This document shows, piece after piece, positions 1-44,910 of a DNA stretch of 44,910 nucleotides (position 1 is the first letter of the stretch; each line of letters starts with the position of its first letter). The position numbers and the translations under genes are program-made. The notes under the pieces were generated by a model, which worked only from the letters and a program-made list of their open reading frames with translations, ran no database searches and was not told where the DNA came from. The stretch is from a bacterium (lineage in GTDB: Bacteria > Bdellovibrionota_C > UBA2361 > RFPC01). The stretch spans positions 1 through 44,910 of the forward strand of contig RFPC01000012.1 in assembly GCA_009926305.1 (NCBI GenBank), read 5' to 3'.

Positions 1-76
1 CACCACATCAAATGTTTCCTCTCGCCTCCAGTATATTCAAGGAACACAAGAACAACAGGGGAGAACTCGCGTATTC

Positions 77-631
77 TTACCCTGATGGCGATTTCTTCTG
101 CTCCGCATACTCCAATATGGGTCTTGTGCGCCCTCCAATCCCACTACTCTCAAAATGGTCGAATAAATCAGCCGCCTGCTCGTATTCCTCAAGGCCCATA
201 TGCGCCGCAGCAAGCAACTCCTGCTCCACCGTACTCGCAGCTTGCCCCTCACAGATTGGCATAAGCAGCTCTTTGACCTTCTCGAACTCCCCCAACCGGA
301 GGTAAAGAGTCGAGAGTACTTCTCGAGTCAGGCGACGCTCTTTTTCGTTCATTTCTAAGAGTTTCGCGACCTGACATGCGTCATAGCAACCTCTAAAATC
401 TCGAGCCGTTAACCTCAAATGAGCGATCTTCACTACCCCTTGGAACCAATATGGGGTTCTTTTTAACTGCTCTTCCAACCACCTGATCTCTTGAGAAAGA
501 GTATTCTCATTAAAGTCGGTCTTCTCTCGCTCAGAGAGATATGAGCTCTTCTGCTCGCCTTTGGCAGAGACAAGAAGTCGCATTATCCGATACCGGAGAT
601 CGCAGAGAAGAAGGGAAACTCTCCTTTTCAT
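77..631 (-). CDS. TPR-like helical repeat protein, function unknown
   Basis: 184 residues, starting at an ATG with an AAAGG ribosome-binding site about 10 bases upstream. I do not recognise a specific family. The middle and C-terminal parts are alpha-helical, with spaced small and aromatic residues typical of tetratricopeptide-like repeats, for example the stretch around YLRLGEFEKVKELL and the later HMGLEEYEQAADLFDHF. That suggests about three helical hairpins and a protein-binding role. The N-terminus (MKRRVSLLLCDLRYRI) is basic and hydrophobic but short, so a membrane anchor is possible but not clear. It is followed on the same strand by no recognisable gene before the window edge. The 92-residue membrane protein gene lies 140 bases upstream in the same orientation and may be co-transcribed. 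Confidence that it is a gene is fair; its role is unknown. Confidence 0.6.
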   Translation of the reverse strand: MKRRVSLLLCDLRYRIMRLLVSAKGEQKSSYLSEREKTDFNENTLSQEIRWLEEQLKRTPYWFQGVVKIAHLRLTARDFRGCYDACQVAKLLEMNEKERRLTREVLSTLYLRLGEFEKVKELLMPICEGQAASTVEQELLAAAHMGLEEYEQAADLFDHFESSGIGGRTRPILEYAEQKKSPSG

Positions 632-771
632 ATGAGCTTACCTTTTCTCAACCAGAGAGCGAATTCTCTTTCTCTATGACCATCCCGAATCTGCGCTCAT
701 CATCTCTTAAGAAGCTCGAAAGTAAGGTCAGGGAGAGATGCCACTGTATTCCATCACGAAAGTTCAAAGAA

Positions 772-1050
772 TTAATGATGCGCATCAGATGATGAATGAT
801 GATCATCCTTATTTAATGAGCGTGCTTCCAAAAGAGCACCTACTACCTGACGCTCATCACTAGCGCCGGCTGACACCTCAGACTGGGCAGTTCTTAAGGT
901 TCGCAGCGTATCTCCTAGCCTGGCTTCCTTATCCGAAGTCGTTAGGTGATTATCAACACGATATAAAAATATGGTAAGGGCAACTGCCACCGAGCCAGCA
1001 AGAAGCAGCCAACGAAAGCTATTACTGTTCACGTTTGAATCTTTACTCAT
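772..1050 (-). CDS. small single-pass membrane protein, function unknown
   Basis: 92 residues. I chose the ATG at 1050 because AAAAGG precedes it by about 6 bases. A longer frame reaching 1176 has no comparable signal. There is one hydrophobic segment, about residues 13-31 (WLLLAGSVAVALTIFLY), after a short polar N-terminus. A charged C-terminal tail follows, ending in a histidine/serine/aspartate-rich stretch (DDHHSSSDAHH) that could bind metal, although that is only inference from composition. It lies upstream of the TPR-like gene on the same strand and diverges from dcd. No family is recognised. Confidence 0.55.
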   Translation of the reverse strand: MSKDSNVNSNSFRWLLLAGSVAVALTIFLYRVDNHLTTSDKEARLGDTLRTLRTAQSEVSAGASDERQVVGALLEARSLNKDDHHSSSDAHH

Positions 1051-1296
1051 GCTACCTTTTCGTATGTTTATTGACTTCAATCTCTCCCCAAGAGGGTAAG
1101 ATAAACTGGTGAGCCGTGTAAACTCCCTCTCGATTTTCCGATAGAATGGAGGGCAGATCAACCTCACTCTCCTCAAATTCAGTCCCTTGACAGATAGAAT
1201 GATTCAAAAGTGCCCCATTCCGATGGAGTCAAATTGTGATACTCTTTGTTAGAGTAGCTAGAAAAAAGAGCGCCACAAACCGGAGAACTTCGTCCT

Positions 1297-1866
1297 ATGA
1301 TGCTTTCTGACACAGATCTGAGAAAAGTACTCAAAACGGGAGAATTGAAAATCTCTCCCTTCGGTGAAGAGATGGTACGAGCTGCTGGGATCACACTTCA
1401 CCTCGGTAAGGAAATTCTCATCCCAGAGACCGGAACAGTCGTAGATGTAAAAAATGGCAAAACACCAGACCATCGTACAGAGCAGATAAGTATGGATTCC
1501 CCATATATGCTCAATCCAGGAGCATTTGTGCTTGGAGCAACTTTTGAACGGGTTAGCGTCGGGGCATCACTCGGGTTTTTCATTGAGGGAAGAAGCACAC
1601 TAGCACGAGTCGGACTTACCATTGTTCAAACAGCGATGCTTGTCTATCCGGGACACACTGATAGAGCAGTAACGCTGGAGCTTGCCAATCACGGACCAAA
1701 TCCAATTTTACTCTATCCTGAGATGAAAATCGCACGAGCTGCCGTATTTCGTTTAGAGAGTGAAGCATCAGAGCTTTATGACCACGACGGCAAATATCGC
1801 GAACAAGAATCTGTAGGCCCTCCTCTATTCCGTAATGAATTCAGAAAAGGGGTAATGACAAAATAA
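1297..1866 (+). CDS. dcd: dCTP deaminase / dUTPase-superfamily protein
   Basis: 189 residues, the usual length for bacterial Dcd. The enzyme deaminates dCTP to dUTP, feeding dTMP synthesis in the cytoplasm. Family motifs are visible: EGRSTLARVGL (residues 97-107), with the serine and arginine that contact the triphosphate in known Dcd structures, and TLELANHGPNPILLYP (126-141), in which Glu128 matches the catalytic glutamate. The text between them (MLVYPGHTDRAV) differs from the usual HVTAxxIDPGWEG sequence, so a bifunctional dCTP deaminase/dUTPase or a divergent Dcd is possible. Start: tandem ATG-ATG, with GGAG about 11 bases upstream of the first. It converges on purF with only 28 bases between the stops. 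An extended -10-like TGTGATACT lies at 1235-1243, but I see no good -35 element. Confidence 0.85.
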   Translation: MMLSDTDLRKVLKTGELKISPFGEEMVRAAGITLHLGKEILIPETGTVVDVKNGKTPDHRTEQISMDSPYMLNPGAFVLGATFERVSVGASLGFFIEGRSTLARVGLTIVQTAMLVYPGHTDRAVTLELANHGPNPILLYPEMKIARAAVFRLESEASELYDHDGKYREQESVGPPLFRNEFRKGVMTK

Positions 1867-1894
1867 GGCCGGCGTAGTTCACCAAGCGCAGGAG

Positions 1895-3415
1895 CTAATC
1901 ATGCCCAGCCTGGAAAAGCTGCTCTTGTTGTAATTGCTGCAACTGCTTCGGTGTCCCAAGAGGATATTTCCCACTGAAACACGCGTTACACATTGTCCCC
2001 TCTTGAGCGCCCACGGCTCGATAGAGCCCCTCCAGAGTGAGATATCCAATTGAGTCTACTTCTAAATATTCCCGAATCTCCTCAATAGTCATACGGGATG
2101 CAATCAGATCCTTTTTCTCTGGAGTGTCTATTCCATAATAGCATGGGTCTGTCGTTGGTGGAGCTGAGATGCGCAGGTGTATCTCTTTTGCTCCTGCTCT
2201 TCTGAGCATATCAATCAACTTCTTACTCGTCGTTCCCCGAACAATCGAATCATCGACAACAACAATACGCTTTCCTTTAAAGACCTCAGCATTGGCATTA
2301 AGCTTGATCTTTACTCCAAAATCACGGATTGACTGCTTCGGCTCGATAAATGTCCTTCCGACATAATGATTTCGGATAAGCCCCAACTCTAATGGAAGAC
2401 CCGCTTCTTGCGAATATCCAATGGCTGCTGTCATTCCCGAGTCAGGCACAGGAACCACCATATCAGCAGCTACCTCATGCTCACGAGCCAATTCGATTCC
2501 CATCTGTTTTCGAATCGGATAAACCCCTCGTTCAAACACCTGCGAATCGGGACGAGCAAAATACACGTATTCAAAGATGCACGGTGCTGGTTGCGCTTTC
2601 TTAAGCGGATAAAATGACTTTTCTTCGCCTCTATGGAGAATAAAAACTTCTCCTGGCTGAATGTCTCTGACATATTCTGCTCCAATCAGATCAAATGCGC
2701 AGGTTTCTGAAGCAAATACATAAGCACCATCAAGTTTTGCCATTGCAAGTGGGCGAAGTCCGGCTGGGTCCCTCACCGCAATCAGTCTGTCCTGAAAAGC
2801 AATAAGTAACGAATACGCACCCTGCACCTCATCGAGCGCTCGAATCACTGCCTCTTCGAGAGAGATACTTTTTGGAGCACGCGCCATGAGGTGCAGAAAG
2901 ACCTCCGTGTCCGATGACGTGCCAAAAATAGCTCCATCTCGAATAAGTTCTCTTCGCAACTTATCGGCATTAATTAAGTTTCCGTTATGCGCAATAGCGA
3001 CTTTTCCGAGGCTGACATGTGCTATGAGAGGCTGCACGTTAGCAAGGCGATTTCCACCCGCAGTAGTGTAACGCACGTGGCCAATCGCTCGTTCTCCAGG
3101 AAGCCTCGAAAAGTCAAACCGCTTAAAAACATCAGATACGAGAGATGTTCCCTTATGAACATGAAAACCGTTTCCTGATTCTGGTGAATCTTGAACCGAT
3201 TCAGAACCCGACTGATCATGCGCATCAATCGACACGATGCCTACACCTTCTTGCCCCCGGTGTTGCTGGGCATAGAGTCCGAGATATACAAGGTTTGCGG
3301 CTTCTTCATGACCCCAAACGCCCATTAATCCACACTCTTCACGAAACTTGTCGAGCTCAAACACCTCTTCAGAAGTAGGATTTTCTAGAATACGTAATGC
3401 CTTTGGTTTCGCCAC
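1895..3415 (-). CDS. purF: amidophosphoribosyltransferase
   Basis: 506 residues. It catalyses the first committed step of purine synthesis, PRPP plus glutamine to phosphoribosylamine. The N-terminal nucleophile hydrolase domain begins at Cys28 (CGLMGVWGH), so the first 27 residues form a propeptide that must be removed to expose the cysteine. The phosphoribosyltransferase part has the PRPP loop VVVDDSIVRGTTS. Cysteines in CIFEYVYF, CYYGID and CNACFSGKYP (Cys476 and Cys479) match the four ligands of the [4Fe-4S] cluster of the Bacillus-type enzyme, so this is the iron-sulfur form. The start is GTG at 3415, preceded by a very strong AAAGGAGGG site. It lies 26 bases downstream of purL on the same strand and is surely in the same operon. 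Confidence 0.96.
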   Translation of the reverse strand: MAKPKALRILENPTSEEVFELDKFREECGLMGVWGHEEAANLVYLGLYAQQHRGQEGVGIVSIDAHDQSGSESVQDSPESGNGFHVHKGTSLVSDVFKRFDFSRLPGERAIGHVRYTTAGGNRLANVQPLIAHVSLGKVAIAHNGNLINADKLRRELIRDGAIFGTSSDTEVFLHLMARAPKSISLEEAVIRALDEVQGAYSLLIAFQDRLIAVRDPAGLRPLAMAKLDGAYVFASETCAFDLIGAEYVRDIQPGEVFILHRGEEKSFYPLKKAQPAPCIFEYVYFARPDSQVFERGVYPIRKQMGIELAREHEVAADMVVPVPDSGMTAAIGYSQEAGLPLELGLIRNHYVGRTFIEPKQSIRDFGVKIKLNANAEVFKGKRIVVVDDSIVRGTTSKKLIDMLRRAGAKEIHLRISAPPTTDPCYYGIDTPEKKDLIASRMTIEEIREYLEVDSIGYLTLEGLYRAVGAQEGTMCNACFSGKYPLGTPKQLQQLQQEQLFQAGHD

Positions 3416-3441
3416 CTATTCCCTCCTTTGCACTCACTCCT

Positions 3442-5751
3442 TTAGAGGAACAACTCTCTTAGCGTCGCAAGAGAACTCTCATAGGCCTCTTGTGATGAGA
3501 TTTTTACACTCTCGCCAATCTCAACGGACTGTTCCGTAGTTACCAGCCCTCGACCAAGAATCTCAATGGCACTAGCCTTCAGCCTTGCTTCGACTTGTTC
3601 CAAACTATCCTCTCGCAGGCTTATCAGGTACCGAGGCCCTCCCTCTCCAAACAACTGCAGATCATCACGAGTATCTCTCTTTATATGCTCAAGCGTAACT
3701 CCGAGAGGAACTCTCTCCCCTAAATGGTCCATCTGAGGAAAACATGACTCAACTAATGCAACTGCGAGCCCGCCAGACCCAACGTCATGACACGAGAGAA
3801 TCAGCTCCTGTTCCACAAGATCTCGGATTGCAGAAGCTACAATCTTTTCTTGTTTATAGTTAATAACAGGCAATGAGCCTCTCTCAACGTTAAATATCTG
3901 CGCCAGATATTCACTTCCTCCAAGTGATATCCCACTATCATCGCCAATATAAAGAATAACATCTCCTTCCGACTGGAAGGTTGTGCCAACTGCGTGACGG
4001 AAGTTATCAATTTTTCCTACCATTGCAATCGTTGGCGTAGGCAATATCGGGCTTCCCTGAGTCTCGTTATACAAGCTTACATTACCACTCACGATTGGCA
4101 CCTCGAGGGCTCTGGCTGCATCACCAATCCCTCTAATTCCCTGAGCGATTTGCCACATTCCTTCAGGCTTTTCAGGAGACCCAAAATTTAAACAATCAGA
4201 AATTCCTAGTGGCTGACAACCCGAAGCTGTGATGTTGCGAAATGCCTCGACGACTGTATACGCAGCCCCTAAAAATGGATCGATCTCACAATATCGAGAG
4301 TTACAGTCAAGAGTTGCCGAGACTCCCATCTCATAGACCTTCTCCTCTACCTTAATCCGTATGACTCCACTATCTCCACCAGGTCCAACCCTTGTATTTC
4401 CGCGCACGGTCGAATCGTATTGCTCAAAAAGGGCTGCCCGCGAGCAGAGGTTTGGTGATTTGAGCATCTGCATCAGACAAGAGCCTAAATCATCAGGTTG
4501 CTCAAGAGAGAACACGTCGAACGCCAACCGTTCTTGGTAGGAAGATGGCTCCTGTTCCGGCCACTGATACTGCGGAACCGAACTCGTCAGCACTGATGCA
4601 GCTAAAGAAGATACACATTCGCCTTCCCAATACAGCTCAACCTCATTTTGGTCAGTAACTTCTCCAATGTGCACGGCATCAAGCCCCCATTTTGAGAAAA
4701 CCTGCTTTACCTGCTCTTCACCACCTCTTTCTACAACAAGTAACATTCGTTCTTGCGACTCCGAGAGCATGATCTCATACGGGTTCATTCCCTCTTCTCT
4801 CATCGGCACGCGGTCAAGATGAATACGGACTCCACTACCTGCTCGCTCCGCCATCTCGTATGATGAACTCGTCATTCCAGCGGCACCCATATCCTGGATA
4901 CCAACAACTTTGCCAGTCTTCATCACTTCAAGGCATGCCTCTAGGAGAAGCTTTTCCTGCAGTGGATCACCGACTTGAACCGTTGGTCTTTTCTCGGCAG
5001 ACGATTCATCAAACTCTTCAGAGGCCATAGTAGCCCCATGAATTCCATCGCGACCTGTTTTTGATCCCACATAAAATACTGGATTTCCAACCCCTGAGGC
5101 TGTTCCAAGAAAGATTTTGTCTTCCTCAACAACGCCCATGGCAAAGGCATTTACAAGACAGTTCTTTGCATACTTGTCGTGAAAAAAAAGTTCTCCGCCG
5201 ATATTAGGAATCCCCATACAGTTTCCGTACGTCCCAATCCCTCGCACAACATTTTTTAAAAGATAACGAGAATACTTATCTTTTAAAGGATTGCCGAAAC
5301 GCAAACTATCTAATACGGCAAGTGGTCGAGCTCCCATGGTGAAAACATCTCGAAGAATTCCTCCGACACCTGTTGCTGCTCCTTGAAACGGTTCGATGAA
5401 TGAAGGATGATTATGACTCTCCACCTTAAAGGCGATACCCAATCCTTCACCAATTCGAACGATACCTGCATTCTCTCCAGGACCCTGAATAACATGCGCA
5501 CCCTCGGTAGGGAGATTTTTAAGGTGTGCTTTCGTACTCTTGTAAGAGCAATGCTCCGAGTAGAGCGCCGAGCAGATCCCAACTTCTAATACCGTGAGGG
5601 GACGACCAAGAACGTTCAACAACCCCTCGAACTCGTGTGCCTTTAAGCCATGCTGGATGGCATCATCGAGGGAGGCTTCTTTCAGCCACCACGGACATTC
5701 GGTTTTCTTCGATACTGGCGAGGCTTCTGTACAATGCTGGGTTTCATTCAT
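3442..5751 (-). CDS. purL: phosphoribosylformylglycinamidine synthase, small-type PurL subunit
   Basis: 769 residues, the length of the small PurL found in Bacillus-like purine systems. That enzyme needs separate PurQ (glutaminase) and PurS; neither is in the window. It converts FGAR to FGAM using ATP and ammonia. Visible motifs are [13 protein letters not shown] near the N-terminus, with the catalytic histidine, KVESHNHPS, the glycine-rich [12 protein letters not shown], and the second AIRS-like half with GDSGVIRIK and [15 protein letters not shown]. No clear Shine-Dalgarno sequence precedes the ATG at 5751; the alternative internal ATGs are not obviously better. It is the first gene of the purL-purF operon, and its leader of about 445 bases is shared with a divergent region. 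Confidence 0.96.
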
Positions 5752-5962
5752 AAAACTCAGTATAATGCACCGTTTTGAAAGGTCATTCTAGTAGTGTCTA
5801 CAAAATTATGAGCTTTTGTTGAAGGAATGATCCGCTCCTAACCTCGTGAAACCTCGATATAAAAATAGCAAATTTCGGCCATTTGAACCCTGCAATCCCC
5901 CCGAACTGGGCATTACCTTCGTCATCCCTTCGAAATTACCGAACACAATTTAGGCTATTTCG

Positions 5963-5971
5963 TGCTATCCT
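5963..5971 (+). promoter_or_regulatory. possible extended -10 promoter element
   Basis: TGCTATCCT matches the TGnTATAAT extended -10 pattern in six of its eight defined positions. No -35 hexamer is visible at 16-18 bases upstream. If used, transcription would begin near 5978 and run into the hairpin/T-tract at 6049-6071, giving a transcript of about 95 bases, or read through to the small ORF. This is inference from the motif only. Confidence 0.25.
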
Positions 5972-6048
5972 AGTAAGAAAGATACACTGAATAAGCGCAA
6001 TGAAAAGTCTTAGGTGAGGAGTCCAAAAACCGAGCACTGGAAGCTAAG

Positions 6049-6071
6049 CGCTCTTAAGGAGAGCGATTTTT
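6049..6071 (+). terminator. hairpin with T-tract (terminator or attenuator)
   Basis: The CGCTCT stem pairs perfectly with AGAGCG across the loop TAAGG and is followed by ATTTTT. This is a compact intrinsic-terminator shape in front of the small ORF at 6198. No gene ends just upstream on this strand, so it would terminate a leader or a small RNA. Confidence 0.45.
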
Positions 6072-6197
6072 AGGAAGTTCCCAAAATCTGGGGCTCCTGT
6101 AAAGACCAAGGCTAGGCGTGCCCTCTTCGATGAACTAGAACGTTGTTACGGAGTCGATTTTAGGCATCCCGCAAGCAAAAATGAGCGAACAGAAATA

Positions 6198-6476
6198 ATG
6201 ACAAAAAAGAAAATACCCTCAAGAAGTAACAAGCTCGCACCAGCTGAAGGAGTAATAGCTCACACCCCGGTCCAGAAAAAACAAAAAGTACCTCTTGTAG
6301 TGTCCAAACAAGACTTTGAATACGCTTCTGATGACTCGCTTCGTGAAATGGATCATCCTCAATGCATTCTGCCAGAACACTACTTTGACGCTCTTGTCCA
6401 CAGACAGTCTAGCTCCTCATGCGGTCACGACATAGGTGAACTGCTATCAATTGAGTCTTGGCGTGAAAAAAAATAG
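6198..6476 (+). CDS. small hypothetical protein
   Basis: 92 residues, no recognised family. It has a basic N-terminal third (MTKKKIPSRSNK) and a more acidic, aspartate- and serine-containing remainder, with cysteines at two places (PQCILPEHYF and SSSCGHD). No signal peptide or membrane segment is seen. The ribosome-binding site is weak (only AGAAAT upstream), and an earlier ATG at 6181 runs into a stop at once. Codon use looks compatible with the neighbours, so I list it, but with limited confidence. It sits after a terminator-like hairpin and before the prkA leader. Confidence 0.4.
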   Translation: MTKKKIPSRSNKLAPAEGVIAHTPVQKKQKVPLVVSKQDFEYASDDSLREMDHPQCILPEHYFDALVHRQSSSSCGHDIGELLSIESWREKK

Positions 6477-6943
6477 GCGTCCTGGTCTACAAGCAGAGAA
6501 TGAATAGTAGAACCACGTCTCTGCCTCACTTTCTCCTAAAGTAGCCGCGGATAACTCTGGCGAGGCTCCCTCTAATCAAAGCTCGTATACGCTACGTGCG
6601 AAGTTTTCCCTTTAAAATCAAACCTTGCCTCATTTCAGTTTGCTGGTATTTCGACGAAACGATAAAATGAGAACAATAAGTGGGGGTTTTTACATCATAA
6701 AGAGTGTGGAGGTTTTACTAACGTGTCTCGACTCGCGTTGGGGTTTCCCCGTGCAGATCGTAATTGACCATTTAGTATGTGCTTCCAAAAATTCAGAAGG
6801 GAACGGGTTGTTCGACATAAGAGAACCGCTCGTGTTCGCTATTCTACTGGCAAGATAGGGAACTCATCCCAACTGTAATGGGAAATTGGCTTTAAGAAAT
6901 AGAGGGGTTGCTCAAAAACTCTCTCTTTTTAGAAGGGCAGACG
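6477..6943. other. long leader/intergenic region upstream of prkA
   Basis: 467 bases without a gene I would defend. It holds a short GGGGTTTCCCC hairpin (about 6741-6751) and a TTTCGACGAAA palindrome (about 6648-6658). I looked for a sigma-54 -24/-12 pair and a good sigma-70 pair and found neither. A 77-codon frame at 6625-6858 has no ribosome-binding site and atypical composition, so I treat it as chance. The distance leaves ample room for regulation of the prkA operon. Confidence 0.4.
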
Positions 6944-8872
6944 ATGACAGAAGATTTTCAGAAAATAATCAATCAGGACCGAGAGACCCGAACCAAGTCG
7001 ATGTGGCGAGGCACTATGCTCGAATATCTTGAGATTATTCGAGAGAATCCAGATGTTGCAAAACTCTCCCACAAGCGACTCTACGATATGATCATGGGTG
7101 AAGGAGTAGATGAAATTCGCCTTGAGGACGATCCAAAGCTTCAGCGGCTTTATAAGCGTGAGAAGCTCACCGAGTATAAATTTTTCAGTGAAGACTTCTA
7201 TGGTATGCATAATACCATTAGCCAGATTGTTCGATTCTTTCACTCCGCCTCACTTCAAGGCGAAGAGAGTCGCCAGGTGCTTTATCTCGTGGGACCTGTA
7301 GGTTCCGGGAAAAGCAGTCTCGTAGAACGTCTCAAATCTGGCCTCGAAATGCTTCCGCCATTTTATGCGGTTGAGGATGATCCAATGTATGGTGAACCTC
7401 TTCACCTCATTCCTCGTCACCTCCGCCCAGAATTCTCCAAAATGCTCGGCGTAAAGATTGAAGGAGACCTGAACCCGATCACTCGACACCGTCTGATAGA
7501 AGAATTTGGCGGCAAATGGGAAGAAATGCCTGTACGCACCTATGAATTCAGTATTCGTGCAAGACGAGGTATTGGAGTGGTGCCTCCTGTCGATCCGAAT
7601 AACCAAGATACCTCAGTGCTCGTTGGCGGAGAAGATATCTCTAAGCTGGATTTATACTCAGAAGGCGATCCACGAGTCCTCGATCTCTCCGGAGCTCTCA
7701 ATGTTGGGAACAGAGGAATGGTTGAATTCATTGAGGTCTTTAAGAATGAGACAGAGTACCTTCATGCAATGATTACCGCCACTCAAGAGAAGCATATTCC
7801 AGCTCCAGGACGTCATGGCATGATCTATGTTGATACAACAATAGTTGCTCATTCTAATGAGGCTGAGTGGAAGAAGTTCAAGAGTGATCATACAAATGAA
7901 GCTATTCTTGATCGGATTGTAACAGTAAAAGTGCCCTACAACTTAAGGCTCTCTGAAGAGGTAAAGATTTACAAAAAAATGATTCGTAAATCGCAGTTTA
8001 CTGCAGACATTGCACCCCACACACTTGAAGTTGTATCGATGTTTGCCATCCTCTCACGCCTCCAGCCAACAAATAAGTGTGACCTGATTACAAAGCTTAA
8101 ACTCTATAACGGAGAAGAAGTTGTAGAAAAAGGCAAAACAAAGAAAATTGATGTGGTTGAACTGCGAGAAGAAGCAAAAGACGAGGGTATGAACGGTATC
8201 TCTACTCGGTTCATCATGAAAGCTCTTGATAATGCTCTCTCAGATAATGTGAAAGAGAATTGTATACACCCGCTTAATGTGCGTGAGGCTCTGGTTCAGA
8301 TGGTAAAAGCTGGAGATTTTCCAGATGATACCCGAAAACAGTATCTTGAATTCCTCCAAGACACACTTCACAAAGAGTATCTTGAAATTCTTGAAAAAGA
8401 GATTACTAAAGCATTTGTATACTCTTATCAAGAACAAGCGGAATCTCTCTTTCAAAACTATCTTGATCATGCAGAAGCATATGTGAACAAGAAGAAGTTA
8501 AAGGATCGAAACACCGGCGAAGAGCTCGATCCCGATGAAGGCTTCATGAAGTCGATTGAAGAACAAATTGCTATCATCGGCACTGCGAGCGATGGTTTCC
8601 GGCAAGAAGTTATCTCCTATCTCTGGTCTGTCGGTCGAAAGGGAGAGAACATCTCATACGAAAGTTATGAGCCGTTAAAGGAAGCTATTGAGAAGAAACT
8701 GATGACCAGTGTACGAGATGTATCTCGTATTATTACAAAAGCTCGAACGCGCGATCAGGATCAATCTGAGAAGTATAGCCGTATGGTTGAACAGCTTATT
8801 AAAAATGGATATCCAGCAGCCTGCGTAGATACCATTTTAAAGTATGCGGCTAATAATCTTTGGAAGGATTGA
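6944..8872 (+). CDS. prkA: PrkA-family serine protein kinase (YeaG-like AAA protein)
   Basis: 642 residues from the ATG at 6944, close to the length of Escherichia coli YeaG. I prefer this start to a TTG at 6908 because AAGGG lies 6-8 bases upstream. The N-terminal AAA module carries a Walker A loop, GPVGSGKSS (residues 117-125). The C-terminal part, with long charged helices, corresponds to the PrkA C-terminal kinase-related domain of the family. PrkA proteins are reported to phosphorylate protein substrates and act in sporulation (Bacillus) and in starvation and stationary-phase responses (enteric bacteria). It is the first gene of an operon with a YeaH-type protein, spoVR and a small membrane protein. 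An imperfect hairpin (8895-8920) separates it from the next gene. Identification is secure; the substrate is unknown. Confidence 0.95.
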   Translation: MTEDFQKIINQDRETRTKSMWRGTMLEYLEIIRENPDVAKLSHKRLYDMIMGEGVDEIRLEDDPKLQRLYKREKLTEYKFFSEDFYGMHNTISQIVRFFHSASLQGEESRQVLYLVGPVGSGKSSLVERLKSGLEMLPPFYAVEDDPMYGEPLHLIPRHLRPEFSKMLGVKIEGDLNPITRHRLIEEFGGKWEEMPVRTYEFSIRARRGIGVVPPVDPNNQDTSVLVGGEDISKLDLYSEGDPRVLDLSGALNVGNRGMVEFIEVFKNETEYLHAMITATQEKHIPAPGRHGMIYVDTTIVAHSNEAEWKKFKSDHTNEAILDRIVTVKVPYNLRLSEEVKIYKKMIRKSQFTADIAPHTLEVVSMFAILSRLQPTNKCDLITKLKLYNGEEVVEKGKTKKIDVVELREEAKDEGMNGISTRFIMKALDNALSDNVKENCIHPLNVREALVQMVKAGDFPDDTRKQYLEFLQDTLHKEYLEILEKEITKAFVYSYQEQAESLFQNYLDHAEAYVNKKKLKDRNTGEELDPDEGFMKSIEEQIAIIGTASDGFRQEVISYLWSVGRKGENISYESYEPLKEAIEKKLMTSVRDVSRIITKARTRDQDQSEKYSRMVEQLIKNGYPAACVDTILKYAANNLWKD

Positions 8873-8894
8873 TAACTGAGCAACAAAACAGTGA

Positions 8895-8920
8895 TAGACG
8901 CCAGCAAATGCTGAGGTCTA
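8895..8920 (+). repeat. intercistronic hairpin between prkA and the YeaH-family gene
   Basis: TAGAC pairs with GTCTA, and inside it CAGC pairs with GCTG around the loop AAAT, with a GC/AG internal mismatch. No T-tract follows, so it is not a terminator. It could act as an mRNA processing or stability element setting the relative amounts of PrkA and the downstream proteins. Confidence 0.35.
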
Positions 8921-8942
8921 CCTAAAGAGAGGTCTGTGGTCT

Positions 8943-10172
8943 ATGTCCACCATTTTTCGACCATTTGTCCCAACTTCTCAACGCTCGGACCGAAGCGCAC
9001 GAGACCGTACGCGCCATCGCCAAAAGATTAAAGATTCAATCCGAGAAAATATCGCGGATATTCTTTCGGAAGAATCAATTATTGGGCGAGATAAAGACAA
9101 AATCATCAAGATACCAATTCGCTCGATTAAGGAGTACCGCTTCATCTATGGCGAGAATGCTCCAGGAGTAGCACAAGGTGACGGCAAGCAGCAGCCAGGA
9201 GATGTAGTAGGACCAGCACAACCTGGCAGCCCTGATGTTGGGAGAGGAGGAGGAGATCAGCCAGGAGTAGACGCTATCGAAACAGACGTTACCCTCGAGG
9301 AGCTCATCAGCCTCATGTTCGACGATCTTGAGTTGCCCGAACTTGATAAAAAGTCACTGCGTCAAGTGATGTCTGAGGACGCCCGACGCCGAAAGGGACT
9401 CAGAACAGCTGGGATTCGCCCAAGGCTCAACAAAAAGGCGTCAGCGAAAAACAGGATCCGACGACGGCTTGCAGTCCAAGGTTCTCGTGGAATTACCTTT
9501 GACGATGGTGAAAAGCGCTTCCCGTATCACAAAGATGACCTGCGTTATTTCCATATCGTTCCAACGACAAAAGAGGTCTCGAATGCGGTCATATTTTGCA
9601 TTATGGATACCTCGGGATCGATGGGAACAGTGAAGAAGTATCTTGCTCGCTCATTTTATTTTCTTCTCTATCAGTTCGTGAGGCAAAAGTATCAAAATGT
9701 TGAGGTCGTCTTCATTGCACATCATACCGAAGCAAAAGAAGTCAGCGAAACCGAGTTCTTTCATAAAGTAGAATCTGGTGGCACGTATATTTCCTCTGGA
9801 TATCGCAAGGCGCTCGATATCATCAATGATCGCTATCATCCGTCGCTCTGGAACGTCTATGCCTTCCACTGCTCCGATGGAGATAATTTCTATTCTGATA
9901 ACGAACGTGCGGTTCAAGCTGCAATTGAACTATGTGATGTTTGTAATATTTTTGGATATGGCGAGATTAAACCATCGGGAAGTGCTTACTACTCCGGCAG
10001 TATGATTGATGTCTTTGGTAAAATTGACCGTGAGAACTTTCAGATGCTGACTATTGAAAAGAAAGAGGACCTTTGGCCTGCATTTAAGAGTTTTCTCTTA
10101 AGAGATAAAACCAGTCCACTAAACGCTACTCCCAATAAAGTAACAGCAGAAGGAGCACAGTCGGCAACATGA
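8943..10172 (+). CDS. YeaH/UPF0229-family von Willebrand factor A protein
   Basis: 409 residues. The N-terminal region (1-70) is highly basic and is followed by a glycine/proline-rich linker (about 74-110), which is usual in this family. After an arginine-rich stretch comes a von Willebrand A-type domain with an intact MIDAS start, DTSGSMG (222-228). In enteric bacteria the homologue is co-transcribed with the PrkA homologue under stationary-phase control. A metal-dependent adaptor role with PrkA is the usual proposal, but the biochemical role is not established. The start ATG at 8943 follows an AGAGGT site. The stop overlaps the spoVR start by four bases (ATGA), implying translational coupling. 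Confidence 0.93.
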   Translation: MSTIFRPFVPTSQRSDRSARDRTRHRQKIKDSIRENIADILSEESIIGRDKDKIIKIPIRSIKEYRFIYGENAPGVAQGDGKQQPGDVVGPAQPGSPDVGRGGGDQPGVDAIETDVTLEELISLMFDDLELPELDKKSLRQVMSEDARRRKGLRTAGIRPRLNKKASAKNRIRRRLAVQGSRGITFDDGEKRFPYHKDDLRYFHIVPTTKEVSNAVIFCIMDTSGSMGTVKKYLARSFYFLLYQFVRQKYQNVEVVFIAHHTEAKEVSETEFFHKVESGGTYISSGYRKALDIINDRYHPSLWNVYAFHCSDGDNFYSDNERAVQAAIELCDVCNIFGYGEIKPSGSAYYSGSMIDVFGKIDRENFQMLTIEKKEDLWPAFKSFLLRDKTSPLNATPNKVTAEGAQSAT

Positions 10173-11638
10173 GTGTTAAGGATGGGCTAACAGTAGAAGA
10201 GATGGAAGAATGGGATCAGCGCATCCGCCTACTCGTTGACCGGTATGGTCTTAACTGTTATCCCCAAGAATTCGAGGTCTGCGATCATCATGAAATGATC
10301 GGATACATGTCGTACTCTGGAATGCCAGCTCGTTATGCACATTGGTCATTCGGAAAATCTTACGAAAAAACTAAGACAATGTATGACTATGGAGTCTCTG
10401 GTCTCCCCTATGAGATGGTAATTAACTCCAATCCCTGTCTCGCATACTTGATGCGAGACAACACAGATCTACTCCAAATTCTTACGATCGCGCATGTATA
10501 CGGTCATAATGACTTTTTTGCTAATAACTTTACTTTTACAAGTAATATCGATGCTCGCTATACCCTTGAGATGTTTAAAGCACATGGTAATCGCGTAGAT
10601 ATCTATATGGAAGATCCCTCTATCGGTATCGATCGGGTTGAAAATATTCTCGATCATGCACATGCAATCTCGTTTCAACGCTCAAGAAATATGGCGATAC
10701 AAAAACTCACCCCAGGTGAACAGCGCTTACGTCGATGGGAAAGTGCTCAGATTCCGGAAGATCCGTGGAGAGAGATCCATCCCTCACCCGAGTATGTCGA
10801 GCCAGACTTTTCTAAGTTTCCATTAGAACCCGAAGAAAACATCCTCGAGTTCATCTGCAACTACAATCCATATCTGGCTGAATGGCAGAGAGACTTGCTT
10901 CATATCGTGGATGAGGAAACACGATACTTCCTCCCACAAATGGAGACGAAGATCATGAATGAAGGCTGGGCGAGCTACTGGCACTTCAAGCTACTTAATG
11001 AGCTAGACCTCCCACAAGGACTACATCTCGAATTTCTTGTTAGACATAATCAAGTTCTTAGACCAACCCCTGGAGGACTTAATCCATATCATCTGGGATT
11101 CGTCATCTGGCATGATATCGAGCGAAGATGGAACGAAGGGAATACAGGGCGCGAATTTACCGACGATACGCCGCCTGAAAATCTCAATGCCATGGATGAG
11201 AATGAAACTCCCGGCAGGAAGAAGATTTTTGAAGTTAGAGAATCAGACAGAGATTCTTCTTTTCTTCGACGATTTCTTACCGAAGATATCATGCGTGAGC
11301 TTGGCATCTTTCAACATGAAAAGAGGGGAAAGGAACGAGTAATTACGAAAGTTAGCGATGAAGAAAGCTGGCAGGATGTTAAAAATACATTAATAGCCAA
11401 TGTCGGAACAGGCACACTCCCCGTCATCAAAGTTGAAGATGCTGACTTTGGTAGTAAGAGGACCTTGCAGTTACGACACTTTCACGATGGACGGGATCTG
11501 CAACTTGAGTATGCAGAAAAATGCTTGCAGCATATTCAGGCGCTGTGGGGACGACAGGTTATCCTCGAAACGACATTGAATGGCAAGGATTCGGTCTTAA
11601 AGCTCGATAACGGCTCGCTCAAGGTCGAAAAGTCATAA
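10169..11638 (+). CDS. spoVR: SpoVR family protein (YcgB-like)
   Basis: 489 residues, the normal SpoVR length. The family signatures AHVYGHNDFFANN (residues 108-120) and EGWASYWH (265-272) are intact. Their conserved histidines and glutamate look like a possible metal site, but no activity is established. In Bacillus, SpoVR affects spore cortex formation; in non-sporulating bacteria it travels with PrkA and YeaH, as here. The start overlaps the preceding stop by four bases. The stop codon directly abuts the ATG of the next small membrane protein gene. Confidence 0.95.
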   Translation: MSVKDGLTVEEMEEWDQRIRLLVDRYGLNCYPQEFEVCDHHEMIGYMSYSGMPARYAHWSFGKSYEKTKTMYDYGVSGLPYEMVINSNPCLAYLMRDNTDLLQILTIAHVYGHNDFFANNFTFTSNIDARYTLEMFKAHGNRVDIYMEDPSIGIDRVENILDHAHAISFQRSRNMAIQKLTPGEQRLRRWESAQIPEDPWREIHPSPEYVEPDFSKFPLEPEENILEFICNYNPYLAEWQRDLLHIVDEETRYFLPQMETKIMNEGWASYWHFKLLNELDLPQGLHLEFLVRHNQVLRPTPGGLNPYHLGFVIWHDIERRWNEGNTGREFTDDTPPENLNAMDENETPGRKKIFEVRESDRDSSFLRRFLTEDIMRELGIFQHEKRGKERVITKVSDEESWQDVKNTLIANVGTGTLPVIKVEDADFGSKRTLQLRHFHDGRDLQLEYAEKCLQHIQALWGRQVILETTLNGKDSVLKLDNGSLKVEKS

Positions 11639-11857
11639 ATGAAAATTGGGTCACCTATTCGTAAAGTTATCTTGTTTAGCACCCTAGGCGGCTTGCTATG
11701 TGGAATTCATCTTACCCTTTATTTTCTACGAGATTTTGCCCCGTGGATGCTCTTCAATTTTTTGATTGGTGTGCTCTGCTTGTGGGCAGCGCTCCTTGTA
11801 GGCTCAGCACCAAAGTGCAATATATCCGATACGTCGGGAACAGATGAGCCTTCATAA
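11639..11857 (+). CDS. small two-helix membrane protein in the prkA operon
   Basis: 72 residues. The ATG is immediately adjacent to the spoVR stop, with AAGGTC about 12 bases upstream inside spoVR, so translation is probably coupled. Two hydrophobic stretches are present, about residues 9-28 and 33-55, with a short polar tail ending in DTSGTDEPS. No family is recognised. Its position makes it a candidate membrane partner of the PrkA/YeaH/SpoVR set, which is inference from gene order only. Confidence 0.6.
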   Translation: MKIGSPIRKVILFSTLGGLLCGIHLTLYFLRDFAPWMLFNFLIGVLCLWAALLVGSAPKCNISDTSGTDEPS

Positions 11858-11879
11858 TACAATACGCTTAATGCCAACC

Positions 11880-11901
11880 AAGGTATAAACGGTTATACCT
11901 T
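11880..11901. repeat. perfect 9-bp inverted repeat
   Basis: AAGGTATAA pairs perfectly with TTATACCTT around the loop ACGG. It is followed by TATTG, so there is no T-run. It lies after the last gene of the prkA operon and about 60 bases before the alpha/beta hydrolase start. It could be an AT-rich terminator or an operator for the hydrolase promoter. Confidence 0.4.
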
Positions 11902-11962
11902 TATTGCTGAAACAAAACCTGCATTAATACTTATATAAGCGCCTCTATAGTAGGAAGTAGGC

Positions 11963-12646
11963 ATGTCTAAACTTTTATATAAATCAAAGAAAGGCAAAGA
12001 CTCACGTGAGGATTCGCCAACTGTTCTACTCATTCATGGACTGGAGGGAATTCCAGGCACGATGAAAGTCCTTGAGATACGATTTCTTAATGCAGGATGG
12101 GATGTACTGCAGTTTGTCTACCCGTGTCATAAGATCTCATTTTATCAGGCTGCTAAAGCCTTGGCTGAAAAACTATCGAGTCTTCCAGAGACACAACGTC
12201 CACAGCACGCTGTTGGATTCTCATTAGGTGGCCTCGTTCTTATTGAGACGCTCAAGCAGTGGCCACACATTAAACGGAATATGCTGCTTGGCTCACCCCT
12301 TACATCATCGCAAGCGGCATGTTTAACTCTTCGTGTTCCGTTACTCCCGAAACTCCTCGGGCCTTCCGTACAGGAACTGGCAAAGCCACGGAGTCTTCAA
12401 TTACCAAAATCACTCGAATTTGCCGCTATCGCAGCGAAAGGACAGCTCTACGGAAGCTGGAATCCCCTACTCCCAGGTGAAAATGATGGGCTCGTGCTCG
12501 TTGAGGAAGCAATCCCAGACAAGATTGCACAAACGCATGTCGTCTCAGCACTCCATATCGAATTAGTACTTCGAAAACAGATTTTTCATCTTATTGAGCA
12601 TTTTCTCTCTACGGGCACGCTACCGAGGGTCCGCTCGCAGGGATGA
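11963..12646 (+). CDS. alpha/beta-fold hydrolase
   Basis: 227 residues. The alpha/beta hydrolase fold is shown by VLLIHGLEGIPGT (oxyanion-side HG motif, residues 21-33), the nucleophile elbow GFSLGG, the likely acid in GENDGLVLVEEA, and a late histidine in ALHIELVLR. The overall pattern resembles cytoplasmic lipase/PGAP1-like esterases. No signal peptide is visible. The start is ATG, with AGGAAGTAGGC giving a good ribosome-binding site. AT-rich text just upstream (TATATAAG at about 11932) may be a -10 region. It converges on ftsY with only three bases between the stops. The substrate is unknown. Confidence 0.75.
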   Translation: MSKLLYKSKKGKDSREDSPTVLLIHGLEGIPGTMKVLEIRFLNAGWDVLQFVYPCHKISFYQAAKALAEKLSSLPETQRPQHAVGFSLGGLVLIETLKQWPHIKRNMLLGSPLTSSQAACLTLRVPLLPKLLGPSVQELAKPRSLQLPKSLEFAAIAAKGQLYGSWNPLLPGENDGLVLVEEAIPDKIAQTHVVSALHIELVLRKQIFHLIEHFLSTGTLPRVRSQG

Positions 12647-12649
12647 GAA

Positions 12650-14242
12650 TTATGAAAATGTTTCGGCAACAGCCTCATGATTTTCTTCACGCCTACGACG
12701 GCGACGCTTTGCATGCGCACTCGGAGCCGACAATTCACTTATATCTTCTCTATTAAATAGAGCCGCTATAAAGGATGACACTTCAAAGAGACGCAGATCT
12801 TCTGCTGCTTCACCGATACCAATGTAGCGAACAGGCACACCCAACTCATCTTGCACAGCAACGACCATGCCGCCACGAGCGGTGCCGTCGAGTTTGGTTA
12901 CAACCAAGCCTGTTAGCCGAACACTGCTATGAAATTCTTGCGCCTGCTGCAAAGCATTTTGCCCCGTAGTTCCATCAATAACGAGTAAGATTTCATGAGG
13001 AGCATCGGGCTGACTCTTTCTGACTATATTCTTGATACCCTCAAGCTCTTGCATCAGGTTGCCCTTGGTATGCAATCGTCCTGCCGTGTCTATCAGAACT
13101 ACATCATACTGCTCCATATTTGCTTTTTCCATTGCATCGTAGACAACGGCAGCGGGTTTTGCTCCTTCATCTCCTACATGTACAGCGATGTCGAGTTCTT
13201 CCCCCCATTTTTGTAGCTGGAGAGAAGCGGCGGCTCTAAATGTATCCGCTCCAACCATCAGAACCTTTGCTCCCTTCAACTTCCATTGAAGAGCCAACTT
13301 GGCAGTACTCGTTGTTTTTCCAACTCCGTTCACCCCAACCATCATAACAACAGTAGGGCCACCGTCTCTCCGAGTCGGCTCAATCGGATGAACCTCTAGC
13401 CCCACCTGCTGAAGCCTCGTGCTTACGTTCGCTCGAAGCGTTTCCAACAATGCCTCCTCTGTGACGGCATCGCCCCGCCGAACGTCTTCTCGTAATCGCT
13501 CTATCAGCGAATCAACCATCTTCAGTCCAAGATCTGCACTGACCAGAAAAGCCTGAAGCTCCTCTAGCGTCTCTTCGTCAATAACAGAACGACCAGAAAA
13601 CACTTCTCTCATTTTTCTAAAAAATCCAGAGCGAGTCTTGGTTAAACCCGAAGAAAGACTCTTCGGCTCTGCGCTCTTCTCATCTTTCAGCTCCCTATCT
13701 TCACTCGCGACCCTCTCTTCACTCGCGACCCTGTCTTCACTCGCGACCCTGTCTTCACTCGCGACCGACTCTGATAACCCACCGACGTCATCACTCGGCT
13801 TGTCGATCTTCATCCCCTTGGGCGCCGCCATCTCGATTGAATTTTGCTCAATATCATCGGCCGATGAGACTGCTACCCCCTCATCTGTTTCCAAAATCTC
13901 TGGATCTCCTACTGGCGGAGTAAAAGCTATGCCCGCACCTTGCTCGAGCTTTTCAACCCTGCCCTTTAAGAGTTCGACCTCGCGCCTCAGCTCAGTCCGG
14001 GATGAATTCGCATTCATCTCTAACTTCTCAAACTTTCCAGCCAGTGCTGTTAATCGATCGCGTCCTTCAGAGATGGTGTCTAAGGAGCTTTTCTTTTTTC
14101 GTCCGCCGGCAAAGAGCGAAAGAGCGATCAGTCCAATGGCGAATGCAATCAGCACGAAAAGAACAAGAGAGAGATCAAACTGGGGGTTTCCACTTCCGTA
14201 TTGCTCTATAATATTCATCAGTTTCTGTAGCATGGTATCCAT
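12650..14242 (-). CDS. ftsY: signal recognition particle receptor FtsY
   Basis: 530 residues from the ATG at 14242, which has GGAG 5 bases upstream. A TTG at 14299 would add 19 residues but has no better signal. FtsY is the SRP receptor GTPase that docks ribosome-nascent chains at the membrane. Here an N-terminal membrane helix (about 24-45) replaces the usual purely acidic A domain. A coiled/charged linker follows, containing VASEDR repeated four times (residues 160-183). The NG domain begins near 205, with GVNGVGKTT (303-311), DTFRAAA, DTAGR and TKLDGTARGG. A polybasic KRRRRRR run near the C-terminus is unusual. It lies downstream of smc on the same strand with a 188-base gap. Confidence 0.96.
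   Translation of the reverse strand: MDTMLQKLMNIIEQYGSGNPQFDLSLVLFVLIAFAIGLIALSLFAGGRKKKSSLDTISEGRDRLTALAGKFEKLEMNANSSRTELRREVELLKGRVEKLEQGAGIAFTPPVGDPEILETDEGVAVSSADDIEQNSIEMAAPKGMKIDKPSDDVGGLSESVASEDRVASEDRVASEERVASEDRELKDEKSAEPKSLSSGLTKTRSGFFRKMREVFSGRSVIDEETLEELQAFLVSADLGLKMVDSLIERLREDVRRGDAVTEEALLETLRANVSTRLQQVGLEVHPIEPTRRDGGPTVVMMVGVNGVGKTTSTAKLALQWKLKGAKVLMVGADTFRAAASLQLQKWGEELDIAVHVGDEGAKPAAVVYDAMEKANMEQYDVVLIDTAGRLHTKGNLMQELEGIKNIVRKSQPDAPHEILLVIDGTTGQNALQQAQEFHSSVRLTGLVVTKLDGTARGGMVVAVQDELGVPVRYIGIGEAAEDLRLFEVSSFIAALFNREDISELSAPSAHAKRRRRRREENHEAVAETFS
13698..13769. repeat. four tandem copies of an 18-bp repeat inside ftsY
   Basis: The unit TCTTCACTCGCGACCCTG (plus strand) is repeated four times in frame, with single-base variants, encoding VASEDR units in the acidic linker of FtsY. 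The near-identity at the DNA level indicates recent slippage expansion. Confidence 0.9.
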
Positions 14243-14430
14243 CTTCTCCGCTTGTCTTGTTATGAGCTCTCTATTGTTGTGAACAGAGTCGTGAAACAAT
14301 GAACGAACAATTCCATCCCACCACTGGTCCTCCTGCTCACCGAAATCTCTATTTTTTTGCCATCGACCAACCTACGTGTGGGAATAACATGCTCCCCTAC
14401 CACAACTTGCAAGCCTCACCTTAGCAAATA

Positions 14431-17400
14431 TCAGGCAACATGTGCATAAGCTTCTTCAAGAGACACTTGAAGAACCGACGAGGAGCCAGGTCTCTGCATG
14501 GTCACTCCCACTAATCGGTCCGCAGCACTCATCGATGCCTTATTGTGCGTGATGAGCAAGAACTGCGTCTCCGAACTCATCTCTTTTACCAACGAGAGAA
14601 AGCGAACGAGGTTTGCTTCATCCAACGGAGCATCAACTTCATCCAAAACGCATAATGGACTTGGACGAACTAAAAACAAACTTACAATGAGAGCTGTGGC
14701 ACAAAGCGCCTTCTCACCCCCAGAAAGGAGGTCAAGAGACTTTGGCTTCTTTCCTGGAGGTCGAACAGTAATCATTATTCCTGCCTCCAACGGATCATCA
14801 TCGTTCGTTAGCTCCAGATCTGCACTTCCTCCTCCAAAGACTCTCGGCATCAACTTGATAAAATGCTCGCGAACACTCTCGAAGGTTACCCGAAACCGCT
14901 CGACAGACTGCTCACGAAGCAGCTGAACGGTCTTTCTCAAAGTGAGTGACGCAGCCTCCAGATCAGACTTTTGGGCTTTCAGATCGTCAAGCCGCTTTGA
15001 TTCTTCTTCGAATCTCTCAATAGAACTTGGGTCAACCTCTCCCTCTCGGAGAAGTTGCGCTCGAATATTCCGGACCTGCTCTTCCAAGTCTTCTAACGCA
15101 TGATCCCCTATCCCATCCGCTTCAATCTGTTCACCCTCATGGTCGAGAACACGGTCTTGATACTCCTCTGGCAAACGCTCTTGAATGCTTTCATGAATAT
15201 GCTCAATCTCCATACTACCGCGCTCAAGTTCAAGCTTTCGAGTGGCAAGTGTCTGGCGAAGAGATTCCAATTCACGTCGCTCAACTTCTGCCTGACCACG
15301 CGCCTCTTCGAATCGCTCGCGTAAACTTCTTCGCTCAGAATCTTTTGAGTTGAGCTGCTCTACCAACTCTCTGAGATTTGTATGGAGACCTGAAGCATCA
15401 CTCTTGAGTAACTCAGCGAGCTCCGATTCAACCGTCTCTCTTCTCTGCTCAAGCTCTTGTACTCGGTTCTGCAATTCAACCTCATACTCCCGCGAGCGAA
15501 TGATATCGTGCTCAACCTGTTCAAGGGCCTGCTGCTCGGCAGAGAGATATCCCTTAATTGAACCAAGCTCTTTACTCATCTCACGAACTGCCTGCTCATG
15601 TTCCTGCTTCTGACGGAGCGCCTTTCCGAGCTCCTCCTCTCTTTCTGTAAGCGTCTGACGCTCAGCCATAATTTGCTGTTCTAGCCCTGAGAACTGCAAT
15701 TCCATATCCTCTTTTCTCTGCACAAGCTGAGATATCTCCTGCTGTATATCCAACAACCCCCTCTCTTTCTGGGGCACAGAGATAGACTCTGGGGAGATAC
15801 ATTGACCTGCTCTCGTAACCACGAGAGAAGCAGGAGGAATTGCAGCTGAGCGAAACAGTTGCAATCCCTCAGCGAAGGACGGAACAATAAAAACCCGCGA
15901 CAACAAACTGCCTAACAGGGACTGCGCAAGTGGCTCTGCTGTAACCACACTCATAGCAGGCATAGCATTCAGCGGGACTTCGACTTCCTGCTCAATAACA
16001 GGTTCACCACTGCTCTGATTCTCTTCAAGAGCACCTTGAAGAAGCCCGTACCAAAAGCCCGACTCATCTAATGCTTCTTGGCGCTGCTCGGAATACTCTC
16101 CCAAAACTTCGGCTAAATCCGCAGCCCGAGAAGCCACGAAATATGACGCCCTCTCTCCAATCGCAGCCTGTATAGCTTTTGTATACTCGGGCTCAACTTC
16201 AAAAAGCTCGGCAAATACTCGGGGCATATCTCCCTCAATGCTCCGAATAAGACTCTCAAGCTTTTGACTCTCGTCATGATTCAATACCTCAGGTCGAGCC
16301 TGCTCTCGCATCTGCTTACGAGTTGCGTCCAGCTCCCCCTCGACTTTCCGGAGAACATCCCGTAGACCCTGGCTCTGCTCTTCTCTGCCTCGAATCGATT
16401 TTCTAAGCTCTCGAACCTCCTCATCGAGCTGCTGTAACCGATCCACTCCAGAGACCTCTAACTCGCGGAGCTTTTGTGATAGCGACTCTTCCTTGGCTGA
16501 TAATGTCGCCATCCGTTGTTGGGACTGATTCTTCCGATCCAGGAGTGTATTCAGCCGTTCAACGACTCGCTTGCCTTCAGTGCCCTTCGCCTCGAATAGC
16601 ATCTTGAGTTCGTGCTGTGCACCCTTCAGTGACTCCTCCTTCCTTCCGCGAACATTCACCTCCTCCTTTAGGGCATCAAGCTGCTCTCGCAACTGCTCTA
16701 CAAGCAACTCAGTGGCCAAAAGCTCGCCACGCAACACCTCCTCTTCACCAGAAGCCCCACTTGTAGTTGAAAGAATCTTTTGCTCGCGCTCTTCAAGCGT
16801 AGCAACGACCTCGCTAAGCTCTCTCTTCCGAGCGCTCACTCGTCTTAACTTCTCTCGAAAAAGGCTACTTTCACTCTCATACAACTCATGCTTGAGAGAC
16901 TCCCTGCGTCGAGCACGGGAAGCTTGTCGCTTCAAACTATTCACTTGTCGCTCTATCTCTCGCTCTATGTCTTCTAGGCGAGCGATGTTATCAGCAGTAT
17001 CCTTCAGTCGACGCTCGGAAGCTGCTATCTTGTCTCGCAAACCGAGAACTCCTGCTGCCTCCTCAAAGATTTGTCTCCGATGCTCAGGCTTTGCAGTGAC
17101 AATTCGACTCACCTCACCCTGAGCAACAATCGTGAAAGTACGAGCTGAAATTCCGATGACCCGGAAGAACTCCTTAAGATCCCGCAATCGACAAGGGGTT
17201 TTATTGAGAAAAAACTCAGCTTCCCCGCTCCGATACAGCCTACGGGTAACCTGCACTTCACTTACAGACTTTAGCCAGCCAAATTTTTGTTGGAGCACTT
17301 GCTCTGAAACACCTGCTGAAAGTGTAGATGAGTAATGCTGCGCCCCCAATTCATCCGCTGTGATCTCTTCATCCGAGAGAGAATCATCCTCTGAGAAAGA

Positions 17401-17934
17401 GTCTCCTGGTGAAAGCACCCGTAACTTCGGGGCACCCTCATCATTATCAGAAGCAGAACTCTCCGCCGATTGGTCATGCTCAGTGTTTCGAGTCTCAGGA
17501 GCAGCTTCGCCCTCCGCTTCCTGTGTAACCCAGTCGCTGTCATCAGCGGTTATCCTCTGAACTTTTTTCAGTTGTTGTGAGACCTCTTCGATATGCGCCT
17601 CAGCTTCATCGAGTTGAGACTGCAACTCACCCTCTCTGCTGTTTCCAATGATGTCATCAAACAAACTCTCACCGTCAGAAGATACGGTAAGAGAGACTTC
17701 CGCCAAACCCAAAGGGCGCAATTTATCGGTTCCATTGAATATAACATCTTCAAGGAGACCACCCCGAAGGCTCCTCGCATTTGTTTCACCAAGGACCCAC
17801 CGGAGAGCATCAACAATATTGGATTTCCCACAACCATTGGGACCAACCACACCGGTCACACCATCTTTTATAGGGAGAACCAAACGCTCCATGAATGACT
17901 TAAAGCCAAAGATCTCTAGCCGTGAAACTCGCAT
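14431..17934 (-). CDS. smc: chromosome segregation ATPase SMC with acidic head insertion
   Basis: 1167 residues from ATG 17934 (MRVSRLEIFGFKSF, the canonical SMC start). A TTG at 18012 with AGGAG upstream would add 26 residues. SMC forms the condensin ring that organises the chromosome. Seen: Walker A GPNGCGKSN (31-39); LYRSGEAEFFLN and the Q-loop side of the head; two long coiled-coil arms; a hinge around the segment with AAIGERASYFVA; the ABC signature LLSGGEKALCATAL; and Walker B LCVLDEVDAPLDEAN. Odd feature: between EVSLTV (79-84) and EVQVTRRLYRSGE (from 226) there are about 140 residues where the family normally has about 20. The extra part begins with a short coiled coil and becomes very rich in Asp, Glu and Ser. 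ScpA and ScpB are not in the window. Confidence 0.96.
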   Translation of the reverse strand: MRVSRLEIFGFKSFMERLVLPIKDGVTGVVGPNGCGKSNIVDALRWVLGETNARSLRGGLLEDVIFNGTDKLRPLGLAEVSLTVSSDGESLFDDIIGNSREGELQSQLDEAEAHIEEVSQQLKKVQRITADDSDWVTQEAEGEAAPETRNTEHDQSAESSASDNDEGAPKLRVLSPGDSFSEDDSLSDEEITADELGAQHYSSTLSAGVSEQVLQQKFGWLKSVSEVQVTRRLYRSGEAEFFLNKTPCRLRDLKEFFRVIGISARTFTIVAQGEVSRIVTAKPEHRRQIFEEAAGVLGLRDKIAASERRLKDTADNIARLEDIEREIERQVNSLKRQASRARRRESLKHELYESESSLFREKLRRVSARKRELSEVVATLEEREQKILSTTSGASGEEEVLRGELLATELLVEQLREQLDALKEEVNVRGRKEESLKGAQHELKMLFEAKGTEGKRVVERLNTLLDRKNQSQQRMATLSAKEESLSQKLRELEVSGVDRLQQLDEEVRELRKSIRGREEQSQGLRDVLRKVEGELDATRKQMREQARPEVLNHDESQKLESLIRSIEGDMPRVFAELFEVEPEYTKAIQAAIGERASYFVASRAADLAEVLGEYSEQRQEALDESGFWYGLLQGALEENQSSGEPVIEQEVEVPLNAMPAMSVVTAEPLAQSLLGSLLSRVFIVPSFAEGLQLFRSAAIPPASLVVTRAGQCISPESISVPQKERGLLDIQQEISQLVQRKEDMELQFSGLEQQIMAERQTLTEREEELGKALRQKQEHEQAVREMSKELGSIKGYLSAEQQALEQVEHDIIRSREYEVELQNRVQELEQRRETVESELAELLKSDASGLHTNLRELVEQLNSKDSERRSLRERFEEARGQAEVERRELESLRQTLATRKLELERGSMEIEHIHESIQERLPEEYQDRVLDHEGEQIEADGIGDHALEDLEEQVRNIRAQLLREGEVDPSSIERFEEESKRLDDLKAQKSDLEAASLTLRKTVQLLREQSVERFRVTFESVREHFIKLMPRVFGGGSADLELTNDDDPLEAGIMITVRPPGKKPKSLDLLSGGEKALCATALIVSLFLVRPSPLCVLDEVDAPLDEANLVRFLSLVKEMSSETQFLLITHNKASMSAADRLVGVTMQRPGSSSVLQVSLEEAYAHVA

Positions 17935-18190
17935 AGTATTTTCAAACCTTGTTATGACGGCGCCCTTTTGGGCCACCCCAACATGAATACCGAGAACAGA
18001 ACTAAACTTCAACTGAATTAAAGTCTCCTAGCACCCAATCTCGGGGAGCATGTCCCAGTCTTTTGATTTTATTCATATTTCGTGAAAAAACCAGCTTTCT
18101 AGGGGTCAACCAGCGAAAAAATACCCATGAAGCGCCTGCGTTTAAGGGGTGGAGGTTCCAATCTCACGAAATATGGAGGATAAAGGCAGT

Positions 18191-20887
18191 ATGTCATGCT
18201 CACAAGAAATCTCCGATTCCCACCTTCTGAATGTTACGAAGCCTGCTCAGTACTTAGGAGGCGAAAAGGGCTCTATCGTCAAAAACGACTCTGAAGTGGC
18301 TTTGCGCATGTGCTTGGCTTTTCCAGATACCTATGAGGTGGGAATGTCTCACACGGGGTATCAGATTTTGTATGACCTCATCAATCGGGATGAAAGATTC
18401 TGGGCCGAACGCGCCTACACCCCGCTACCAGACATGGAGCAAATCCTCAGAAAAAATCAAATGAGGCTCACCTCACTTGAATCAAAGCGACCACTGTCTG
18501 AGTTTGAGATAGTAGGGTTTAGCCTTCAGTATGAACTGTGCATGTCAGGAATCTTACAAATGCTTGATCTTGGAGGGATTCCTCTTCTGCAATCTGAGAG
18601 GAAAGAAAAAGATCCTCTTATCATTGGCGGAGGTCCCGTTGCATATCATCCTGAGCCCTTTGCTGATTTCTTTGACTGCTTTCTTATAGGAGACGGCGAA
18701 GAGCTCGTACCTGAATTTCTTGAAGCGGTCTTACGCTGCAAACAGCTAACACGGCACGAACAATTAAGAGAATTTTCTCGAATTCCTGGGGTGTATGTTC
18801 CGGCCTTTTTTAGTCCAAACTACGGAGAAGACCGCTCCTTTCAAGGATTCACGCCTCGCTACTCAGACTATACAGCAGTAAATCGCAGAGTACTGGCATC
18901 CCTAGAGAATGCACCCTTTCCCAAACAGCCTATTGTACCGAATATTAAAACCGTGCACGACCGTCTGGCCGTTGAGGTGATGCGTGGATGCGTTCGTGGC
19001 TGCCGCTTTTGTCAAGCAGGATACCTCTATCGACCGCAACGTGAGAGGGCTCCAGAGGAGATTAGAGAACTCACCCGCGAAGCACTTCAACAAACGGGCT
19101 TTGAAGAGCTATCTCTTTTATCGCTCAGCACCGCTGATTACTGCAGCATTCTGCCTCTGCTCAAAATCCTGAAAGACGAATTCGCAGAAAGTGATAAGCT
19201 CGCAATTTCATTCCCTTCTACGAGAGTTGATGCTCTGACTCCCGAACTCTTACAAGAGGTTCAGCCTGTTCGACGCACCGGTTTTACCATGGCTCCTGAA
19301 GCTGGCACGCAACGACTGAGGGATGTGATCAATAAGGGGGTAACCGATCAACAAATTATTGATACCTGTAAAAATGTTCTGAAGCTTGGATGGTCAAGCA
19401 TTAAGCTCTATTTCATGATTGGACTGCCGACGGAAACCGATGAAGATATCTTGGGAATTCTCGATATCGCTACTCGAGTTCAAGCACTTACGCGCAAAGG
19501 TCAGCAAATTACCATTAGTGTCTCGACCCATGTTCCAAAACCTCATACCCCATTCCAATGGTCAGAGCAGATATCAGAAGTCGAGACGAAAAGAAGACAA
19601 GAGCTCCTCTTCCGTGAGCTCAGGAAAAGAAAGATTTTTTATCGATACCATGAATCTCAGGCGAGCTTTCTTGAAGGAGTATTTGCACGTGGTGATAGAA
19701 AACTGAGCGCCGTGATACTTAAAGCATACCAACTAGGAACACGCCAAGATGGATGGATGGAGCAACTTTCTTTCGATCTCTGGATGCAGGCCTTCGAAGC
19801 GTGTCAAATAGACCCTCATGGTTATCTCAGAGAAAAATCGGGCGATGATCCGCTTCCATGGGATCATATCAGTTGTGATATCCCAAAGCGCTGGTTCCTC
19901 AAGGAATGGCAGAGGGCCCAGCGTACAACAACAACACCAGACTGTTTAACCAAGAGCTGTTCTACCTGTGGATCGTGCGACTATGATGGGGTGAGAAATG
20001 TTCTCTTTGATCGAGCCCGAAGCGAAAGTCGCCTCGCAATTATCTCTCCTCCCTGGCAACCAATACTTGATAAAAAGGCGGAGGGGGCATCAAACGACGA
20101 AATCCTGCAACTATTGAAAGGCTCTAGACAAAGGACAGCGACTCCAAAGCCAGAACAGTCTGTATATACACTGAAAGAGTACTTAAAAACCGAGATGGCT
20201 GAGGATGGCGTCCGAGGCGTGGCTGTACCAGCCGAATCCGCATTTCGCTATCGTCTTACTTACACGAAAATTGGTCATGCTCGATTTCATGGACATCTTG
20301 AAATGGCATCAATGCTCTTTCGTTCAGCGCGGAGAGCGAATTTACCAGTCGCCTTCTCTCGAGGATTTACTCCAAGACCTCGATTTGCATTCGGGCCACC
20401 AATCCAGCTTGGAGTTGAAAGCTCTGCTGAACTTGTTGACGTCATCCTCACTGAAAAAATGAACGAAGACACGATGGTCCGAGAACTCAACAAAACACTC
20501 CCGGAGGGCCTTTCAATTATTCAGGCTGAATCCCTACCCCGAAATGCGAAAAATATTCCTGCTCATAATGTCACTTCCACATTCATTGCTCGTCTTTCAG
20601 GCACTTCTTTGTCTCCGCATTCCGAAAAGGTGCTAGCAACGACATCACTTGTTGAAATGATCGGTCCAAACTGGCAAGGCAAAACTGTCACGCGACGGAG
20701 AAAGCAAAAAGAAACAACTCATGCAATTACTGACTTCGTAAAGGATGTCCATCCAGAAGACCACCAAGTGCGGTTTTCTATTACTTCTCTTCCGGATGGA
20801 AGGACTCTAAAGCCCCTTGAGGTCGTTGATTCTTTAACGGGACTTTCAGCTATAGAATTCTTGGTGAGAAAAGTCAGCTCGATATAG
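18191..20887 (+). CDS. radical SAM protein fused to DUF2344 domain (TIGR03960-type)
   Basis: 898 residues from the ATG at 18191, which is preceded by GGAGG and AAAGG. Earlier starts at 18149 (GTG) and 18173 have poorer spacing. The N-terminal part resembles the B12-binding-like region of this family. The radical SAM domain has CVRGCRFC with Cys267, Cys271 and Cys274, followed by FTMAPEAGTQRLRDVINKG. A second cysteine group, SCSTCGSCDYDG (near residue 590), may hold another metal site. The C-terminal 220 residues start at FRYRLTYTKIGHARFHGHLE and match the DUF2344 domain (TIGR03936). Members often neighbour ribonuclease G and ribosomal protein genes, but not here. The reaction is unknown; a link to RNA modification is inferred from gene neighbourhoods in other genomes. 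It diverges from smc. Confidence 0.9.
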   Translation: MSCSQEISDSHLLNVTKPAQYLGGEKGSIVKNDSEVALRMCLAFPDTYEVGMSHTGYQILYDLINRDERFWAERAYTPLPDMEQILRKNQMRLTSLESKRPLSEFEIVGFSLQYELCMSGILQMLDLGGIPLLQSERKEKDPLIIGGGPVAYHPEPFADFFDCFLIGDGEELVPEFLEAVLRCKQLTRHEQLREFSRIPGVYVPAFFSPNYGEDRSFQGFTPRYSDYTAVNRRVLASLENAPFPKQPIVPNIKTVHDRLAVEVMRGCVRGCRFCQAGYLYRPQRERAPEEIRELTREALQQTGFEELSLLSLSTADYCSILPLLKILKDEFAESDKLAISFPSTRVDALTPELLQEVQPVRRTGFTMAPEAGTQRLRDVINKGVTDQQIIDTCKNVLKLGWSSIKLYFMIGLPTETDEDILGILDIATRVQALTRKGQQITISVSTHVPKPHTPFQWSEQISEVETKRRQELLFRELRKRKIFYRYHESQASFLEGVFARGDRKLSAVILKAYQLGTRQDGWMEQLSFDLWMQAFEACQIDPHGYLREKSGDDPLPWDHISCDIPKRWFLKEWQRAQRTTTTPDCLTKSCSTCGSCDYDGVRNVLFDRARSESRLAIISPPWQPILDKKAEGASNDEILQLLKGSRQRTATPKPEQSVYTLKEYLKTEMAEDGVRGVAVPAESAFRYRLTYTKIGHARFHGHLEMASMLFRSARRANLPVAFSRGFTPRPRFAFGPPIQLGVESSAELVDVILTEKMNEDTMVRELNKTLPEGLSIIQAESLPRNAKNIPAHNVTSTFIARLSGTSLSPHSEKVLATTSLVEMIGPNWQGKTVTRRRKQKETTHAITDFVKDVHPEDHQVRFSITSLPDGRTLKPLEVVDSLTGLSAIEFLVRKVSSI

Positions 20888-20939
20888 AGTGCTATCGCCT
20901 ATTTCAAAAGGGCTTATGAGTAGTCTAGAGCACAAATCT

Positions 20940-21587
20940 CTACGCTCGACGCCCGAGAAGAAAAGAGGATGACTTTCTTCCCTTCTGTGTCGGTTGAACG
21001 GGAGCAGAATTCGATACAACGCGAAAAAATTGCATGGTGTACTCGAGGCCACTAATATACGCCAAGATAATAGCACCGAGTAAGCTCTGAAGACCTATAT
21101 ACTGGGCAGTAATTTGTTGGCGGGACCACTCAAAGAGAGTGATATCCTCAATCAACAGAAAAGTAACTGCAATCACTTGAAGCAATGTTTTCAGCTTTCC
21201 AAGCTCAGCCGCTTGAATGACGACTCCCCTGGTAGCGGCCAAACCACGAAGTCCCGTAATCCACAACTCACGCGCAAGGAGCAAGACAACCATCCATGCT
21301 GGAACAATCACATAGTTTGTTTCTACGGAACGCATGCCGACCAGAGTAATCAAGGGACAGAGGATCAACAACTTATCGATAAGAGGGTCAAGCAACGCAC
21401 CGAAGTCTGTTTCAGCATCAAGTTTGCGAGCCAACCAGCCATCGACCACATCCGTAACCGCAAGTAGAAGAAAAAACATGCTGGTAGACCACCACGGCAA
21501 TTCAGCGCGTATCGCCATAAAAAATAATAACACTGGAATACCGATTAATCGGAGAAGTGAAACAATATTGGGGATCATTATTCTCAT
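20940..21587 (-). CDS. pgsA: CDP-diacylglycerol-glycerol-3-phosphate 3-phosphatidyltransferase
   Basis: 215 residues. A membrane enzyme that makes phosphatidylglycerol phosphate from CDP-diacylglycerol and glycerol-3-phosphate. The CDP-alcohol phosphotransferase signature is complete: D-VVDG-WLAR, then eight residues, then G-ALL-D-PLI-D (about residues 46-69). Several hydrophobic helices surround it, and there is a basic C-terminal tail (QKGRKSSSFLLGRRA). ATG at 21587 with AGGA upstream; a second ATG three codons in is possible. It lies 24 bases downstream of the lytic transglycosylase gene and converges on the radical SAM gene. The PgsA/PgsA2 family has paralogues, so the exact substrate rests on general similarity. 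Confidence 0.9.
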   Translation of the reverse strand: MRIMIPNIVSLLRLIGIPVLLFFMAIRAELPWWSTSMFFLLLAVTDVVDGWLARKLDAETDFGALLDPLIDKLLILCPLITLVGMRSVETNYVIVPAWMVVLLLARELWITGLRGLAATRGVVIQAAELGKLKTLLQVIAVTFLLIEDITLFEWSRQQITAQYIGLQSLLGAIILAYISGLEYTMQFFRVVSNSAPVQPTQKGRKSSSFLLGRRA

Positions 21588-21611
21588 GCTGCTTTATCCT
21601 AAACGTAACTC

Positions 21612-22238
21612 CTAAGCCCCAGCCTCCGCATATAAGCTCTGAAGTTGCAGAACTTTTCGAATATAATTCTGCGTCTCTGAAAATGGTGGTATTCCATTAA
21701 ACTTTTTTACAGCATTTTCTCCAGCATTGTATGCTGCCAACATGATTTTTGTATCCCCATCATATTGCTTCAATAACTTCGACAGAAGTTTGACCCCTCC
21801 CTGTATATTCTGACTGGGCTCGAAAGGATCCTCAATTCCAAGAGACTTGAGATGAAAAGGCATGATCTGCATTAAACCGAGGGCGCCCTTCGGGGAAACA
21901 GCCGCAGGGTCATAGGCAGATTCAACGTGAATGACAGCACGAATAAGAGACGTTTTGACTCCATACTCACGCGCTACTGAATGAATAACTGTAGAGTAGC
22001 GATGTTTAAACAGTCTTGCTGGGGGCCTCTTTCCTCCTCGATACCAAGAGAATCCGCTTTTTCTTCCTTCAAAAATACGAGCCTCTACTCCTGCAGGAGG
22101 AGGCTTTGAAGAGAATCTCACGACCCCGTGGGAGTCTGTGTATACATAAATTTTTCCATCAGCACATACAGTCGACGGGAGGAAGAGTGCTACAATAAGG
22201 AGCAATAGAAAAACAATAGAATATCTGCGGTCTCGCAT
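21612..22238 (-). CDS. secreted lytic transglycosylase (DUF4124 + SLT domain)
   Basis: 208 residues. There is an N-terminal signal peptide, about 1-26 (SIVFLLLLIVALFLPSTVCA). If the cysteine near the end served as a lipobox it would be atypical, so export by signal peptidase I is more likely. Residues about 28-60 (KIYVYTDSHGVVRFSSKPP) match the DUF4124 module. The C-terminal half is a Slt/MltE-type domain with the catalytic glutamate in HVESAYDP, the motif GALGLMQIMP, and AYNAGE. It would cleave peptidoglycan glycan strands with 1,6-anhydro product formation. The start codon and AGGGGT site lie in a hairpin (22237-22266). Co-transcribed with pgsA; it may also relate to flagellar assembly given the neighbouring flagellin, but this is only positional. 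Confidence 0.88.
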   Translation of the reverse strand: MRDRRYSIVFLLLLIVALFLPSTVCADGKIYVYTDSHGVVRFSSKPPPAGVEARIFEGRKSGFSWYRGGKRPPARLFKHRYSTVIHSVAREYGVKTSLIRAVIHVESAYDPAAVSPKGALGLMQIMPFHLKSLGIEDPFEPSQNIQGGVKLLSKLLKQYDGDTKIMLAAYNAGENAVKKFNGIPPFSETQNYIRKVLQLQSLYAEAGA

Positions 22239-22266
22239 TTTTACCCCTAATCTTCAGGGTAAAAAT
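22237..22266. repeat. 10-bp inverted repeat overlapping the transglycosylase start
   Basis: ATTTTTACCC pairs perfectly with GGGTAAAAAT around a ten-base loop. Read on the minus strand, the second arm contains the GGGGTAAAAATG start region of the transglycosylase gene, so the ribosome-binding site and start codon would be paired. It could also be a weak terminator between flagellin A and this gene. Confidence 0.45.
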
Positions 22267-22306
22267 TAGCAAACTCTCTCGGAACCAGCACGTTTTTTCG
22301 AAATTA

Positions 22307-22362
22307 AAAGAAAAAGAGTGATGGGAAGAGACCATCCGCCCCCAGACGGTCCCTTCCATCAC
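22307..22362 (-). terminator. intrinsic terminator of flagellin A
   Basis: On the minus strand GTGATGGAAGGGACC pairs with GGTCTCTTCCCATCAC (about 15 bp, one bulge) across a 14-base loop. It is followed by TCTTTTTCTTTT. This is a strong terminator about 175 bases after the flagellin stop. The conserved CCTCGCTACTT word sits just before it (22368-22378). Confidence 0.8.
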
Positions 22363-22367
22363 CCTGG

Positions 22368-22378
22368 AAGTAGCGAGG
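22368..22378 (-). promoter_or_regulatory. conserved flagellin trailer word, copy A
   Basis: CCTCGCTACTT on the minus strand, 5 bases before the terminator stem of flagellin A. The same 11 bases occur before the terminators of flagellins B and C. In all three, CCAGG follows within eight bases. Confidence 0.6.
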
Positions 22379-22458
22379 TAAAACATCAACAAATGCGTAC
22401 CAGTGGTACAAAATCTCTCATGCCTACTCATCTTTCTGCCTGAGTTGAGAGAATCTTT

Positions 22459-22486
22459 CTCCTTTCCCCCTCTCACTGGAAAGGAG
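22459..22486. repeat. 9-bp inverted repeat in the flagellin A trailer
   Basis: CTCCTTTCC pairs perfectly with GGAAAGGAG around a ten-base loop. An alternative pairing CCCTCTC/GAGAGGG overlaps it, so the two hairpins are mutually exclusive. Next to it, CGGGCG (22495-22500) pairs with CGCCCG (22515-22520). No T-tract is present on either strand, so this is a structured 3' untranslated region rather than a terminator. Confidence 0.4.
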
Positions 22487-22536
22487 AGGGAGACGGGCGA
22501 GAGATGAGTTCTCCCGCCCGAAGCCTATTTTTCAAC

Positions 22537-23397
22537 CTAACTGAGTAGGTTAAGAGCCAATGTCGGCTGCTGGTTTGCTTGGGCAAGAACCGAAGCACCA
22601 GCCTGCTGAAGAATGTTGAGTCGCGTTAATTCAGCCGCTTCTGATGCAACGTCCACATCTCGAATTCGGCTTTCCGCAGCAGCTAGGTTTTCTCTAGCAA
22701 CAGCAAGGTTATTAATCGCAACATTCAATCGAGCTTCTGTTGCACCAAGAGTACCTCGGGTAGAAGCAAGTGACTGAATCGCATTCTGCACCGCATCCAA
22801 AGCCGCGCGAGCTGCCGACTGACCTCCGTCAGTTGTAGACTCGTTGATTGAATACGAGAGTGCTGAACTCCCTGACGATGCAAGTCCGAGCGATGACAAC
22901 GTTCCCTGGACCCCACTAAAGGAGATCTGAGAGGTAGACGTTGAGTCAAAACCAACTTGTAAGGTAAGGGTATTAGAGCCCGATAACAGTTTAACACCGT
23001 TGAACTCTGTTGTTACTGCGATTCGCTCAATCTCTGAAGCAAGTGATACGAATTCATTCGCCAGAGCTGAACGCTGAACCACTGAGAACACACCGTTTGC
23101 GGATTGTTCTGCAAGTTCTGCAAGTCGACTAAGTACGTTTCCAATCTCTCCGAGAGCCGAATCAGCAACCGCAATACTCGAGATACCATCATTAGCATTT
23201 CGAATCGCTACGATACCAATCCTTTGTTCCACACGAAGAGAGTCAGCAATAGCAAGACCAGCCGCATCGTCACTCGCCTTATTAATACGCTGACCAGAAC
23301 TTAGACGTTCAAAGGTTCTTCCTAGTTGGTCAGTCGCTATTCCGAGTCGACGTTGCGCCTGAAGGGACGCGATATTGTTTCCAAGAGTAACAGCCAT
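22537..23397 (-). CDS. flagellin A (compact, no variable domain)
   Basis: 286 residues. Structural protein of the flagellar filament, exported by the flagellar type III system. The conserved N-terminal D0/D1 domain (about 1-140; ERLSSGQRINKASDDAAGLA) and the C-terminal D1/D0 domain (about 200-286; AESRIRDVDVASEAAELTRL, ending QQPTLALNLLS) are joined by a short central part. The surface-exposed D2/D3 domains are therefore essentially absent. A strong AAGGAGG site lies 10 bases before the ATG. It differs from flagellins B and C mainly at the N-terminus (MAVTLGNNIASLQAQRRLG) and C-terminus. A 79-base block (23090-23168) is identical to flagellin B. It has a long leader with a flagellar-type promoter candidate (23560-23588). 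Confidence 0.96.
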   Translation of the reverse strand: MAVTLGNNIASLQAQRRLGIATDQLGRTFERLSSGQRINKASDDAAGLAIADSLRVEQRIGIVAIRNANDGISSIAVADSALGEIGNVLSRLAELAEQSANGVFSVVQRSALANEFVSLASEIERIAVTTEFNGVKLLSGSNTLTLQVGFDSTSTSQISFSGVQGTLSSLGLASSGSSALSYSINESTTDGGQSAARAALDAVQNAIQSLASTRGTLGATEARLNVAINNLAVARENLAAAESRIRDVDVASEAAELTRLNILQQAGASVLAQANQQPTLALNLLS

Positions 23398-24075
23398 CTT
23401 CTTTTCCTCCTTGAAAGCTCACACCAGCACAGCGTCTTTCCATAGACACCGGCAGTTACACTGCTCAAACTGGCGATGAGGGCCACATCTTTAATTAGTT
23501 GCGAATGAAGTCTCTTTCTGTAGGTCAGTGACAATCCACCCGCATCACACACAAAGAGGGGGACGGCATAGCTTGAAAAATACTTAAGAGAAAAATGACT
23601 TGCTTGATTTGTTTCAAACCTTTCAAACTCTTAGCGATACTCTTTTCAAAGTACGTTACTCTCAGTTTGTCTAATTGTCAGTTCGCAAATGTATTCTCCG
23701 TAAATCAGTAACGCTTGATACGGTAGGCGCCAGAGTTATTAAACTCATATTCCCTTATGGTGGAAATTCTTAAGAACAACTACCATTTTTCATGATCGCT
23801 CCATTTTCGATTTCAGAATTTTTCTTGCCAAGACGTAACCCCTTTTAAGGCGGAGGATGTAGTTCCTCAACAGTCTTTCACTGCCCCAGACGTTTTTCTG
23901 TGAATGAGATTGTGTTGAGTATTCGCTGACGGACAGTAGCGGGAAAATTCATATTTTCCCATGTAAATTGCTAAATTGGAGTCAGATAGATCGAGTTTCT
24001 TCGGTCTAGATCTCGGTATCAGCCGGTCAAGGATCGACTAGTTGCTGGCTCTGTATAATCAAGGAGGAAAAAGCC
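23398..24075. other. divergent flagellin A/B control region
   Basis: 678 bases with no credible gene. On the minus side there is a CTTAAG-N15-GCCG element (23588-23560) about 160 bases upstream of flagellin A. On the plus side a CTTAAG also occurs at 23769-23774, but the sequence 15 bases downstream (TCATGATC) does not match a flagellar -10. A TATAAT at 24054-24059 lies too close to the flagellin B ribosome-binding site to be its promoter. The region is AT-rich, with TTTTCC/GGAAAA-like short repeats (about 23942-23960). Confidence 0.5.
23560..23588 (-). promoter_or_regulatory. candidate sigma-28-type promoter of flagellin A
   Basis: On the minus strand CTTAAG, 15 bases, then GCCGTCCC. The flagellar sigma factor recognises TAAA-N15-GCCGATAA; here TAA and GCCG are kept with exact spacing. 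Flagellin C has a similar CTTAAG-N15-ACCGTTAC. The match is partial, and the leader would be about 150 bases. Confidence 0.4.
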
Positions 24076-24936
24076 ATGGGTATTACTCTTGGTACTAACA
24101 TATCATCCCTTCAGGGTCAGAGGAGACTCGCCCTGAGCACTGACGCTCTAACGCGCACGTACGAAAAGCTGAGTTCAGGTCAGCGTATTAATAAGGCGAG
24201 TGACGATGCAGCTGGTCTTGCGATCGCTGACTCCCTAAGAGCTGACCAACGAATTGCCTCAGTGGCAATTCGAAACGCGAACGACGGTATCTCGACGATT
24301 GCCATTGCTGATTCGGCTCTCGGAGAGATTGGAAACGTACTTAGTCGACTTGCAGAACTTGCAGAACAATCCGCAAACGGTGTTTACTCAAATTCTCAGC
24401 GCTCCGCGCTTCAGAATGAGTTTACTTCACTCGCTTCAGAAATTGAGCGAATTGCTTCGACCACCGTGTTTAACGGGGTTGCTCTCATCTCTGGTGGTGC
24501 CACAACCACTCTCCAGGTCGGCTTTAGTTCTGCCTCTACCTCTCAGATTCAGTTCTCAGGGGTACAAGGAACACTAGCAGCGCTCGGATTGGCTACTACG
24601 GGGTCTTCAGCCCTGAATTACTCAATTACGGCAGCCGGAAGTGATGCAGCTCAGTCGGCATCACGATTTGCACTTGATGCAGTAAACTCTGCGATTACCT
24701 CTCTTGCGGTACAGCGCGGAAATCTCGGTGCAACTGAGGCTCGTCTCAGTGTAGCGATTAAAAATCTCTCGATCTCTCGAGAGAATTTCGCTGCTGCTGA
24801 AAGCCGCATTCGTGATGTGGATGTAGCTTCAGAATCTGCTGAGCTGACTCGGTTGAATATTCTTCAACAGGCTGGTGCAGCAGTGCTTGCACAGGCTAAC
24901 CAGCAGCCACAGCTAGCATTATCCCTAATTGGATAA
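24076..24936 (+). CDS. flagellin B (compact, no variable domain)
   Basis: 286 residues, same architecture and length as flagellins A and C. The N-terminal domain is MGITLGTNISSLQGQRRLAL... and the C-terminal domain contains AESRIRDVDVASESAELTRL and ends in QQPQLALSLIG. The first 25 residues are identical to flagellin C, so B and C are the closest pair by position and N-terminus. The central region (about 140-200) is divergent among the three. ATG with AAGGAGG about 8 bases upstream. The trailer is long and highly structured (12-bp stem at 24947-25018, then the CCTCGCTACTT word and terminator). Confidence 0.96.
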   Translation: MGITLGTNISSLQGQRRLALSTDALTRTYEKLSSGQRINKASDDAAGLAIADSLRADQRIASVAIRNANDGISTIAIADSALGEIGNVLSRLAELAEQSANGVYSNSQRSALQNEFTSLASEIERIASTTVFNGVALISGGATTTLQVGFSSASTSQIQFSGVQGTLAALGLATTGSSALNYSITAAGSDAAQSASRFALDAVNSAITSLAVQRGNLGATEARLSVAIKNLSISRENFAAAESRIRDVDVASESAELTRLNILQQAGAAVLAQANQQPQLALSLIG

Positions 24937-24946
24937 ACTGAAATAA

Positions 24947-25018
24947 ATCTGCTCCGATAGGAGAAGCTGCGAAGAGATACTTCCAACTCTCAACTCATCT
25001 TTCGCCATCGGAGCAGAT
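24947..25018 (+). repeat. 12-bp perfect inverted repeat in the flagellin B trailer
   Basis: ATCTGCTCCGAT (24947-24958) pairs perfectly with ATCGGAGCAGAT (25007-25018), enclosing 48 bases, just after the flagellin B stop codon. No T-tract directly follows, and the real terminator is 100 bases further on. This looks like an mRNA-protective or regulatory structure. Confidence 0.55.
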
Positions 25019-25102
25019 CTTCCCCTCTCCTCTTTATAGGGGAACTACTCTTGGCTAGGCACCAAGGGATTCTACAAGCGAAGGTAGGTGCTGAATTTAG
25101 TG

Positions 25103-25113
25103 CCTCGCTACTT
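25103..25113 (+). promoter_or_regulatory. conserved flagellin trailer word, copy B
   Basis: CCTCGCTACTT inside TTTAGTGCCTCGCTACTTTC, ending 5 bases before the terminator stem. With copy C it shares the longer GTGCCTCGCTACTTT. Confidence 0.6.
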
Positions 25114-25118
25114 TCTGC

Positions 25119-25163
25119 TCCAGGCTCTGCTTCTTTCCACGAAGTCGAGCCTGGATTTTTTTT
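25119..25163 (+). terminator. intrinsic terminator of flagellin B
   Basis: TCCAGGCTC pairs with GAGCCTGGA (9 bp), with an inner CTTC/GAAG extension, followed by eight T residues (25156-25163). Classic rho-independent form. Confidence 0.9.
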
Positions 25164-25222
25164 CTAACCCCCTGAGTTTTCAATAGTTTCAAGAAATATG
25201 GGTATTACCCGTATATTTTGCT

Positions 25223-25249
25223 TAAGAAAATCTACGGCTCTACCGTTAC
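25223..25249 (+). promoter_or_regulatory. candidate sigma-28-type promoter of flagellin C
   Basis: TAAG (within CTTAAG), 15 bases, then ACCGTTAC, compared with TAAA-N15-GCCGATAA. Five of eight -10 positions agree, with exact spacing. The predicted leader is about 230 bases and contains two hairpins. Confidence 0.4.
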
Positions 25250-25414
25250 CTCATTTGTAAGGATAAGTAGTCGTGAAGTTCTTACCACGCTGGCAGAAAC
25301 ATTCCTGTTTCGAAAGCAACTCGCAGTACCGAAGGCAGTACCAGAAAAGTAGCGGGGAAAGACCTCAGAAACCTTTCCCATTGAAAATTAGTGAACTTAC
25401 GCCCACGAATCGAG

Positions 25415-25457
25415 CTGCAATGGATTGCAGTATATCTCTAGCGGTATGAGCTGCTAG
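25415..25457 (+). repeat. two small hairpins in the flagellin C leader
   Basis: CTGCAAT-GG-ATTGCAG (25415-25430) is a perfect 7-bp stem; as a two-base loop is tight, the innermost pair is probably open. CTAGC (25438-25442) pairs with GCTAG (25453-25457). They end 31 bases before the flagellin C start. A role in translation control is possible but not shown. Confidence 0.4.
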
Positions 25458-25488
25458 TGAGACGATTCTTTATTTCACGGAGGAAACA

Positions 25489-26349
25489 ATGGGTATCACA
25501 CTTGGCACAAACATATCTTCTTTACAGGGTCAAAGACGACTCGCACTAAGCACTGATGCGCTTAGTCGTACCTTTGAACGTTTAAGCTCAGGTCAGAGAA
25601 TCAACCGAGCTGCAGATGATGCGGCTGGATTAGCAATCGCTGACTCCCTGAGAGCCGATCAACGAATAGCAAATGTTGCTATTCGAAATGCAAATGATGG
25701 AATATCAACGATTGCCATTGCTGATTCGGCACTAGGAGAGATCGGAAACGTTCTTAGTCGACTTGCAGAACTTGCAGAACAGTCAGCTAACGGAGTGTAT
25801 TCGAATGACCAACGTTCAGCACTTCAAAACGAATTTCTTTCTCTTGCATCCGAGATTGAGCGAATTGCTGTCACCACCGTTTTTAACGGAGTAAACCTTC
25901 TTTCTGGTGGTGGTACGACGACGCTTCAAGTTGGGTTTGATTCAGCTTCAACATCGCAGATATCATTTGCTGGAGTTGAAGGAACCCTACAAGCTCTTGG
26001 CCTTGCGAACACTGGAAGTTCTGCGATTTCATATTCTATCTCGGCCTCCACTGGAGATGGAGCACAATCCGCTGCACGTGCTGCACTTGATGCAGTCAAT
26101 AATGCAATTAGCTCTCTAGCAATACAGAGAGGGAATCTCGGTGCTTCAGAAGCGCGATTAAGCGTCGCAATCAAGAATCTCTCTGTCTCTCGCGAGAACT
26201 TCGCAGCTGCAGAGAGCCGAATTCGCGACGTTGACGTAGCGGAGGAGTCAGCTGAATTAACGCGACTGAACATTCTTCAGCAGGCTGGTGCTGCCGTTCT
26301 TGCTCAGGCAAATCAGCAACCTCAGCTGGCACTTCAGCTTCTCGGCTAA
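25489..26349 (+). CDS. flagellin C (compact, no variable domain)
   Basis: 286 residues, the same length as A and B. N-terminal domain MGITLGTNISSLQGQRRLAL..., C-terminal domain AESRIRDVDVAEESAELTRL..., ending QQPQLALQLLG. It is tandem to flagellin B. At the DNA level its synonymous choices differ from B even where the proteins agree, so the duplication is not recent. ATG with CGGAGG 7 bases upstream. Minimal linker between the N and C domains, as in the others. Filaments built from several flagellin types are common in bacteria with multiple flagellin genes; which one is major cannot be told from sequence. Confidence 0.96.
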   Translation: MGITLGTNISSLQGQRRLALSTDALSRTFERLSSGQRINRAADDAAGLAIADSLRADQRIANVAIRNANDGISTIAIADSALGEIGNVLSRLAELAEQSANGVYSNDQRSALQNEFLSLASEIERIAVTTVFNGVNLLSGGGTTTLQVGFDSASTSQISFAGVEGTLQALGLANTGSSAISYSISASTGDGAQSAARAALDAVNNAISSLAIQRGNLGASEARLSVAIKNLSVSRENFAAAESRIRDVDVAEESAELTRLNILQQAGAAVLAQANQQPQLALQLLG

Positions 26350-26432
26350 TAGGTTCAATCTGAAGCCTTCGAGGTGAACATTCTCACCCGATTGCTTCAA
26401 GCATAGCCGAACGGAAGTAACAGATTTTGGTG

Positions 26433-26443
26433 CCTCGCTACTT
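26433..26443 (+). promoter_or_regulatory. conserved flagellin trailer word, copy C
   Basis: CCTCGCTACTT in TTTTGGTGCCTCGCTACTTT, 4 bases before the terminator stem of flagellin C. Same word and position as in flagellins A and B. Confidence 0.6.
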
Positions 26444-26447
26444 TTGC

Positions 26448-26485
26448 CCAGGTCTTACTGGGAAACTGGTAAGACCTGGCTTTTA
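26448..26485 (+). terminator. intrinsic terminator of flagellin C
   Basis: CCAGGTCTTAC pairs perfectly with GTAAGACCTGG (11 bp) around a ten-base loop, followed by CTTTT. The T-run is short but the stem is strong. Confidence 0.8.
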
Positions 26486-26541
26486 AACGAGCCCAAATTC
26501 ATAAAGAGCTGAAGGAGATGTTTATGATGCTGCACCCGAAC

Positions 26542-26584
26542 GACATCTTCCTCTGATTCACAAACATGAACAGAGGAAGATGTC
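26542..26584. repeat. 14-bp perfect inverted repeat
   Basis: GACATCTTCCTCTG (26542-26555) pairs perfectly with CAGAGGAAGATGTC (26571-26584), loop 15 bases, followed on the plus strand by TTCTTT. It lies between the flagellin C terminator and the convergent thiolase stop (26610), so it probably serves as a terminator for the thiolase despite the lack of a U-run on the minus strand. Confidence 0.5.
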
Positions 26585-26609
26585 TTCTTTCCATTGATGA
26601 GCAGCTCAC

Positions 26610-27863
26610 CTAATCTCTTGAAAGTAGTACCGCCCCTGCCATAGCTCCAGCGGCACAGATACTGATAACTGCCCGCTTTTTTCCACTCCGTTTTAACTCT
26701 CCCGCAGCACTTAAAAGAAGACGTCCACCCGTTGCAGCAAATGGATGACCGATAGCGATTGAGCCTCCATTCATGTTTATCTTCTCATCAGGGATATCAC
26801 CAAACGGCTTCAATTTTGGATATTTACTCCATCCCTGGGCCCAAGCCATCCGATTGGCAATAACTTGCGCAGAGAATGCCTCATGAATCTCAAAAATATC
26901 TATATCAGCGACACCGAGCCCCTGGCGCTCCAGTAATCTCGGGAGTGCAAGTGCTGGAGCCATTAAGAGCCCATCTTTCGGGTCAATGGCAGCAAACTCT
27001 ATGGCATCGATATATGCGAGGGCTTCTCTTCCCTCTGCCTTTACCTTCTCCTCAGACATGAGGCACACCAGAGAAGAACCGTCTGTGAGCCCACTCGAAT
27101 TTCCTGCTGTCAGAGTCCCCGATGCAGTCCGGTCGAAAACTGGTCGCAGACTAGCGAGCTTTTCTTGTGAAGTTTCCTTTCGAATGAAGTTATCGCTATC
27201 AACTCCCTCAATCGGCGCGATTTCTGTATCAAGTATTCCAGACTCCTTCGCTGCTGCTGCTCTCTTATGACTCCGCAGTGCCCATTCGTCTTGTTCCTCA
27301 CGTTTAATACCGAACTCCTTTGCAGTGAGCTCGCAGTGCTGTCCCATCGTCAGCCCGGTTGAGGGCTCCTTAGGACTCGGAGGAACAGGAAGGAGATACC
27401 CTGGCTTAAATTTCAGCGCCGCTTTCAATTGGTTTTTGAATCCTCGAGCCATACTCAAGTTAAGAAAAAATTTCTCCGCGTCACGCCGAAGAGTCAGCGA
27501 AGGCTGAGACATCGATTCAGCACCACCAGCAAGTCCACTCTGAATTCGCCCACACGCGATTCCATCCCGAATGAGGTTCACTGCGACTAATCCACTGATA
27601 CAATTATTTGATACAAAATGACCAGAGAGACTCTTCGGAAGACTAGAGCGCAAGACAAGCTCACGAGCGGCATTCGGGAATCGAGGATCTAAGAGAACTG
27701 TGCTAAAGGCTATTTCATCGAGGTCTGATGGAGAAAGCTCAAGATCTTCAACTGTCTTCTCCGCCACATGAATCCCGAGATCTAGAAATGAGAACTTTTT
27801 CAAAAGTGTTCCAGCTCGTGTAAATGGAGATCTTTTTCCTCCAACGAGCGCGACTCTGGTCAT
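26610..27863 (-). CDS. acetyl-CoA acyltransferase (FadI-type thiolase)
   Basis: 417 residues. Thiolases cleave 3-ketoacyl-CoA in fatty-acid oxidation or condense acetyl-CoA. The nucleophilic cysteine is Cys88 in SNNCISGLVAVN. GGAESMS, the histidine-containing EIHEAFSAQV, NGGSIAIGHPFAATGGR, and the second active-site cysteine in ICAAGAMAGAVLL are all present. The CAAG form of the last motif resembles FadI rather than the CxGGG biosynthetic thiolases, so a beta-oxidation role is likely. Start ATG with AGGAG 6 bases upstream. No other beta-oxidation gene is adjacent. Confidence 0.88.
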   Translation of the reverse strand: MTRVALVGGKRSPFTRAGTLLKKFSFLDLGIHVAEKTVEDLELSPSDLDEIAFSTVLLDPRFPNAARELVLRSSLPKSLSGHFVSNNCISGLVAVNLIRDGIACGRIQSGLAGGAESMSQPSLTLRRDAEKFFLNLSMARGFKNQLKAALKFKPGYLLPVPPSPKEPSTGLTMGQHCELTAKEFGIKREEQDEWALRSHKRAAAAKESGILDTEIAPIEGVDSDNFIRKETSQEKLASLRPVFDRTASGTLTAGNSSGLTDGSSLVCLMSEEKVKAEGREALAYIDAIEFAAIDPKDGLLMAPALALPRLLERQGLGVADIDIFEIHEAFSAQVIANRMAWAQGWSKYPKLKPFGDIPDEKINMNGGSIAIGHPFAATGGRLLLSAAGELKRSGKKRAVISICAAGAMAGAVLLSRD

Positions 27864-27972
27864 AGCTTACTCCTCAATAGATTTGCATGGTTACCCTACT
27901 CTGAAGACAGATGTCTCACAAGAACATGAGTGCTGACTCATGGTCGCAAGTATTGAGTAGAAATGCAGGTGC

Positions 27973-28012
27973 AAAAAAAAGAGGCACCTCTGGGTCAATG
28001 AGGTGCCTCTTT
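27973..28012 (-). terminator. strong intrinsic terminator
   Basis: Stem AAAGAGGCACCTC/GAGGTGCCTCTTT (13 bp perfect, loop of nine). Read on the minus strand it is followed by TTTTT and more. It ends the transcript of the 290-residue gene (stop at 28041) and insulates it from the thiolase. Confidence 0.9.
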
Positions 28013-28040
28013 AAGGTGAGTTATGAACGACAGAAAACGA

Positions 28041-28913
28041 TTATGCTGCAAAAATCTTCAATTGAGGGTCCTTGAGATGCTCGCAGTTCGGAGGAGTGAA
28101 GATTTTTGGGGAAAGCCGATTAAGGGCTTCCCGCAGAGGGGTAGCAGCGTCAGGTCGAAGCCAGTGAAACTTTCTATCTTGGGCCAGCTTAGTGGCAACT
28201 GGAACTCCCCTCAGCTCTCGTTCACGCTCTTTCGAGCCATTGGAAAGACTTCTTACATCTACCCCATAGGCATTCTCTACAATACATTGGGCAAAGTCGG
28301 CAGCATCTTTCTGCCAATCTCCATAGGGAAGGACTGGACTCACCTGAATTCTTACGGGGATATCAAATCGTGATAAGGAGCGAATCGCTTTTAAACGCTC
28401 CTCCACTCGAGGAAGACTTGGAGTATAACGCTGAGCTATCTTCTCGAGAGGAGTTTCTAATCCAAAATTAACTATACACCGACTTCCCAGGCGTTTAAGT
28501 ACAGGAAGAGAGAGTACCAAGAGTGGCGACCGTGTCTGAATACAGAGGAGACCTGGAGTATATCTTTCAAAGAGCGAGAAAAATTTCATAGACGCATCAA
28601 ATCTTCCCTCAAAAGGATGTAACGGATCATTGTTTACACCGAATATAATCAGCGTGTGTCTTAGTTTTCCCTGAGAGGACAACCGCTTGAGCAGCTTTTC
28701 AAGCTCCCCTCGATGATTTTTTTGCTCTATGAAATACCGACTACGGAGTCGAACCGGCCGCTGCTCTCCCGGAAGTCTTAAAGAAAACTGCTGAAGAGCG
28801 TCGTGGTGTGAGCGTACCACATGTTGACCCACGGCAAGCCCGTTTTCAAAGGAATCCACGGTATAGACGATAGTTTTCGACTGACTGTCTTTCGATAGTT
28901 TTTGTGAGCTCAT
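28041..28913 (-). CDS. radical-SAM-fold protein lacking the cluster cysteines (SplB/Rv2578c-like)
   Basis: 290 residues. The central and C-terminal text follows the pattern of the SplB/PA0069/Rv2578c radical SAM group: IFGVNNDPLHPFE (90-102) corresponds to the family's SGVTDPYQPLE; IQTRSPLLVLSLPVLK to its TKSPLVLRDLDLL; and the LEAIRRL-like VEERLKAIRSL to its counterpart, followed by VRIQVSPVLPYGD. Yet the N-terminal part, where the CxxxCxxC cluster motif should lie, has no cysteine at all; the first is Cys124. It is therefore probably catalytically different or inactive as a radical SAM enzyme. The ATG has GGAGG 4-5 bases upstream, and the gene has its own strong terminator, so it looks expressed and maintained rather than decayed. 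Role unknown. Confidence 0.65.
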   Translation of the reverse strand: MSSQKLSKDSQSKTIVYTVDSFENGLAVGQHVVRSHHDALQQFSLRLPGEQRPVRLRSRYFIEQKNHRGELEKLLKRLSSQGKLRHTLIIFGVNNDPLHPFEGRFDASMKFFSLFERYTPGLLCIQTRSPLLVLSLPVLKRLGSRCIVNFGLETPLEKIAQRYTPSLPRVEERLKAIRSLSRFDIPVRIQVSPVLPYGDWQKDAADFAQCIVENAYGVDVRSLSNGSKERERELRGVPVATKLAQDRKFHWLRPDAATPLREALNRLSPKIFTPPNCEHLKDPQLKIFAA

Positions 28914-29281
28914 TTTACCTCCTCAGTGAAACAGATTGTTGTGCAGAATCAGTTTCGACCGAATATTACGTAGCTTTAACTCGGTTAAAGCTTAAGATGA
29001 GCGACTCAGTACTTGGATTCACCGAAGGGAAGAATTTAGTGAGACATCTCAAGCTAACTGATATCAATATTTATTAAAGACTGTATTTACAGCACGTTGC
29101 GCGTATAACATTGTTTGTCTATTTGGCACAGGGTTCACTGATTAAACCAAAGGTAGGCCAACCGCCCAACACCTCAACCAGAAAGGGCTACAAAACCCCA
29201 TTCTGAGTGCTTGAAAGCGTCCTCGAGAGTGCTTATCGTACAGGGGTTAAGATACCTGTTACTAAACTTTAGGAATTATCA
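28914..29281. other. divergent region upstream of trxA
   Basis: 368 bases with no gene. It has one perfect dyad, GCTTTAAC-TCG-GTTAAAGC (28973-28991), which could be an operator for the divergent 290-residue gene. I see no convincing trxA promoter; AT-rich text near 29060-29110 (GTATAACATT) is a possible -10 region. Confidence 0.4.
28973..28991. repeat. 8-bp dyad, possible operator
   Basis: GCTTTAAC and GTTAAAGC are perfect inverted copies separated by three bases. The spacing fits a dimeric regulator better than a terminator, and no T-tract follows. It is about 60 bases upstream of the 290-residue minus-strand gene. Confidence 0.35.
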
Positions 29282-29608
29282 ATGTCAGAAAATGTTAAAG
29301 CGATTGCTGATTCGAACTTTGAACAAGAGGTTCTTGAATCTTCTCTTCCAACTTTAGTTGACTTTTGGGCTCCCTGGTGTGGTCCGTGTAAAAGCATCGC
29401 TCCTATTTTAGAGGAACTTGCCAGTGAGTTCGACGGCAAGGTGAAAATAGTAAAAATGAATGTAGATGAAAATCCATCAACTCCATCCCAATACTCAGTA
29501 CGGGGAATACCAAACTTAGTATTGTTCAAAGGTGGAGAGGTAATCGATCAAATCGTGGGAGCTGTACCAAAGGAACAACTCTCAGACGCTATTAATAAAG
29601 CACTCTAG
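29282..29608 (+). CDS. trxA: thioredoxin
   Basis: 108 residues, the standard length. The thiol-disulfide active site WCGPCK (Cys33, Cys36) follows VDFWAP. The cis-proline loop is RGIPNLVLF (Pro77), and GAVPKEQL lies near the end. It reduces cytoplasmic disulfides with NADPH and thioredoxin reductase (not in the window). ATG at 29282 with AGGA 7 bases upstream. It stands alone between divergent and downstream genes, and a short GTCTTT/AAAGAC palindrome lies about 20 bases after the stop. Confidence 0.96.
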   Translation: MSENVKAIADSNFEQEVLESSLPTLVDFWAPWCGPCKSIAPILEELASEFDGKVKIVKMNVDENPSTPSQYSVRGIPNLVLFKGGEVIDQIVGAVPKEQLSDAINKAL

Positions 29609-29861
29609 GCTGGTAGTACTCATAGTCTTTAAAAGACGTCAGCGGAGAATAATTTTCGCGAAAAGAGACGCGACGAAAGGTCTTTCCTTGACTCGACAGC
29701 GAAGGTATCTGTGCGCCTGTGGTTACGAAGCAAATTCCACGGCATGAGGGTAACGCCCTTCGAACGAGTACAGTTGTCTCATCTCTGCGCTGATAAAGAA
29801 AAGCATCTGAATAATAGCACATAAGACTGCCGAACCTGTCGGTTATAAGGTATTTGATACA

Positions 29862-31304
29862 ATGGTTTCTTCTAAGAAAGTAAAGATTCGGACCGGGGCT
29901 AGAAATCGGAAGAAATATTATATAAAAAACAAGAGATCGACTTCTTCGTTATTTGAGAGCCGAATGGATACCAAGCACTTCTTCAAAAAGACAACAACCA
30001 GTGAGAGAGAACACCTCCGAAAAGCTCTCAACGAAACTATCAAGCGCTTCCTCAGCCTTGAACAGTCTGTATATCTCGAAAGCCTAGGGATATTATTTGT
30101 TTCCCTCACTGAACAGACCTCTGCGCATCGACATCAAGAGCAGATTGCACTACGAAAAGATCAACGTTTGAAAGTCTGCTTCGAAAAATGTAGCGAACTG
30201 ATCCCATATCAGAGAGAAAAACATCCTGCAGTCGTGGAGACAGCGGAACTGACACAACACTTATATGTATTGCTTCCGATAGAAATGCAGATAAAGTACA
30301 CCGAGAGAACCACTCGAAAGTTGATAAAGGGATTAATTCAATCCATCCGTACTGAAGTTGTTGTTGATGGTTTTTCTGGGCAAATCTCATCTATTGGAAA
30401 TTTATTTGCTCTCCATAATCGTCAAGGTGCAGGGATAGATGACTGGTTCGCGGGTTCGGATATTTTTATTGCTGACAAACTGAACATGTTGAAGCGCGTA
30501 TCAATTCAGTCGAAATTTTGTCAGCCTACTTTGAATAATGCATGGGAGCTTTTTGAGGCGTGCTATGGTGAACCGCTTACTCGCTTCTCACTAAATCTTG
30601 CTGAGGAGCTTGAAAGCCTTGGCTATGACCGAGAATTCTTTCAGGCGAACTATACCGAAAGTGAGGCATACGTAAACGTTGCCGCTTTTCTACAAGCCGA
30701 TCATCCTTCTTCTTCTCGCTCCACTATTCTATTATCAACTGATGGAATTCGTTATCAGACCTCGACAGAAACAGAACTCCCTTGTGAATTCGTATTTCAA
30801 CTTGAAGCAACCGAATTGGCAGAGGGCAATACGAAGTCAATCGCAGCTCAGACCTTGACCGTTGCGAAGAAAGCCATGACTCTAGCATGGATACTCCACC
30901 AAAGTTTTCGCAAAAAGTCACTCTCCGCAGGTATGGGAATGGGAACTGAAACAGTGCTGTCGAAAAGTCATCCAGAAAGCAAGGACGGAATTACAGGAAT
31001 ATTTCTAACGCCCTTCTCAAAGGTAACATACCCGCAAAAATGTGAGGGGGGTGATTTCCAGTATCTCAATGTTGTTGGCGTGACTGAAGATGAACTACGA
31101 TTCTCAGAATCTCGCTCGCCAGAGCATCTGACTTCCTTGCTTCAATACAAAAACATGGACCAAGTGACAGCACCACAGCGTCGCTCGATCTTTCATAGAA
31201 GCAATAGAGCTTCTCAAGATAGAAAGCCCTCAGCGGGAAGAATGAAGCACTCCGAAACTACCCAGAAATTCTCAAAGACTACTATCTCTCAGGCAAATGT
31301 CTAA
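29862..31304 (+). CDS. HU-like tandem plus SUFU-like domain protein (putative)
   Basis: 480 residues, no obvious full-length homologue known to me. Residues 1-25 are strongly basic. Residues about 50-110 (ALNETIKRFLSLEQSVYLES, then LGILFVSL and a later RLKVCFE) and about 150-218 (TTRKLIKGLIQSI, DGFSGQISSIGNLFALH, then LKRVSI) share the helix-then-'GxG.F.v' layout of HU/CCDC81-like domains. Residues about 285-428 fit the suppressor-of-fused (SUFU) pattern: an aliphatic strand FVFQLE, a helical stretch ending HQSF, SLSAGMGMG, GIFLTPFSK, then YLNVVGVTEDELRFSES and HLTSLL. The C-terminal 50 residues are polar, basic and probably disordered. The start ATG has a weak AAGG upstream. SUFU-like domains in bacteria are often immunity or adaptor modules; the function here is unknown. 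Confidence 0.6.
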   Translation: MVSSKKVKIRTGARNRKKYYIKNKRSTSSLFESRMDTKHFFKKTTTSEREHLRKALNETIKRFLSLEQSVYLESLGILFVSLTEQTSAHRHQEQIALRKDQRLKVCFEKCSELIPYQREKHPAVVETAELTQHLYVLLPIEMQIKYTERTTRKLIKGLIQSIRTEVVVDGFSGQISSIGNLFALHNRQGAGIDDWFAGSDIFIADKLNMLKRVSIQSKFCQPTLNNAWELFEACYGEPLTRFSLNLAEELESLGYDREFFQANYTESEAYVNVAAFLQADHPSSSRSTILLSTDGIRYQTSTETELPCEFVFQLEATELAEGNTKSIAAQTLTVAKKAMTLAWILHQSFRKKSLSAGMGMGTETVLSKSHPESKDGITGIFLTPFSKVTYPQKCEGGDFQYLNVVGVTEDELRFSESRSPEHLTSLLQYKNMDQVTAPQRRSIFHRSNRASQDRKPSAGRMKHSETTQKFSKTTISQANV

Positions 31305-31313
31305 AGCTTTCTT

Positions 31314-31697
31314 TTAGCTCCACCAAAATGAACCATTTTTCCGAGAGAAGCGTTCAAAAGAAGAATTTTGGATCGCAAAGGGATTATTGCTTGAGAAACG
31401 CTCAAATTGTGTCGGCATGAAATTGACTCTCATCGTCTGCTCGATAGAAGAACTTGTAATCGGAGAACGCTGGCTTTTGAGTTCGTGAGAAAAAGAAAAT
31501 CTTGAAAGAGACCGCTCAAGTGCGAGTTGCTCTCGCTCGATTCGGTGCATGTCCCACTCGTCATGGCGGGGTATCGTTAGCCACTCCTCAACAACCTCGA
31601 TTGCAGTCTTCATGGATGGAAAAAAGAAGTAGGTCTCTGTAAGGATCCAGGATGAGATCGACCAAGTAATACAAAGTGACAGGAGAAACCGAATCAT
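31314..31697 (-). CDS. small exported or membrane-anchored protein, function unknown
   Basis: 127 residues. The N-terminus (MIRFLLSLCITWSISSWILT) is a hydrophobic signal or anchor. The rest is polar, with charged helices (TAIEVVEEWL..., HRIEREQLALERSL) and a phenylalanine/serine-rich end (FERFSRKNGSFWWS) that repeats FERFS twice. The aromatic C-terminus is reminiscent of surface or outer-membrane targeting tails, but that is weak. The AGAGG site 5-6 bases before the ATG supports it as a gene. It converges on the 480-residue gene with nine bases between. Confidence 0.55.
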   Translation of the reverse strand: MIRFLLSLCITWSISSWILTETYFFFPSMKTAIEVVEEWLTIPRHDEWDMHRIEREQLALERSLSRFSFSHELKSQRSPITSSSIEQTMRVNFMPTQFERFSSNNPFAIQNSSFERFSRKNGSFWWS

Positions 31698-31908
31698 AAA
31701 AACCTCTGTAGAACACTACGAGTTTTTCGCAGTGTCCTTACCGTCGTTATGGCTATTTCGAAAAGCTCTGAGACACTTAGAGTGATTAAATTTTCAATGC
31801 TGAATGATATCAGCTGGTTACCGAGCTTCTCGCTTCGCTAATCAACTTCAGTCCAATCAAAAAATTGACGATATTGCTTTCAATGAATGAAAAACCAGTT
31901 ACATCGCT

Positions 31909-32628
31909 ATGACAGAAGACTCGCGCAGCATCACGGGGCTGATTCTTGACTCCAATGAGGAGCGCCGAATTCGGCTTAAAAGTGCAACTCAGCTGGTGCC
32001 AGAATTTACAAAAGTGACCGTTGCTCAGACTCTGAGAGATGCTCAAGAACATATTCGTACTGCTGAGGAATCTTGGGATATTATCTTTATGAGTAATGAA
32101 ATGGATGAGGCAACCCTCGGACACTTCATAGAGTCCTCAAAAAATACTAGCTCTGCTGCTGATGCCGCATATATCTTGATTTTAAATACGAAAAAAAAAG
32201 CCTCATCAGATATCTTCTCAAATATGCGAATCGGCATAGATGGTCTTCTCTACCAACCATATTCTATCGAACAGCTCATGGAGATTATAGATATCTCTGC
32301 GCAACTAAAACAACAGACTCCTGGAGCGAGGGAAAGCGCTGCTATTCAAATATTACTTAATGATGTAATAGGACAACTTGACAGATTAGCACTACTCAAG
32401 AAGCGCGGATATGATGTGAAAAAAGGAGGGATACAGCTAGAAAAACTGTGCGCTAATCTCAGTAAAATTTCACCAGAGGAGCTAGAAGGATACTTTAAGA
32501 CCGTAGTGGAGACTTTTGAAAATGCGCCTCTCCCAACTACTCTTGAGAAGTCTCTGTACAAAGGACCAAGTCAGCGAGTTCGAGAAATGCAAGAACGGAG
32601 ATTATTGCAAAAGCTAGAACGGTTTTAA
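31909..32628 (+). CDS. pseudo-receiver (CheY-like) domain protein
   Basis: 239 residues. Residues about 8-125 have the layout of a response-regulator receiver: strand LILDSNEERR (the acidic pocket, Asp14), DIIFMSNEM at the usual phospho-acceptor strand, AAYILILNT (the conserved Thr/Ser) and GLLYQPYSIEQL at the lysine loop. The phospho-acceptor aspartate is replaced by Ser62 and the conserved lysine by Gln116, so phosphorylation of the normal kind is unlikely. The C-terminal 110 residues are helical and charged, without a recognised DNA-binding domain. The Shine-Dalgarno signal is weak, but a ten-codon mini-ORF (31883-31912) overlaps the start by ATGA, suggesting coupled translation. Confidence 0.6.
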   Translation: MTEDSRSITGLILDSNEERRIRLKSATQLVPEFTKVTVAQTLRDAQEHIRTAEESWDIIFMSNEMDEATLGHFIESSKNTSSAADAAYILILNTKKKASSDIFSNMRIGIDGLLYQPYSIEQLMEIIDISAQLKQQTPGARESAAIQILLNDVIGQLDRLALLKKRGYDVKKGGIQLEKLCANLSKISPEELEGYFKTVVETFENAPLPTTLEKSLYKGPSQRVREMQERRLLQKLERF

Positions 32629-32688
32629 GAAAAGGGGCTTATCTCTCAATAGAAACACGTTAGGCACATTAATTGCCGTCTTATACCA

Positions 32689-33726
32689 CTACGGTTTCAA
32701 CACAATTTTACCGAAATGCTCGCCTCTCTCCATCCTTTGTAACTGTTCTCTTCCCTCTGCCAAGGGATAGACTCCATCAATGACAACTTCAATATCTTGA
32801 TCGAGTAGAAACTGCAAACCATCCTTCCAATCTTCACGACTTCCCATCGTCGATCCAATAATCGATATCTGTTTTCCGAATATGAGTCGATTATCGAGCG
32901 ATAGCTGATAGCCAGATGTATTTCCAACAGTGACTATTCTACCGCCCCTACGGACACTTTTTAGACTTTTTGTTAGAGTATTGGCTCCTACATTATCGAC
33001 TACAAGATCAACCCCTCTTCCCTTGGTCAACTTCATCAGTGTCTTATGCCAGTCCTCTGTCAGGGTATAATCAATTACGTCAGCTGCTCCCAGTGATCGT
33101 GCGCGATTTGATTTCTCCAAACCTCCTGCAACTACATATACCTCACACCCCAACGCTTTACAGATCTGTATCGTAAGAGAATTAACTCCTCCTCCACTTC
33201 CTACAACGAGAACACTTTCTCCCCTCTGTAAAGCCGCTCTCGCAAAAAGCATCCGCCATACAGTGGTCACGACTAAGTTTGGGGCTGCAATTTTTTCTGC
33301 TGCCCGATTCAAATCTACTTTTAAGAGATTCTCTGTTGGCACATCTACGTACTCAGCCAATCCACCCCAAATATGCTCGCCCAAAACCTGATAATTAGGA
33401 CTAACAGAGGGCTCTCCTCGGCAGGTAAATTCATCAGAGGCGGGGAGAATGCCTGGATAGACCGCGACACGATCACCTGCTGATATCGAATGAGTACTGC
33501 CTTCCTGAGCAACTACGATCCCACACACATCGGCACCAGTTACATGTGGTAAAGGTAAATGTAACCCCTTCCAACCACGCCGAATCCAGATATCGAGATG
33601 ATTCAGAGCAACAGCCTCGACTTTAATACGAGACCAGCCTGCTCTGAGAATAGGAAGTTCCACTTCACCGTATTGAACCTTCGTACTATCACCATGCTCG
33701 GAAAAATAGAGTGCCTTCATTTTCAT
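32689..33726 (-). CDS. zinc-type alcohol dehydrogenase/quinone oxidoreductase family (MDR)
   Basis: 345 residues from the ATG at 33726, which has GAGGTG 7 bases upstream. A frame extending to 33801 would overlap prmA and is not preferred. N-terminal GroES-like domain with LNHLDIWIRRG and LPHVTGADVCGIVV (typical MDR PHxxGxDxxGxV). The Rossmann domain has VLVVGSGGGVNSLTIQI and a later RIVTVGNTSG. The family moves hydride between NAD(P)H and alcohols, quinones or enones; the substrate cannot be read from sequence. It is the last gene of the purH-purD-prmA operon, 11 bases after prmA. Confidence 0.85.
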   Translation of the reverse strand: MKMKALYFSEHGDSTKVQYGEVELPILRAGWSRIKVEAVALNHLDIWIRRGWKGLHLPLPHVTGADVCGIVVAQEGSTHSISAGDRVAVYPGILPASDEFTCRGEPSVSPNYQVLGEHIWGGLAEYVDVPTENLLKVDLNRAAEKIAAPNLVVTTVWRMLFARAALQRGESVLVVGSGGGVNSLTIQICKALGCEVYVVAGGLEKSNRARSLGAADVIDYTLTEDWHKTLMKLTKGRGVDLVVDNVGANTLTKSLKSVRRGGRIVTVGNTSGYQLSLDNRLIFGKQISIIGSTMGSREDWKDGLQFLLDQDIEVVIDGVYPLAEGREQLQRMERGEHFGKIVLKP

Positions 33727-33737
33727 ACCATTCACCT

Positions 33738-34580
33738 CTACTTTCGCGCGAAAGATAACGCCAACCAAGCACCGAGACGGGAGATCTCCGTGCAGTTCCA
33801 CTTATTACAGGGAAAATACTCACGAAGATCAGACCATTGTTCATACAGAACGCCGGATATCATCAATACTCCTCCTGAGTTCAGGCATCGATAATATTCT
33901 TCAGAGAATTCTCTATGCAAATCAGAGTACAGATTGGCTACGATCAGATCTGGCAAATCAACACTCTGTTTCGAAAGATATATTCCTCCTGCAAATGGCT
34001 CCTCTATAAAATGGAGATCCTGTGCATTGAGTTGGATATTATCCTTTGCATTCGCTATCGCTAAACTATCATACTCCCAGGCAGTGACGGTACCACCAGT
34101 TAATTTCCGAAAGATAATCCCCAGGATGCCACTGCCTGCGCCAATATCCCAAAGAGAATGTGATGCGTGCATAGAGCTGCTCTGTTTGATCAGAGATGCG
34201 ATCAACATTCTCGTTGTTGGATGATGCCCTGTACCAAATCCACTTCCAGGACGCAGCAGAACATCATGAGGGGAATGCTTACGCGTTTCCTCACCAAGCA
34301 CTGGAATAATTCGAACCTGACCTGCATCTATCGGATACCATTTCGAACTAGACAAAGAGACATAGTCAAGCGAAGAGTCAACAGGTTCTCCATGTTCTAT
34401 TGAAAATTCATAGTCCTTTGATAAACTGTTCAGAGCTCGAGAGACACTATCTGAGTCATAAAACAACTCTACTCTTCCATCGTCTTTCTCTACGGCACCT
34501 AATGCTCCACTATCAATGAGCAAATACGAAACGGTTTCCGCATCCTTCCCACTGATTATAATATTTTGATAGGTCTTCAT
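33738..34580 (-). CDS. prmA: ribosomal protein L11 methyltransferase
   Basis: 280 residues, near the family length. A SAM-dependent enzyme that methylates ribosomal protein L11 on lysines and the N-terminus. The substrate-recognition start is shorter than in E. coli. The conserved GFGTGHHPTT, the SAM-binding WDIGAGSGILGI, and the VANLYSDLHREF segment (position of the NPPY-like NIL loop) are all visible. There is no strong Shine-Dalgarno before the ATG; the stop of the preceding small exported gene is only 12 bases upstream, so coupling is likely. The divergence of the N-terminal third makes identity as PrmA very likely but not certain. Confidence 0.85.
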   Translation of the reverse strand: MKTYQNIIISGKDAETVSYLLIDSGALGAVEKDDGRVELFYDSDSVSRALNSLSKDYEFSIEHGEPVDSSLDYVSLSSSKWYPIDAGQVRIIPVLGEETRKHSPHDVLLRPGSGFGTGHHPTTRMLIASLIKQSSSMHASHSLWDIGAGSGILGIIFRKLTGGTVTAWEYDSLAIANAKDNIQLNAQDLHFIEEPFAGGIYLSKQSVDLPDLIVANLYSDLHREFSEEYYRCLNSGGVLMISGVLYEQWSDLREYFPCNKWNCTEISRLGAWLALSFARK

Positions 34581-34592
34581 TGAGCATTTCGG

Positions 34593-34982
34593 TTAATCAA
34601 TTCGAACAGAGAGAAGCTGCAAACCTGTCGGCCGTTGAGAGAGCTGCCACGAACCAGGCTCAATATTCGGAAAAACAATCCGACCCGACTCTTGAATCGT
34701 TGCCCTCCTTGTATCTCCAGCTCCACTTAAGTCCATGAGAACTATATTACCTTGCACATCGCTATTTTTCGAAAACTCCAGAGTAATGGTGAAAATTTCT
34801 TGAATCCCCCTTTCTACCGCAAGAGTAAGACCTCGTTCATCTATGATTCGGCACTCGCGAACATTTACCTCATCAGCCACAGAGAAACTCCCCAAAGGGT
34901 GCATTGCCATGAGATGTATTAAGAGGAGGAATCCGAACAGAGAGAACTGAGCTATTAACGAGAGTGTTCTTCCTTGCCTCAT
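34593..34982 (-). CDS. small exported protein, function unknown
   Basis: 129 residues. A signal peptide is visible, about 1-30 (LIAQFSLFGFLLLIHLMA), then about 95 residues with beta-strand character (LTLAVERGIQEIFTITLEF, GRIVFPNIEPGSWQL). This could be a small beta-sandwich, similar in flavour to carboxypeptidase-regulatory-like domains. No cysteine lipobox. ATG with AGGAG 6-7 bases upstream. It sits 8 bases after purD and 12 before prmA, so it is part of the same operon, which has no obvious functional link. Confidence 0.7.
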   Translation of the reverse strand: MRQGRTLSLIAQFSLFGFLLLIHLMAMHPLGSFSVADEVNVRECRIIDERGLTLAVERGIQEIFTITLEFSKNSDVQGNIVLMDLSGAGDTRRATIQESGRIVFPNIEPGSWQLSQRPTGLQLLSVRID

Positions 34983-34990
34983 CTCAACTC

Positions 34991-36253
34991 CTATCCTTTT
35001 GCCAATCCGATATCTAACCGATACTGCTGGCCTGAGAAAGATATCCGTTCGACAGCATGGTACGCCTTTAGTCTCGCTTCTGTTCGGGTCTCTCCTATCG
35101 CGCTTACGCCAAGCACCCGACCACCATTTGTCACTACGGCAGATTTTTCCAGAGCTGTTCCCGCGTGAAATACCACTATGTTCCCCAAAGCCTCTGCCTC
35201 ATCAATACCGATGATTTGATCGCCTCTCGCAGAAGTGAGCGGATATCCCTCAGATGCCATCACGACACAAACAGCAGAATCAGAGCTTATGCTCGGCATA
35301 GCATCAATCACTCCTCCTGTAGCCAGTCCATACAAGGTTTCCGTAAGATCTCCTGAAAACCTCCTGAGCAAAACCTGTGCCTCTGGATCCCCCATTCTGG
35401 CATTAAACTCAACAACGCGAAGTTCTCCAGACGGAGATACCATTAATCCTGCATAGAGAAATCCGGTAAATTTTCTTTCACGTCTCTCTAATTCGACGAG
35501 CACTGGCTTAATGATACTCTCAACAATCTCCTGCTCTCTTCCTGACTCAATATTTGGTGATGGCGAAACGGTTCCCATTCCGCCGGTATTCGGGCCGCGA
35601 TCACCGTCATAAATCCGCTTGTAGTCGCTTGCAGTTGGAAATGCAACCGTTCGACTGCCATCAGTCATGACAATAAAAGAAACTTCCACTCCGTCGAGAA
35701 ACTCCTCAAGTAGAATTCCTTCGGCTCCTTTTTGATTTTTAAAATGTTCTCTAATCGCCTCTTCAGCCTCTGATTTACTCTCTGTAACAACTACTCCCTT
35801 GCCAGCAGCCAGACCATCAGCCTTGAGAACAAAAGTCGGTCCAAATGTTGGTAACGCCGAAAGCGCTTCCGCTTCATTTGTACAGAACACATAGTGAGCA
35901 GTGGGCACACCAGCAGAGGTCATAACTTCTTTTGCAAACTTTTTAGAAGTTTCTATCTCAGCTGCTAGGCGTGTCGGCCCAAAGACTGGCAGTTCTCGCT
36001 TTCGAAATTCATCAACAATACCATCACGCAGCGGAACCTCTGGGCCAATTATCGTACAATCAATAGCCTCTTTTCCCGCAAACTCACATATAGCCGCTAT
36101 GTCTGATTCAGGGATATTTATATTTTCGCCGATATTAGCTGTTCCAGGATTACCAGAGATAAAAAATATTTGATGTGGCCCAGATGTATCTTGAGCAATT
36201 CTCCATCCGAGCGCATGTTCTCGCCCGCCACTCCCTACAATTAGAATTTTCAT
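34991..36253 (-). CDS. purD: phosphoribosylamine-glycine ligase
   Basis: 420 residues from ATG 36253, with AGGAGG about 10 bases upstream. An earlier frame reaching 36316 adds a basic leader without support. GARS, the second step of purine synthesis: phosphoribosylamine plus glycine plus ATP. ATP-grasp fold seen in MKILIVGSGGREHALGW (N-terminal), GPEVPLRDGIVDEF, FVLKADGLAAGKGVVV, EGILLEEFLDGVEVSF, and the metal-binding VVEFNARMGDPEAQVLL. It is 98 bases downstream of purH on the same strand. Confidence 0.96.
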   Translation of the reverse strand: MKILIVGSGGREHALGWRIAQDTSGPHQIFFISGNPGTANIGENINIPESDIAAICEFAGKEAIDCTIIGPEVPLRDGIVDEFRKRELPVFGPTRLAAEIETSKKFAKEVMTSAGVPTAHYVFCTNEAEALSALPTFGPTFVLKADGLAAGKGVVVTESKSEAEEAIREHFKNQKGAEGILLEEFLDGVEVSFIVMTDGSRTVAFPTASDYKRIYDGDRGPNTGGMGTVSPSPNIESGREQEIVESIIKPVLVELERRERKFTGFLYAGLMVSPSGELRVVEFNARMGDPEAQVLLRRFSGDLTETLYGLATGGVIDAMPSISSDSAVCVVMASEGYPLTSARGDQIIGIDEAEALGNIVVFHAGTALEKSAVVTNGGRVLGVSAIGETRTEARLKAYHAVERISFSGQQYRLDIGLAKG

Positions 36254-36351
36254 TGTGCCACCGCCTCCTATTTTCTCCCTGCCACGAGTACGCTTCTGCC
36301 GCCGGCTGAATTCCAATGTAATGCGGCCAGAAATCTAGCCACATAGTTCTT

Positions 36352-37953
36352 TTAGTGCCGAAAGTGCCTTTCTGGAGTGAAAATTAAAGTCATACCGAGC
36401 TGCCGCGCTACTTCAACAACTTCTGGATCCTTCTTTGAGCCACTTGGAGTAACTACTGCCGTTACCCCTTCAGCAGCCAACCTCTCCAGACTATCTGGGA
36501 ATGGGAAAAAGGCATCCGAGGCAGCTACTGCGCCCTGAATCCTATGCTTGTGCTCCTTTGCTTTGTAGAGCGCAACTTCGACCGAATCAATACGACTCGT
36601 CTGACCAGCGCCACTTCCAATAAGTTGCTGACCTTGAAACAACACTATGGCGTTGGACTTTACATGTGCAACCACCGCCCATGCCAGTTCAAGTTCCTGT
36701 AATAGAGAAGGATCCTCGAGACTACCACTCATGATCTCTCCGTCACGGACCGAACATCCTGAGAGGTCAGGACTCTGCTCAAGATAACCAAATAAAGTAG
36801 AGCGTAGCTCTGAAGCGATAGGCATTGAATAGTCACATTCTAATAATCGAAGATTCGACTTTCTCGAAAGAACTGCTCTTGCCTCATCTGAGAAACTCGG
36901 TGCAATCACAATCTCTGCAAAATCCTCTGCAATAGCCTCTGCTGCAGGTGCGGTAAGTTCTGAGGCAAATCCAATAATACCCCCAAAGTGACTTCGAGGA
37001 TCACTTGCCTTCGCTCTCGTCAGTGCCTCTTCCTGGGTAGACGCAACAGAGACGCCGCACGGCGTGAGGTGTTTCATGATACTTACTACCTCTCCTGATC
37101 CAAAACGTTCTCTTTGCGAATACAAGCTCCTTGTAAGTCTATATCCAGCATCTGCATCTAAGATGTTGTTATATGAGAGTTCCTTACCCCCAATCTGACG
37201 CCATCCCGTTACGGGAGCAGATACTGACCGAAAGAGACGAGCTGACTGATGAGGATTCTCTCCATATCTCAATGACTGGGCTTGACGCCAGACCTGTCCA
37301 AAAGAGCGTTGTCGTCCTCCCGCTACATATTCACGTTCACTCAAGCTTTCAGATTCTTCGGATAAATATTTAGCAATCTCCAAATTATAGTGGGCTAGTC
37401 GCGTAAATACCTTTTGTGAGAGCTGTAATCGCAAATCAAACAAGTCAGGTGCAGTAGTTTTATTTGCCTCACTACTTCTCAATGCCTCAAGCACGGCACT
37501 GTAGTCATGCGGCTCTATAACGGCATACACAGACTCACAATTCTTTGCCGCAGCTCGAATCATAGTCGGGCCGCCAATATCAATATATTCAATTAACTCT
37601 GGGAGTGATTTTTCACCTCTCTGCTGTAACTGCTCTTCAAATGGATAGAGATTAACGGCCACCACATCAATAAGCGGAATTCCTTGAGAGCTGAGCTCTG
37701 CTAAATGTTGTGCATCAGACCGCTGCGCGAGAATTCCAGCATGAATTTTTGGATGAAGCGTCTTTACTCGTCCACCGAGGATCTCCTTCTGTCCGGTATA
37801 TTCTGCTATAGAGCAGGTCGGAATGCCCTGCTCTGATAGATATCTCTGAGTACCAGAGGTAGTTAACAAAGAATATCCAAGTTCGGAAAGTCCTTGAGCA
37901 AACTCAAGAATTCCTTCTCGATCCGAGACACTGATGAGCGCAAACTTTTCCAT
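36352..37953 (-). CDS. purH: bifunctional AICAR formyltransferase/IMP cyclohydrolase
   Basis: 533 residues. Last two steps of IMP synthesis. The N-terminal MGS-like cyclohydrolase domain (1 to about 140) has LLTTSGTQRYL, EYTGQKEILGGRVKTLHPKI and VAVNLYPFEEQL. The C-terminal transformylase domain has RYGENPHQSA, MKHLTPCGVSVA (in place of KHxNPCG), and SDAFFPFPDSLERLAAEGV with HFRH at the very end. ATG with AAAGGAG upstream. It heads the purH-purD operon; the gap before it (37954-38119) holds a weak minus-strand terminator of the PP2C gene. Confidence 0.96.
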   Translation of the reverse strand: MEKFALISVSDREGILEFAQGLSELGYSLLTTSGTQRYLSEQGIPTCSIAEYTGQKEILGGRVKTLHPKIHAGILAQRSDAQHLAELSSQGIPLIDVVAVNLYPFEEQLQQRGEKSLPELIEYIDIGGPTMIRAAAKNCESVYAVIEPHDYSAVLEALRSSEANKTTAPDLFDLRLQLSQKVFTRLAHYNLEIAKYLSEESESLSEREYVAGGRQRSFGQVWRQAQSLRYGENPHQSARLFRSVSAPVTGWRQIGGKELSYNNILDADAGYRLTRSLYSQRERFGSGEVVSIMKHLTPCGVSVASTQEEALTRAKASDPRSHFGGIIGFASELTAPAAEAIAEDFAEIVIAPSFSDEARAVLSRKSNLRLLECDYSMPIASELRSTLFGYLEQSPDLSGCSVRDGEIMSGSLEDPSLLQELELAWAVVAHVKSNAIVLFQGQQLIGSGAGQTSRIDSVEVALYKAKEHKHRIQGAVAASDAFFPFPDSLERLAAEGVTAVVTPSGSKKDPEVVEVARQLGMTLIFTPERHFRH

Positions 37954-38089
37954 AGAGATTCACTCCTTTCCAAAGGCGCCTAAAGGCTATCACACCCCTT
38001 TTCCCGAGTGAAGTTTCTTGCTGGTGGAAAAGTTAATTTTACGCCAATCACGCGCTTTCTGTAGGACAGTGTATTATTCGGGGGCAACG

Positions 38090-38114
38090 ATAAAATGCCA
38101 AATAAAAATGGCAT
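38090..38114 (-). terminator. weak terminator of the PP2C gene
   Basis: ATGCCA (38095-38100) pairs with TGGCAT (38109-38114) around an eight-base loop. On the minus strand it is followed by TTTATC. It comes 5 bases after the PP2C stop. The stem is short, so read-through into purH is possible. Confidence 0.4.
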
Positions 38115-38119
38115 CAGCT

Positions 38120-39877
38120 CTAGAAGGAAACATTCATAGGTTTCAGTTGGGCTTGCTCACTCTCAATGACTCTCAATTCTGCCTCTAACTCCTCACGCAA
38201 TGCCTTCCTCTCAGAGGCTGACCCGTCAATAAGAACGGTGAGAATCTCTCTTTCCCGAATATTACGGGTCAAACGAGCAAGCAGCGCATCTTTTCTTATG
38301 ATGAGCTCTGCGACCTCTGCTTCAGTCTTAGAGCCCTCTTCCTTTATGGTGTCACGAATACCGGCACTGAGAGTAAGCAGAGCTTGTTCTCGCTCTTGCT
38401 GGAGCTCCAAAAGCTGCTCTTTGAGCTCAATGTTATCAGGCTCATAACGTAGAGCTTCCATTTTGCGAAGGTATTTCCATGTAATCTGGTCAAACTGAAG
38501 CTTAAGACTTCGTACTGCATCCGAAACGGCAGCAACCTCTATCGCAACAGCTAAGGCTCCCTTCCCTTCGCTATCTTTCTTACGCTGATGCCATACTGCC
38601 AATTTCCTAGTCGCTCTTTCTATCTGAATGCGAACCCTATCAAGTTCTTTATTTTCTCTTCGATTATTTTCCCTGTTGAGCTGCTCTTTTTGCTTTAGTT
38701 GATCATGCTCAAAAAACTCTATGTATCGTACAGTATCCTCTTTCTGTTCCCTTAGACTGGACTCGCGTGCTTGAAGAAGATCGATTCCCTCAGCTGCTGT
38801 TATCGCGGCTTCAAAACGAGATGGTGCAATCTTCTGATCCTCAGAAATGGTTTCTATGGAATCGGAAAGGGACTGAGCGAGATGCGCCGTGCCAGGACGA
38901 ATAGCCAGATCCGACTTCATAAAGAAGGGAATAATAAGGAAAAGTAAACTCACCATACCGAGGGCTAACACAGAAAAGAAGAGGAGCTTTTCCGTTGAGA
39001 GTGGAGATCGAACATGCTTACCAACAAACGTGCTTGAGTTGGTTTGCTCTGATACTCCTCCTGATTCAGAGATCGGAATGCGCTGATCTTGGTGTCCATT
39101 TTGTGCGCCATCACATACAGAAACTATGAGAACGGTAATATTATCCGTTCCACCGCGCTCATTTGCCAGAGCAACAAGAGTTTTTACCGCCTCGCTATCC
39201 CTCTTCGAACTTAATATCTCGGCGATCTCACCGTCACGCACATGATTATAGAGACCATCAGAACAAAGAAGGTACCTATCCCCACTTCTCGAATAATCAG
39301 ATAACCTCTTACAATCTGGTTCTACACTCTGACTTGGGCCAAGAGATCGGGTCAACATATGTGAAACTGGATGATTCTCTACCTGCTCTGGTCGAAGTGC
39401 GCCTGAATCTACCAATTCCTGAACGAGAGTATGATCTCGAGTCAACTGCTCTAAGGCTCCTTGACGAAAACGATAGGCCCGAGAGTCTCCAACATGGAGG
39501 AGATAGGTCTCATGAACCGTAAAACACATAGCAACAAAAGTTGTCCCCATCCCTGCAAGTTGCTCATCTTCTTGCCCACGTATAAATACGGCTTGATTGG
39601 CTCTCTTTAAGGACTCTCTCAGCTCATCTTCAGAAACATGCTCATGAAGCGATTCAATGAACGTCTTAATAGCAAGCTTTGATGCTATCGCTCCCCCTTC
39701 AACGCCACCCATTCCATCAGCTACAACAAAAAGGTTGTAGAATTCTGTCTGATTTGCTCCATAAGAATCTTGGTTCTCGTTACGTACCCTTCCGATATCG
39801 GAGGCAACTGCAGACGTCACATTGATGGGTCGCAGCTCCACAGAATCTGTACTTGTACTTTCTTTGACTTTATTCAT
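38120..39877 (-). CDS. membrane-anchored PP2C-type phosphatase with coiled-coil tail
   Basis: 585 residues from the ATG at 39877. A GTG at 39934 would add 19 residues, and neither start has a strong Shine-Dalgarno. Serine/threonine phosphatase of the PPM family: SDIGRVRNENQD (26-37), VADGMGGVEGG (52-62), GMGTTFVAM (109-117), HVGDSRAYRF (128-137), LCSDGLYNHV (204-213) and GGTDNITVL (242-250) are the metal-coordinating motifs, all intact. A single membrane helix lies at about 298-320. The C-terminal 265 residues, outside the membrane if the catalytic domain is cytoplasmic, form long charged helices rich in Glu, Arg and Leu, most likely a coiled coil. No partner kinase is adjacent. Confidence 0.88.
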   Translation of the reverse strand: MNKVKESTSTDSVELRPINVTSAVASDIGRVRNENQDSYGANQTEFYNLFVVADGMGGVEGGAIASKLAIKTFIESLHEHVSEDELRESLKRANQAVFIRGQEDEQLAGMGTTFVAMCFTVHETYLLHVGDSRAYRFRQGALEQLTRDHTLVQELVDSGALRPEQVENHPVSHMLTRSLGPSQSVEPDCKRLSDYSRSGDRYLLCSDGLYNHVRDGEIAEILSSKRDSEAVKTLVALANERGGTDNITVLIVSVCDGAQNGHQDQRIPISESGGVSEQTNSSTFVGKHVRSPLSTEKLLFFSVLALGMVSLLFLIIPFFMKSDLAIRPGTAHLAQSLSDSIETISEDQKIAPSRFEAAITAAEGIDLLQARESSLREQKEDTVRYIEFFEHDQLKQKEQLNRENNRRENKELDRVRIQIERATRKLAVWHQRKKDSEGKGALAVAIEVAAVSDAVRSLKLQFDQITWKYLRKMEALRYEPDNIELKEQLLELQQEREQALLTLSAGIRDTIKEEGSKTEAEVAELIIRKDALLARLTRNIREREILTVLIDGSASERKALREELEAELRVIESEQAQLKPMNVSF

Positions 39878-40137
39878 GTATGAACCAAGTTCACAGTGCT
39901 CAACCCTAAGGGTCTTGTACACTCCCTTCTGCACTATTGAATACCGTGAATCCCTCTGATCTCCTCAGAATTGAAGACTAATCTTCCTGAAGAGTTAGAT
40001 GCTGATGAATTCAAACGAGTTCAATTGAATCGACACAACTAGCTCCAATACTTCAGATTTTTTTCTAAAACAGAAATTATGACGAGACCAGCTGTTCACA
40101 TGAGGCACAGACAATTCTCATCGATTTTGAAATCTGA

Positions 40138-41148
40138 TTACCCGATTTTTTTCAAATACGGTTTGAATCCACGGTAGGGGTCACGAGAGAGGTATGATTC
40201 TCGCTCTAATTGCTGCTTGAGTCGTTCTGCTAGTATTGGTTTGTCTTCTGGGCCCACGAGCACCCTAAAATACCGCCTTTCCTTTACCCTCGCCTCTTGG
40301 ATATGCGCATCCCGAAAACCGTTTTGAATGAGCAGGCTCTGAAGTTGATTCGCATCCGCCTCTGTTTCAAAAGCAGCGAGCTGCACATACCAGCCTTTAG
40401 AAAGAGGCTTTATACCACTCTCCCGAACAACCGCAGCGCTACTCTTAGGCAGGGATGCTACCACCTTCTGTTCAACGGGCGGCTGCAACTTTACTCCAGC
40501 ATTCGTTATCTGATCACCACTAGTGGGATCACGGCGGGTGTCAGCAGTTATGACTTTATCCAGCGCTTGATCCTCTCCATCTACTAGCGTTCCAAGTGTC
40601 TGGCTGCGAGCCTTGTCTCTCCGTAATAGACCGGCTGCGCTCACCAGTTGTTGCTTCTGCGCAGACGTCAACTCTCCCTTCACTTTCTTATCAGAGACAA
40701 GAGCCGTCGTACTTGAGTCAGCTGATGAATTCTTGGCCATGTCTGCAGTAGTTTTTTCATTTATAACCTTTTGAAGTGGGACTATCTTCACTGGTTTTAG
40801 GTCCAGGCTCGACTCGGAATCTTTATTATGGGGCAGCATATCTTCTTGGTTGATAGTGGAGAGATCTTGTAATTCGTCATAAACCTCATCAACCATACGC
40901 TCTGAGACTTGCTTTACATCTCCACCATCTGCAATTGGAAGTCGCGGAAATCGCTCAAGGGATACAGACGCATACGTATCGAATTGCTCTTTCTTACCAA
41001 CCCGAAAACCTAAAAAGAAAGAAGCGAGCAGTCCTCCTGTAATAAGTCCGATAACAATCACCGCATGACTTATTCCAAGACGGAGTCCCCAGTGAGAACG
41101 ACCATCACTAAAAGAGCTATCCCTCTTCTCTGAACGATTCATTTTCAT
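40138..41148 (-). CDS. SPOR-domain membrane protein
   Basis: 336 residues. One membrane helix, about 27-49, then a long disordered, charged region. The C-terminal SPOR domain is at about 252-325 (GWYVQLAAFETEADANQLQS start, and YFRVLVGP). SPOR domains bind denuded peptidoglycan at the division septum. The start overlaps the CCA-adding gene stop by four bases (ATGA), and AAAGGG lies upstream. The mutS-amidase-cca-SPOR operon joins it with an amidase that creates SPOR-binding denuded glycan, a sensible functional link inferred from neighbourhood. Confidence 0.9.
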   Translation of the reverse strand: MKMNRSEKRDSSFSDGRSHWGLRLGISHAVIVIGLITGGLLASFFLGFRVGKKEQFDTYASVSLERFPRLPIADGGDVKQVSERMVDEVYDELQDLSTINQEDMLPHNKDSESSLDLKPVKIVPLQKVINEKTTADMAKNSSADSSTTALVSDKKVKGELTSAQKQQLVSAAGLLRRDKARSQTLGTLVDGEDQALDKVITADTRRDPTSGDQITNAGVKLQPPVEQKVVASLPKSSAAVVRESGIKPLSKGWYVQLAAFETEADANQLQSLLIQNGFRDAHIQEARVKERRYFRVLVGPEDKPILAERLKQQLERESYLSRDPYRGFKPYLKKIG

Positions 41149-42278
41149 GTATTCCCTTTCTTCATCTTCTCGCTAGAGTACTCAGATATAAGTATTTCCA
41201 AAAGTACTAAGTGCTCGTCACTCTGATGGGAGCATCGGCCGACAAGTTGCTGAAAAAGGGTCATGAGCTCTTTCAGGCTCTTCTTTCCAACTCCAATGCG
41301 AGAAAAATACTCGCTTATGCCCGCTCCTATCGGCATAGAGCCAATCTCACCTAGCGCACGGCTCATCTCATATCCTGCCTCGCCTAAGAGTTCATAAATG
41401 GCCATGAGGTGAAAAAGTTCGGCGCGTTCAACAACGGAAAAGGTCTCGACTGCCTCTGCATACATGTGAGCAACTTTTTCCGTCTTTGGCCCGAGAAGCT
41501 GAGAACCTGTCCTCTCATCAAAACAGCCGATATGAAACAAACGAGGAAAAAGATTCTTTATACTCTGCTCAGCTAGGCACTTTCTCACTTCATTCCACAA
41601 ACGCTGAAGACTGATAGTACTGAAGCATCGAGCCTTCAGCGCGTTCTGAGCATACTCGTGCGTCTGCTCTTCGACTGAGAATCCCAGACGGTTTTGATAC
41701 CGATACATCCGAACGATACGGGTTGGATCATCGATGAAACTCAGAGAGTGTAAGACTTGGAGTTCTCTTCTTCTCAATGCCCCATATCCATCCCGAGGAT
41801 CAACAAGCATAGTGTCATCAAGCCTCAGTATTTTCGTATCTGGCTCATAACTTTTAAGAAGCTCTGTGACTGAGAGCGCAATAGCATTTACGGTAAAATC
41901 TCTTCGGGCTAAGTCTTCCTCTAATGTTGCTGGATGGACCTCTGGTAGTGCGCCAGGACTCTCATAAACTTCTTTGCGAGCCTGAGCGAGGTCTAATTCA
42001 GTGCACTCTCCGTGACTATGTAAACCAGTTATTTTGGCCGTTAAGAAATTTTTAAATGGAATTATTCTTCCGCCAATACTTGTCTGAAGTGCGTCAGCAA
42101 AAGAATATACGGGACCGACGACCACCAGATCGATATCCGTCTCGTGAACCTCCTCGAGCAATAAAATATCTCGCACGATTCCACCAATGAGAAAGCACTC
42201 TACGCCATGCTGCTTCGCACATTCCCGAACTTTCCGTAGAAGATCGAATCTTTCTTTTGAGAGCATGAAAATAGTCAA
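41145..42278 (-). CDS. tRNA nucleotidyltransferase / poly(A) polymerase family protein
   Basis: 377 residues. Class II nucleotidyltransferase head: FLIGGIVRDILL, DIDLVVVGP with the catalytic aspartates, EEDLARRDFTVNAIA, and the neck YRYQNRLGF. The C-terminal region is helical; I see no HD domain. It could add CCA to tRNA 3' ends or poly(A) tails; sequence alone does not separate these. The TTG start at 42278 has GGAG 8 bases upstream. An ATG at 42266 has no ribosome-binding signal, so I chose the TTG. Five bases separate it from the amidase stop. Confidence 0.85.
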   Translation of the reverse strand: MTIFMLSKERFDLLRKVRECAKQHGVECFLIGGIVRDILLLEEVHETDIDLVVVGPVYSFADALQTSIGGRIIPFKNFLTAKITGLHSHGECTELDLAQARKEVYESPGALPEVHPATLEEDLARRDFTVNAIALSVTELLKSYEPDTKILRLDDTMLVDPRDGYGALRRRELQVLHSLSFIDDPTRIVRMYRYQNRLGFSVEEQTHEYAQNALKARCFSTISLQRLWNEVRKCLAEQSIKNLFPRLFHIGCFDERTGSQLLGPKTEKVAHMYAEAVETFSVVERAELFHLMAIYELLGEAGYEMSRALGEIGSMPIGAGISEYFSRIGVGKKSLKELMTLFQQLVGRCSHQSDEHLVLLEILISEYSSEKMKKGNT

Positions 42279-42283
42279 CGTAT

Positions 42284-43516
42284 TTACTCCGTCAGCTCTT
42301 CCTGAATTCCTTGAACGATAGCCTGCGCCAGTTGATTTCGAAATTGTGGTGTTGAAAGCAAGAACGCATCATCCGGATGAGTAGCAAAAAATAACTCCAA
42401 AAGGACTGCTGGCATTTCAGCACCAAAGAGAACGAAAAAAGGAGCCGAATGAACCCCTCTGCCAACAATTTCCATCCCATCAGACTCCTTCGGTAATTTC
42501 TTCCGAAGAGTAGAATACATTTTGTGTGCAAAGGGCTTTGAAATTTCTATCGCGCCTCTCCAATACAGTTCACTTAAAAATGTCTGCACTCCGAATCCCT
42601 GCGTCTCTTGCATTTGACGGTTCTCTCGGCTGACGAGTTCAATTGCTTTTGGATTACTCTCATTGGATACGTAGTACACTTCAAAGCCTCGCGCTTTAGC
42701 CGCATTTTCCTCGTGCGCATTAACATGAAGACTAACAAAGAGCTCAGCACCCAAACGATTAGCGAGAGCCGTTCGTTCAAAAAGAGGAATGAAAGCATCG
42801 TACTCTCTAGAAAGGGCAACTCGACAACAGCCTGACTTAATCAGCTCTTTCTCTACAAGTTTTGCTAACGTGAGAACAAGATCTTTCTCTCGTATTCCTG
42901 AGACACCAACCGCCCCTTCATCTTCTCCACCGTGCCCTGGGTCCAAAAAAATAAGAGGCTTTTCCGAATCTCCTCTGTTCTTTTGAGAAGAGTGCCTACG
43001 TTTCCCTTCAACTCCAGCTTCATTCGTATCAAGTAAAAAAATCAGCTCACTTCGGGGAAATACATCAGAAAAATCATTTTTAATGCGGGCTACCGAAGCT
43101 TCCTCATGAAGTAAATCTCGATATATCAGATAGGCCGAATGTAAAGCATCATCAGCTAACTCATGCTGAGTATCAGCAGTGCTCATTTTTTCAAAAAGCT
43201 CTGCTGATAAACGGAGCTTTTCTGAATCTTGAGCGCGTTCTCCTATTTCTCTCTCTACTACCGCATAGTGAAACATGGCGCGAGACTTACTATCTCCCAT
43301 AGGCATTGTTTTCAGCATCGTCTGAAAACGGCTTGAAAGACGACTCCAATCAGATTTTCGCTCATACTGAACATCAGTATTCCTCAATGAGCGAAGACGC
43401 GCTATCAGGCTATCGACTTCCTCCTTAAATGAGTCAGCCTGCAGATCCCCTAAAAAAAAGAAAAAACAAATGGAGAGTAAACAGCAGTTCCTAAGATTTT
43501 GATGCGATCTCTTCAT
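42284..43516 (-). CDS. N-acetylmuramoyl-L-alanine amidase
   Basis: 410 residues from ATG 43516, with AGGAG 8 bases upstream. Splits the amide between muramic acid and the peptide of murein. Signal peptide at about 1-28. Residues about 30-170 are helical with a TPR-like look instead of the usual AMIN domain. The Amidase_3 domain (about 185-405) has zinc ligands in FLDPGHGG, GIREKDLVL and SLHVNAH, and the catalytic glutamate in LLELFFATHPDD. The start overlaps the end of mutS by 26 bases. Confidence 0.92.
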   Translation of the reverse strand: MKRSHQNLRNCCLLSICFFFFLGDLQADSFKEEVDSLIARLRSLRNTDVQYERKSDWSRLSSRFQTMLKTMPMGDSKSRAMFHYAVVEREIGERAQDSEKLRLSAELFEKMSTADTQHELADDALHSAYLIYRDLLHEEASVARIKNDFSDVFPRSELIFLLDTNEAGVEGKRRHSSQKNRGDSEKPLIFLDPGHGGEDEGAVGVSGIREKDLVLTLAKLVEKELIKSGCCRVALSREYDAFIPLFERTALANRLGAELFVSLHVNAHEENAAKARGFEVYYVSNESNPKAIELVSRENRQMQETQGFGVQTFLSELYWRGAIEISKPFAHKMYSTLRKKLPKESDGMEIVGRGVHSAPFFVLFGAEMPAVLLELFFATHPDDAFLLSTPQFRNQLAQAIVQGIQEELTE

Positions 43517-44910
43517 GTAATATCTCCTGCACCTTATAGAGCATTTCAAGAGCTTCCCTCGGTGTACATTCGTCTGGGGCCTTACTCATCAGTAAATCAC
43601 GCACAGCGGTAAGGACAAGGTCATTTTCGCGGGGCGGGACACTCTGTGAAGTCAAACGAAGAGAAAGTTGTTGACGAGGGAGAACCTTTGTCTTTCCCTC
43701 AACGGCAAGAGCATCAGCCAACAGACCCTCGGCTCGCTTCAAAATGTAATCTGGTAGGCCTGCAAGTCGAGCAACTTCAATACCATAAGAGCGACTCGCT
43801 GCTCCATTAATGACCTCATGGGTGAATACGACCTCAGATCCGTCTTCAATTACTTTTACAGAAATATTCTTGAATTGATTGAAATCATTCTCAAGCTCAA
43901 TCAACTCGTGAAAATGAGTAGCAAATAGGCAGAAACACTCTACTGACGACAATAAATATTCCAATAAGCTCTGCGCAAGTGATAGGCCATCTGCCGTAGC
44001 CGTTCCTCGACCTAATTCATCAATAAGTACGAGAGAGCGTGCAGTTGCATGTCTGGTAATGACAGACGATTCTTTCATTTCTACCATGAAGGTAGAGTCA
44101 CCCTCATGCAGATCATCTGCCGCACCCAGTCGAGCAAATACTCGATCAAAGGCTCCAATTTTAACTCTCGCTGCCGGGACATACGAACCTATCTGCGCCA
44201 TGATAACCAGAAGACCTGCCTGACGAAGGTATGTAGACTTCCCTCCCATATTTGGTCCCGTGAGGAGAAGACATCGATAATCTGAATTTAATACGAGACT
44301 GTTTGGGACGCATTGATCGTGAACGATCTGTCTTAACACTGGATGCCATCCGTCTACAACCTCAAGTTGGGGTTCCTCATAGACAAATTCTGGAGCTACC
44401 AGATTTGCCTCTTCTGCTTTCTGCGCAAAAGCTGTTATCACATCTATAGTCGCAACCCCTGCATGAATATCGCGTAACACAGGGCAAAACTCTTGTACTT
44501 CAAGAAGTAATCCCTGATAGATTTCTCGCTCACGCGCTAAGAGATCGTGAGATGCTGACTGTAATTTCTTCTCCCACTCCCGCAACTCCTCGGTCGTAAA
44601 TCGATAGGCATTGGTCAAGGTTTGCCGCGGGGCATAGTCTGAGGGCACTTTCTCACTGTTTGCTTTCGTTACCTCAAGATAGAGTCCGATAGCATTATTG
44701 GAACGAACCTTGAGGGTATTTATACCCGTCCTTTCGCGCTGTTCAGCTTCATAAGCAGCAAGCCACTGATGGGTGTCATCTGAAATTGTACGGAGCTGAT
44801 CAACATGCTTGTCGAAGCCATCTCGAATAATCCCCCCCTCTGCTGTTTGTACAGGAGGAGTATCAACCAGCACTGCCTGAAGCCGCTTTAAAAGAGTATC
44901 ATCGAAATAG
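43491..44910 (-). CDS. mutS: DNA mismatch repair protein MutS, C-terminal part (5' end outside window)
   Basis: At least 472 residues; the frame stays open to the window edge (it reads YFDDTLLKRLQAV... before the first internal valine codon), so the mismatch-recognition N-terminus is missing only because of the cut. Clamp/lever helices and the dimeric ABC-type ATPase are present: Walker A LTGPNMGGKSTYLRQ, Walker B LVLIDELGRGTATADG, then FATHFHELIELE. The C-terminus (ALEMLYKVQEIL) is the usual helix-turn-helix-like end. MutS binds base mismatches and recruits MutL. It leads the mutS-amidase-cca-SPOR operon. Confidence 0.97.
   Translation of the reverse strand, partial: YFDDTLLKRLQAVLVDTPPVQTAEGGIIRDGFDKHVDQLRTISDDTHQWLAAYEAEQRERTGINTLKVRSNNAIGLYLEVTKANSEKVPSDYAPRQTLTNAYRFTTEELREWEKKLQSASHDLLAREREIYQGLLLEVQEFCPVLRDIHAGVATIDVITAFAQKAEEANLVAPEFVYEEPQLEVVDGWHPVLRQIVHDQCVPNSLVLNSDYRCLLLTGPNMGGKSTYLRQAGLLVIMAQIGSYVPAARVKIGAFDRVFARLGAADDLHEGDSTFMVEMKESSVITRHATARSLVLIDELGRGTATADGLSLAQSLLEYLLSSVECFCLFATHFHELIELENDFNQFKNISVKVIEDGSEVVFTHEVINGAASRSYGIEVARLAGLPDYILKRAEGLLADALAVEGKTKVLPRQQLSLRLTSQSVPPRENDLVLTAVRDLLMSKAPDECTPREALEMLYKVQEILHEEIASKS

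Follow-up and report, generated by a model that had tools for sequence, protein, structure and literature searches.

A conserved word in flagellin mRNA trailers is complementary to flagellin leaders and may serve as a base-pairing seed

Results

A shared word precedes the terminators of three flagellin genes

The window, by which we mean the whole stretch of 44,910 nt that was analyzed, belongs to a draft genome (2.99 Mb in 281 contigs, 96% complete) and contains three flagellin genes, A, B, and C, all with PF00669 matches, B and C being tandem copies whose proteins are 88% identical (Table 1). An earlier note on this DNA had placed one 11-base word, CCTCGCTACTT, in the trailers of three flagellin genes, and both the positions and the gene assignments are borne out: the window holds three exact copies and no others, one in each flagellin trailer, starting 158, 166, and 83 bases from the stop codon in A, B, and C. 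The note was right that the word lies close to the terminator stem, although the gap measures about 2–6 bases rather than its 4–5, and right that each trailer has CCAGG within eight bases after the word and that B and C share a longer form, GTGCCTCGCTACTTT. By chance, assuming independence, about 7e-7 11-mers common to the three trailers would be expected. With one mismatch allowed the window has 7 matches against 0.9 expected, one of them being the complementary word in the leader of gene C (25347-25357, minus strand).

In the whole 3 Mb draft, CCTCGCTACTT occurs 7 times exactly and its reversed control 6 times. Chance therefore accounts for the four copies found away from the cluster (L001-L004), which were rejected as real sites, but not for a copy in each of the three flagellin trailers. 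The word was thus not seen to be common near unrelated terminators, and this genome's remaining flagellin-domain genes have no copy nearby.

Table 1. Features of the flagellin locus and related elements
Feature	Position	Strand	Remark
Flagellin A	22537..23397	-	286 aa; ORF and PF00669 match 22969-23379 (-)
Flagellin B	24076..24936	+	286 aa; ORF and PF00669 match 24094-24501 (+)
Flagellin C	25489..26349	+	286 aa; PF00669 match 25507-25914 (+)
Trailer word of A, CCTCGCTACTT	22368-22378	-	exact match
Trailer word of B, CCTCGCTACTT	25103-25113	+	exact match
Trailer word of C, CCTCGCTACTT	26433-26443	+	exact match
Intrinsic terminator of A	22311..22365	-	directly 3′ of word
Intrinsic terminator of B	25119..25163	+	directly 3′ of word
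Intrinsic terminator of C	26448..26484	+	directly 3′ of word
Hairpin before word of B, GGTGCTGAATTTAGTGCC	25087..25104	+	kept in B-type trailers
Leader word of B, AGTAGCGGG	23935..23943	+	complementary to trailer word, one G-U pair
Leader word of C, AAAAGTAGCGGGG	25345..25357	+	13-base pairing with C trailer word CCTCGCTACTTTT
Leader hairpin of B, GGGAAAATTCATATTTTCCC	23941..23960	+	overlaps 3′ end of leader word
Leader hairpin of C, GGGAAAG...CTTTCCC	25355..25379	+	overlaps 3′ end of leader word
Sigma-28-like promoter of A, CTTAAG-N15-GCCGT	23563..23588	-	
Sigma-28-like promoter of C, CTTAAG-N15-ACCGT	25221..25246	+	consensus common to relatives
Candidate CsrA-binding hairpin in B leader, GTCAAGGATCGAC	24026..24038	+	ARGGA in loop
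Ribosome-binding site of B, CAAGGAGGAA	24060..24069	+	overlaps AAGGA CsrA-like motif
Ribosome-binding site of C, TTCACGGAGGAAA	25474..25486	+	overlaps ACGGA CsrA-like motif
csrA and fliW	C3:33737-33895 and C3:34192-34542		close together on contig 3
Trailer element of family f11	L070:945-1204, L071:2646-2905, L075:2963-3252, L076:2882-3141, L080:2194-2453		

The word is retained in flagellin trailers across the order

Orthologous flagellin clusters were collected from a flagellin search of 38 genomes, and occurrences at the level of the order were counted in its 29 genomes. The word recurs in orthologous flagellin trailers of the genus (G001, G002), of the family (G003, G004, G005), and of other families of the order (G006, G008, G011), and the A-type trailers of G010 and G018 carry it too. 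Across the 29 genomes RCCTCGCTACTTYY has 37 matches versus 16 for the control; by our own count 22 of these fall in flagellin trailers, and the other 15 are at the control level. Outside the order but within the class there are 3 matches only. The longer form TTTAGTRCCTCGCTACTTT has just 8 exact matches in 84,980 species genomes, 7 of them on contigs that by their lengths correspond to flagellin-cluster contigs of the order. The single match outside the lineage, in Aquimarina, sits inside an apparent coding sequence and was put down to chance, as were the non-flagellin matches in relatives, which lie mostly within long open frames where looked at.

Because orthologous trailers throughout the order retain the word and differ in their stems, and the word is found elsewhere at chance level, the comparison lends good support to selection on the word itself, as the earlier note had proposed; in the trailers of close relatives the word is present, and no absence was seen. 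The tandem arrangement and 88% identity of B and C might suggest a mere remnant of recent trailer duplication or gene conversion, an idea to which we give almost no credence: it is contradicted by conservation, since the word outlasts the turnover of the remaining trailer and of all stems across families and is also present in the diverged gene A.

In most relatives the B-type trailer runs from a hairpin, GGUGCUAAAUUUAGUGCC, through the word to the terminator, and in gene B of the window the hairpin GGTGCTGAATTTAGTGCC closes with two letters that are also the first two of the word; gene C and its G002 counterpart are without a hairpin before the word. In A-type trailers ACCTCGCTACTT is invariant at the word and ACCUCGCUACUU is invariant in 9 genes, the terminator following. 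Among relatives 13 of the 16 pairs of the A-type terminator stem show compensatory changes, and the loop, GGGGCG(A/G)A (22335-22342 in gene A), stays invariant while the stem turns over. The stems are conserved as structure and the word as sequence.

Several side observations concern these trailers. A five-pair pseudoknot between the A-type terminator loop and the word is possible, although neither side varies, and the loop might alternatively bind something else. Rfam returned only ylbH for positions 20500-28500 of the window (E 3.3; 17.6 bits, the cut-off being 50) and no match at gathering scores for the loci of six relatives. In the trailer that follows the first flagellin, family f11, also of this order, has another structured element of ~150 nt, highly conserved, of the form GCGACAAAGGACCU...CCGGGCCGGGAGUUGCUC...GCGGUUGCCGGG...CACGUUGUUUG...AAGUCCUUUGUCGUGGGGUGCGG with a terminator at its end, for which loci L070 and L076 gave no Rfam match.

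B- and C-type flagellin leaders carry the reverse complement

An unbiased count of 6-mers in 19 B/C leaders found GTAGCG to be the commonest outside the ribosome-binding site (15/19 genes), and almost every B/C leader of the relatives retains GTAGCG(A/G)G. The commonest trailer 6-mers are pieces of CCTCGCTACTT, that is, of the leader word's reverse complement. We roughly estimate at ~0.002 the chance of complementarity between the top 6-mer of the leaders and 1 of the 7 top trailer 6-mers. The strand bias is nearly strict, with GTAGCG in leaders, CGCTAC in trailers, and both in one leader; the nine A-type leaders have neither. Trailer and leader words are both kept across families f1, f2, f4, and f7. 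The earlier note had suggested that the word is bound by a protein or by a small RNA, and nothing we found supports this. The sequence points instead to the flagellin leaders, in which the complement sits, so that of the note's interpretation the selection on the word stands and the proposed partner is left unsupported.

The leader word lies about 135–200 nt upstream of the start codon. It is probably transcribed, since putative sigma-28 promoters (CTTAAG-N15-GCCGT) are present upstream of it in most genes; measured from its putative promoter the leader of C is roughly 240 nt long with the leader word inside, and no promoter was recognized for gene B of the window. A consensus fold of all leaders recovered only the small hairpin adjoining the word.

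The inverted pair of related words that flanks B and C could also be imagined as opposed double-stranded DNA sites, used by a DNA-binding protein for looping or as a roadblock, or by a recombinase for inversion. We regard this as very improbable: in genus g1 the leader has GCGGG against GCGAG in the trailer complement, a G-U pair acceptable in RNA that would make the two sites unequal as DNA, and the surrounding letters belong to RNA structures, namely the terminator, the B-type trailer hairpin, and the leader hairpin. No gene inverted between promoter and terminator was noticed in passing in any relative.

Other leader sequences were seen in passing. The A-type leaders share TGTGTGTG (23535-23552, minus strand), followed in several relatives by GATGCGGGTGGA. 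In two close relatives (L058, L059) the B-type leader also has CCTCGCTAG upstream of GTAGCGGG, so that its leader word could pair locally in competition with the trailer. At another locus, L140 (G011:C118), two flagellin genes lie side by side, and the short spacer ahead of the second holds a leader-type word, AGAAGTAGCGAGGC.

Predicted leader–trailer helices

Full-length prediction of RNA duplexes between leader and trailer yielded a single giant, uninformative duplex and was replaced by an ungapped search of entire leaders against entire trailers. The 13 genes with both words mostly form 8–13 or more continuous pairs (-11 to -24 kcal/mol), with 13 pairs and -21 kcal/mol in gene C, and the word pair is the best helix in 9 of the 13. 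For a 9-pair helix, 95% of cells are paired versus 29–59% in slid controls. Letters beyond the core agree in gene B of G004 (leader UGUAGCGAGG, trailer CCUCGCUACA), and gene C of G003 reaches 13 Watson-Crick pairs, with a trailer C opposite a leader G (G-C for A-U). In G010, leader GUAGCAGG goes with trailer CUUGCUAC, a leader match that by our own estimate has a 6% chance of random occurrence somewhere in the leader. Doubly changed pairs are limited to two (G010 and gene C of G003), as many as were matched by 135 of 500 shuffles, and covariation does not prove pairing because the core hardly varies. By permutation, leaders and trailers combined in cis show no better pairing than mixed combinations (P 0.70), so pairing in cis is not singled out.

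The match is not universal. Gene A and G018 have trailer words with no partner in the leader, and the pairing core of one G011 copy contains a mismatch. For gene B of our own genome, local structure is predicted to occupy the leader word, and another helix outscores the word pair in the leader–trailer search. Taken together, complementarity and conservation suggest leader–trailer pairing well and stop short of proving it.

A site for an RNA-binding protein, or a signal for 3′-end processing, would account for some of these features, the resemblance of the leader then being accidental or otherwise caused. The core CTCGCTACTT is nearly invariant, as expected for protein binding, the word is kept in trailer A despite a partnerless leader, and predicted structures leave it mostly single-stranded in trailer A and in its 3′ half in trailer C. 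Such a site leaves unexplained why the reverse complement, on one strand, is the top leader word outside the ribosome-binding site, and why extension letters follow the partner in G003 and G004, and we think it unlikely.

Candidate CsrA sites and the absence of an Hfq match

The genome encodes both CsrA and FliW. Most leaders show a candidate CsrA arrangement, in which a hairpin loop presents ARGGA and the ribosome-binding site has ACGGAGGA or AAGGAGGA; the hairpin motif is degenerate in gene C. By sequence, both genes expected for CsrA-FliW control are present, as are, in gene B and most relatives, both leader features, an A(N)GGA loop and a GGA over the ribosome-binding site.

The 96% complete genome gave no match to Hfq, which favors pairing within an mRNA or between abundant sister mRNAs over a typical Hfq-bound small RNA. 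The trailers could nonetheless release a small RNA with the word as its seed, for which other mRNAs would be the main targets and the flagellin leaders minor targets or none. All three trailers have the same seed, and a conserved seed directly before an intrinsic terminator, which they display, is the usual anatomy of 3′UTR-derived sRNAs (for a review of which see PMC9438474). Against this stand the missing Hfq match and the genome-wide count of GTAGCGRGGRAAA, which with one mismatch allowed falls below the control (17 versus 23). Small RNAs derived from 3′UTRs occur in Hfq-free bacteria too. On balance we judge a small RNA with mainly foreign targets to be quite unlikely.

Discussion

We lean toward reading the trailer word as a base-pairing seed for the leaders of B and C flagellin mRNAs that tunes flagellin amounts. 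That pairing takes place in the cell and has an effect there we infer from words whose positions, conservation, strand bias, and complementarity are described above. The seed would be exposed near the end of the flagellin mRNA, just ahead of the terminator, and would pair with the reverse-complementary GUAGCG(A/G)GG in the 5′ leaders of B- and C-type mRNAs, within one mRNA from its 5′ to its 3′ end, between flagellin mRNAs, or by way of a released 3′ fragment. At least A is favored to act in trans, on B and C, because its trailer has the word and its leader is without a partner. Pairing could open the base of the GGGAAA/UUUCCC hairpin adjoining the leader word, and the opened hairpin might in turn alter leader structure, mRNA stability or decay, or the access of CsrA or ribosomes, with the outcome that flagellin amounts would be tuned or balanced in a layer above CsrA-FliW control. 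The trailer word may in this way control mRNA life or translation, and it might conceivably contribute to forming the 3′ end.

A wider model is an order-wide, Hfq-independent network in which three flagellin tails with one seed pair with B/C leaders, layered on CsrA-FliW, so that each message senses its own abundance and that of its sisters; we offer it tentatively, as plausible but short of probable.

To our knowledge, functional pairing between the 5′ and 3′ UTRs of bacterial mRNAs is known from few cases and has rarely been backed by comparative evidence. Here both halves are short and nearly invariant and recur in several genes of a genome as well as in different families, and flagellin is among the most highly expressed and tightly balanced genes of a motile cell. 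The finding suggests a second layer over CsrA-FliW flagellin homeostasis, and the control of their own leaders by bacterial mRNA tails becomes testable with small mutations and reporters.

None of the closest described systems matches this arrangement in full, in that the partner is neither a ribosome-binding site nor a coding sequence and the seed is common to three paralogs; a limited literature search found no flagellin with conserved tail-to-leader pairing away from the ribosome-binding site. In the available parts of the reports on B. subtilis hag (PMC6529632) and C. jejuni flaA (PMC4894983), the leaders are controlled by CsrA-FliW through sites of the kind seen here, an ANGGA hairpin and a GGA on the ribosome-binding site, and csrA and fliW are close together in our genome; those same parts describe no 3′-trailer partner, and they give the flaA leader as 45 nt, whereas the leaders here are far longer and have an extra complementary word.

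OppZ and CarZ, 3′UTR-derived sRNAs of Vibrio cholerae, are reported to bring about gene autoregulation, the end of a transcript acting back through base pairing on the mRNA from which it comes (PMC7398697). They differ from the present case in the genes concerned and in having no seed common to several paralogous mRNAs. Their route in this gammaproteobacterium is reportedly one of Hfq and RNase E.

Closer in gene content is FliX, an Hfq-bound sRNA from the E. coli fliC 3′UTR that pairs inside coding sequences; the fliC 3′ end forms RNA chimeras with the 5′ part of fliC, and FliX overproduction lowers flagellin (PMC10578931). Compared by description and not by sequence, both cases center on a flagellin mRNA that depends on sigma-28, and on its 3′ end, and they differ in that the partner here is a 5′ leader and our genome has no Hfq match.

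A close mechanistic likeness is to S. aureus icaR, in which the 5′UTR and 3′UTR base pair, the Shine-Dalgarno region being contacted by the motif UCCCCUG of the 3′UTR (PMC3868564). Control of the same type is proposed for the flagellin mRNAs, B and C each having conserved complementary 5′ and 3′ UTR motifs in one mRNA. Unlike in icaR, the partner lies far upstream of the start codon beside a leader hairpin and not at the Shine-Dalgarno sequence, and the flagellin word is common to three paralogous mRNAs.
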